Shown in pieces: positions 1-64,000 of a stretch of DNA of 64,000 nt. Under the pieces are notes generated by a model, which was given only the letters and a program-made list of their open reading frames with translations, searched no databases and was not told the origin of the DNA. How positions within the stretch are numbered: position 1 is the stretch's first letter; every line of letters starts with the position of its first letter. This DNA is from Mesaphorura yosii (taxonomy: Eukaryota; Arthropoda; Collembola; Poduromorpha; Tullbergiidae), in contig WIXG01000230.1 in assembly GCA_009869945.1 (NCBI GenBank), positions 62,001 through 126,000 of the forward strand, written 5' to 3'. A program made the position numbers and the translations under genes.

Positions 1-1330
1 ATTCCGGACACAGTCAGTCGTCTGTCGGTTTTGTTTGTCATTCGTTATTACAGTTCCAATGGAATGCAGAAGAAACTCGCAGATGACCTCAGAGCCAGCG
101 AGTCGAAAAAAACAGAAACTCACTAAATGTAAATTCAGAGATTAGCCGCAAACAAATACAGGAGACGCACAAGAGACGTGTGGTGGTTTCGTAATAATGA
201 GCTTGTAAACATGTCTAAATTATGAGAATTGGATTCATCTCGTTACCTTTCAACAAGCCAGCAGGCGGTTATCAATCAGTAATCAGAAGCTGGCTTGTCA
301 AATACTAAACACAGTTAACGACTATGGTCGGCCAATGCCACAACATAATCACGTCGTCAATACTTAATCCTTGACAAATATTAATTGCAATTCTTCTGCG
401 TTCACTGCGTTGCGCTATAAACATGTGAAAGTACAGCCATGATAAAACTGTCACCTTCATACATGCACGCCCGCAAGTCCGCACGCAGATCAGACAACTC
501 ATCAGCCATAGCCGAGTTTCGAGTTTAAACAAGATTAACAGGCTTGGAGTTTGCTCAACACAAACACTCGAAAACAACGACAAAATGAATCAATCAGAAG
601 AATTTTTATGTGAAAAATTGCGTCCACTTCGGCGAAATTCGCCGTATTTTCATGCTTGTAACCTCGCATGCATAACGCGCAAATGAATAAACAAAAACAG
701 TACGTCACTGGCGGCTCGGCTGCGTGTCGACAACGCTTTGATCAGTCAACATGTGCAAATTGCATGGGACACGATGAGATTTTTCGCTAAATTGAGCTCC
801 AATTAGTCTCGTCTTTCTGTCGTCTCATATTGGCATGTGGTCTTTCCTGATACTGTCGCTTGGAATGTCATTCTCCATGAACGTGAACGTGTGTTTGTAG
901 CAATTTGCAAATTACATTCCTATCAGTTAGATCATGCTTTGCGTTACTCTTAGTACCTGCATCCTGTAGTTGTGTTGTCCAACTCAACTGAATTTGCATA
1001 ATAATTAGCACACAACCACAATACAATTGCGCGATAGCGCAGCACGAGCGAGTCTGCAGTCTGTACGAGCACACTTGATGTACAGAAATACGTACTTGTG
1101 AATTCTGAGTTCTGATACGGATTCTGCTTTATTCTAGTTTTGACATTGACTTTCCAACCCAATCACCATTGCATTGTGAACGCGAATTGTGTGGGATGAT
1201 TGAAGACCGAGTGAAGTTCACCCAACACAAATTAGACACGAGGAATCAGCAGTACAGATAAGTTGAGTAGTGCAGTGTGAATTGCCAATTGCAGACATTT
1301 CGAAGCACTGAGATCGCAAAGTCACTCACA
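1..1330. other. Non-coding 5' flank of the F-box-like gene
   Basis: No open reading frame here has protein-like composition or a recognisable domain. The last hundred or so bases should contain the 5' leader of the gene starting at 1331. I could not pick out a convincing TATA box or a single initiator. Confidence 0.5.
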
Positions 1331-2321
1331 ATGGGCAAAAGCTGCTTAATTCTGCCGTGTTTCGGAGGGCAAAGCAAGAAAGACAAAATTCGCGAAGCAC
1401 AAGCAAACGGCAACTACAATCACGTGAATGGGAAAGACCCTCCTTTGACGAACGGACACCTCAAGAAGGCGTCACTGGTGAAGTCCGGGTCCAGAAATTC
1501 CAACAAATATACAGATCCGCACAGAGGAAGCAGAAGTACGCGCGAACCTGCAGCCGTGGAAGAGGTCATTCCAAAATCAAAATTCGTCGCCGACTGGCAG
1601 AGACCGGAAGTAAGTTGACACTCGAGTGTTTTAGGATTCACGCCGTTTTATCAAGCCCAAATTATTTGTGCAGGTTCTCCAGCTAGTTTTGGCCAAAGCC
1701 AACATCGACAGCCTCCTGAACTGTCGCCTCGTTTGCAAGTCGTGGTGCACGGAGTCATCACGGCAGCTGCGCCTCAACGAATCCTTCTGCAACACGATTC
1801 CCATCATGCAACTACGCGAATTCACTCAAACCATGACCAAGTCCTTCGACAACCCGTTGCAAAGCTACCAGTTCTATGTGACGAGTATGCGGCATCCCGA
1901 CCTTCGATTCTTTTTCGGACAACTTGGCCACACCATCGTGTCCTTGGACCTGAATCTTCTCATAAGTGAGACGGAGGCATTCTTCAACATCCTTCCGTGG
2001 ATGCCCAACCTCATGGAGCTGATGCTGATCCTCTTCTACAACGACAACCAGCCACCAGCGGGCATTGCCATCACGCCGAGAAAAGAAGGTGAAAAGCCAG
2101 TGCTGACCGTGCGCCTCGTGGACGAGAACATCATCAAGTACATTGAGAATACGAAGACACTCATTTATTGCAATTATGAACTGAAAATCTGTCAGAAGGA
2201 GCAAGAATCGAAACAATTTAGCTTAAACAGCCAGACTCTGTGCATCGAGCCAGTTAAAATGGATTCAGAAGAGCGGCCTGGAGCGGACAGTCAAAAGGTG
2301 AAACCAACAAGTGAAGAATGA
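1331..2321 (+). CDS. F-box-like protein, two exons, about 308 aa
   Basis: Exons 1331-1609 and 1674-2321, joined in phase 0 across a 64-nt intron (GTAAGT...TTGTGCAG). Residues 90-125 carry an F-box-like pattern including LLNCRLVCKSW. Such motifs usually bind SKP1 in SCF ubiquitin ligases, with the remainder choosing the substrate. After it come a few leucine-rich stretches (for example WMPNLMELMLILF) that may be degenerate LRRs, then a charged tail. The first 90 residues are basic, Asn/Ser-rich and start MGKSCLILPCFGG; the start was chosen as the first ATG in the exon with this coding frame. That N-terminus does not fit the usual myristoylation pattern because Leu occupies the position normally Ser/Thr. 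SKP1 binding is inferred from the family; the substrate is unknown. The F-box call is fairly likely, the N-terminal region unrecognised. Confidence 0.7.
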
Positions 2322-2701
2322 TGTATGTGTTGAAGTAACAGGAGTACAATCGGTAAACATTTTATAATTTTGTTAATAATCATTTATGTGCTGTATTTAT
2401 GAGCTACAATGGGCAGCTTTTTGTGAAGCTCGCTACTAATTTCAGCTGTAGGTTTGTGGATATTTGTAATTTGCAAGATAATAACGACGCAAATTGTAAG
2501 AAGGCGATGTTTGCAAAAGGAATTAGCGAATACATTATGCATTTACTTGTGCTAGTGTAGTTTATGGCTATGGTGTTGTAGGGCGCACCTTTCGGGCCGT
2601 ATTTTCTTACCGCGCACTGCATTTCATAATGCCAGAGGTCAGGTTGTCACAAATTGTCAAAGGTTATCCGCATAATCCCGGTTGTCATTGATTTGTATTG
2701 A

Positions 2702-2707
2702 AATAAA
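2702..2707 (+). terminator. Candidate polyadenylation signal of the F-box-like gene
   Basis: AATAAA about 380 nt after the stop codon at 2321. It is the first perfect hexamer I see downstream; an earlier variant site cannot be excluded. Confidence 0.4.
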
Positions 2708-5700
2708 TCGAGTTATTGTAGTTCACTCAGCCAAAACAGCCAGCCAGGTAACGAGCCAAGTCGGCCAGCACAGCAAAGTAATGGCAAATTATTTTCTGGT
2801 CCAAACCCCAGCTATTACGCCAGATGATTGCTGTGTTGTTATTGTGGTGTGGTTTTAAGAGTTTCTCTTTCTGCTTCGATAATCTCTTTCTTCGACGACC
2901 AAGTTTCAAAGAAAAGGAAAAGGAAAGAGCACGGACTCCGGACGGGACGGGAAAAGATTCCATTTAAGATACACGGAGACAACAAAAGCCTTCACAAATT
3001 GTGGGGAGGTTTCTTTACAATAAATACAATTTGAGCCAGTTCCAGATTTCAGGTAAATGTATGATAAACATTTGTTGATCTTATTTATCGTGGCCGTACT
3101 GTGGTTCATATTTGAACTGTTGCTCTTTTCAGGTGACATACACGTCGACAAAACAAGACAGGCGACCGTGCCTGAATGGTATTGCATTAATTGGACCAGC
3201 AACGTATCTCGCGTTTTATCTCCAGTGCGATGCAGTCTGCAGCAAGTTTACTTACCTAACCTAAGATTGCATTAAGAAACCGTAGCGTGGAACGAAGGAG
3301 AAGGGCCACGGGAACGGAAAAGGACGTTTGACGCGGAGGGACATTTAACATCTGTCAATCCAATCTGCTGCTGGCCTCCAGTGCACCAAAACATGGGACA
3401 CCAGACGAGCTAACAGCTAAGTGCACTCGTCAGAAATGAAGAACTGAAAAAACTTGTTCTCATTAAATATTGAAAGATATTTCTTGTATGTCGCAGTTAC
3501 TGTCTCCATTTCCGTCGTCGTCGTCATCTACGTGATCATTTTTCCTCCGTCATGGTCGCACTCGTCAGCGTCCCAATTCCTCATGCTCCTGGCTCTTTGC
3601 TCCTGCTAATGAACGTCTTGGCCAGAGCTGAAATGTGATCTGCACTTATTTTACAAAGTAAATGTTTACTTCTTTAAACGAACCAAACGGGAACGAGTTC
3701 AGAAAGATGTAAGCGAAGATCCTGGCATGGCAGGCATTGGGCTTGGGCCTTGTTTTGAGTGCATGCAATTTGAAACCGCACCGACCGTCTTTCTTCGGCA
3801 GAGCCTTCCTCCGAAATAATATTATGCTGACGACTACAGGAAAATAATTTTTAAAAAAACTCAATCTTTTGAGATGTAAAATTGCTCATCTGTGGAGTGG
3901 GACGGGAACTGGAACGCGAACGGGACAAGAAGGAGAACGAGCCAGGCAACAATTGCGCTGTTGTCCATTCATCCAGCGCACCGAAAAGGAAAAACGGTGG
4001 CCGGATACAATACCAAGAGCACTGCTGAGACTTCTGTTGTGTTCCTAACCTTCCTCACAGCACAGACCATAGAAATCTTAAAGAGTAGGTTTGGGCAAGG
4101 TTAAACTCTCAATTTGTTTTGTGCAGAGATCTTGAAGGAGGAGAAGCACGAAGCACAGCTCAGGAAAATCAGGAACTGAACCAGAAAAGGTACAAGATGA
4201 AGAGGGTGTACAAATAGACAAAGATTCATAAGATCACAGAAAAAAGTGAAGAAAAGAATAAAATGTATGAAAAGATGAACAAGAGAAATGTGCACTGTAA
4301 TGTGCAGTACGGTTTGGGTTCATCTTCTTTCTGCTCTGCCATTGCTGCCATGATCTTCCTTGTTGTTCCGTGCCTCTGCTTTCCAGATGCTCTGCTTTCT
4401 GGTGCTCTTTACCTTGACAAACTTAACGACATATTTTCCCAGAACAGCTAGAACTGTGAACAGCGGAACAATGAAGGCGACTCTCACTTGGCTCTCAACG
4501 TCTTTTGGCTTTGGCTTCTTAAAGCACGCAATATCCTAAAATGTGCTGATTTATTGCGATTTTACGCAATTTTCCGCGTAATTTCTGCAAATTGGACGCA
4601 GAATTTAGACGAGATTTGTGTGTAAACTTGCACTTTGCGGATCCACTCGTGCTTAGTGCTCTGTGTTCGTCATCGTCGCCAGTGGTGCATTGGCACCGAC
4701 AGGAAGGAAAAGGAAGTGAAGCTCTCTTAACTCTTAACAGGGTTAATATTAGGCCGAGCCCTCCTTCCGCTAGCTGATCGGGCTTGTTCATTGTTAAGCT
4801 AGTCTAGAAAATTTTCCCGATGACCTCAACTTGACCGACGCCTATCACGACTCAAATGCAAAAACTCTCACTGCCTCTTGCTGATAACCTGTAGAGTCTC
4901 CGTTCTAACCCATTTGATTGCACAAATGAGAAAATAGAAGGGACATCGAGCCTTGAAAGCGGCATGTATAAAGCGAAGCGGAAAGATATATAAAGCGGAA
5001 ATCGAAATATATAAAGGACCCACAGGCAGTCACACTCTGCTCTTAATTTAAAGAGATGAGTGCGATGATACCTCTTTAGCATCCATCGCCCAAATGCAAC
5101 TGCCATCGCCTCGCCTATTCAGTATTCAGAATTCTCTCATTCACGCCGTCATTGTCATTCATATCCTGTCATGTCAGTCTGCATGTCAACAGACTCGCTT
5201 TGCTCATGCTCGCTCGTTTCAGCCACTGCATGGCTATCGTGCTCAAGCATCTTGGCACTGCACTGGCGCTGGCACGGTGGCAAAGTAGAAGTGGAAGGTA
5301 TTTAACGGTGATAAATGGAATACAAAAGGTGTAGATCCTCTTCAACCCTTTCTCGTACTCGTTCCTCTTCTCTCTCATTGTCGTCGTCCAGTGCGAGTAC
5401 AGCAGCGCAATACAAGAAGACAAGAGCACAATGCGATGCAGGACGGGAGTATAATAATGATAATAATACGTCTTGGAGTCTATTTCATGAATGAATTATT
5501 TAATCCACGAACACAATGCGAAGAGGACTCGTGAAGGAGTACTTGAGTCTTATTGATTAATTGTACTTACCTGAGCTTGAACCAGTGAAATGATACGATA
5601 CGGCTACCTACCAGAATACCAACGCAGAGTCGCCTGAGCCTGAGTCCAAGTCCACCGGTGCGTGAGCCGAGGCTATTGTCCAGAGTCCACATTTTTGAAT

Positions 5701-8700
5701 ATCATTTCCAATTCGGATCATCCGCTCCCAGTTTTTGTCAATTGTTCACTGCAGTGCGGGTTATTGTCGTTGTGAAACCTCCGTCGGACCATGCTTCACG
5801 GAATTCGGATTAAAACAGATAACACAACAATGCTAAGTGCTCCTCCACGCACAAAGCAAGCAGAAACTCACATTGTTATAATTGACCATGATCATGGATT
5901 TATGAAACAGGAATCCATACCGCGGTCGAGCTGGCTGCTACCGGGCTGGCTCGGCTCAGACTCGCCGACGCATTTTTATTCACGCGTATCATCTTCCTCA
6001 TTCTCGGCCTCATGTGTGTGTAGCATCTTGTACCTCGCACCATTGCATTGCGCAGCACAAAAGAAAAGTGATTTCACGCTCATCCGGAATCAGCCGACCT
6101 GGATCGAATCTTCAATACAACGAACGAATTCAGCGTTTCGCCTGGACGAAACATAAACATAAACAAGATCGCAATCTGCCGACTTTATTACAATGCGCAC
6201 AGTGCTCATGCCGAAAATCCATTAAAAGTACGACAACGACAAAATAAAAATCCCAATCAAAGCAAAGCCAAAGCTGTAAAGGAAATCCGAATCAAACGCG
6301 ATACGCGGCGCATTTAGAATTGGGCCTCCGTTCTTTTGAACCTCTCCTGCATTGGTCTGGCCTAATAAGGTGGAATAAAAGGGTCCATTGAGTTCGTGGT
6401 CCGTGTAATAGATTCCGATTCAATGCGAATCTTTTGTGAGCGAGGAGCAGGAGCAGGAACTTATGGTTAGAAGAATTAAAAGGAAGTCTAATTTTGAATT
6501 GACGATGACAAAGGACAATTTGTGTGTGAAGGGACCCTTCTTGAGTCGTACCATATTGCGAGCTCATTTCCTCTGACCCTTTTTTCTTAAGAAACTGGTG
6601 CTCTATGAAATGGAGCACGGCGCAGTGCAGCACAATTTGTTCACTGCGCAGCACATCAGCACAAAAGTACCCTGGCCCCTTTTCCCTGCTGGATTCTCGC
6701 TCTCGGCTTCAGCTCAGTATTCAGCATCATTTATCATTATACGACACGCTGATCCACGTTAATGTGAAACAAAACGCATGGGACAAGAAACAAGACTTTT
6801 CCTTTTTGAATCTCAAGATCGAGACCACGCCAAGTTAGCCAAGAAGTAACGAGTAAAAGAAGTGAGACTGACGAGAGAGGCACGCAGAGAATAACAACAG
6901 CAGTCAACCGGCGAGTACATTTCAGTTGAGGTTTGGTTGTTGGAAAGGAAGGATGTACAACTGTTGGGTTCTGAACGCCAGAAGCGTGGAGAGGACTTTC
7001 TTCTGTTTCATCAGTGTTTTTGTGCTCCTGTAGCTATCATTTTTGTGAGCAATCAGCGAATTAAGCAGAATCAACAATTATTTAATACACTTAAGACATA
7101 AGAAGACGGCTCACTAAAGTGAATTAAATCAATCGAACTGTGTGTTGAGATACTGGAACTGTGCATAAACAATTTATTGCTGTTGCTTTTATTTGCGCTT
7201 GACCACTTCGACATCGAATTCGACTCGCTCCCATCTCGGCCGTTGTGGGTTGGTAATGATTCTCATTGTGTGTATTTACCAAAAAGACGCTCCGAACTCC
7301 GAGAGTAAACAACCTAATAATAAGGTGAATTCGGATTGTCTTATTCTCATTCGCATTGCTTTTCACCGCCTACATGTTTACCCGCACGGGTACACACGCA
7401 AATCAAATCGAGAAATTCCAGAGCAGAGTCTCTTGAAGGCTGTGTTAATGGTCGGCCAACTTATAATCTAGCCATTCTAGTCTTCGGTCGTCAATAACCA
7501 AATACAAATTTCTAATCGATGAGAAATACGGAGAGCGTAGCGTAGCACCGTATTTAAGTGCACAAAATTGTGTGTCAATACTTCTCGCAAGCTGCAGAAA
7601 ATATTCAGTCGCATTGCTCAGTCACACGTCGTCCACCCCAGTCCACAAATAAACCAGGTTAAGTCAGTAACTGATAATTTGGGTTATTAGGATAATAATG
7701 GACTAGAAGAAGGGACGAGTACGTGGAATTTAGAATTGTCTTTCCCCGGATTCCGCTTTTGTCCGTTTGTAGCAGCATGCATGCATAAATAACGCCGTGA
7801 CATTCCGTTCAGACAGTTTCGGTTCGCCGGAAACAAAAGATCCGTCAAGTCGACATTCATCTTACGTAAGTGAATTACAATGCGGGACAGAGGCAATGAA
7901 GACTTTTCGGTAGGAGTCAATAATTAAAATTCTGGCTTCGTATTGAATGGGTTCTGCAAATCCTTAATTAAGTTCCAACTCGGTCAGTAAAAGTAAAGTT
8001 GCGGTTCCGATCAGCCCCAAAATTCTGGCCGTATTTTTAGCACCGTACCGAAATCGATTTGCGTAAAGAAACCCATCCAGACAATTCCAAAGAGGCTAAT
8101 ATCGGATTTGCGAATCAATTATTCAGCGGCAGTTTCCTTTCAATCAAATGAATTAAGGTGTTTTACGCTTACACCGAGCTGACGTCGAACCTAGCTCACT
8201 GCTGACGCTGGCTGACGTGTCACCAGACAATCTGCATTGAAAATGACGCCAACATCAGAGTTCAATAAAATGGCAAGCGACCGTCCGTCGTTTGTGGTTT
8301 GACCCGTCAGCCCGTGCCATTTGACATCAATTGATTTCGTGTGGGTTGGTGTAGACAGTTTCTCCAACCTGCTGTAGGAATATTTGCTTTGCTATTTATA
8401 AGCTGATTAGAAATAGCAACCTTCATTAAATATTTGTACGATTGGGATGGCTAATGTATTGTGATACCCTTTCTTTTCAGGCTGGGAATTGTCATTCACT
8501 CGTGACGTGATTACAGCAACACATTCGGGCTACGGACGACGATCAACACCAACTTTAAAAGAAATAGCTCCAGAAAGGGCACAAGTACGTGTTCCAAGTT
8601 CAGCAGTTGAATAAAACGAATGGAACCTGCTGATAAAGTCAAGGCTGCCTTGCCTGAGTGACACATTGAGCTGAACCTGGATTGAAGCCGAGAAGCTTGG

Positions 8701-8891
8701 GCCAAACTTTTCTTGACATTCAATTAAAATTTTGCAAGCAGCTTGTGCCTGTGCAAACATTCCGTCAGCGTGTAGTGCAAATCGTGAACAAGAGTGCGAA
8801 CATAATAAATTATTGCCAATTGGTGCAGTGTGAGGACGGGCTCGACAGGACACGGCTGGTGTGAACTATTAATATAACAAACACATCGCAA
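2708..8891. other. Intergenic spacer and CLCA 5' flank
   Basis: About 6 kb without a supportable gene. Short reading frames exist on both strands but lack domains, signal peptides or coding-like composition. Near the right end a polypyrimidine tract and CAG (8471-8480) looks like a splice acceptor, so 8481-8891 may be part of a 5'-untranslated exon of the CLCA gene. The donor of that intron was not identified. Confidence 0.45.
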
Positions 8892-11800
8892 ATGGCCATA
8901 TCATCAACACTGGCAATGCGGTGCGTGCTCCTGTTCGCCTTGGCCTTGCTTGGCCAACGGCAGCATCACTCCGCAGTCGACGCTGCTGCTCAAATCAATT
9001 CATTCGGAGGCTACGAGAATTTGATCGTCTCAATTGGGCCCGATGTCCCCGCTGCAGCCTGCCAACAATTGATCGGGAATATCCAGGTAAGCTATTGCAT
9101 TGTGCCATTAGGCTCTAAACACAAGTGTTGCAGTTGGACGCAGAGAACAACAATGGGCGTATAAATGGATTAAAATTCATTGCCCAGGCTTAAACTGAGG
9201 CCTGTACTACGCACAAGAGAATTTTAAGTTGACAGGATTTTTATCCTTTTATACGTCTTTTGTGTCCTCGACTTGCAGTCAGAGCATTTAATGCATTTAA
9301 AGCGATTTACGGATTTAAACCCTTCTTTTGTGCATGAATTATGGAATTATGAACGTTTGTCAACAATCACTGCCTTCTGCATGCGATATCTGAATTAATC
9401 TGGAGACATTTCACATTTCTCAGAGCATTTGACAAAACACAAAAGACGAATTGCAGGGATTTGAAATCCTTGACTACTTAAATATTGCTTTTACTGGTCA
9501 AAGTCGCCACGGGCTCGGGCGGCACAGCATGCACCGGTTTTCAATTTTAATCCCGCCGCAGGTTTCTATTTCCTTTGGTCCTGAAATCTACGGGAACAAA
9601 TTAAGCTGTGCGTGCTGGGGCATTGACACTTGACCACGACATTTCTCTTTCTCCTTTGCTGGTTTTCTGAAACCTGAAAACCATTTGTGACACGAATTGG
9701 GCCTGGACCACAATTGGGTTAAGTAGCAGCATCTGCATTCGATCTCCTTCGAAATTCTTTTTGAAGCTCTTCGCTTTCGTTGGACGAGAAACGAGAAAGG
9801 TGGAAGATCACCTCTTAGCTCTTAGCGATCGTACAAAAGTGGAAGTGGAAACATGTTTTTAAAAAATCGTTACTATTGCCTTCATGTGCCTGGAGATGCC
9901 ATTCGGCTAAGTAGCCTCGTATCTCATGTATTATACACTTCGTACCTGTTCTCCCTACAAATTCTCTCCGGCTTCCTTCCTGACTGCCATGCCAAAGTCT
10001 GAATTAGATTAGAAACGTATTTGTACTCTGGCTGGACTCCTTTTGATGTTACAAGCCAGCCAAATGCCAAATTAAGGATTCAAAACACATTTCGGACCAG
10101 TTTTTACAGGCTGCGGTTGTTTGACACGAAGACGGGGCGAAGATAAAGATAAAAAGTCAAATCCAGCACCAGACAAATAGGAGCACTTCGTACTCCGCTG
10201 CAGATACGGATCAAGTGCCTGGAATGGCAGAGCTGGATACAAACATTACAAACTGGAGCATATGTAAATGAAATACAAATCATGTACGATGTGAGAATGA
10301 TGATGATCAAGTGCACGGAATACTAAACAGGGCCCACTATCCAGCACGGGCAAACAGGCTGTAATAGCATTTCAATCTATGGCCTGGATCTATTCCAGTC
10401 CCGCTCCAGTTCCAATTCCAGTTCAGGCGAGGCGAGACACGCAATCGCTGTGCGATGTGCACTTATTTGCCAGATCAGTCAGACGCTGAAGCTGGGCACG
10501 GATCTTATTAAATGATATGTATGAATATTTAATAGTGCAACAAAGCAACAAATTATGACAACTGAATTCCCTCAAGATGCGATAGCAGAGATCAGGACAC
10601 GAGATTTACGGGAGACGTCCACAATAATAGCACTGATAAAGTCGAGGAGCCCTTTCGTATTCGTACTTTTGTACTTTTGCTTTGTGGTAGACACAGAATT
10701 CCTGAAATGCTCATCCTGCCGCTTCGCAAGTACGACGTTGCGTTGCAAAGAATTTGTAATTTCGGCTTTTGGCTGGCTGCGGTTTTGGGAAGTTGCGATA
10801 TTTTACGTAACGCAGCGTAATGAAGATTTGAATATTTTTGTGGCTTCGGCTCGAATAAAATGGAGAAGGCTGAGATTGCGCGTGGATTATGCTTAAAATC
10901 AGCAGGCAGCAAAACGCTTGAACTTAATTGGCCATAATTTGATGAATTTGGTCTTTGATGCAATACACAAAAGCCATGGAGGCATCTTCGAGCAAATGCC
11001 TCAAAGATGCGATTTATAGCCGACTTGTAAGACGTAAGACTCCAAGGAATTGAAATTTGAGTGTTAAACGACAACCACTCTGCCTGTATTAAAGTGTCAA
11101 GCAGCAGTAAATTGTCGCATTTAGTCATGCATAATTTAGAATTATACAAATCACACGTACAGCGCAGCAAAAGCAACGCCAACAGCAAAAATTCTGCGCT
11201 GCGCCGTGCTTTGACTTGACTCAGGAAATCCTCGCCAGACGAAGAAGGATGACATTTTATGAGTGTAAATAAAAGTGAAGTTCACAACTCAGATTTCACA
11301 TGCGAACAAGAAAACGAAAATATTAAATTCAAATTCACAATTCACTCACTTGAGCGTTGAACCTTAAGCCGTGAGCTTTTCTTAATCTTTGTACCTGCAC
11401 TTGACTCGCATATTGGCTCTTTGTCGCCGTCGCTTTCATTCAACTCGTACACGTGCAGGGTCTGTCGGTTCAAATGTGAATTCTGGATACGGATTGCAAC
11501 TTCACCTTGTTGGCTCGCGAGCCAAGCTGCTTTTAGTCCATCAGGTGCACGACCACGCATCTGCGCATCATTGCCTGCCATTTGCCATGCTCAATTTGTT
11601 AATCTCGGCTCCAGATTTTATATTTTATGAATTTTAAATTTTCTTAATTTATGATACAAATGCAAATGCTGAATTTCTCTGCGCTGTAATTGCACTTGGC
11701 TTGCCCTGCCTTGCTTAAGGCCATATTCGCCTCTGCCTTGACTTGGCAAGTTAAATGTTTTCTGGCGTTGGGTCTCATTATTCATCTTTTCAACTGGAAA

Positions 11801-14800
11801 GCACTCCAGAACGGAATGAGAACGAGAGCATCTCGCTCACGCACGCACAAGACGATGGACGAGGAATCCGGTTTTTTATTTTCTTATTCTTATTCTTGAA
11901 TTATTTGAATGAAACACGTAACTTAAAGTAGCGTGTTATCAAGGCAAGCACCAGCACAGAAAATGCACCGCGTACTGAGCATGTATCATGAAGTATCTGG
12001 AGCAAATTGGACGACGACGACTGTAGGTAGTGAATGACACCTGGGCTTAACCTGAATTGAAATGAGTTCTATTTTTTACTCGTCTGTGGGGTTATTTATA
12101 TGGTAATCCGAATGCTCACAGACAAAACGGCCTGGCCTGGCCATGAATCACGCATTACGCATTATGCATTATGTAGATTAATATTATTGTCAGGAGTCCA
12201 AACCCAAACCCAAGCCAAGACTTTTAATGTGCAGGCAACGCATTGAGCATTGTGTTGCATCTTGGCTTGACTGGCTCGGGAGGATGTTCATTTTTTACAT
12301 TGCATAGTTCTCAGATTGCATTCAGAGACAAGGACAAGAGGAAGAAATGGAAATGCATTCAGCTACGATTGCCATTGGGTCCGATTCCTAAGAACAAAGA
12401 CACACACTCCAGCTAGCTGAGCTGAGGAGTGGAAAAGAAAGAGAAGATGATTAGATGAAATTCTGAGATTAAGAAAAGAACGGACGGAGGTACAGAAAAT
12501 CTGACATAATTCAAGAAGGGTTGAAAAATCCAGCGTACGCTTGCATAAGAGTCTTAATGAATTTGTTGAGGGCGTTGGTCATACGCGACGGAGAGCAGTA
12601 CAGCAAGGCACTGCGGGCATTACAAGGCAGGTTTTCCTCACAATGCCATCCAAATGCCGTGCTGGAAAAGGATTCACACCCAAGACCCAACGGGTCCAAG
12701 ATTGTACGACGATTTGCTTACGCAATGCAGTGATTCGGATTTAAAGTCATCTTAATCTCCATCCAGACTCAGATTCGAGATTCGAGCCAGACTGCCAGTT
12801 CCATGTAAGGCAATAATCGTATTGTATCGTATCCGTGTTCATGTGCCCATGTAGCTTGTAAAGTAAAGGGTTGGGATCGGATTTGGGTTTGGTAATAATT
12901 TTGTTCGTGTTTATGTTCACATGCTTGTTTCCAGTGCTGGATGGCTGGCTGCAGCAGCATCATGGACCATTAAATAACAAGCAGTCTCTTGTCTCTTGTT
13001 GCTTAACCACAAAATGAATTATTATCTCAGGCGAGCGGGCCAAGCACGTCTTGCCCCATAAATACGAAACCAGAGACCTTACGATCTTGGATCTTTTCTA
13101 ATTAAGAGACGCAATGCACTGTGCAGTTTCCCGTATTTCAAGTGTCAGCTCATTATTATGAAAATATCGCTCGCGATGAAGATGCGAGTTCATTTTTTAC
13201 GATATTATGGTGAAAATGACACACACATGGCCAGCCGTGCCAACGCGTACCGCATCTCGCTTCGTGCATGATTTCCTTTAATAAATCGCTATTTGCCAGC
13301 CTGCCAGCACGCCTGGCTTGAGTTCATGGCTGAATTGATTTTCTTCTTCGTTGTGAGAGGCCCGCGTTGCGTTTTGCTGCCTTAATCTGTAATATTTCAT
13401 TGATACTTCATTTAAAACACTCACACTCACTCGCAATGGCAATAATCGAATTGGCCACACTCACTTTCATTTACTTTGCCGTTCTGCTGCTGCTGCGGTG
13501 CAGCGCGGCAATCTTATAAACCCTTTTATGGGGACGATAAAGCCCATCGCCGTCTTAGTCGCAGTCGCAATAAATACGCATGGTACAATAAATTATGGGT
13601 AAATGATGCGTAATGTGTGCTATTAAAGTCGTGCAGAGCGGCACAAATGTGAAATGGCATCCACATCGCAAGCTGCTGTGCGTCGCTGTCACTTAATAGG
13701 AATTTAAATACGTGCACATTACGAGCCCAGACCGATTTGGTGCCCTGAGCCGATGGCGCAAGGAGAGTGTGTCGTGTCCATCGTGACGGTGACAGGCATT
13801 TGTCACAATTTATTTACGCAATTAGCTGCAATGCGATGCAACTCTGCCCTTAATCGGAAGAAAGCGCAGCCAGAGCCAATTTCCTTTGATCCCGTGCGAC
13901 ATGCGACATTCTGTATGGCTCAGGCTGTCTCTGCCTGTCTGGCCTGGCCTGTCAACCAGCTGCACAGGTAGAAATTACATTTTTATTGCCAAACACATGT
14001 TACCTTTTAACACAGCATATTTATGAGCATTGTATCGCTCCATGCCGATTTTTATGGTCATCGTATAATTTTACAACCATAAATATTGCCATAAACGCAG
14101 GCGGGACACGTACAGGAACCTGATGGTCGTAAAAGCGGCGGGTGGGAGGCCACGGCGCAGGATACAAGCATTAATGATTATTATTGCATACGCACTACGC
14201 ACCACGCACTGACTCGATTATGATCACAACCACAAGCAAAGCTCTTGGCCGCTGTTTGCATTCACATTTTCATTTGCATGGGTGGTACAATGCAAAGCAA
14301 TGCAGCGCAGCAGCGATAATAAAGAAAGTTGTTTTGACGGCCGCACTGTGCCGTGTTTACATAAATAAGAGTGTCAACGAGTCCGTGGCGAATGTGAGCG
14401 AGAGTCCAGCAGGTTTATTGAAGCATAAATGCAAATAATGCCATGTGCTGCACTGCACAGAGAGTGCAAGTTCAAGGCTACTCCGTGTCATTCGTGCCAT
14501 GCCATGCCAGCAGTATTTAAGCAGCGCAATTTCATTGAGCAGCAGAGCGCACGTGTGAAAAGCGTCGCAGACGCAGTCTTCCTTGGCGTCTTGGGCTTGG
14601 ACCACGATACAACGATTTACTGCTGCAATCACGACAATGACAATGACTACGCGAACCAAGCAAAGTAAACATGAAAGAGGCACGGGCTCATGACCCATGA
14701 CGATAAAAAATTATTCTTCCGTGCGATGCCATCGCTTGCGTAAGAGAAGCGTACAGCATCCGGCAAGATTTTGGTTTGCTTTGGGTAGTAATATTTTAAT

Positions 14801-17800
14801 TAAGAAACGGGAATCTTACCATTACCATTTACTATTTGCTTTGCCCTTGCCAGCCAGGCCCAGCCGCGTGGTGGGCTTCGGGCTCGGTTTGGCTTGGCAG
14901 TGCATAAATTGGTTCCGACAATTAACCCTCGCCTGCCTTTGAGAGTCAGCTCAGAAAGTGATTAAAAGTTGTTTTCCGTGTACAGGAAAAGTTTACACCG
15001 CCAGCGCAGTGTAAATAAATGCGAAATTATTGTCAACTGTAAATTGTGACTTGTGAGACTGAGTGAGACACGGAAAAGTGATGCGTCGCGGTGCAATATT
15101 TGACTTTGACTGAGCAACGGAACTTTTGTGGCTTTTGACTTGGCTTTGAGACTCATTCGTGGCTTTATGGGCTGGGGCGGTTTGACATGACAGATATGAA
15201 TTTTAAAACTTTGGTTTGCTTTATTTTCTACAATGCAGTACTTCTTCATGCATCATGCTCACTTGATTGTGTCACTCAAAACCAGCGCACAACGCAAAGT
15301 AAACACTAAACACAAAGACAAGACTTCATTTCATGTCGCAAAAAGATGAATTCTCATTCTCAGCCTCATCTCGCATTGTAGTTTCTTTCCATTTCCGAGG
15401 TTGATACAAATCTTGATTCATCATCCTGAAATTACGTTATAAAACATCGCCCGTCTTGCTTTGTGGCTTGGCACCGAGTTATTTGGGTTCATCCTGACTG
15501 TTGAAACTTGAAAATCTTGATGTACTCTTCAATGCAGTGGGATGCATTGTGTTGCATTCTCAAACTGAATGAGAAACACCATGCCAGTTGCCAATGCATT
15601 AAACATGAACACTAGCACTGATTAAGACCGAGTTACGAGTTTGTGAGTTCAAAGGTCACCCGGACCACGTACGTACGCAACCCGGCGTGGTTTTTGACTT
15701 GGTTCTAACTGTACTCTTGTAAAATGTTTCTTAGCGCATCGTAAACCTGTAAAGGTCAATCGTTGGCTAACGAATTGTGAGTTGGACGCAGTCAAGTTGC
15801 TGATTGAATCTTCACCTCGCCTTTGCCTTGTGCTTGCATAATGTCTTAATGTCAGCCAATTCTATCAGATGCAACGCGTAATATATTGCGGTCAAGGCAA
15901 TAGGTTACGATCGTGTTGTGCTTTATGGTCGATACACATTGCGTTAGTGCCAGTGCAATGTTGGATGAGATTAGACCGTGTGCGTGTTCATTTGTTAACG
16001 TACAGGAGATTGGAAAGGGAGTTGGGTTGATGACCAGGACTAGGACCATGCTTTTAGACCAGACTTGGTTCAAATGAGGCAAAAAAGTGCAATTTTTCAC
16101 ATTAAAATGAAATTTTGCCTGCCCGGGTTGTTTTGGGTTTTTCTATGCACATTTGTTAATTTAAATTGCCTCGTACTTTGTGTGACTGTGACTCACGGCT
16201 CAGGAGAATCCATTACTCATAATTCATTTTTGTGGTTTTTTGCCGGTGCAGTGCGCAACACGGCGAACACGGTTGGTTAACAAACATGTTAACAAATTGC
16301 ACTCACGTATCGCACGAACGGACTCGGACGCAGACTAGTTTTACCTGCATTCGCTTCTGCCATACTTATTGTTTGGCTTGGCTTGAGTTTCGAATTTTGA
16401 CTTTGACTCTGACGACTTGACATCTTCATTACCTTTCTATTTACTCACCTCACTCGCAAATTTAATTGCATAATTTTGGTAGGAAAAACTCATGACATAT
16501 TTTGAGCTTAAAAAAGTGGTTCTGAGTTCTGGCTCTGACGACTGCCGGTTTTTATCCTCGCCCTCACAACTGTGCTAATTTAATCCCGGATAAGCAGTTG
16601 CTGAAGTCTACGAACTAATGAATGAAATAAAGAAATGTGCGAGATTCGGAGAGATTAACTACGTGACCTTCTGTGCATGAATTGGCATTGCATGGGATGT
16701 CTTGAGCTCTTGAGAGCTTCAATTCTAGAACCGAGTTGAGTTTGGCCCTTCGTCGTTCTTGAATTTCTTCTGCGGAATTCCCTGTTTTGAAACTTTCGAA
16801 ACAAACAATAATTCCATGCTCGAATTGATTTCAAAACACTAAACCCCAAAATGTCCCAAAGAAGCACCGACACAGTCAGAGTCGTACAGTACTAGGATTA
16901 GAGCCTAGACCTTTTCCCAAGTTATGTACACCGTACATGTTCTCGGAGGCAAATGAAGCGTAAGCGTAAATCTTTCATTTTCATCATTGCTGACGCTGAC
17001 CGCGTTCTAGTCTGAAATCTGAATCCACTGCTGAAGTTCCCGCCTCCGCTGCAAGCTTTGTGCCTTGCCTGACTGCAGAATCGGCGGCGGGATCGGTGGA
17101 ATCTTGGCCTAGTTTGATACACAGCGCAATCAAGACGCATTATTAAAAACGCATTTACTTTGTATTACGAGAACGAATACAAGCTCGGCTGATTCATTTT
17201 TCTTGACTTGACGGATTCTCCAATTACAATTACGAGAATCACATCCACATCACATCAGAGCAAGAAACAGGGCTTCAGGAGAAATAATTGTTGCTTTGTA
17301 CCCGCATTCTGTAATTCAGATCTAATTTCAAAATAATATCACATCTCACTGCCTGACTACCTGCCTGCCTGGTCCTGCGTACGTGGTGCTTGGCAATAAT
17401 CGTCAGTAATAATATTTTGACTCACTCCTCCACGGCCGCTGCGCCGCGCTGCTCCAAGGGCCTGTAATCATAGTGAGTAATAATAATTGACAGAACAGAG
17501 CCTGCAGCCTGCAGGAGTGTTAAGCCTACATGCGCCGGGCGCGGTAATTGTACTCGTACGTTTGGGTTTATGTTTTCGAAATCCAAGAGCCGAGTCGAGT
17601 CTCTGTCCTTAAGCCATTGTTGTTGTTATTATTAAAAAAGCTGAAGCCCATTAAACCCTTACCCGTATGGCTCGCCTGGCGTTCGTTCGCCTACATTTTC
17701 ATGGTTGAGTTTGAATTTCGCTGCGTATTGTAATTTGAAACCTTAAATTAATGTTGCCTTTTTGTTTCTCGTAAATTGTTGTAGTCATTTGCCATATTGT

Positions 17801-20800
17801 ACCCGTGCATGAATGTCCAGCAACAATTTATAACAATATCCGCCGCGCTCCGCCTCACCAAAACCCATTTTATGGCATTTGTCTCGAATTGTGCCCCAGC
17901 ACACCGAGTACGAGTAGGAGAAATTAATTATATGGTTCCAACTAAAGGAAAATGCTGGGTCCGGAGTCGAGCCGGCCCATTTCGTCGTCCTCTCGTCCGC
18001 GTCTCGTGTTTGTATTTGAATTGTGTAACGAGTTCATAATTCCTTTCGCTGGAGATCAACAACTTTGTAACGCTCGCCTGCAATACAATTCAAAGTTTCG
18101 TGCAATATTTGTTTTGACGGATTTGCATGGATTGTGAATTGTGAGTGTGGAAATTGTGGATATTTGCTTGTTCTTTGCTCCTGTTCCACATTTGCCCACA
18201 AATTGAATGTGCATGAACTAGTCGAGCCACGAAGGAGAGAACTGGAACCTGTTTGACTGCACCGAACTGCGTCGCTCTACTCTGCATTGGCCTGCAGAGA
18301 GCTGAATCCTGATGATGATTGATTATTTATTACTTTACCATTACAAAATGGTCTCCTAAGCAATATAGTGCAAGTTTGGCTCTCGGGTGAGTGAGATATT
18401 GTTTAGAATGCAAAATGAGTTTCTCTTACTTGGTCGCATTATAGCAAGCACGAGTCGAGTTAATAGAGTCGAGCACAATTCACTATTGTTCACAATGCAC
18501 AATGAAAATGCACTGCATTGGCATTTGGCATTGTGATTGTAAGAATGAGAAAATGGGATTAAGAAGTGAAATTCCAGGATTTGTACACTGTAAGTAAAGG
18601 CAAGGCAATGAATCAAAAGCACAAAGTGACTTGTAATCAATTGTGACACGATTCAAATGTCGAGGACTGCGAAATGCGAATTACGAATCGATTTGAGGGC
18701 ATTTTGCAGCAGGCAGAAGTCGTCGGGTGACCAGGCCAAGGATTTCACTGCACCGCCGAAAGGCTCCAGATGCTTGGCAATGGCCTCTGTCCAGCAATTT
18801 ATGTATTTATTCTCGCTCGTCCGCACTTCTCATTTAAATTTATATCGCCCAGCATTTCTTATGAAGCCCACTTCAGAAAATCGTCAAAATTCTTAAGCCA
18901 GCACACTCGAAAAGGCAAGGGCACGAAAGGAAAAGCAATTTGATTCCATACGAGATTATTATTTATTAAAATGAAGACAATGGAGATAAAGATGGACTTT
19001 GTATGCGTACTTGAGCCATTGGGTTCAATTTCATCATTTTCTATTCTAAATTTCTCAAGATTTTTCCTCTGCTCCGCTGCCTCTCGAGTATCTTCAAGAT
19101 CTTCTGCGCTGGAACTTGTCTTCTGTATTGAATTACTCTCAAGAGAACGATGCTCTTATGCTCTTTTGCTGGCTGAGCTCCTTGGCTCGTGTGTACGCAG
19201 CACGCATTCAGCGCCTGAATACGCACTTGAACACTTGAATTTTTATACGCGTATCGCCAACAGATCAGCGACCAGCGAGCGGGGAAGGCAGGCAGGAATT
19301 TGAGTGGATTAAGATACAAAAGCTAAATAAATACGAATACGACGAGTTGATCTTTTACATCTCTTATTAGCCTCCTCCGTACTTTATCTTCATTCCTCAT
19401 CTGACTACTCGACGAGTCGAACTTGCTTTCGCTCCGGCTTTCCATTATTCTCACATCATCACCGTTTCGCCTTTTTGCCGCAGTTCTCGAGACTGCTCAT
19501 CTTAACGGCTCCGGGAATGGCAATGGCCGGCTTTATCTTTATTGTGTGCTTCGACGTAGACGTACTTGTCTTGAATTGAATTCTATTGTTTTGAATGAAT
19601 GTACCCGCGCCGAGCAGCCGTGAGCCCACGTCGGAGTCAGTCCGGCCCGCCTCGCGTGCGTGTGTGGCCCAATGCACGAATTCACGGCATTATTCAGTGC
19701 TCATGTACGTGTGAAACCTCGCAGATGATTAAATCTGTGCTAATGGACCATAATAACCCTTAAAATAGCACCCACGCCATAAGGCAAAAGCGAAACTGAG
19801 CCATCCGAATTATGGAATTATGCATGCATGCATGCAAGCTGACCCGACAAAAGTGGCCCGCATCCGCTTTATTGGTCCGTAATTTGGCGGAGCGTTGCCA
19901 TTAAACCCGCATTCACGTACGCGAGGCGCAATTTGGAAATACCTTGAGACAAAAATAATAACTTTTCTCACAGCGCTTCACACTGCATGCTCATATAAGG
20001 AGATACGCGATCGCACCTTTTCATTTCTCCTTCGAGTCCAGCTCAGAAGAGGATGTGTCAAAAAAACAGTTCGTTTCGTAAGTTAGAAAAAGCGAGTGAG
20101 CGTTCGCGTTGACTTGCGTACTCGATATGAATGAGAATGAGAAGAAATCATTTTTCTCGAGTAATTTCCGAGCAAGAAAGTTAAATGAAGCTCGAGCAAT
20201 GATGCATTGAGGGAAATTATAACATTCATTGTGCATGTTTATTAAATATTATGCATGAAGGGCCATCAAGCGAGCAAGCAGGTCAGAGCAGGCTAAACCG
20301 AGTTCCAGAAAAAGAAAAGGGTGTAACCCTTCTGCTATCAGACCATCAGTTGTCTTGTCTCGGTAATTACTGGGTTCATGTTAAGTCTGAGGCTGTGGCC
20401 GGGGCTGTCGGACCTTATTATTAAAATTCCCTTGAGCCACATCAGCGAGCTCAAGCCGAGCCCTTAATGCAGTGCAATGCAGTGTAGGGCAATCATTACT
20501 TTACGATGAACGGGTTACGCCAAGACAGATCATAATTCTTAATTCCAATGCAATTGGCATCGCATCACGGCCTGGCTTGGCTTGGCCATGGCTTCACATT
20601 TTGGGTTTCTTGGCGCTGGGAGCAATGTAAATAATAATAACCACTGCTGCAACAATAATCTTGTGGAACATTTACAGCATTTATGATATGAAATGAACTA
20701 GCAGTGGTTAATGCGTATGACGGCCGTGTGGTGCGGCGATGATGATGATGATCGCTCTCGTGATGCAGTCGTACGTTCGTTATAGCTCCTGGGTAATAAA

Positions 20801-23800
20801 TACCTCGCGCTCCTCTTGCCGTTGAGCTCAACAATGTAATTAAAATGTGTGCACCATCTAATTTTAAAGCAAGTACGCGGCCAAAGCATTTATGCGTTTA
20901 GCTCACTCCTGTACAAAATGAGTAATTGTGTTCGTAATTGCGGTTTAGGATTTTACCTCAATTCTAGGCTGAGCCGAGCTCTGAGATTTGCGGTCTGAAA
21001 ATGAAAACGAGTGAAAATGCGTGCCGAGCATCATCAAGCATCTGATTGACTGAATTCGTGTGCTTAATTGTGATTTTAGTCTCGTGAGACCTGTGATACG
21101 CTTGAAATTGGAGAATTAGAATAATGAATGCATGAAATTCACTCGCGCTCGCTCGCACTTGCTCTTGTATTGTCGAGGATCTTTTGATCTTTAATTTCTT
21201 TTATTTCAATGCAAGATTGGAATTATTAAAAATAGTTTCTTGTAATTAATTACTTTTGGTACCTGCTGCTGGCTATTCTGAGTCGTGCAGTACAGTGAAC
21301 GCAGTGTAGCGCAAGAATAGGATTCAATTATGATGAATCTCGTACTCGACTCGCGCACAGTGCGCACTGCGGACAAAGGAACGAGCAGAATGGAATTAGA
21401 TTCTATAGGCAGATAATTGGAAAAAAGTTAAGCTTCGAGCTACGCACATTCAATACGCGCATCACACAATGGGAATGTAGGTCTCTTTCGTAGGCAGGCG
21501 TTTATTATTTTATCATTTGAATCCATCTCACACACTCACACCTGTTCAATTCTCATAAATACGAATATGAATTCACACTTGCTCACTTGCTCACTGATTT
21601 TTAATTACACGCTTTTTATTTTTATCTCTGCCCATTCCAGAAAATCTTCACGTCAGCGTCTACCTACCTGAACACGGCGACGCACGGGAAAGCGTACTTT
21701 CATCAGGTCATCATCGTGATTCCCGCTCACTGGGACCGGTACTCCTCTTGCGGAGACGCAATTGGGTCAGCCTCCACGTCCGCCGTCACGTACACGAGCG
21801 CAGCCAGCGCCGAGGCGTCCGACTTCCATGTCACCGGTACGAGGCACCCGATCTTTGGCCACTACCCGTACACGCAGCAATCACAGGGCTGTGGCAAGCC
21901 AGGCGATTTCATTTCCATCGGACATCATTACTTACTGCAGTACAACGAGAGTAGCAGCGCGAGTCCCGTGCTGAACCACCACTTCTACTATCCACACGGT
22001 CGACGCGGTGAGCACCACGGCGAAGGAGACGGTGATGAGGTGCTGAACAATGCTGCTGCTTCTGAGGATGATTGGAAGACAATAGGATTCACACCAGCAG
22101 GTACTCACACATTTAATTTCACCGTGCGCTTTTACCTTTGCAGCGGCCACAGCCACTGCGGCGCTGTATTGTATTGTCTTGTATTGTTGTACTCTTTGAC
22201 TTGATTCTGAATACTCAAACCCAAATTCGAAATACCAAAGCACGACTGTGCACAGGAGCCAGCAGGAGTTGTACGCACTACGCACCAATTTTTACCTACT
22301 TTTTCGGGCAAGTAAAGCCTCTCTGGAGGCTAATAAGAATTAGAATTTATGATTATGGATATCTTTTCCCCGTTCCATCCTTTCTTCTTGGCTTGGCTTG
22401 CCAGGTTCTCTTATGAATTTTTGTTTCTTCTTTTCTGGCATGGTAGAAATAAGTGGAAAAAACGAAAGTTTAAACTTTCTCCATTTATTTGAATAGATTT
22501 GAGTAAAGTATTCCGAGACAGCAGAAAGTGAAAGTGAAGGCGAGGAAAGATACACAAATGCCCTTCGCCATTGCGTTGCGAGGCCGATGCTACTGAACTC
22601 ATTTTGGGGTTTTGAACCGAAAAAGTTTGCGAGTTTTATTCAAAGCGGGCTCGACGCAGGTCAAATCGGGCACCAGTGCCAGTGTCGGCCAGCCCACAAT
22701 TGGGGCACAGTCCAGCAAAGAGCAATTTGGGACGGCAGTTCGCCAGACTTGATTCCAAGGCATTTCTGCTATCACAGATTGACTTTCACCTTAACTTCGT
22801 TCTGACACAACCTTTAATGAATTCATAAATGCGAGTCCACAATTTTCGTTTCGAGTTTTGTTTCTTTCATTTCAAGTTGCATAATATCCGGGTCGATGAT
22901 TCCCCCATGCATTTACTTTGCGTTTTTCATATTCCTTCCAAGTTTCCATTCAGACAGCATTATAGACAAAATTTATAGTTGTGGGGTTTGATCTTTGTCT
23001 GCCGTCGCTGTATTCAGTGTACATGAACTTATCAGCAAAGCCCCGAGACCGCGTGCAGTGCCATGCAGATAAAAATAAGAAGAGATAATAACCATTGAAC
23101 TAGATTAAATCTCTTCTAGAGTTTAATGAGGATTTGCTGCAACCTGCAATCCGAGCTAAGCAAGAGGCGAATGTTGAAGTCGCAGTTGTTTTTGTTTTTG
23201 CACTTTAATATAGAATTACGACCTCGTAACTTAAAAATACATAACCACCATGCTACTATTTCTATGTTGTGCCTTGTGTTCTGCATTGCGCCTCGGATTA
23301 CCACGCTACTCCCCAATTAATTGCAACCTTTGACCTTCTGTACTCGTGCTTGTTTCAGTGGATCGCGCAATCATACACGAATGGGCCAAGTTTCGATACG
23401 GCGTCTTTGAGGAAAAAGGTTACCCAAACGATCCAATTTACCCGGTCGCCTATAATTTGGAAAGCGGAGGCGAGAAACTGCCGAGTGCGTGCACGAATAA
23501 GGCACTTAAAGGAACCTGGTAAGTGTACTTTACCTTCTGAGGCTAATCTAGTTAATTATTAAGTCTAATATGACATGACGCTATTCTGCAGGTCGAAAGC
23601 GTGCACCGACCCAACCGACACGAGTGATGGCTCCGAATGCGTCTTCATTCCTTCCACCAGTGACAGTGGGAACGAAGGAATCAGCAGTTCAATCATGTCT
23701 TACCCTGACCTGTCATCCGTCAGATACTTCTGTGACTCGGGCAATCATGTACGTGACGCTCCCACGAAGCAGAACTTCCTCTGCAAACAACAATCCATCG

Positions 23801-26800
23801 AAGACGTCATCTTCTCACATCCGGATTTCTACAACTCGACGGCAAGGTGAGTTTAAGTTGCTCATTCTGTGAGTCTAGCTAGTGGACTGCTTAATTGGGT
23901 CAGGGCATTAGTTTTCCCGTACTTTCGAATATTTATGGCGTGAGGCTCCAAACAAGCTCGAAGCTCCCTTAAGGACTGCTCTACTCACAATTTAATCAGA
24001 TTAGATCGCAGTTTTATTGGTTGCGTGTGTACGTGGAGGATAAAATTAAACAAGACAGCAAGAATACATGCTGAATCAAGAATGTATGTAGAAATGTTGA
24101 TAACGCAAGTGGTGACTCACTTGATGGCTGGGTTTAGTTGTCAATTTCGGAATGAAGCCAATAACTTCACCGTCGATAAAATGACAAAGTCGTTTACCTT
24201 CATTATCGAGCTTAGCACCCTCCCGGTGCAGAGTGCGTGTGAGTAACAAGTGTAAGTGAGTAAGGCAATTAAGTTCTGCATGCCACACCAGAGTATCCAA
24301 GCTGTTTGCTCTCTGGTAATCGACTCCAGTTCTTATTCGCAGACCAAAGTGACTAGTGACTGACTTCTGAGCATTCTCCTTTATCACTTTAATTTTATTG
24401 CTTCTGCAGCGGAATCGCATTCATTATGATTATCACATCCCTTCGCTCACTGCTGCTTGTCGTTTGCTTGTGGCGGTGTAATGGCAGTAATGGTTTATAG
24501 TTTATGTGCTTACCGTCCCGGAATGCACTGCAATGGGAATGGGAATTGGCCCGCCTTGTAAAGGTGTCCTGTGCCGAAACCCGATTCTAATTTCATTCGA
24601 CTATCTCTGTCTTTTGCTTTTCGCGTGGTTGTTGTTAATAGCCAGCCCAAATATCTTTGGCATGCCAGCCGAGTTTGGCATTTAGCATGTGGAATTCTCT
24701 AATTCGTTTTTTAACAGTTGTGCCGTATCTAAATGGCTCCAACTCCAGACTTTAGACGTTTGCTTCTAGAATTCACATTCGCATTTCGGAGCCCAGCACG
24801 CAGTTTATTGGTCTTTAATTGTGTGGAATATTAAATAAAAGAAGTTTGTGCAGTTCCTCAGTTCATAACATTCGCAGCACAGTCCGCGGTAGTTTTGGGT
24901 CTCTTTAGAATTTAGAATGCCAGTGCCAGAATGCTTGTCATCAGTCCAACACTTTGTACAGAGCACGACAGTGGCAGCAAAGTAAAAGTAATCACAATAA
25001 TAATAATAAATGATGACAAACTTTTTATTGTTTCCAAACATGCAACTTGAACCGAGCTCATTTAGGTGTCTTGTTATGTTGTTCTTCGCGTATCGTGCTC
25101 GTGGTTTGTGAGCCTTTTCAGTTGCCATTCTGTCCTGTCGTAGCCGTGTTAAGGAACCGAAGTACGTGAATAAGTAATGCAAACAACAATGAGAATACGA
25201 GCACGACGCGCACGCGAACCCGACCACGCGACATTTTGAAACCTGTGGACCTTGGCTCTTGTCTTGTCTTGAACGTGCGGACGTTGGTCTCATCTCAACG
25301 GAGCGGAGGCCAGGCGGAGGGCCGAGCATCAAAACCGTTGCAAATTAGATTGTTAATTCTGCACAGCGCAACGAAGACGCGTTCGCGTACGTACGCGTGA
25401 TCATTAACGAACTTCCACTTCCCTTCTGTTCCCTCCGCGTCCATGAGCCATGAGCAATTATAATGCGTGCGATGCGCATCAGGCATCATGCATGGCACGG
25501 ATATGAATCGAAATCTCCTCTAATGAGTACATTTAATGAGCAGAGGAGCACTGCAACTGCGAGAGCGACTAACGAAGACAAAGAACCGTTTTATTTTACG
25601 CAAAATTTTGCTTTGCATACGGCGAATAAGCCCGTCGTTTAATGCAATGTTGAATTTGAAAATTTTGATTCCTAACGTGCGGTTTTGTTTTCTGTGTTTC
25701 AGGTTCGGTGGCGGAGGAAGTGGATTCGGTACACCGGAATTTGTCATCAAACAACTCACGCATCCCCGCTACGTGCTCCTCATCGAAGAAACAGGAAACA
25801 TGAATCTACGAGTAAGTGATTTTATGGCCGACGTTTGACGATGACGACTAGCGGTGAGGTAATCTAATTAAAGTTTTGACGGGCACGGAGAACGAACACG
25901 GTTTACACGACAGAGAAGGGTGCGTCGCGTCGAGTTTATTACGTAATATAATGTGCAACTTGTTCCCATGAGCCATGTCGTCGATGTCATCGCATTGCAT
26001 CATGGCAAGGCAGAGGCAAGGATCGACGACGAAATTTTGAGCTCTTGTCAATTTGGCGATTTAGTCGGTGCGGTGTTCATGTGAACCTGAAAGTCTGTGC
26101 CCCACATTGCCACATTGCCGTGTATTGTAAAGCAATTTGCAATATTGTGAGGCTTATTTTATTGTCTCCGATGAGAGTTGTGAAAATTGCAAAAAAGACA
26201 AGACAAGGCGAGGCGAGGCTCTCGTCGAATGAGTCCTAGATACATTATTTTACAACGTGGGCACAAAAGGCAGCAGCGCGGAGTGATAGGGAAATGGAGA
26301 GTAACATGAACCCGTGAGAATTGGAGCATCCCCATCATGCCTTAACAATGAACACGTAAATAAATACGAGACTTCTTTTGATTACCACAATGCACAATGT
26401 CGTCAGTAATGTAATGCAGTAGTGTTTGTTGTTGGTGCTCTGACAGGTGCCATTATGTAATGCAATAATGAATGAACGGCCACAAATTGAAAGTGAATCA
26501 TAATAAGGTATAAATACATAAATTACAAAGCAATGACAATAAATAAACCGCACAAGATGGCAAATTTCTTTTTAATGCAGGCACCTGTCAAAATTTCAAA
26601 TTAAATTTCTATGCATACATTCAAAACTCCATTCATCAACCGCCGCGCTGGCAGTAAATTACTCTACAAAATGATAATAACGGTGACAACTGCTCCTTTT
26701 TCGCCACAAGTGTGCTTGTCTGCTTTTCGCTCGCTTTGTTGTGTCAATGGTGACGATGACTTTCGCTGAACTCTAATTATTATGATTATGCTCACTTGCG

Positions 26801-29800
26801 TTTTGCTTGTTTTGTAGGATGTCTGGAAATATCTCAAGCTTGCTGTAAGAAAATTCATTAAATACGACTTGAGTTCGGCCACCCAAATTGGTCTGATGAC
26901 AATCGGAGCAGATGTGCGGATAATTGCGAACATGACGAGTCTCGATGAGAATCTGAGGGCGACGCTCGCTGAAAAACTGCCGACGTACCCGAATATTGAG
27001 ACTTCGTCGTCGCTGAATGGACACAACGGTGGAATTGGAGGCAGCAGCAGCAGTAGCAGTGGCGGAAGCGGATTCTCGCTGCGGAGAGGAATCACTCAGG
27101 CCATAAATGTATGTCGCGCAAATGATCTTATCCGGAATGCCTGCCCTCATGCATCATATCTCATGCGAACGCCCATATTTTAATTACAGATGCTGAAGCA
27201 AAATGGGCAGCGTGTACCCGGCTCGGTCATCATCCTAATCAGTCAAGGCACAATCTCGTCCATCGATTTCGAAGCATCGCTTCACCTGCTTCGGCAAGAA
27301 GAAGTGTCAATGGCCACAATCGAGTACCCCTCGGCTGGCGATGGAAAGATTTCGTACCTCTCGCACGGTACAAACGGCCCACATTTCACGATTCGCGAAA
27401 CTGGGGTTGGGCCCATGTCGCACAGTAAGAGCCAGCACGCATTAAAGAACAGTAGCGAGATAATTTGTAATTCAGTCCGTACTCATTTGCTCATTAATCC
27501 CATTTGCTTGGGCTGCTCTGTACAGTGTCAACTTATATTCAGCTCGTGAACGCCATGATGGGCATTCAGCGGTACTACAGCAAGGGAGTCGGACTCAAAT
27601 GGCCAATTTTGGTAAGAACATAATTATTTATTATTCTCGTCGGACAGATTGATCTATTTTGGGAGTCATTCACATGCACGCATGTTAATGCAATGTTTAT
27701 GAATTGAGTAATTACCCTTTCTTCTCTCTCACCTGAATACGAATTCACCTCATTAATCTGATTCATCGTCCTTTTCTGAGCGAATGAAATGAGGTACGTT
27801 GTTCGGCACAGGCCGTCATAGAGTCGCCCCTTCGCGTTGGAGTCCGAGTCACGAGTCACGCTGGTCTCTGTTGTAATTCTATGCTGCCATCAATTTCTGA
27901 CGCGATTCCAGACGTGCTGCCATCGTTTTCTAAGCTTTTGACACTGCCTTTGCAATGTATGAATCCATTCTCGATACTTCTGTTAGAACTTGCTTGAGCA
28001 ATAATCAGTTCCAATTTCGACACTTTTGCCTTCAAATCCTCCAAGTCTTGATAATTGGCTTCGCCCAATTCCGCCACATCGAGCCCCACGGCTTCATCCT
28101 CCTCGACTGCCCGTAACCGCAGTCCGGGTACGTGGTCAATCACAAATAATATCACGTACGAGATTACAAAGGCCCAAGCCGCTGAGGCGACTGTGTCAAC
28201 AGCCTGAATTCCCACTTGCTTCCAATTGCCGTCCAGCCATCCTCCTTCAATCTCTACTCCGTCAACTGCTGCCACGGACTTCTGAGCCAGCACTCCGGTT
28301 AGCAAGTTGCCCACCATGCCACCGATTCCGTGAGCACAAAACACGTCAAACGTGTCATCAATTCGCAGCCACTTCTTTAACCCCATAGAGAGATTGCAGG
28401 CTACTGCGCCGACAAATCCAAAGGCCAGACTGGAGGTTGGTGACACAAAGCCTGAAGCTGGCGTGACCGCTACCAATCCACAAATCATGCCAACACAAAA
28501 CCCGGATGCCGAGAGCTTCTTCTCCTTGCCGCGCCAATAGTCGATCAGAACCCAAGTGAAGCCGCCGACAGACGCTGACAAGTTGGTCACGATAAAAATG
28601 ATGATAGTTCGGCTATTCGGAGCCAGGTCCGAACCTGCATTAGCAACAAGCCACCCAAGCCAGATGAAGCTGGTGCCCAGTACAACGTGCGTCATGTTGT
28701 GCGGCGGGTTTTCTGTTGGCTGAGCTCGTTTTCCAACGAGCATCGCGTACGCGAGCGCGGTTGCACCTGTTGAAATATGAACAGGCGTCCCGCCACCAAA
28801 GTCCAGGGATCCGAGTTGATTTGTCCAGCCGTTCGGATTCCACGTCCAGTATGTGAGCACGTCGAACACGAACGTTGACCAAAAGAATGTGAAGATAATT
28901 CCAGGCAAGAGTCGTGCACGTTCAACCACTGCCCCAATGATAATCGTTGGAGTGATGGCGGCAAAGAGACAGTACCAAATTCCGACGAGCAGGGCAGGGA
29001 TCTTTGGGTTCAGAGTGGACGGAGTTGTGTGATCGAGTCCCCAGAAGAAAGCGTGGTCAACGTTTCCGATGAATGGGTTCCCGGTATTGCTCAGGCATAG
29101 CGAGTATCCAATCAAATACCACTACCAAAGCGAAAGTTTCGTTCATTAGGTTGAACCTGTCAAGGCGAAACCCGCGAAAGGCAAAAATTAGCAGATATGT
29201 TGGCAAACCTGAATTGAGACCGCAGCCACCGTCCAGAAGCACCACAGGAGCAACACGAGTGAACTTTTGCCTCTCGTCAGGCCACTGTAGAGGAACCCAA
29301 CTCCAGGGATCATGAGCCATGTGATCGAGACGCAGCTCAGGAGCCATGCCATGTGTCCCGTGTCGAGTTCCGGCTCACTGAACATGTCCGACATGGACTG
29401 ATTCAGGGCCTGCTCACCTGATTGGTTGGTGCCCACCATTAACTTGGCTAAAGTTGCCATATCAGACACGGCTTGGAATCAGTATCTGGATACTACACTT
29501 TCTTTGTTGTTGATATTCTGGGAATGAATTGTGGCTTCGATTCGCGGTCGCGGCCTTTACTGGCCATATGCGACACGAGCCGTCTAATTACGTAATGGGA
29601 ACGACGAACTAGAACTCGTCTTTAATTACTCTGCGCTCGTGAGGCTGGCGAGTAGCCGTAGCAGTGCCTAACATAAATTACACTAACCCCTGAACTGACT
29701 CGAGTATTCGAAGTACAACCTCATTACATTCACCGATTCACCTGAGCCCTCGAATATGAAATACAGTACGACACAATTAGAACAAGTTATGGTAATAGTT

Positions 29801-32800
29801 AACAGCATTATGCCATGCACATAAATGCGGATGAGTTAACATGAATGTGGGCAATACGGAAAATTGGTGCTGGACCACGAACATGGACGTGGCTCATGAA
29901 CTGGTCGCATGAACATTTTACACGAGCGCAAGAGAACGCGAGGTTGACGTCTTTTTATTAACATATTTGTGCAACCTAACTCGTGCTTGTCTGCCCGTCC
30001 GCGTCCGATTCAAGGTTACGTTGTTGAAAGTTGGATTGAAGGCTGGCAATGCGTTGGACATCTTATGTCCTGTATCTTGTCCCCTTCAATGTTGACTATA
30101 GAGCGGCATGTGCCCTGCCCTACTGAAACAATGCATCTGTGGTTTACTCTTTCTCTCATTGTTGGCTAGTCGTCGTTGTAAATGAGTCGTCAAGGAGTGG
30201 CTCTGCTCTGAATATTTTATGATCAGATCATCGTTCTCATCGCCAAGAGTCTAATTAAAAACTAATATGTAGCAATATCATGCGTTGTGCAGTCAAAGGA
30301 GGGGCAAACCCAAACTTTTTTCATTAATGATGGTATTATTGCCCATTTGTCTTTACTCTGGGCGAATGCAAAATGCGAAAGCACACATTAGCGACTCCCA
30401 GCGCAGTGCTACCGTATTTAATATGCGAAAGACACACAACTGAAAGAAAACAGACTGAAGTTGAATGTTGACTATGAATTAATTAAAATGCCATTGCCTT
30501 TGCACTGCATTGCGTAATTGCACAGCCTATTTTTAATTTCGTTATTGAGTACGGGCTCAGCCCAAGACAGTTTTGAGAGAGCGAGTGTCCTCGGGCGAAA
30601 TTGAGGCAAAATCTTGTTGAAATTCGTCGTCGTCTGAGTTTGATCTTGGTCTGTGGCATGTTAATGATATTAATAATTAATTACTGCTCACAAGGCTGCG
30701 AGGCGGGCGCTCGCAACTGCAATTTTTCAAACGTTAATTAAATGCACTTAATTAACATTGAGAGTGAGCCTGGGCGCTGAACAGCACCGACGCGTTGACA
30801 GACCGCAGCGAGGTTGATGGCTTTCTGAAGGCTCGGGAGCATTATTTATCATGTTTACATTTTGGGACATTTTTGAAGCTTTTTAATGTAAACGAAACAT
30901 GCACATGCACGCGACGCCAGAATGAAATTAACGATGTCGCTTGTTCTTCTGCTACAGGTTCACCAGGAAGAGTTCAAAGGCGATGCTCCCTCGTATGTCG
31001 AGTCCTCCTTCAGCTTCGACTCCTCGCAATCGCCCGGAGAGTTTTACATTTACGTTCCAAATCCAATTGATCCGAAAATAAATCAAGTCGAGCTGATCAG
31101 TCCGTCCGGCTCAAAGTTTACCGACAAAGTTTCCAAACTACACGACATCAATATAATTAAAATTGATGCGACAATTGATCAGCCCGGAATCTGGAGATAT
31201 CGCATCCAACGACTCGGTAAGTGGAAGTTAAGCAGAGTGCGACGCGGCGTACGAGAAAGTTGGCAAACTTCACTGGAGCATGGGCGGAAACTTTTTGACG
31301 GCTCAGTTCCACTTTTGTAAATCTTTTGTTGTTTTATTGTAGGTGACTCGCACCAATCTCATTTCGTGCAAATAGTAACTTTTGGAACCTCCAATCTGGG
31401 TCTGACAGCCAGCAACGGCGGTGGTGGCGTGTACGGCAGCGCGGGATCAGGAATCGCCCAGGCACAGGCCGTGGCTCATCAACAGCAAGAACTCGTTGTC
31501 AAACTATTCTCGAACGTCGAGGCCACGCGGGTCGTCAATTTCGACACGACTCCGCTGATTCTCTACGCTGACGTCAAGCGCGGCAACTCGCCCGTCCTCG
31601 GCGCCGATGTTGTGGCGACGATCAATGGAAAATGGGTGGTGAAGCTGCTGGATAATGGAAACGGAGGTAAATGGACGGACACGAGTTAAAACGGTTTCGC
31701 TTTAGCCTGGTCATAATTTCAGTATTAACGATTCTTTTCACTTTCCACTCTCCGAAATGGAACAGCCACCATCCCAGCCTTCCAACCTTCCTCGCTGTTT
31801 CTCGGAGGAAGTTATGGAAATGTCATTTATTCTTTTCTCCTTACATTTTATATTTGCCTCGGAGTCAAGTCAAGTCAAAAGTGAAAGTTTGTCTTTAGAA
31901 AAACTTGAATAAGGACTCGAGAGTCGGAGAAAGCACCGCAGCCGAGAGCTGAGCTCTTTCTTTACATTTTGTACTTGCAAAACTTTCTCCAATAATGTTT
32001 CATGTTTCACTTTCTTGTTTCATTTTGTACTCGACTGCTGCTGTTACGTGTTTCTGACAGCAGCCTTTTGTGTTTGGTGCTGCACTAGAGAGTGAAGAAA
32101 GTTTCTAGTTTCTGTATTTTAGGCGTTTCCGCATGCAGCGCGGTGTTGGAAATTAGGTTTGAATTTTTCAACATGTTAACATGATGATAATTTGCATTAT
32201 TTGGCTCTTCTGCAGATCCCGATATAACCAAGGGTGATGGAATTTACTCCAAGTACATTATTCCACCCTCTTCCTCGCACATGACCACGCTGGATATCAC
32301 CGTGAAGGTTACCACATCGCCGTATCATTCAAGATACTACAGCTCGTCCGACTCGGCCCTGCTCCTCAGCAGGAATGGAAACAAGCAAGGCGCTGGTGAT
32401 CCAACCTGTTGTGGCTCGTCGTTGACGCAGCACAACTCCGAGTCGACTTACCGCACCATGCCGTACAATGAACGTCTCATCTACTCGTACTCGGTCAAGA
32501 TCTTTAATGCAAGAGAGCCCGGCTCCTATCCGCCAGCTCGCATTGGCGACCTGCGACTCATGGCCTCCTGGGACACGAGCGCCTCATTCGAATTTACATC
32601 ACCTGGAGATGATTACGATCATGGCACCGTCGACCAATATCATATATTTTGGAGCGGAAACAACGGACGACGAAATGTGAAGACTTTCTCTCTCAAAGAA
32701 ACTCTCCACAACGCAAGCGTGTCGACAGCAGGCAGCTCGGTGAATTTCACAATCACTTTCCCAGCGCATCGTGTTTATTTCATTACAGTGGCTGCAATTG

Positions 32801-34083
32801 ATCGAAGTGGACGACAAAATGAATTTTCAAATATTGCCCAAGTTCATCTCGTGCCACCACCACAAAATTACGGCTCTCACTCGTTCAACAGCGTCGGAGG
32901 GCATGGAAATGTTAATCAATTACAAATTGGAGCGAGTGCGAGTAACGGCGCTGCTGGTCGTTCTCGTTATGCGTCTTCTTCCATTTTCGGAGGTTATGGC
33001 GGCAATGATGCGGCGACTGCTTGGGGTGTTTCAAGCAAATTGAGTTCAAGTGAAATTCTATTCATTGTAACTGGCATCGTCCTCTTCTTTCTCCTCATTA
33101 CGCTCCTCGTACTCATTTGCGTTTACTGCCGAAGGAAAGGAGCAAAGGGACTGGGATCGACCGACTCACATATTTCAACCATTTCCAAAGATTGCACGAA
33201 AGTCTGTCTGCCATTACCAAACTCGCCGAGCAATGGAGGATCTGAGTCTGGTGGCAAGGGACAAATGCAGAAACAACCTGTCCACTGGTCAGCCAGTGAG
33301 CTTCTACACTCTCACGAGAAACGGGCCAGCATGAGCATGTACGGAGGACAAACGCCTCAGTCACCGAACGGACACTACACCAGTTACTACGAAAAGACAA
33401 TCCAGCAACAACTGCAGAGTCAAAACCTTCGAGATCTTCATGCTCAGCAGCAGCACCAGCTACTCCTGCTTGCTGAGGAAGACACTGCAGCCATTTCCCC
33501 ATGTGGTGGCGATGGTGGTTCATCCTCGCATTCCACGCGTTCGTCCCACTCAACCAGTGAAGCAACCACTTCCATACTCAAGACGAGTCTCGAAGACTCC
33601 ATGTCGGTTGCTGGCAGAACCGGTCATGGAGTGAATGGAAGGGCGCCACCAATTCCGCCTCCACCCTCATCCAAGTACGCGAGCAATGCAAACATCATTG
33701 AGTACGATAGCTGCCCAGAGACGGGAACCGATTCGAGTAACTTCAAAGCGGTGATAGACTCCTACTCCATTCTACCTCCTTCTGCGCCCCACCCACAATC
33801 ATTGCGCCAGAACCCTCCTCCTCCTCAGTACGAGTACTACTACAATGATCATGTGAATAACTTTAACATTACGGGCAAAGGCAAATACCCGCCAGCCCCA
33901 GTACAGCTAAGGCAAAGTAATGGTTACATAAGTAGTAATAGTACACTTGCTAATAATAACTGTAACGTAATCAAAAACTCTCCGCAACAGTCGCAGCACA
34001 GGTACCATGCCGCCTCCACGGCGAGTGCCAGCTCCCTCACGTCAATCAACAGCAAACAGCAGCGAAATATTACGATGGTTTAA
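8892..34083 (+). CDS. CLCA: CLCA-family protein (calcium-activated chloride channel regulator), 11 exons, about 1,413 aa
   Basis: Exons 8892-9086, 21641-22100, 23359-23518, 23592-23846, 25703-25811, 26818-27108, 27190-27424, 27526-27611, 30958-31216, 31343-31666, 32216-34083; all phases join. CLCA proteins are secreted or membrane-anchored, self-cleaving metalloprotease-like proteins that modulate chloride conductance and mucus. Order: signal peptide (about 1-30); CLCA N-terminal domain with HEWAK at 225-229 where the family has HEWAH; Cys-rich segment; VWA domain from about 378, with EETGNM (385-390) where vertebrate CLCA has DKSGSM; Gly/Ser linker; beta-sandwich and FnIII-like region; one membrane segment (about 1072-1096); and a 317-residue cytoplasmic tail with RAPPIPPPPSS (1267 on) and PPQY (1327-1330). 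Family membership is firm; protease and metal-binding activity is doubtful given the substitutions. A second in-frame ATG at 8916 is an alternative start. Confidence 0.88.
19821..19836. repeat. TGCA tetranucleotide run
   Basis: Four tandem copies of TGCA within the first intron of the CLCA gene; the run is self-complementary and could form a small cruciform. Confidence 0.8.
20738..20752. repeat. GAT trinucleotide microsatellite
   Basis: Five tandem GAT units in the first intron of the CLCA gene. Confidence 0.8.
24996..25010. repeat. AAT trinucleotide microsatellite
   Basis: Four AAT units and a partial one, within the intron between CLCA exons 4 and 5. Confidence 0.7.
27627..27632 (-). terminator. 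Candidate polyadenylation signal of the nested ammonium transporter
   Basis: Plus-strand TTTATT reads AATAAA on the minus strand, about 225 nt past the transporter stop. It lies only about 15 nt inside the CLCA intron from the exon 8 donor, so the nested transcript may reach close to that splice site. Confidence 0.45.
27856..29460 (-). CDS. Amt: MEP/AMT-family ammonium transporter, fungal-type, nested gene, 505 aa
   Basis: Exons 29209-29460 and 27856-29121 (minus), phase 0, 87-nt intron. It should move ammonium across the plasma membrane as a trimer of 11-helix subunits. Visible hallmarks: PGVGFLYSGL in the first helices; LDFGGGTPVHIS with Asp191 and first pore His199; HGIGGMVGNLLTG with second pore His348; and the cytoplasmic motif AVGLDVAELGE that couples subunits. 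The pore is therefore intact. Segments such as WTWNPNGW, HNMTHVVLGTSFIWLGW and VPGLRLRAVEEDEAVGLD resemble fungal Mep proteins, whereas metazoan and plant AMTs usually read VDFAGSG...H in the first pore motif. A short coiled-coil-like stretch and Ser-rich tail follow (about 445-505). The gene lies wholly inside the CLCA eighth intron in antisense. Transporter identity is secure; fungal ancestry rests on remembered family patterns and needs a tree. Confidence 0.93.
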
Positions 34084-34212
34084 GCGTTCATGCAATCAAT
34101 TAGTTGCTAAGTCCTTGTAATTTTGCATGTTGCACCTGTTTTGTATTTTATTTGTGAATTTTAGTTGCATTTGCAATTTGATGAATTTTATGTTAAAGAC
34201 TGTCTTATCTTA

Positions 34213-34261
34213 TTTATTCTACGAACTTTTGGCACAAATGGAAATAGGTTAGTGATTTATT
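34213..34261 (-). terminator. Candidate polyadenylation signals of DUOXA
   Basis: TTTATT on the plus strand at 34256-34261 and again at 34213-34218 reads AATAAA on the minus strand, 120-170 nt past the DUOXA stop. Both lie upstream of the CLCA signal at 34336, so the two transcripts should overlap at their 3' ends. Confidence 0.45.
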
Positions 34262-34335
34262 GTCCCTTACGATCTCTCTTTTGTATGCACTTTACCAAAA
34301 ATTGCTTCTTGGCGTGAGCCGTCAATGAAGACGCG

Positions 34336-34341
34336 AATAAA
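34336..34341 (+). terminator. Candidate polyadenylation signal of the CLCA gene
   Basis: AATAAA about 250 nt after the CLCA stop at 34083 and 40 nt before the convergent DUOXA stop codon. Confidence 0.5.
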
Positions 34342-34382
34342 CTCAAATTCTCACTTAAAATCATTCGGAAGCCTAAGTTCAT

Positions 34383-36176
34383 TTAGTTTCGTCTCACAAC
34401 TCTTGGTTTTATCTTCAATTGCATACTTGCCCGAGACAAAGCAGTTGGAAAGTTGATGTAATCCGCATTTTCATTGAATTCATCTCCACTTTCTTCGTCG
34501 TGGGGCGAACTGGTTGTTGCCCGCTGTGATGTCTTCAGTAAAGGAGTACAAACTGTCATTTCTTGCTCGTGGTGGAGTTTGGTTGGTGAGCGTGGTCTAG
34601 AAAGAAATGTTTCGGATTAATAACGAAGTGAACTACAAAAATGGCGGAGGCATTGACGTCGACATACTTTCTGGGTTTGATCATCGGCTTCTCTTTGATT
34701 CGGAAGGATTTCTGCAATAGTTTACTGCCGCCAAGTGTCCGACGCTTCAAAACCACCCGACTAACTCGACTCTACAAGAAAACAAGAAAAAGATTCGGAT
34801 AATCAGATGTCTATTGCTGGAGTCGCCTCCAGCAATAGTTTCAGATTTACTATCGTACAGTCTCAGCCTCGTTAGGATCCTCGTCCACACTTGTTTCAGG
34901 CCCGCCAAACTTCTCGTGATGGAAGGACACCGTCTTGCCCTGCGCCTGGCCCTGCTCCACATCCGAGGGGGCGGAGGCGGACGCCTGCGTAGAAGTTGAA
35001 GGCCCTGATTGCGCTTGGATTCTTGTCCTGCCACCAAGCTTTTGCTTGTTTTCGTTCTCGATCTCTTCCTTCGCTGTAAGATTGCAGTGGCAAAGCGTTC
35101 CTACAGTACGGTACATCATAAACGCTAAGGAGGAAATAAAGATAACTACCTACACAAATGATACTCGTCATAAATCGTGAGTGGATCGATTCCAAAGAAC
35201 TGGCACAACTCGTCCGGTATGCATATATCCAGCACGAATATGCAGAGTCCCACAAGAACGCAAATCACTCCATTCAGCAGAACCAAGTAGTAATCCAATC
35301 CAAAGTGGGTTGTCAAATTCGTCTCTCTTGATCCGTACTCAAATGGGACTTGGAGCTCAATGTCGTTCCGTGCCAGCGTCCAAATGGCGATGGCGATCAG
35401 CTGAAAGACGCCGGTGGCAGCCAAGAACGTCGCAGCATAGCGAACCACCATGCAAAAGAGGATGTTGGTGATCAGCCACGTTGGAAACGCCAGCCTATTG
35501 GTGATAATGTACTGGACAATTAAGGGACGGGAATGGACTAAGCAGATGCAACCCTGTCAGCTTACCACATCATTATGTGAGCATAATACCCCGCCGTCTT
35601 GTAATGCCGTCCCCATCGGATTCCTTCGCCGTCAAACGTAAAATATTCAGCCAGCTGAAGAATCGGAACTGGAAGCCCTTGATAAACTGCTTTACGGTAC
35701 TCTCGATTAAACCGACCAGCATATGGCCCGAAACCAAACCTTCCCTGCCTCCATTCCCACGAAAAATGCTCGTTATAGTCGATGGTTTCATTCTTGAGCT
35801 CGTTCTTATCCTTCGGCTGCCCTCGAAGCGTGATGTTAACACCTCGCAGTCCGATGTGAAGCCCAAGGCTTCCAGAAATCTCTGCGCCTGACCCAGCCTT
35901 GTATGCGGATGTTATCTTCGCTTCTCCCGTCTCCCAGTCTTGCCCGTAATTACAGCCAATCACAATTCCACCCACCCAAAGTGTAAACAGAATTTGGCTG
36001 AACACGGCCCATCTTTTCCGGCTTGCGTACGCTGGCAGAGTGGCGAATAAGGCGATCGCAAGAATGAGGAAGGCAGTTATGAAGCCAGCGGTGAGGACGT
36101 CGACGTGGGCAGCTGAATGCCGGTCGGCGTAGTGGGTCGGGTAACCTTCGGAACGGCTGAAGCTGAACCAGGCCAT
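34383..36176 (-). CDS. Duoxa: DUOX maturation factor (DUOXA / Numb-interacting protein type), five exons, 494 aa
   Basis: Exons on the minus strand: 35566-36176, 35154-35494, 34859-35073, 34668-34771, 34383-34596; phases agree throughout (introns 71-87 nt). DUOXA proteins escort dual oxidase out of the ER and stay with it at the cell surface, where it makes hydrogen peroxide for immunity and cuticle cross-linking. Membrane segments lie at about 26-50 and 56-77. A large extracellular loop (78-200) with glycosylation sites N114 and N129 contains the conserved GRFGFGPYAGRFNREY and GLPVPILQLAEYFTFDGEG. Three more membrane segments follow, the last around VLLNGVICVLVGLCIFVLD. The roughly 180-residue cytoplasmic tail is first Ser/Thr-rich, then acidic, then basic (VLKRRTLGG) and acidic again. 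The core is certain. The tail exons were assigned from splice sites and phase and are less certain. Confidence 0.88.
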
Positions 36177-36529
36177 GGTTAATTGTAACCGTGATTATCC
36201 TAACTAAACTGAGCTGGACAAGGAGTAGTGAGCGTGGTAAAGAAGAAACAAAAGTCGACAGATATTCCGAGAATGCGCTACATTCAGGAAAATCCTGTCG
36301 AAATTCGCCAGTATGAGGAAGAGGAAATGACCATTGAGAGTGGCTCGCCGTCTTTGTTCGTTGCAAATGCACGCTGAGAGAGAATGCGGTAAGAAACAAA
36401 GTTCGAACAGTGTGATCATCTATGGCGTGTGCAGAATCAACTAGAATACAGAATTACTTGAATTAGGAGTTGGAAATAACCCTTTCTTCGAGTTAGAATT
36501 TCGTGATGTTAACGTAATTTAGGCGCATC
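36177..36529. promoter_or_regulatory. Shared upstream region between DUOXA (-) and ICT1/mL62 (+)
   Basis: The two start codons are divergent and 353 nt apart, so both leaders and core promoters must fit here unless a 5'-untranslated exon lies elsewhere. I see no clear TATA box on either strand. Confidence 0.4.
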
Positions 36530-37483
36530 ATGTCACTTGCTCCACTGGTCCTGAATTCAAGGCTCCGAGGGCTTCCGGTGCCGGTGCTTCTGCATCAATT
36601 CAAACCAATAATTTTCGCCCAATTCTCCAAGCCTCTTACGGGCACTCCTGTAGCAGCAAATAATCACAATGTCGCCGCCAAAGTGTACTCTTCTTCGTCG
36701 TCCTCCCCACCTTATAAGAGCTCGCTAGCGTTGGATCAGTTGTATCCGAACAGCACCATCGATTTGGCCAAGCAACCCAAGGTAGAAGTTAGTCGAACGA
36801 TTACAATTAAATGCTTTTCGATTGTATGCAGTAACAAATCGAATCAAGTAATTATCAAAAACGTACACTAATGATTGAATGTATCCTTTAGATTCCGAAG
36901 TCGAGGGATCCTAACAAGTTTAGCGGTTTTATTCCAATCGGTATTATCGGTAAATGAAGTTCCTTGGAAGGAGTCGCAGAATCCCTTTCTAACTCAAGTA
37001 GTTTTAATTTTTAGAGCGACTCGATATGAGCCATAATACATACATGGAACCGGTTACTGCTTACGATGGACAGAAACAAGAATATGCTAAAGTCACGGCC
37101 GTTCGGATACGATTTCACGTCGAATCTGCTGACTGGCTTCCACAACCAATTCGCGAGAAGTTTTTAAAGAAGGTAAACTTTCATTTAGTTAAGATTAACA
37201 TTGGGCGTGCGCTAGCATTGAAATGGCTTGAGTTACATTTTGCATTGATTTATTGCAGTACCAGAACGTGATCTCTAAGGATGGGTATTTCACCGTAAAC
37301 TCTGATCGTACATATACACGGACATTGAACACTGCTGACGCTATGGAAAAATTACGTGAAATGATAAGATCCTGCGAGCCTCAGCAAGACCCAGTCGAAC
37401 CCGAGCCAGAGACGAAAGAAATAGCACGGAGAAAGAGATTAAAAGAAACAAGAGAAAGATTGCATCAGAAAGGAAGTGTATAA
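36530..37483 (+). CDS. ICT1: Mitochondrial ICT1 / ribosomal protein mL62, GGQ loop degraded, 230 aa
   Basis: Exons 36530-36781, 36892-36949, 37015-37172, 37259-37483, all phases consistent. ICT1 (MRPL58, mL62) is a release-factor-like peptidyl-tRNA hydrolase built into the mitochondrial large ribosomal subunit, where its GGQ loop rescues stalled ribosomes. Family marks: an Arg/Ser-rich, acid-poor N-terminus fitting mitochondrial import; the ALDQLYPNS segment; FSGFIPI; RFHVESADWLPQPIREKF; ISKDGYFTVNSDRT; LNTADAMEKLREMI; and a basic C-terminal helix (KRLKETRERLHQKG) that in the family inserts into the ribosome. Where relatives have GPGGQNVNKVN, this protein reads TAYDGQKQEYAKV, with a slightly longer loop before it. 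The first catalytic Gly and the following Asn-Val-Asn are lost, so hydrolysis is doubtful while ribosome binding may remain. Identity is strong; loss of activity is inference. Confidence 0.85.
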
Positions 37484-38309
37484 TTACATGCAATAACAAC
37501 AAGGATAATTAGCTAAGTGTCAAATGTTTCATTATCTAGCATTTATTTAGGATGAGCACTCAATAATCAATAACAGGATTAAATGGATTATCTGTTTACG
37601 TTGAACTTTGTAATTGTGGTAATCAACTTGAGCACCAAATTGCTAGAAAGGATTTTAGATTTTGAAGTGCAGTAGACATTGGTAGGATCAAATGTCACAG
37701 ATATCGCACATCAGAACAGACAGCTGATACAGCTTCTGCGCACGAGCTCATAAAATCAATTTCACTTCGTTGACGCATGTCACTTATTATACACGAGATC
37801 TAGAAAGTTCAGGCCTTAAGGTATCGCAGTGGTAGATGTTAAGGCCCAAATGGTTCGTCAGTGGGTTTCGAGGATTGTCGATCAGTTGCGACATGTAGAC
37901 GTTAGTTGTAGATGTTCAATGACAAAAATAGCCCACATGCGAGCCACTTATGTTTTTCCCTAGAAGAGTCGACGGTGGCAATGGCAGGCATGGTAGATGA
38001 ATGTTCGTGAGTGTTATTCAGTTTCCACTCACACCTTTGTGAATTTCCATGATGGCTGATAAAAACACTTGAGTTATGTTGTACGTAAAATACGAGTCGT
38101 TAATTATAGCAATAGCAATCAATTCTGAAGTGGGTGATCGGTGGGGTACATGTCACTGGAATTTTATCCACTTTTCAAGGCAAAGGTTCGTCCATTGACA
38201 GAGATAAGCATGGCTCGTACGAGATTTCGCTATTGAACTGTCCGGCCGTCAATGTCATCGGAAAAAAGGATGAGGCTCGACCCTTGCACCACTTGAACCA
38301 GTATTAGCG
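37484..38309. other. Intergenic: ICT1/mL62 3' end and spacer
   Basis: An ATTAAA at 37578-37583 could be the polyadenylation signal of the gene to the left. An 8-bp inverted repeat (GGCCTTAA...TTAAGGCC) lies at about 37812-37846. No coding sequence is supported. Confidence 0.4.
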
Positions 38310-38346
38310 TATTTAAACAGATCCGAAGGACTGCATTTTCAGTTCC
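38310..38346 (+). promoter_or_regulatory. Core promoter (TATA box plus TCAGT initiator)
   Basis: TATTTAAA at 38310-38317 is followed by TTTTCAGTTCC, whose A at 38341 lies 31 nt after the first T of the box. This is the standard arthropod TATA-to-initiator spacing. A start there gives an 82-nt leader before the ATG at 38423. It suits a highly and selectively expressed secreted protein. Confidence 0.65.
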
Positions 38347-38422
38347 TGAGGTGACCAAAGCGATCTGATTCTCTGTATTACCATACAGTCAGTCTTTCCC
38401 ACACCCTTAGATCAGATTCACA

Positions 38423-39396
38423 ATGCGTCAAGCCATCGTTCTTCTGTCCCTGTTGGGGCTCTGCCTCGCGGGTCCCCTCAACGAGGTCCTCGAAGAAGGC
38501 CCAGCTTGCCCAATCGCCGACCCACTTGATGTTGAACCTGGTCCAATTGAGCTCAACCTTCCCCCACTTGTCGTCATCAATGAAGGATCAGAGCAAGGGT
38601 AAGTGCAAGTGGAAGTTTCGAACGCCAAGTTCACTGTCGTTGGCGGTTGATTGAATCCAGACTTATAAAACTCCTATTTTTTTATAGCGGTGGAATCGCT
38701 ACTGGTCTCTCGACTATCTGGTACAAGTACACCATCAACCTTCTCACCCTGAAAATTGACTTCGAAGTCACCCTCGAGAGAGCCTGCATCTCTGGCGACC
38801 GCTACTCTGCCACCGGTAACATCGATGCCACTCCATTCAGACAGGAAACTATTCCGTCTGGCCAATTCTCAGGTGAGCATTTTATTGAAAGTCACACGTT
38901 CGAGATGAAATGAGCCTTAATGCTAATTAATGTTAATGCTGCAATTCTGAATTTCAGGCACTGGTTCCTACCAGGCTTGCGTAGAAGACTTCCACATCGT
39001 GGGATCTGCGACCCTCCTCGTCAACCTGATCAGCAACAGACTGACCATCCGTCTCCTTTCCATCCCAACATTCACATTCTCAAGCGTCAGTGCCAACCTC
39101 GCCGGTCTCACCGTTGGCGGAGAACTGATCAACTGGGCTACATGGAACGCAAACATCAAGCAGAACTTTGACCAAGACTTGGAACAATTCAGAGCCCAAA
39201 TCGTTGAGAAAGTAAGAGAGTCTGCCAACGAAGTGATGAAGGTGAGTGTTTCAAAAGTAAATATAACAGACTTGGCTGTGCGACTGATCGACTAATGCTG
39301 CGTTTGTCTCTATTCCAGCAATACACGCTTGCGGAATTCTTGGACTTGATCGGAAGCGGATCTCCTCCAGAGCCATGCGACGACAAACGCCGTTAA
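38423..39396 (+). CDS. Secreted TULIP/JHBP-like protein, four exons, 240 aa
   Basis: Exons 38423-38598, 38688-38872, 38958-39241, 39319-39396, with every intron 76-89 nt and phases consistent. A clean signal peptide (MRQAIVLLSLLGLCLAG) precedes a short acidic, Pro-rich segment. The body is alternating beta-like sequence with little charge, including WYKYTINLLTLKIDFEVTL, YSATGNIDATPF and FHIVGSATLLVNLI. It ends in an amphipathic helix (FRAQIVEKVRESANEVMKQY) followed by TLAEFLDLI. This layout resembles extracellular TULIP-fold lipid carriers of arthropods: juvenile-hormone-binding proteins, takeout-like proteins and group 7 mite allergens. Two cysteines (ERACIS, YQACVED) could pair in the beta region. 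If the assignment is right it binds a lipophilic ligand in haemolymph or secretion; the ligand cannot be read from sequence. The gene model is strong, the family call moderate. Confidence 0.75.
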
Positions 39397-40537
39397 AATT
39401 ACAACTCGGGCTTGAAAGTTGAGACTATAAAGTATGATTGAATCGGCTTGCAAGATTTCTTATTTGGCATTTGACATTGGATAGACTTTTCAATCTACAT
39501 TTAATTCGAAATAAAAGAATTTCGCAAATTAGTTGAGATCAACAGAGTTTATGGAAAAGAAGCATCAAGCTGTTAAGCATATTGACTTGTCTGAGGCTGT
39601 CAATACAAATACCTGCCTTGCAGTTGGCATTGGCAGGGATGACTCGGCATGGCAGTGGAGAATCTCGAGACATAGCATAATTGCTTACATCTCTTCGCAA
39701 TCTCAGTTAACCGCGCGCGTTTAAGTCATTGGAGAACAAAGCATGGGTATGACTTGGGGGACTGGGAGTTGCTAGCTTTTGTCTACAAAGAGCTACCTGC
39801 TAACTTGCTGCATGCTTCCTTTTGTTCTTTGTGTGTTCAATGACCTGGGTTTTACAATTCGCTGGGGTTGTGCAATATGTTCTGAATCATTTTAGTCTGA
39901 ACGCCCAGCTCGTCAACGCGTTAGCTGCAAGCACTGCACGAATTCCGAACGACATTGGTCAAATACTGACAAGATTATTTCGTATACTATTTTAATTTTA
40001 GTCGACTAGTCGTATGCCAGTTAGTTGCTCGCAAATTCGTCGCCACTCTCAGGACGAGGACGTTAATTGCTGAAAGTCGACCTTTTGTTTCTGATGGTAA
40101 GACAAATCCGACTATATACTTCTTTCGTTGTTGAACACCTTAATTTGTGAACGGAACTCGATGACACTGACGCAAGCAAGTGTCATATTAAGAAAGTATC
40201 ATAATTAATAGTAGGTGTCTCCCATTCTGCTGATTTTCAGCTATTTTAATTGTGCGACTGAAACTGAAGTTTGAAGACACGCTGTCCGCTGCGAAGGGTT
40301 GACATTCGTTAGCATATAATTACTTTTAGACACGAGGAATTTATGAGGCAAGTACGACACCTGTTTCACCATGTTAGCTTAATGAAATTAATGACCGACA
40401 ATTTCAGCTTCTAATGATCATTTCGTATTGCAGGAAGGACTAGGATCTAGGAAGGCATTAACCCTAGGAGGCTTTTGGATTAGTTTCGAATTTGCAACTA
40501 GTATCTGGTAGAATCAGAATCCAAGTAGAACAGAAAA
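39397..40537. other. Intergenic: TULIP-like gene 3' end and Musashi-like 5' region
   Basis: AATAAA at 39510-39515 likely ends the gene to the left. Further right, a good donor (GTAAGA at 40097) and acceptor (TTGCAG ending 40433) could bound a 337-nt intron in the 5' leader of the Musashi-like gene. No coding sequence is supported between. Confidence 0.4.
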
Positions 40538-41776
40538 ATGGAATCTCTAACTCCAAACTCATCCCCTCAACCTCAACAAACAGCAACTACAACTAAACCA
40601 CAGACAGAAGATTCAAACCCGGGAAAGATGTTTGTTGGTGGTCTCAGCTGGCAAACTACTTTGGAGAGCCTGAAAGAGTACTTCAAGCGGTTTGGCGACA
40701 TTTCTGACATCGTGATAATGAAGGACCCGAACACTGCACGTTCGAGGGGATTCGGCTTCGTAACATTCGCTGATCCAGGCACGGTCGAAGCAGTGCTTGC
40801 TCAATACAACCATGAATTGGATGGGAAGAAAATTGACCCGAAGCTGGCATTCCCAAGAAAAACACATCCGGCAATGGTAACTCGAAGTAAGAAGCTCTTT
40901 ATCGGAGGTTTGTCCGCTGGCACCACGCTTGAGCTTGTCAGATCATATTTTGAAAAGTTTGGAGAGATTGAGGACGCCGTGTTGATGCTGGACAAACAGA
41001 CAAACCGACATAGAGGATTTGGCTTCGTCATCTTCAAGAGCGAGGAGGTTGCCAGCAAAGTTTGTGAGCAACACTTCCATGAGATCAACAGCAAGCTTGT
41101 AGAATGTAAACTGGCCCAACCGAAAGAAGTCATGCTGCCGTCAAACTTAGCCAAGATGAGAAACAACATGAATATGTGCATGTCCCATGCCGGAAGTTAT
41201 GGGATTTTACAAGATGCTTATGGAATCTACGAACGAGGTTGCTGCGAATTTGCTGCGGTTGGGTACGGGTATCAGATGGGACTTCAGAATCATTCAATGA
41301 CCAACATGCAGCCGATTCAAGGACCAGAGCCTGCTGACTACCGTGCAGCCCTGATGCATGGCACTAGTCCTGAAGGTAATAAGGAGGAAACCAATTCTGT
41401 TGGGACAGTCATCAGCCCACCTGTGGTAAGAAGCATCCTCAAGCGCCCTACTCAACTCGACATTCCAGGCCAGCATCAGCAACAACTTCCTTTCTACAAT
41501 AACGTCAACCAAAACCAGTCGGTTATTAGCGGCTGCTTCTACGCTGAAGTTACTTCGCCTATGGCTGGGTCAAACAATGGATTTTACTCAGCTGTCTCTC
41601 CAGCCTACGAATTGTTCGGGGGCAATCGTTTTGGACAAATGGCAGGAGCGTCATCGTTAGAGTCACCGCAACTTTATCGTTGTGAATCTCCAACAATATC
41701 AGCATTTACCGATGGGCCAAGTAATTATGACAATTACGAAATGACTCAGCTTTGCAGCTTTTTGAAAGCACTTTAA
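40538..41776 (+). CDS. msi: Musashi-type RNA-binding protein, single coding exon, 412 aa
   Basis: Two RNA-recognition motifs are arranged as in Musashi. RRM1 is about 31-108 (RNP2 MFVGGL 31-36, RNP1 SRGFGFVTF 69-77). RRM2 is about 119-197 (RNP2 LFIGGL 120-125, RNP1 HRGFGFVIF 158-166), ending in the Musashi-specific [36 protein letters not shown] and [16 protein letters not shown] also match this family rather than other two-RRM hnRNPs. Musashi proteins bind UAG-containing sites in 3'-untranslated regions to control translation in stem and germ cells. The C-terminal half (200-412) is Gln/Asn/Ser/Pro-rich and not recognisable. The coding region has no intron, unlike most Musashi genes, suggesting a retrocopy; its long intact frame and conserved RNP residues argue that it is functional. 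It could be the sole msi or a paralogue. Confidence 0.88.
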
Positions 41777-42455
41777 TCACCCTTGACACTAGGCAGGACG
41801 TACAGCTCCCGTCTCGCATTATTTTAGAACTGACAATTTTAAAAATTTGGCCGCAGCCCTGCAGCTAGTACGTATTTAGGTTTTAATTTTTTTCGTAATC
41901 AATCCGCTGGCAATTGACTAATTGCTTGCGACTAATTTATTGACTAATCAAAGGCTTAACAATAATTCGCAATGACTACTAATAGGTATTAGGATTCGTT
42001 GTTTTTCGTTCTTTTAACGATTTCAGGTTTCAGTATTTCAGTATCTTTTAATCAGGAGTTTCTTCTTTCATTCTCTTAATCTAGGCTAGTTAAGATTTAA
42101 GATAATGGCGTACTCAGTTCGCGTGCATGACAAGTTCAAGTGCAATCTCAGTTATTATCTAACTCCCTCGACAATTTCTAATCTTTGTCTCCGTACCTTG
42201 ACCATTTTTACTTTTTCAGGGATTTTAATTTAATTTTTAGGTGATTCCAATTTTCAATGTTCAATGGTAATTTGACGACTATTCAATTAATTTAAGGACG
42301 AACTAAAAATAGACGAATGTCATAGATTTAGTTACGATACTCAGTGAATGATGTGATGCTATTTGATCAGGGTTTTATGAAATCACATCACCCATTTTTT
42401 TTTCCTGGGATTACTCGTACAATGACAATGTGGTAATTAATAATACGTAATGTGA

Positions 42456-42461
42456 AATAAA
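42456..42461 (+). terminator. Candidate polyadenylation signal of the Musashi-like gene
   Basis: AATAAA about 680 nt after the stop codon. The intervening sequence would form a long AT-rich 3'-untranslated region. It contains at least one ATTTAGT near 42325, which fits the published Musashi target consensus. Confidence 0.4.
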
Positions 42462-45400
42462 ATTAAGCTCTGTGCTTGTGAAATGAAATACTTGACGAAG
42501 AGAATCGTTTTACGAGTATTGTCAAGTCAAACCATAGCCGATTTTTCAATTTTGCTGATGTGTGGAAAAGTACCAAAGCACCTTTTATATCGCATTCCAG
42601 CGGATTAACTTCGTGTTCCATTTGGCCAGATTCAGCATGCGATTTGTTTCATCAACAATTTATTGCGCCTTTTCCCTATTTACCTTTAAATGCCAAATGC
42701 CTTTCCTGTTTACTCAGCTTGATTGGAGTTCGAATTGATTGACGGGCCTCTCCATTAAGATTCGTATCCAGCCCTCAATCCAAATTACTCAAACTCTCAT
42801 CTCATCTGTTCAGTTATGTGCTGTACGGTAATCGAGCGAGTAGTTCAGCGGAAATTAAAGGAAATCATTTGTCTGACTCCGGAAATTATTACTGCATTAC
42901 ATTACAGTCAAGCGAGTCGTTAATAAGTATTGCCTCATCGCATGCGCTCAGATGAATAAAACACGGATCAAGTCATTACTGAAATGGCGAGCAATAATGT
43001 AATTGTGGTTGTAAAAATTTATTATGCAATCATCTCAACGACTCCGATGAGTTCTTGGATGGCAATGGCGATGGCGACGAGCGATTGAGGCTGATATTAA
43101 TCTGGACTCGGCACTGCAGTACTCAGCCAACCGTGTAATGGAAGTAAGTAAATATTTCGAGTTTCGAGAAGGCACGGTAGACAGACACCCGCCCGGCAGA
43201 AGACTGAAGAAGTGTTCCTTATGGAATACTAATACTAGAACACAATTGCTATCACGATTGCCTTGCTTCGCATGCTTTTGCCACATTCGCATTCATTCGA
43301 AGATCGGACCAGTGCATTGCCGTATCGTATCGTACCGAGAGCCTTTTTATTAGATTGAACCTCTGTGTTGAGCGGTTGAGCCATCGCCATTCCCCACAGT
43401 CAAGCGCACGAGGTCAACCAAACTCATCAAATAATGTCACCTCCTGTGTGGTCGGATCTTAATCCCAGCCTGGCCTAGCTTCTTAATCCTTTTAATGACT
43501 TTTTCAGCTCAAGCAACAGCGACAATAGGAGCTTCAGCGGCGGAGTGAAGGCAATAGACCTAAAACCAAGATTCTAGATTTAGCACGGCACGGCTGGCGA
43601 CAGTCTTCGGAGAGACACAGGCTTAAGCGTCCGTCGAATAAATGAATTGAGGTGATGTAATTTAGACCAAGTCAAGCCTCACACAAAAGAGTGAGGCAAG
43701 CCACACACCAGCCACGACCAGCCAAGACAGGCACGACATGCTAACAGAATTGAGAACAGTGACAGCTAAAATCAACGTTCTGTCGTGGCAGTGCAGTGGC
43801 CGCTGTGGCGGCGAAGAAAAGAATCCCCGACTGAATCCTGGCCATGTCAGCGTGTGATTACTTTTAATAATAATGCTTGTAATAATAGACACAGATCTAA
43901 GCCGCTGCGTAGCTTTCTCCAGGAATAACAATAGGAGGAGGCTGATATTGCTTTGTAGAAGATTTTTTCGATTCCTACTGCACTGAGTCGCTACCTTTAC
44001 TGTTTACTGTGTGGCATGACATGGCGAAAGGCGTACGCACGTGGACACTGAATCCGAAGCCGAAAACACGTTTGTGCTGTTGTATGTTGAAAATGATATT
44101 GGCTGGTGAGAGACAACATTCTTGTAAAGCTATCTTGTATCCTTAATAAGATTGCACAATATAGAAAGTACAACGGGAAAGACCTCAGAAATCGCATTGG
44201 CTTGGCTACTTTTGGTCTTGTTGAGTTCACCGTGTCGACGGCATTGGAGAAATGGTCTCTTTCATTTAATCAGTGGAAAATCGCAACTTTCAGCAAAGGA
44301 TCGTCTTCGTCTTGTGATCTTCTTTCTTCATCACAATCGCAATCTAATATTTTGAATTGTCTTGGCCTGCCATGGCTCGGCTCGGCTTAACGTTTCCTAT
44401 TCTTTCTCCTTAAGTGGATCAAAAATTGTTGACCATTCTTTTCTGCCGCGCTGCGCCGCGCCGAGCAAAGCAAAACTCATTTCCAATCCTTTTTCATGAC
44501 TATGGCCTGGTTCACACATGCTAGACGAGATTCATTTGATTTGAAACGAATCAAGATTCGCATTCACAGAGACACTTACCGACCGAGGCTGAAGATCGTT
44601 TCACGTCTTACGCTACGCAACGCGGTTCGGAGGAGATATAGTAATAGCGAAATAAGTCTTTTCACTGCAGCCAGGGCCTGGAAAAGCGGTTCAAATAAAA
44701 AAGAGCAAGATTCAATTGATATCTTTTCTTCTCTCCTCCAAATTCTTTCTCCTCCAGCCCATAAAATATACTTTTCTGCCATTTGCTTTGCTAAGGATCG
44801 AGAAAGTGCAATATATTATTGCCATCGTCGATGCACACTCGCACGGAGAGGCCGCCGTGTCGGGCGGAATACAAACCAGAACAATTCTCGCCACTTTCTT
44901 CTCCTTTCCTTCGCAAATCGCAATGCGCTCGCTCGCGTTGGTTCTCCGGTCCCATGAATTGTACACGTATTATTTATCCTCGAAGCGTTCTCTGTAAGTT
45001 CATTATTAATATTATTATTGGCCTTATAATTTACGAACCGGCAGAAGAAGAGAAGAGGAGAGTAGTCCGAAATTACTTTCTTCACAAATATTATTCTTGC
45101 GCATGGTGAAAGCCTCCTCGTCAGTCATCTTACGCAGATGAAGAATAGGATTCATCAAGAAGCGACGTCTACGTCAAGTCCATTCCTGGCAAGGCGACTT
45201 ACTGTTCGGTCCGTCTTTCCGTGAAAGAGATCCTAAATTATCCTGGCTACATGGCACGACAGTGCTCGAGGTCTGTGTATTTAGATCACGTACGCACAAC
45301 GCACCGAACCTGAGCACTCACAGCCAGAGCTTAAGCTGTATTTAATAACTAAGCAGGCTTATTTCAATAGTTAATTAAAGTGCAACAGTTCTGCCTGCCT

Positions 45401-45598
45401 CGAATGAGCTGCCTGCTTGGCTTCGTGGCTTCATTGAAGATGTTTGGAATAATAATAATTACGGTTATTTACTCCTGTTTCAGCCTCACTCAAATGCCAC
45501 AACCAAATTCGACTTTCTCTTTCCTTTTTAGACTGAATGCGCAATTCTCGTCGCAAACTGTGACTCATGTCATGCTGTTTGAAATGGAATGGACTCTC

Positions 45599-46031
45599 AC
45601 ATGGGAACATCCTCGGCTGTAGGTCGAGTTAGGGCTTGAGACCGATCCAGGCCCATGGTCTAAAATGTCCGCCTGAAAAATTTTAGAACTGAGAAATGCG
45701 TTTTCGATTTTTGAGGGCGATGCAAAGTTTGGATTGTTGGCCCGATTTCGGTGTTTGCGGCCGCGAAAATTGTTTGGTCAAGCAAAAAATGTACGTAAAA
45801 ATAAACAATTTTCCCCACTAAAACAATGCAAAATTCAAATTGTTTGATTACTCAAATCTTAAAGTCGGGGAACTAGAAAAGCATGAAAGAAAGAAAGCAT
45901 TAAAGCTAATTGTTATGGTGTCGGCCTAATTTCTTTGTCTTTATTTACTCTAGTTCTCCGACTTTTTGAGCTCACTGTATATGATATCATATACAACATA
46001 ACTTGACCTACAGCCGAGGATGTCCCCATGT
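45599..46031. repeat. Nested inverted repeats, foldback-like element
   Basis: Outer arms 45599-45631 and 45999-46031 are inverted copies matching at 31 of 33 positions. Inner arms 45861-45877 and 45949-45965 match at 16 of 17. Between the right inner and outer arms sits a perfect 20-bp palindrome (45976-45995). The left flank between arms is about 230 nt against 33 nt on the right, so the hairpin is asymmetric. No transposase and no clear target-site duplication were seen. It may be a foldback/MITE-type remnant or a local inverted duplication. Confidence 0.6.
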
Positions 46032-46278
46032 CAGACCCAAATCCTTGAAATATCATATCCACATTAACTAACTTCATCTCATTCAGTTGCTTGGCAATTC
46101 GATGAATTTGGCCGTATGCTGCTGCACGTGTGGTCTGGAGTTCCTGGAATGATTCTCCACACATGTACGCGCTCAAGTGTAAGAATAATATCCAGAATGA
46201 GGATGATCCTGATCCCATTAATGCACACGTACTACTACAAAGAGCTATCTCGTATAGCATATTGCATATTGCCTGCAT
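45913..46278 (-). pseudogene. Unrecognised membrane-protein-like fragment
   Basis: One open frame of 121 codons beginning with ATG. Its composition is more protein-like than other frames in this spacer: a Cys/Leu-rich hydrophobic first third (SSSFWILFLHLSAYMCG), then an amphipathic helical stretch (TRAAAYGQIHRIAKQLNEM), then another hydrophobic patch near SSAVGQVMLYMISYTV. This order loosely recalls the last part of arthropod seven-helix gustatory receptors, but I cannot confirm it and the usual C-terminal signature is missing. The frame runs into the right arm of the inverted repeat, whose left arm repeats the GSDMGTSSAVGQV coding stretch in inverse orientation. It may be a gene relic, or chance. 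Confidence 0.2.
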
Positions 46279-49200
46279 GACTTGGAATTCGGGTTACATT
46301 AAATTGCAATGAATCTAAAATGACACGACGCGCGACTGCAAGAAACCGAACGCCAGACGTCGTATTTCCATGTATAAAGATTTAACCCGACGACACGGAA
46401 TGAAATGGAAATGGAGATTGCACTTGGACGGGACGTATTTTTCCATTTTTAATATAAATGGAGAAATAATATGCATGGTACATGTTGCTCGTGTTTCACG
46501 TCCTCGGTTTCTCTGGACTCCGACTGCAATTGCCTGCCAAGCAAGAACAAGGCGATACGCGATGAGATGGTGTGGTATTGTTGTGATGACAAACAAGAAA
46601 ATGGGAAAAGAATGAAGTGACGGCTTTCCAATTCGTACTGGTGAAGTGAACTCATCGCGTCCGCCCGCCGCGTCCCGTTCTTGAGATTCTCTCTTCGGTA
46701 GCAGCTCCTTTTCTCAGCTCAGCACAGCGCCTCGGTTTTGCGTTTTGCCGTTTGCGTGGTTGTCACTGCCTGCAAGTCTGTCTTTTCTCGCAGATCTGTG
46801 ATCCAGAACCTGAAACCCGTGCTTGCCCGCGCTTCGCATCGGGTTTGGCCCGATTTTGCTTTTCTCTTCGCAGTGGCAGGCGGTAGGACGCCTAGAAGAA
46901 TATAAAGACGATTCTGGTTGTGACTGGGACAAGAGTCGAGCGAAGAGCGTGGAGCAAGAAACGTCAGCGTCAGGCTCATATTTGTCAGTCTGCTTCTTCT
47001 CAATTTGTGTACCGGAGTAAGTGTTTTGTGGGCTGGATTGCGGAGCAGAGAAAGTCCATAACGTGAATTTTAACTTAACGATGCCTACGATGCAAATTAC
47101 GACAGTTACGTCGCAGTCGCACATTTGTGAGAGTGGCTCAGACACTCGTACCTCCTTCACATCAGGCAAATTCGACCTGAAATTGGTAAGATTATCAGCT
47201 TTCACACCTTTTAGCTTCCGTAATTGCAACGCGCTGACGTTTAGACAAAATCGAGTAGGATCGATTTTCCAATTGAATTCATCTTCATGCGAGGGGCGCA
47301 GAGAAGAAGGAAGAAAAGAGCGTCATGCGTCAGGGAAATGCAGGAGAAAGACAAAGAATTGTCTTTTGTTGCTTTGCCTCGTAACAATTCATCTCTGAAA
47401 GGTCTGAATTGAGGATGACGATCAGTGCCATCGCCGCGCCACGGAATTGGCAGGCGAGATAATCACGTACAATGGCAATGTGTAACACTTAGCGCATTGT
47501 CAGATTGTAATTTTACACCTTTACTTTGCTTTACTTTGTCCCTGCCTTGTCGAGCCACACGTAAGCGTGAGACAAAGTGCGAGCACAAGCAAATGATTAG
47601 GAGTCTTGGAATTCTCATGTGTCATTGTCACACTCTTTCCTGCATCCCGCCGCGTCCGTGGCGTGTGCTGCTGAATGCTCATTAGGAGCACACGCGCCCT
47701 GCCCCGGCAGAAGCAGCAGCAGCCCGTGGCCACGAAGGAGTCTGGAAAGTTTCAGGAATCGAGAAATATTAATGTAGCAAGAGAAAAGAAGAGTTACAAC
47801 ACTAGAATAATAAAATGCCATTTAAGCTTGATAAATCTTTCAGAATATTCTTCCAACACCTTCTCTTTCGCGGCGCGTGTGAATAAGTTGTTCCTGAGCT
47901 GGTCTTTTGATAGTTGATGGCTGCTGCGAGATGTTCGGCGTAGGCGCTGTTAAGCCCTACTCTAATTTCTTTCCTTCCTCAACTTGCTATTTACCGTACT
48001 TACGTGCCTCTGCTCCTTCCAAGTCGATTCACAATTCTGAACATCACGCTTCGGCTCCTCTTTTGTGATAGTTATCTGACTACAGTGCCATATTTTTCAC
48101 CAGAATTATTTTCCAAGATAAATAAACCCACCTCGGGAACTTTAGGGAACTTGTCGCACACAATTTTTCTTAATTTCCATGAATTTCTTGGGTCTTCGAG
48201 AAATTTTGCCAAAATATGACAGCCACCGCTGTCGCAAGTCAAACAAGCGGCAATCCACCTCAGGCGCCATCTTGCACACTAGGTTTCCTCCGCCCCGCGA
48301 AGCCGCCAGACGGGTCGTAATCATGCAGTTGGTAGTTTGTACTATTTATACGACTGTTTACGACGTCCGTTGGGAAATTTTCCACCAATTTCTAATTTAT
48401 ATTCTAATTTACGATATTCGCGTATTGTGCTCCGGTATCGTCTCCAGCTGGAGCTGTTTCCAAGCAGCTGCATCCGCTTGCCATTTGCCATACGTACAGC
48501 CTGCACCGCAATGACGAGTTTCAGTTCTAGTTTTTCACTTGCGCCTGGCGAGTCCATTCAGGTGACAGGAGCACTTACGGTCGCGCCCCAGTGCCCCGTT
48601 CTTGCGCTTTGCTGTGCGATTGCTATTGCTATTGCTTTTCACTGTCGACCGAACCATATTCACGAACCATATGAATTATTACTCTCTCAACGAAGGTTCA
48701 AGCACAATTCCCAGCCGGGGCTCGGTGCGATGTTTCGTACAAATTAGAAAGTTGACATGTTTCTTAACAAAACACAGCAGTAGCAGCGGCAGGCAGGCAT
48801 AAGCATAAGAAAAAGCACGAAAAGAATTTTGAAAAATGGAATTGAGACAGACGCGAGACACAAACTCCCGACTCGCAGACTTGTTGCACTTTAATTTGTT
48901 GCGAAAGTTGTGGCGCAGAGCTCGCGAGCACCCGAATGCGACGCATTTCTTTCACGTATTCCCGTGAAAGTACAGTCAAATTGTATTTGCATGCGGCACA
49001 AATTGCCTGAGGCGAGGGAGGAATATTGGAAAGGTGATTTGATTACTGTGGGCAGCATTTACACAAATTGCGTACCCCATTATCGTTTACATACATCGAA
49101 CTTGAGCACAAGTTGTTGATTATTAGTCCAATTTATGGATCCACTCATCGTATTTGCTTTTCGCTTTCAACCGACTACAGCCGATTCTCTGCTGGGCAAA

Positions 49201-50155
49201 AGGTATCAAAGTGCAATGTAAAAAAAGATGTGCACCTGAACAAGGCAGAAAGATAGGCGCACCTTTCCAGGAATACGGAATTGAGATAAAAGATACACAC
49301 AAAGGCTTCCAAGCACCGGGGAAAAAAGAAGTAATTGATATCAATTTGCATTATTGTAAAGAAGAACGAGGCAAGGCAGGGCAAAGGCGCCGGCGAGGGC
49401 AAGGTAACTTGATAACTTCAAAGAAGCTCGTAATCAGAGACAAAGCGGATCGCCCTCACGACATCTTCTGCTTTGTATTTGTTACGAAACGCGATTTCGT
49501 CTCAGTAATTGTAATTGTAACTGTACCTTAAATTGAGGAGATAACAAATGTACAAAGGTAAAAGGATCCATGCTAGACTTGGGCTCAGCCTCACGTTTTA
49601 CAATTTATTCAGTCCCGAGGCCAAATTCGCAACGCGACAGTGGCAACGCGAGGTTTTTTCTTTCCCACTCCTTCGCTGAGTGAGTGTTTTGATCATAAAA
49701 TTGGATTCCGACATTTTAATTGACTTATTTGTAGCTCGCAAAAATTTTCGCTTGAGAATTTCGTACAAGAGCAGGCTTTCATTGCATTAACCAGATTGAC
49801 ACTCGCGTCGTGAAGTTCTGAACTCATAAATGTGTCAGTCCGTCAGAACACAGAAGTTTATTGCATTCATGTGCCTGAAGTATGAGTCAGAGACCGACTG
49901 CATTAGTCACAGGCAGCAAGCGTATGCAAAAGAGTGTATAATAATATTAGTCTTTCTATTTTAGCCAAATTAAAATGTCAGAAAAATTTCAGTCAAGTCA
50001 AGCGATGCGATGCCAGACCGAGTCGCTCAAGATGCAATGATGCATTCGAGTCCAAGCCGAAGTCGTCGCAGTCGCAGTCGTCGCATAAAAACTTGTCACA
50101 TTAATTAAAAGTTTACTTCATGACGTACGAGCCGTGTTTGCTTTCGCGATAGTGA

Positions 50156-50172
50156 AGTCGTCGTCGTCGTCG
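50156..50172. repeat. GTC trinucleotide microsatellite
   Basis: Five GTC units followed by a partial one. A looser AGTCGTCGC/AGTCGC array lies just upstream near 50060-50085. Confidence 0.7.
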
Positions 50173-53100
50173 AAGGTTTGTTGGTTGCAGCTGAAGAAAT
50201 GAAATGCAAAAAAGATGAAATGTGAATAAGGATACGATGGAGACTGAATTATGCAAAGTAAATCTGTGCTATTCATTCACAGCATAGCAGGAAGAGTCGC
50301 GAAAGAGGATGATGCTTGATGTTCATGAATCCGATGACGAGCACGATGAAGACGAGTTTGAAGTTTATCCATTCAACTTTGAGAATGCGATCGTTTTGAT
50401 TCTGGTGTTGTTGACATATTTATTTTTTCCATCAAGTTGATGCTCTAATGCTCATCTCAGCATCAGCACGGCAGCGCTGCTCCTCATTCGTCTCCCGCCC
50501 TGTGTCGTTCGTCGTTCCATGTTCAAAGTTATTTTAGGATTAAAAATCAAATCACTCTCGCCTTTTTAAATCATTTCAAATCCCAAGAGCCCATGAGACG
50601 AAAGACTCGCATCGCACTTGAGCCCAGGCTTCAAAGCAAAGCAAAGCATGACAAGGCAAGCAGGGAAGGGAAAAGACTACGGTTGAACTCCCAAACAAGA
50701 TTATGTCATTAGAGCAGAAGTCGCACCCAAATTCCACAACGCAACGAACGGATTACGGAAAAGGAAGATGAAATAGTGCGCGTATTACACGTTACACGCT
50801 GTCCGTTGGACGTGACGCGAGTATTTAGCATTTATAATGAATGAATACGCGACACGATGACGATAACGGTGATCAAGAATCTCTGAACAGGCACCAGCAT
50901 CAGAGCCGTGTGAGTGAGTGATTCATGATTCAAGACCTCGTGAACCAAGATTCATGAATTATTCACTTTTGGATTTATTTTGGCACAAAAATCATTGATT
51001 TGGCACTCGGAATTTATGGACTATGCTTTCTTTACCTTGCTTTGAAGGCTTTGGCTTTGATTCTGGCATGCGGACGGATTGGCATTGGCATTTTGAACAC
51101 CTCGAACGAAAATTTGATTAATTCGCTCGCTGCTCATGACGAATTTTATGCGTTTCTATTTGGGCTACGCAGGCACTAAGAAGGCTTCAAGGCACTAAGA
51201 AAAGCGTTCAGCAGTCCCGCTTTTTACAGCGATCTCAATTTTAAATTTCAACACAAAAAGAGTGAGCGAGCGAATAAAATTTATATAATTGAAAGTTTAT
51301 GGAAATCATAAAAGGGTATAAAAAGAAATTTTAGAGAAATCAAATAAACAGCGAGCAACACAAAAGAGTTTGGATGAAAGACTTTGTTATTTTAATAAGT
51401 CTCGCATATTTGTACGACTTTCTCTATTAATGGTCCTTCGCTAATGGGACTCTTTTCGCTGCTTGGAGAATTCGCCTCGCCCTCTTCCTCTTTTAACTAT
51501 TTAGCTATTGTGATGTGATTTCTTTGCTCTGCAATTCTGAGAAATTGTTTCTTTGTGTGCGTTTCAGGGATATGCTTGAGAAATTGCGGATGACGACGGC
51601 AATGGCGATGACGCTGAACGCTGAATTTTCGAAAGAGTCGAAGCTTTCAATGAGAGGAGTTATTTTGCATCCAAATTCTGCTTTAAGAATGCTTTTGTAA
51701 GGTAAGTGCTGGAATGCCATTGCTATTATCCAAATTTGAACTGGATATCATACTTAATTGCAAGTTGTGCGTGTTCTCTTCATGCATTAAGTGTGTAATG
51801 ATGTGATATGTAATGTAATCGAATGTGGACGCGGGAGGGATCGCATTGTTGAGGGCAAGTCGGAGATAATGCGCACACTTAACTGAATTGAATCCCGGAC
51901 CACGCCGCATGAATTGGTGCAATCAATCAGTGCCTGCCTTCATGAATCCACTTCTGGAACCAGCGTCGGTCGTCGCATTCGGCGGATCGAGATCTGTTTC
52001 AGTAATTCTGTCTTTTTCCGCTTTGCTGCCGAGTGACAAAATATATTTTGAAGAAAAGGCACAGAAAAGACAATGCAACTGAAAAAAGACAAACAAGCCT
52101 AAGACAGAAATATTTCGCCAGTAAAGCGGAAAGGACTGATTTACTCGGAACTTTATTCGTCGAAACGGAGCACAACTGCGAATTGTCAACTCGACTCAGC
52201 TCAGCAGCAGCGACGTCGGCTCATTCATTCTCATTTCATTCATCAAGATTGTTCACTTTCGTCCGTCCACCTATTTCAGTCTCTCTAAAATTCTTTTCTT
52301 CTGCCATTCGCTGCTCATTGCGGCCGAGTGTGAAGCACTCGAAACTTTCGCCATGCAGTCGTCTGGCTGCCAGAATGGGAGAGTGAGTTCTTTGCTGGCT
52401 GGTTTGCGGTGAATGTGGGATGTAAATGATTTTGAGAGAGACACTCCACAGCACGACGTGAGTGGGCTGGCCACACAAGTCCCGCATACAAATTAAAGGA
52501 TTCTTATCGCGCCGCACGGACACTCGCCCGCCAACTGCCATCGGTATTCCTCTGCGTATTGTAATTGTACCCGTGTACGTGGTAAATCTTTGGAAATTGT
52601 TCCACATAAAGATTACATGGCATTACATATTGCGAATGTATAATTTTAATGTCCATATTTCCATACGGACTCGTACCTTAAGCAGGAGATACGATACGGA
52701 ATTAATGCTCTGCTGCGAGGCTTTCCATGTAAACCAGAGAGAAAGTACGGTGAGAGGGAAGTGAAAGGCAATACAAAGAAATTAAATTATAGAAACTTTC
52801 AACATTCGCTTTCACTTCGCCACGACCGACTTTCTCTCTTGTAGCACCGCCTGCATTTGCGTAGACGTCAGCCACGTCTGTCTAACGCGAGTGCCAGTGC
52901 CAGGAAATAGATTCGTATTTTATTGCTGCCATTGTGTTCTTTATTTACTTTTTATTCTGGCACTGTTGCTGGACTGTTTTGATAAGAATATTTAAGAGCT
53001 GCTCTAACTTAAAGTTACGATACGATATATTGTACCTTGCTTACTGCTTGGCTGTGCTGTTTGCTCGGCTGTGAGCTTAAACTTATTTTATAGCACAGGT

Positions 53101-56100
53101 TCTAAACTAGTGCGACTAAACTTGCCGGGGTTATTGTGTTTTATTATTAAAACTTATTGTCTTCGTGTGTTATTGTATTCGGAACATAATGGAAAGCAAG
53201 CACTGCGTTAGCAGTTAAACTGAAACAATTCCCGAACTGCCTCACCAATCTCTGTCGTGGCCCGTGCCCGCACGCATATGCTTAATGGAGAAAGTACGGG
53301 AAGCAGTATGGAGACGGAGTGAAAGTGAGCTGAACTCTATACAGCGCAGGTTATTTAAGGAGCACGGTGGAGTAACACGAGTAATGCGAACCGAAGCAAT
53401 ACCAATTAATTTAGCAATTTGAATTTGATTTGAGTTCTTCCCCTTCCGCCTGAACGTTTGCCACAAAAGCGAAATAGTGCATTAGTGAAAGTGGAAGAGT
53501 CAGAAAAATCTTGTCTCTTGTGCTGTTATTTAAATGAATCCACTTCAGTGGCTCGGCTTTCGTAGTAATTTCGTCGATTCTTTGAAAAGGTACTAAACTA
53601 CAAAAGCCAGGCCGCTAACTTTGCATGTACCGCTGCTACTGCTCGCTGGCGCACCGCGCATCCGCTCGGCTCGCGTATCGTAACTCCATCAAACAAAGCT
53701 TCCTAATTTAAATATTCTTGTTTTGCGGAAAACGAAAGTTGGTAGTTGCTCGAACCGACCAACTTTCTGTATCTGTCTTCCGTGGCCAAAGTTATTTGTA
53801 CAACGAAGAAGCCCAGCGAGCTGCCGCCGCCCAGCAGAGCCAGCGCAGGCTTACCGACGAAGGAGAAATGGTATCGGCGAAGTTTGCGAGTGAAAGTTTA
53901 CTTTCTCCAGAAACATGTTGTGGAATTCTAATTTTGTGTTTGCGTTTGCGTTGCATCGTATCAGTCGGGTATCTGTGTCTGTATCTCATCCAAACTCACT
54001 CGCACGTACTTCGTCGCTGTGGCTGGGGATTGACTGACCGGATTTGATACAGACACAAGACATGCAGTCATTGCTTATCGTCTCGCGGTATGTGGTCCGT
54101 GAAGATGAAAACTTGCGTGATCATCAAAATACTTTTAAACTTTCTCCTGGCCATCCATCACTGCGGCTTGTGACTTTGCGGCTTGCGGTCTCTTGCATTG
54201 TATTGGAATGTCGCCAATTACAAAGTTTAATTGTGGCAGTGCTTATGTTGTGTAAAGTACTAAAGAGTTCAACCGATCGTTCTTGTTTTCATTAGCATAT
54301 GCGAAGCTCGGGTCCAAAAATGAAGCCAATATTCACCATTCACTATTCACGGAGTCGGCCGCACCGTAAATCCACTTTCCTGCCCATATCCATAAACTCT
54401 AATCGCTTCTTCACCAGCTCCTTGGCGTTTGGCTTTTTAACCCACTCAATCATGCCTCGCTTCATTAAGCAAGGATGCCTTCTTCCGGATGCAGCAGCGA
54501 AGGGGGCAAGCAGAAGGCAGACGGATGAATCGCCATTCGCCTTCGCAATTCGCCAAACCAAGTGAAAGCAAGCAAGCTGGCGAGTACAGAAGGAACATCT
54601 ATCGTTATTGTGTACGTGAATTGTTCGTTTTTCTTAATCTACTCGCTTTATACACGCCAGTTATCCGGTGGCATCAAGTCAGTTGCTCAGCTCAGCTGGT
54701 ATCTTGTGCTCGTAATGAAATAGGCCTTTCAGCCATCCAGCCAGAGCCTAAATGCCTAATACATATGAGCGCGAGTCCAGGATTCACGATTACGCGGCCG
54801 TGGCATGTGGAAAGGCGGTTTATCATTATTGCGAGAGCGTACGTGGCTGATGAATAAGAGCCTTCTGCGATAATGTAGCCAATTTCCTGTTTCATGTGTG
54901 TAATAAAATTCTATTTTGTTAATCTCTCGGCTCTTTCCCCAATTTTTTATAACTTTATTGTTTCTTAGTGATCTGAATACGAAATGCGACACAGGGCGGC
55001 CCGTGCGTACGGCGTGGCGCCCCGACTTTGTTTGCTGTTCCGAAATTGCCTAACTCAATTGTGGCTGAGAGAGAAAGGCAGGACAGCGAGCAGTGAACTA
55101 AATGTACACTTTAGATAACCCATGTCATTAACGTACAGCCACATGAACCATGACATGAAAGTCATTTCACTGCCGTGCTGGTATGCACGCCACTTTCTGC
55201 TGCTGTCTCTGTCTGCCTGCTTTTTATAGTTCAAAACCATAATTCACAAAGAGAGTCTGACTGAATATCTCCAGGCATTCTTTTCCTTTTTTTCCTTTTT
55301 GCCTTTGCCTGCCTGCCTTTTTAGTTCACAGGATATTATGCTGATGCTCAACTTATCTCCGACTGCGTTTACATTCGCTGCCTCGCTGTTACGTGCTCGC
55401 GACTGCCTACTCCATTACACGAAATGCATTCAAGCACGAACCCCGTTAAAAGGATACCACACGGCTCGACTCAGGCCATGTCGGTCGAGTTAAGTGCACA
55501 ACAAAGTGAAAGCGAGATTAAACTCTTGGGCGGCCTTCTTAAGAAGAGATTCGCCGTCTTTGGCTTTGGGGATTTGGAATTCGAATTCCAAAGGAATCTC
55601 ATGGCTTTATTGGAATATCAATGAAACGCGAATGGACCATGCTTCAAAGACACGAGGTTGAGACTGCAGGCGGGCACGCACGAGCGGAGAGAAGATGTGG
55701 GCATGGATCCAGGTATAATTTTACGGTCTGAGCTCGTCGCATAAAATCTTAGCCGAATTGAGTAATTAAATCCGTGTTCATCTTGTCAGTCGTGTAATTG
55801 CTTGTAAGGCAGGAGAGCTTTCGCCTTTTATGGACCGTTTTATTGCCGCTGTCGCACCCTCTGAATACAAACACACTACAGAGGCATAAACGGATGTAAA
55901 TTCAAAGGACTCAACATGCAAACTAAAGCAGAGTAAAGTTTGCGGAGATTCTCTTGAGAATTCGCATCCATCGCCGTGCCGCGCCGTGTCTCGCGTCACG
56001 TCACATCAAGTGCACGGGCGGCACGGCACATGGCATCTTTCTCAGCCCAAATTCTCAGATCGTGTTTATTGCTTGAGTACTCTCGCTCACTCACAGCCCA

Positions 56101-57020
56101 CTTGCAGCTGAGTACTTGCACGTATTGACTTTGTAGATTCTATTGACATTTGAGCATTCCACGGTCCCAAAAGTTGCGAGATTTGTCAGACGGCAATCAC
56201 AATCACAATGTTTGTTATTGCGAAAAGTTGACGACGGACGAATACAAAGTACGCGCAGTACGGACGAGCAGTCAAAGACAGTACGGGCACATAAAATCGG
56301 ACAACTTTTGACGACTTCGACTTTCGACTTGGACTGCGTCGGATCGATTCGCTCGACGCGGCGGTGACACGACTCGTATTTGTGAATGTCATGTCTTGAT
56401 TCGAGTTTAGTAATCGAAGTTGGGCAGGCAGGCTAAACATCAAGTTTCGAGCATTTCGACGAACAGAATAGTGAGCATCTTGTCAGGATGATGAAAGTTG
56501 TCTTATTACTTTTCTTATTACCATTACCGGAGAGAAGATGACACGCCACGCATGGCATGCCACGTGAAGGTGATGATCATTCGGCGTGACGCGTGACGTT
56601 CGACTTCGTCTTCTGCCTGCGCCTGCCTGCCTGTCTGGATAGTCTGAAATCGAGTGGAATTGAGTTTTGTGGGACAAAGTCATTATTATTGTAATTATTG
56701 AGGAAAGGCGCCTCCTGTTCGGCTATACTGCAATTATCACATCGCATCGTGTCGAACGGGCAGCGAGCAGAAGCAGAGATCGGCACGGGCATCTTGGCAT
56801 CGGTCCGCGCCTTCTTCTGTTTATTAAGCAATCATAAGCGCAATAATAATTCGACGAAACACTTAAAATCATCATCGCCTTCTTCGCTGTGACGCGCAAC
56901 ACGACACCGCACTAGCTCATGAAGCACAGAACAGCACTGCATGGAGAGGAGAAAGCCAAGCCAGCCAGCTCGTCATTATTGAATTAAGACTTCATTCGAC
57001 GGCTTTTCAAGCTTTCACCG

Positions 57021-57038
57021 GGCAGGCAGGCAGGCAGG
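57021..57038. repeat. GGCA tetranucleotide microsatellite
   Basis: Four tandem GGCA units. Shorter runs of the same word or its complement occur nearby (for example near 56615 and 55305). Confidence 0.75.
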
Positions 57039-59250
57039 GCTCAGCGTGGCTGTTGCCTGAACAAACAAAAGAAAATTTCATAATGGAATTACTGCTACTG
57101 CCACTTACGTCGTCGCAGCCGCGCGAATACGAAACGCGCCAGAGTGCAGGAAAAGAAGAGACTCAACAGCCAGCCTGCCAGACTTTGCTATTATTGAGAC
57201 ATATCTTTTTACATATTACATTGTCCGCTCCGGCGCTTGTGAGCCCGAAGTGAGCCGTGCCCGCTCTGGTAATTCTGGTGCTAGTAATAATATTTGTACA
57301 AGAAATGGTTGACTTTCGCCGTGGAACAAGGTACATGAAACATTACACTGGTTGACTAGCTTGCTGCTGTCGAGTCATGCCGGCTGCCGCTGCCTGCATT
57401 AACTCAACACACTCCTCACTTCAATAATAATGCCGATCCATCTTATATTGAAATGCGAATGCGATGTAGGATTCTTATTACGAGAACCACGAACGTTCGC
57501 AGTTCGCGAAAAGGAAAGCTGTGCTGCTCCTGCCTGAGAATTCTCGGCGACTCGACTCGACTTGTGATTGATTGAGTTCTTGAAGCATTCTTTCCCATTT
57601 CCTTTCTCCGCAATTCCATGTACCCGAATTAACTGTCAGCTTCGACTGCCAGACTGCCGTCATGTCAAGACGAATCGGGAATTCGAAGGCAACGTGCTCG
57701 AGTCTGGCTTGGCTTTATTATTGATTCGACCGATGTTGCATGTTTTATTAATACATTAATGAGCTGTGATGTGAAGCGTTGGTCCCAGTCGCCTTGCTGT
57801 TGCTGTACTCTGACTACTCTGCAGTATGCAGGTAATGCAAGTGGAATTGGAATGAATTGGCATGCCAAAGGTCCAATAATAAGACCGCATAATGCCACGC
57901 CATGGGTACACAATCCACAAGTACACACGCGCATTAATCTTTCATGAGCACCCACTCGATCAAAAGCGCTGAATTATTAAAGAGACACGAAATGGGGCAG
58001 GCCGGTTCGGCGCCCAGCATTATTGGATGGGCGAGGTTCCATAATTTTCAATAAGCCGCTCTCGCATCACACCACACCGAATCGTAGCAACAGGAGCAGT
58101 CGGCAGTACTTCAATTTTGTGTCGCCACTTCTTTCTTGTTACTGCTGTGGCTGTTGCGTATGTGTCTTCTCCAAGTTATGTGGGGTGAGCATGATTATTA
58201 GTCGAATTTCTGTCTCCTACCCTCCTGCACAGCAATCATGACAATTGCCAACCAAGAATCAATACAAATGTACCCTGTGCTGGGCTGCATTGCATCGCGA
58301 AATACATTAAAGTTGATGTCATCAGTGGTGCAGTAGGTCGCTAATTTTAATTTTTATGGCCACCATGCACTAATTTGTGTGGAATGTAGGTAGAATGGAA
58401 GCCTATTCTTGGAAGACGATGTCCTTGAACTGGGTAAAGCCAAGATGAAGACAAAGATGAGTGTAAACGAAGCGACGAGGCTAACGATCCTGCTAATTAC
58501 TCCTCAATTAGCAAATTATACCCACTAAGTCGCACCACATTGCTCACATTAACACAACACTGGCTTAAGCACCACACATTAAACTTATGATAACTAGTTA
58601 ATTGAATTAGCACGCCTAGCCAAGCCAAGAAATTCCAACTTCTTAGAATTTGGGAATTTCTTTTCGTGTCTTCTTTACCTTCAGCAGCAACGGAGAACCT
58701 CTGCGTAAAGTTGGTTATTTGTAACAGAATATTTGCCAACGATTGACGTTAGAATAAGGATGATGAGTACGAGTGCATGCAGTCTGCCGTCCAAGCTGCA
58801 AAATGTAAAATGCAAAAACTGCGCCATTGAAAAATGACACTTGACTGACTTGACCATCACAACAAGCGAGGCGAGAGCCACGCAGCCACGCAGTCACGCA
58901 TGTGAATGAACGAGAACGAGACCAAGCAAGACAGGACAACAAAGGCAAGATAATTGTCTGACTGCACTGAAGAATGACAGACGCAGGAGCTAGTTAAGGT
59001 TATGACGGCCGTTGCTGTCAAGAAGTCCAAGCGAGAGTGATGCTTAGACAAAACTGGTTCTGATTCTTGCTGTGCTGACCAGCGTAAAAGACGTCATACC
59101 TCTCAAGCACATGTGCGTAATCGCTAATTGAAGTAAACAATTCGACCGCCTTCCTCGCCCGGCTCACGTACTCATTTGAATAAGAATCTCGTAAGACGCG
59201 TCTCAGTAGCATCATTCACTCACTGAAATTTGGAAAGCCAAGACCTAAAA

Positions 59251-62059
59251 ATGGACCTCGTCTCAGTGAGCACAAACAACAATTGGTTAGGGTTCGCAAA
59301 GAAATTGACACTTGCTTCATCGAGCACCACAATTTTGAACTAAATCTTGATTTTTTTCAGCATCTTAACAAAAGCTATTCCAATCGTTCAAGCCAATGGC
59401 AGCTCCAACGGCTACGGCACGGAGCACATGGAACTCAAGGCCGCTTGTAATGGAAGCATCATCCAAAATGGCAATAAGAACGGGAATATCGGCAATGGCC
59501 ACAATAATATTCACGCCCCAGTGCCTTTGATCACGGTGAGAAACGGTTATTTGCGGTACGGGCGGAAGATTGTATTGAACAATTTGAATATGACGGTAGA
59601 GCAGGGATCCATGTAAGTCCGCGCCCTCGTGAATACGTTTTTGCGTTGATGTCCAAATTGTAATTTGCCATTTCTGCTCCAGCTACGCGCTTCTCGGCGC
59701 AAGTGGCTGCGGGAAAACGACGATCCTGTCCTGCGTCGTTGGAGTTAGGACGCTGACGTCCGGTGACATACAGTTTGACGGCCAGAACTTGAATGACATT
59801 AAGGAAGCTCGCGGTGGGCTTCGGGATTTGGTCGGATACATGCCACAGGTTACTGAAACGCTTGAACTTGAACACAGGATTGGGCTTCACTGGTTTTAAA
59901 ATTGAAAAGTTCAATTAAACAGGAACTGGCTCTCTATAAAGAGTTTACAATTAGCAACGCACTCTTTTACTTTGGTCGAATATTCCAAATGCCCGAGCAC
60001 GAGATTCACGAGCAGATTGACTTTCTGATAGAATTCTTGCACCTGCCAAAGGCTAACACTGAAATAAAACATTTGAGGTAAGCATCCTACGCCAGCTCAG
60101 ACCAACTTCAATTTTTAGTTCTTTAGGAAGGTCAAAGAGTGAAATGTAAACTTGCTGTCCCCAGTGGTGGAGAACAAAGACGAACTTCGTTCGCAGTCGC
60201 ACTGCTCCACACACCCAAACTCTTAATTTTAGACGAGCCGACTGTGGGAGTGGACCCTCTTCTCAGGCAGCAGTAAGAAAAACTTCAGCATAAAGCATAG
60301 TGTGCATGGCCTCTCTATATCTTAGTTGACATTTTTCTCTGCAGCATTTGGGAACACCTTGTCAAACTAACCATGCATGACAAGATCACAGTGATCATCA
60401 CAACTCATTACATGGAGGAGGCCAGGGCCGCCAATTCGATTGGAATCATGCGAAAAGGGTCAATCCTTGCCGAAGGGCCACCTGCAGATTTGTTGACCAC
60501 GTACGGTTGTCTGAACATGGACGATTTGTTCCTGAAATTGTCAACGATCGATGAGTCTCGCCAGAAACCTATTCGCGAAGAATCCAAATGCATTGAAAAG
60601 CGTAAGGACAACTGGATCACGCCTCCTCCGTTGACCAAACAGGCTTTACTGCCAGCACCCGGTGTGTGCAAACGACTGAAGGCCCTTATAATGAAGAACT
60701 TCCTGTACGTTTGGCGACAACTGTCTTTCATTTTCCTCCTCCTCTTCTTTCCCGGCATTCAGTTGGCACTTTGCTGCTACGCACTCGGTGGTGAGCCGTA
60801 CAATCTGCCTTTTGGCACAATTAACCACGAATTAGCCAGCTTGAACGTGACATCTTGCCAACACAACGACCTGCTCATACTCTACGCATCTGTGAATGCC
60901 ACGAATGAAACAACGGCGGCTTGTGACACTGATCATCTGCTCCTGAGCTGCAGATACATTCAGGGCCTGTCGCAACACCCGACTCTGAAACTCAAGTCTT
61001 TTCCGAACGCATCTGCTGCGCTGGAGCAAGTTGAGAAGGGTCTTTTGTGGGGCTACATGGAATTCCCTTCGAATTTCACAGCGTTGACCATGGAAAAGGC
61101 GGCTGCTGGTCTCTTCGCTGATAATGCTACAATTTTCAACTCCCGAGTTAAAGTTCGGATGGATTTGAGCAATCACTACATCGCAGCATCCATTCAGTAT
61201 TTAATGTATCAAGAATTTGAATCTGTGATGAAGAGTATTCTTAGGGAGTGTGAACCTGCATACGTCCCAGACGTTATTGATCCGCCTATTTCGGTAAAAC
61301 TGGAGCTTCATGGTTCAATTTGAACAAAGCTGACTCCGATTTTCTCCCTGTAGTTTGATGAGCCAATTTATGGGAGGCACAAACCCTCGCTGACGGAGTA
61401 CATGGGTCCCGGTTTAATCTTAATGTAAGCTCAAATGACATCAATTTTTTTCTACAACATAGTGCTATTGATATATTTTCTACAGAATCATGTTCTTTAC
61501 GGCGTTGTCAATCACCGGAATCAACTACATCATTGAGAAACGGGAAGGAATGCTTGAACGCACAATCGTCGCTGGCGTATCGACAACCGAAGTGATAACG
61601 GCTCAGCTCCTGACGCACTACGCGACAATCATTCTGCAAATCTGCATTTGTCTCGCCATTCTGATAGGCGCATTCCAAATTCACATTCAAGGACCAGTTG
61701 GCGGAGTGCTGCTTCTGATCGTGCTTCAGGGCAGTCTCGGAATGTTTGCTGGGTTCCTTCTCTCGTCAGTCTGTGACGAGGAGAAGGTCGTGATGCAGTG
61801 GACCGCGTGCATCACAATCCCTTGCCTTATTCTCGCAGGAATCGTGTGGCCACTGGCCGCTATGCCGGCAGTGCTGCGATACGTGGCCTACATTTTTATT
61901 CCTCAAACATTTGCCTGCGAAAGTCTGCGGTCAATGATCACTAGAGGCTGGGGAATAACACATCCTGACGTCTGGCCTGGATTCGTGGTGACTCTGGGCT
62001 GGTTAATTGTGCTCTGGTTTGCAGCGCTGTTCTTTGCGAGGAGAGGCGTGTACAAATAG
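59251..62059 (+). CDS. ABC half-transporter of the ABCH type, eight exons, about 769 aa
   Basis: Exons 59251-59285 (tentative), 59361-59612, 59683-59848, 59923-60077, 60165-60272, 60345-61293, 61354-61424, 61486-62059; all phases fit. The N-terminal nucleotide-binding domain has Walker A GASGCGKT (101-108), Q-loop MPQE, signature LSGGE (202-206), Walker B LLILDEP (222-228) and H-loop TTHY. It is followed by a six-helix membrane domain with a large glycosylated loop after the first helix and the run [20 protein letters not shown]. The domain order is ABCG-like, but the motifs match the arthropod ABCH group (often named ABCG20/23-like). Several insect members are needed for lipid export to the cuticle and for desiccation resistance. 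It should work as a dimer. The 35-nt first exon uses a weak donor (GTTAGG); if wrong, Met at 59428 is the next start. The substrate is unknown. Confidence 0.9.
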
Positions 62060-62064
62060 ATGAG

Positions 62065-62070
62065 ATTTTA
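62065..62070 (-). terminator. Candidate polyadenylation signal of glutamate dehydrogenase
   Basis: TTTAAT on the plus strand reads ATTAAA on the minus strand, about 190 nt past the stop codon and just beyond the convergent ABC transporter stop at 62059. Confidence 0.3.
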
Positions 62071-62152
62071 ATGTTAATTGTTTACACAGCCGGAATAATT
62101 ACGAATATGATTAGCATTTACATTTGCTCATTTTAGGCTGTTACTTGTACTT

Positions 62153-62158
62153 AATAAA
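62153..62158 (+). terminator. Candidate polyadenylation signal of the ABC transporter
   Basis: AATAAA 94 nt after the transporter stop codon and about 100 nt before the stop of the convergent glutamate dehydrogenase gene. Confidence 0.5.
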
Positions 62159-62259
62159 TCGGACTACTTTACAGCGTACAGACTGAGTTCAAGGTTTCTG
62201 GCTGCTTGCTCCCTTCTGATTAGTTTAGCATAATTTTAGCAAGCTAAGAAGCACCGCAA

Positions 62260-64000
<1,741 letters not shown>

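Follow-up and report, generated by a model that had tools for sequence, protein, structure and literature searches.

Fungal-type ammonium transporter genes in the springtail Mesaphorura yosii, with one copy antisense within an intron of a CLCA-like gene

Introduction

How does a gene which resembles the MEP ammonium transporters of fungi come to lie within an intron of an arthropod gene? Animals in general carry transporters of the AMT and Rh types and fungi carry only the MEP type, according to the part of a published survey drawn on here (PMC4814505). Fungal MEP proteins form a clade of their own after an apparent early transfer from prokaryotes, as set out in the portion of a second study which we used (PMC3663718). 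The gene in question was met in a stretch of 64,000 nt (the window) at positions 62,001 to 126,000 of contig WIXG01000230.1 of the Mesaphorura yosii assembly GCA_009869945.1. This contig, named C230 here, is 126 kb long and belongs to an assembly of 93.0 Mb in 1,127 contigs. We found 66 matches to Chitin_bind_4 in the assembly, a family typical of arthropod cuticle, indicating that the host genome is that of an arthropod. Searches for COX1 and with an 18S pattern found nothing, and a search for insect odorant receptors, run without a positive control, also gave no match.

Results

The transporter gene and the gene which surrounds it

The minus strand of the window contains a complete ammonium transporter gene of 505 codons plus stop, spliced from two exons across a GT...AG intron of 87 nt (Table 1); without splicing, the frame runs into a stop within this intron. 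The protein scored 370.2 bits against TIGR00836 (amt, cut-off 343.3) and 334.8 bits against PF00909 (cut-off 23.2). The GC3 of the gene is host-like at 0.58, with six host ORFs spanning 0.47–0.59. A sequence-only reading of the window had described a 505-codon MEP/AMT gene with both pore histidines and a single 87 nt GT–AG intron, and the open spliced frame, the two family matches and the positions of the intron, His199 and His348 bear this out. The N terminus of fungal-type MEP proteins is 20–25 residues longer than that of bacterial Amt, according to the part of the source used here (PMC10794816). For the window protein the extra length depends on the AmtB start which is chosen, as residue 33 aligns with residue 6 of an AmtB chain of 424 residues but residue 32 aligns with residue 27 in AmtB chain 9cs5, which has 446 residues.

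Table 1 Features of the MEP-type gene and of the CLCA-like gene around it, in window positions.
Feature	Position	Strand	Basis
MEP-type ammonium transporter exon 1, codons 1–84	29209–29460	-	Spliced frame; PF00909 match
Phase-0 intron of 87 nt between Gln84 and Trp85	29122–29208	-	Shared in place and phase with C39 and C118
MEP-type ammonium transporter exon 2 including stop, codons 85–505	27856–29121	-	Spliced frame
His199 codon, first pore histidine (H168 of E. coli AmtB)	28777–28779	-	Alignment; position counted
His348 codon, second pore histidine (H318 of AmtB)	28330–28332	-	Alignment; position counted
Ala244 codon, aligned with AmtB Phe215 of the Phe-gate pair	28642–28644	-	Alignment; position counted
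Possible poly(A) signal AATAAA, some 224 nt past the MEP stop	27627–27632	-	Weak: 105 such hexamers in the window
CLCA-like gene intron enclosing the antisense MEP gene	27612–30957	+	GT...AG; flanking exons fit in phase 0
Upstream exon pieces with the CLCA N-terminal domain (PF08434), approximate limits	23334–23847	+	PF08434 matches

The transporter gene lies antisense within a 3,346 nt intron of a plus-strand CLCA-like gene, in phase 0 on both sides, which agrees with the location on the opposite strand of a CLCA intron that the sequence-only reading had given it. Six exon pieces of the surrounding gene were searched. Two upstream pieces matched PF08434, with 45.2 bits (cut-off 25.6) and with 22.3 bits (below the cut-off), and the same two gave weak matches to TIGR00868 (36.2 and 14.7 bits against a cut-off of 900.85); one piece had a VWA match below the cut-off and three had no match at all. 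Downstream of the MEP gene, no exon piece gave a CLCA match when searched, and these pieces are assigned to the CLCA gene through their phase fit and the usual CLCA architecture, so the putative CLCA identity of the host gene rests on its N-terminal part. Just past this gene, the DUOX maturation factor DuoxA (PF10204, 201 bits) is encoded at window positions 35146–36194 on the minus strand. Domains of glutamate dehydrogenase, an ammonium-handling enzyme, were found at 62847–63947 on the minus strand; their presence some 33 kb away from the transporter gene is probably a coincidence.

Affinity of the transporter

We compared the window protein to proteins of solved structure. The best matches were to yeast Mep2 (PDB 5aez and 5aex; 356 and 326 bits, 40 and 37% identity), followed by an archaeal Amt (234 bits), AmtB (184 bits) and RhCG (24 bits). 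The motif strings which had been read as fungal have no exact match in the two solved yeast Mep2 proteins. A tree of 51 rows was made from the four MEP proteins of this genome (see below), the two Mep2 proteins, 44 prokaryote proteins and a provisional sequence of AmtB. Since the patterns, the profile and the query used to find the prokaryote rows were derived from these MEP proteins, these rows are biased toward close relatives. The four MEP proteins of the host formed a group with the two Mep2 proteins (100/100), which has a stem of length 1.05 and excludes every one of the 45 prokaryote rows; within this group the four host proteins fell together (99/92).

We also built a tree of 26 rows to which the exon pieces of two AMT loci of the host (C106 and C125) and provisional sequences of two plant proteins were added, together with 14 of the 45 prokaryote rows. 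C106 and C125 grouped with the plant AMT1;1 (100/99) at a great distance from the MEP proteins, and the host MEP and fungal Mep proteins stayed together (99/98). An ordinary arthropod AMT was ruled out by this tree. The two trees support the view that the window gene is a fungal-type (MEP) transporter which is separate from ordinary AMT, as had been claimed for it. It shares with animal AMT and Rh proteins a superfamily and the expected role of moving ammonia or ammonium, but the AMT loci of its own host form a distant group.

Four MEP-type loci and a shared intron

A search of the assembly with PF00909 gave 20 exon-level matches on seven contigs, with one locus on each: four of MEP type (the window copy on C230, and C39, C118 and C725), two of ordinary AMT type as judged from the tree (C106 and C125) and one Rh-like locus (C74), so called from a visual reading of its exons and placed in no tree. 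The genome of this arthropod contains at least three, and probably four, MEP-type genes. The window protein is 49% identical to C39, 47% to C118 and 40% to C725, with the proteins of C230, C39 and C118 being 47–58% identical among themselves. In our gene models, for which the N-terminal ends of the paralogues were chosen by us, C39 has two introns (87 and 72 nt), C118 has four (66–82 nt) and C725 has none. All six pairs of the four MEP genes had a pN of 0.29–0.43 against a saturated pS of 0.75–0.86, indicating long purifying selection on the family as a whole, which cannot be claimed for the window copy alone in recent time. A membrane-protein-like ORF beside the C118 copy (L004:2516–3238) has the look of an arthropod gustatory receptor by eye and no Pfam match.

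The copies on C230, C39 and C118 each have a phase-0 intron at the identical Gln|Trp codon boundary, and this intron is therefore older than the duplications which separate these three copies. It follows that it was not gained after the gene had landed in the CLCA intron, contradicting the sequence-only reading, in which the landing was followed by the gain of a host-like intron. The MEP family is thus old and has duplicated in the host, with the window copy having arisen by DNA-level duplication there, and the shared intron can serve as an age marker for the family. The lack of this intron in C725 may be due to loss or to an earlier branching. As a group, C230, C39 and C118 had support of 90/72 in the 51-row tree and of 85/74 in a tree with Mep1 and Mep3 added, and were not resolved in the 26-row tree. 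Two other routes to the window copy were considered and rejected: a retrocopy, as the intron is retained, and a recent segmental copy, as no DNA match was obtained between the window and the stretches L013–L016, which sample the contigs of the three paralogues and cover C725 except for some 5 kb at its centre.

Origin of the MEP genes

Provisional sequences of yeast Mep1 and Mep3 (ScMep1 and ScMep3) were added to the tree; the provisional ScMep2 agreed with the solved protein at every one of 499 residues. The four yeast rows formed one clade (99/96), to which the four host genes were sister (95/93). Holding the four host genes with Mep2 or with Mep1/3 cost 8.7 log units each in the AU test (P = 0.033 and P = 0.031, with provisional sequences in two of the rows), and holding the three host genes other than C725 with Mep2 gave P = 0.006. 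The placement of C725 with the yeasts was not rejected (P = 0.315), which makes a common origin of all four MEP genes uncertain. As the host genes lie beside the yeast Mep1/2/3 group and not inside it, the donor is unproven; a donor among the sampled yeasts appears disfavoured, and this tree does not separate vertical descent from a donor among early-branching or unsampled fungi.

The published distribution, with AMT and Rh in animals and MEP only in fungi (PMC4814505) and with a clade of fungal MEP (PMC3663718), makes a transfer from a fungus to an arthropod the more likely reading, as far as the parts of these studies drawn on here extend. The uptake from a fungus which the sequence-only reading had proposed is thus likely on this background, but the placement inside fungi by which it was to be recognised was not what we found with four yeast rows, two of them provisional. 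We consider it reasonably probable that an ancestor of the host would have acquired a single MEP gene from a fungus that is not among the sampled yeasts, that this gene would already have carried the intron at the Gln|Trp boundary or would soon have gained it, that the gene would have duplicated at the DNA level with one copy ending antisense in the CLCA intron, and that the product of this copy would be a trimeric transporter with an altered gate. The window protein resembles Mep2 in its twin histidines and in the Trp and Ser of the outer site and differs from it in branching outside the yeast clade, in its gate residue, in its C-terminal tail and in its arthropod host.

Springtails are known for fungal genes (PMC5490193), which gives context and is not evidence for this gene. 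The fungus-derived genes of Folsomia candida (PMC5490193) are likewise those of a soil arthropod, and candidates among them were tested for physical linkage to native genes, but the main text does not contain the word ammonium. Among the open-access literature matches listed, none described an arthropod MEP of fungal type.

Vertical descent, in which the MEP type was present in the opisthokont ancestor, kept by fungi and by this arthropod line and lost by most animals with no transfer involved, is in our view unlikely. The sister position of the host genes to the yeast group and the four short introns of C118 speak in its favour. However, it needs many independent losses, since animals in general have AMT and Rh (in the part of PMC4814505 used), and MEP appears to have reached fungi from prokaryotes at an early stage of fungal history (in the part of PMC3663718 used).

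A transfer from a prokaryote or an unsampled protist which has this MEP type, and from which fungi would also have received it, would fit with the frequent movement of Amt genes described in the portions of PMC4814505 and PMC3663718 which we drew on, but we consider it improbable, as every prokaryote row lies across the long branch of the 51-row tree. A pattern scan of the genomes of 84,980 prokaryote species gave only 6 loci from 106 pattern matches, with 30–37% identity, and 144 plasmid records matched, none of them with at least 60% identity and the best with 35.9% among the matches listed (30 of 144). A pattern scan of viral contigs gave 0 loci from 45 pattern matches. Searches by phylum, which had matches in 20 of 23 archaeal and 56 of 119 bacterial genomes, added rows to the tree and none of these fell inside the MEP-fungal group. 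On the genome, viral and phylum searches, a prokaryote origin was rejected. The archaeal and bacterial Amt/AmtB proteins are like the window protein in belonging to the PF00909 family and in their pore histidines, but split off from it with full support (100/100).

Contamination or misassembly, by which a fungal gene would have been joined into an arthropod contig, is very unlikely given that the MEP gene sits inside a host intron on a 126 kb contig, between two exons of matching phase. The C725 contig, with its block of 59–64% GC and other foreign-looking genes, might suggest it; against this, the three other copies are on contigs of 126, 204 and 343 kb, with CLCA and DUOXA beside one of them and a glycosyltransferase-92 gene beside another, their GC3 is within the range of the six host ORFs (that of C725 is just above it) and a search for a fungal transcription-factor family, run without a positive control, gave no match. 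That the gene is an ordinary arthropod Amt which looks fungal by chance is scarcely credible, as the PF00909 superfamily is common to both but C106 and C125 group separately and tblastn with the window protein returned only weak pieces at these loci (best E = 1e−5).

Pore residues and predicted transport

We also compared the residues of the four MEP proteins at functional positions of AmtB. The window protein has Phe at F107, Trp at W148, Asp at D160, His at H168, Trp at W212, Ser at S219 and His at H318, and Ala at F215. Both pore histidines are His in all four host genes. The F215 position is Phe in 44 of the 45 prokaryote rows (Leu in the remaining one) and in both Mep2 proteins, so the window copy lacks the Phe-gate pair which is usual for, but does not define, the Amt/Mep/Rh superfamily. 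At F107/F215 its paralogues have Phe/Phe (C39), Ile/Phe (C118) and Thr/Tyr (C725); C725 also has Leu at W148 and Ser at W212, and C39 keeps the full set of residues. Of 77 positions which are conserved in 95% or more of 41 reference rows, the window copy has retained the smallest number (n = 61), compared with C39 (n = 70), C118 (n = 65) and C725 (n = 62).

Loss of F215 impairs transport in AmtB. The MEP protein would act as a trimer with one pore in each subunit, in which NH4+ would bind at the outer site (the equivalents of W148 and S219 being kept), lose a proton and pass the twin histidines. The Ala at the gate lowers the claim of ordinary transport more than it does that of descent, with faster, leakier or lost transport, or a role as a sensor, being possible for the window copy. 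The Phe-gate is highly conserved and its role is not understood, according to the part of a published account used here (PMC10794816). The MEP paralogues form a natural series of mutants at this gate, with which its function could be tested using evolved variants.

It is possible, although we hold it to be doubtful, that a gene from an early-branching fungus was transferred long ago and multiplied, and that the resulting gate variants (Phe/Ala, Ile/Phe and Thr/Tyr, beside one intact copy) would have given rise to animal ammonium channels or sensors with new modes of transport. An expanded MEP family resident in an arthropod would represent a second route of ammonium handling in an animal, where the survey, in the part used, lists AMT and Rh (PMC4814505).

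The contig of the fourth copy

The fourth MEP copy is carried by C725, a contig of 24.6 kb, and our main conclusions rest on the three other copies. A second DUOXA piece was found near the MEP gene of this contig. Microsynteny of MEP and DUOXA was considered and nothing was drawn from it, since the C725 block has a deviant GC content and no DNA match. This block (L015:2515–6095), which contains DUOXA and DUOX peroxidase pieces and an ORF that is reverse-transcriptase-like by eye, may be an assembly join or an unusual region of the host.

Two further genes on C725 look foreign. One is an intronless gene for a GH67 alpha-glucuronidase of 732 residues (L016:4031–6229; PF07488, 489 bits; closest solved protein, 816 bits), which is of microbial type and the sole such match in the assembly. 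The other, at L016:8438–9726, matched the bacterial/fungal family Bestrophin_2 in two overlapping frames.
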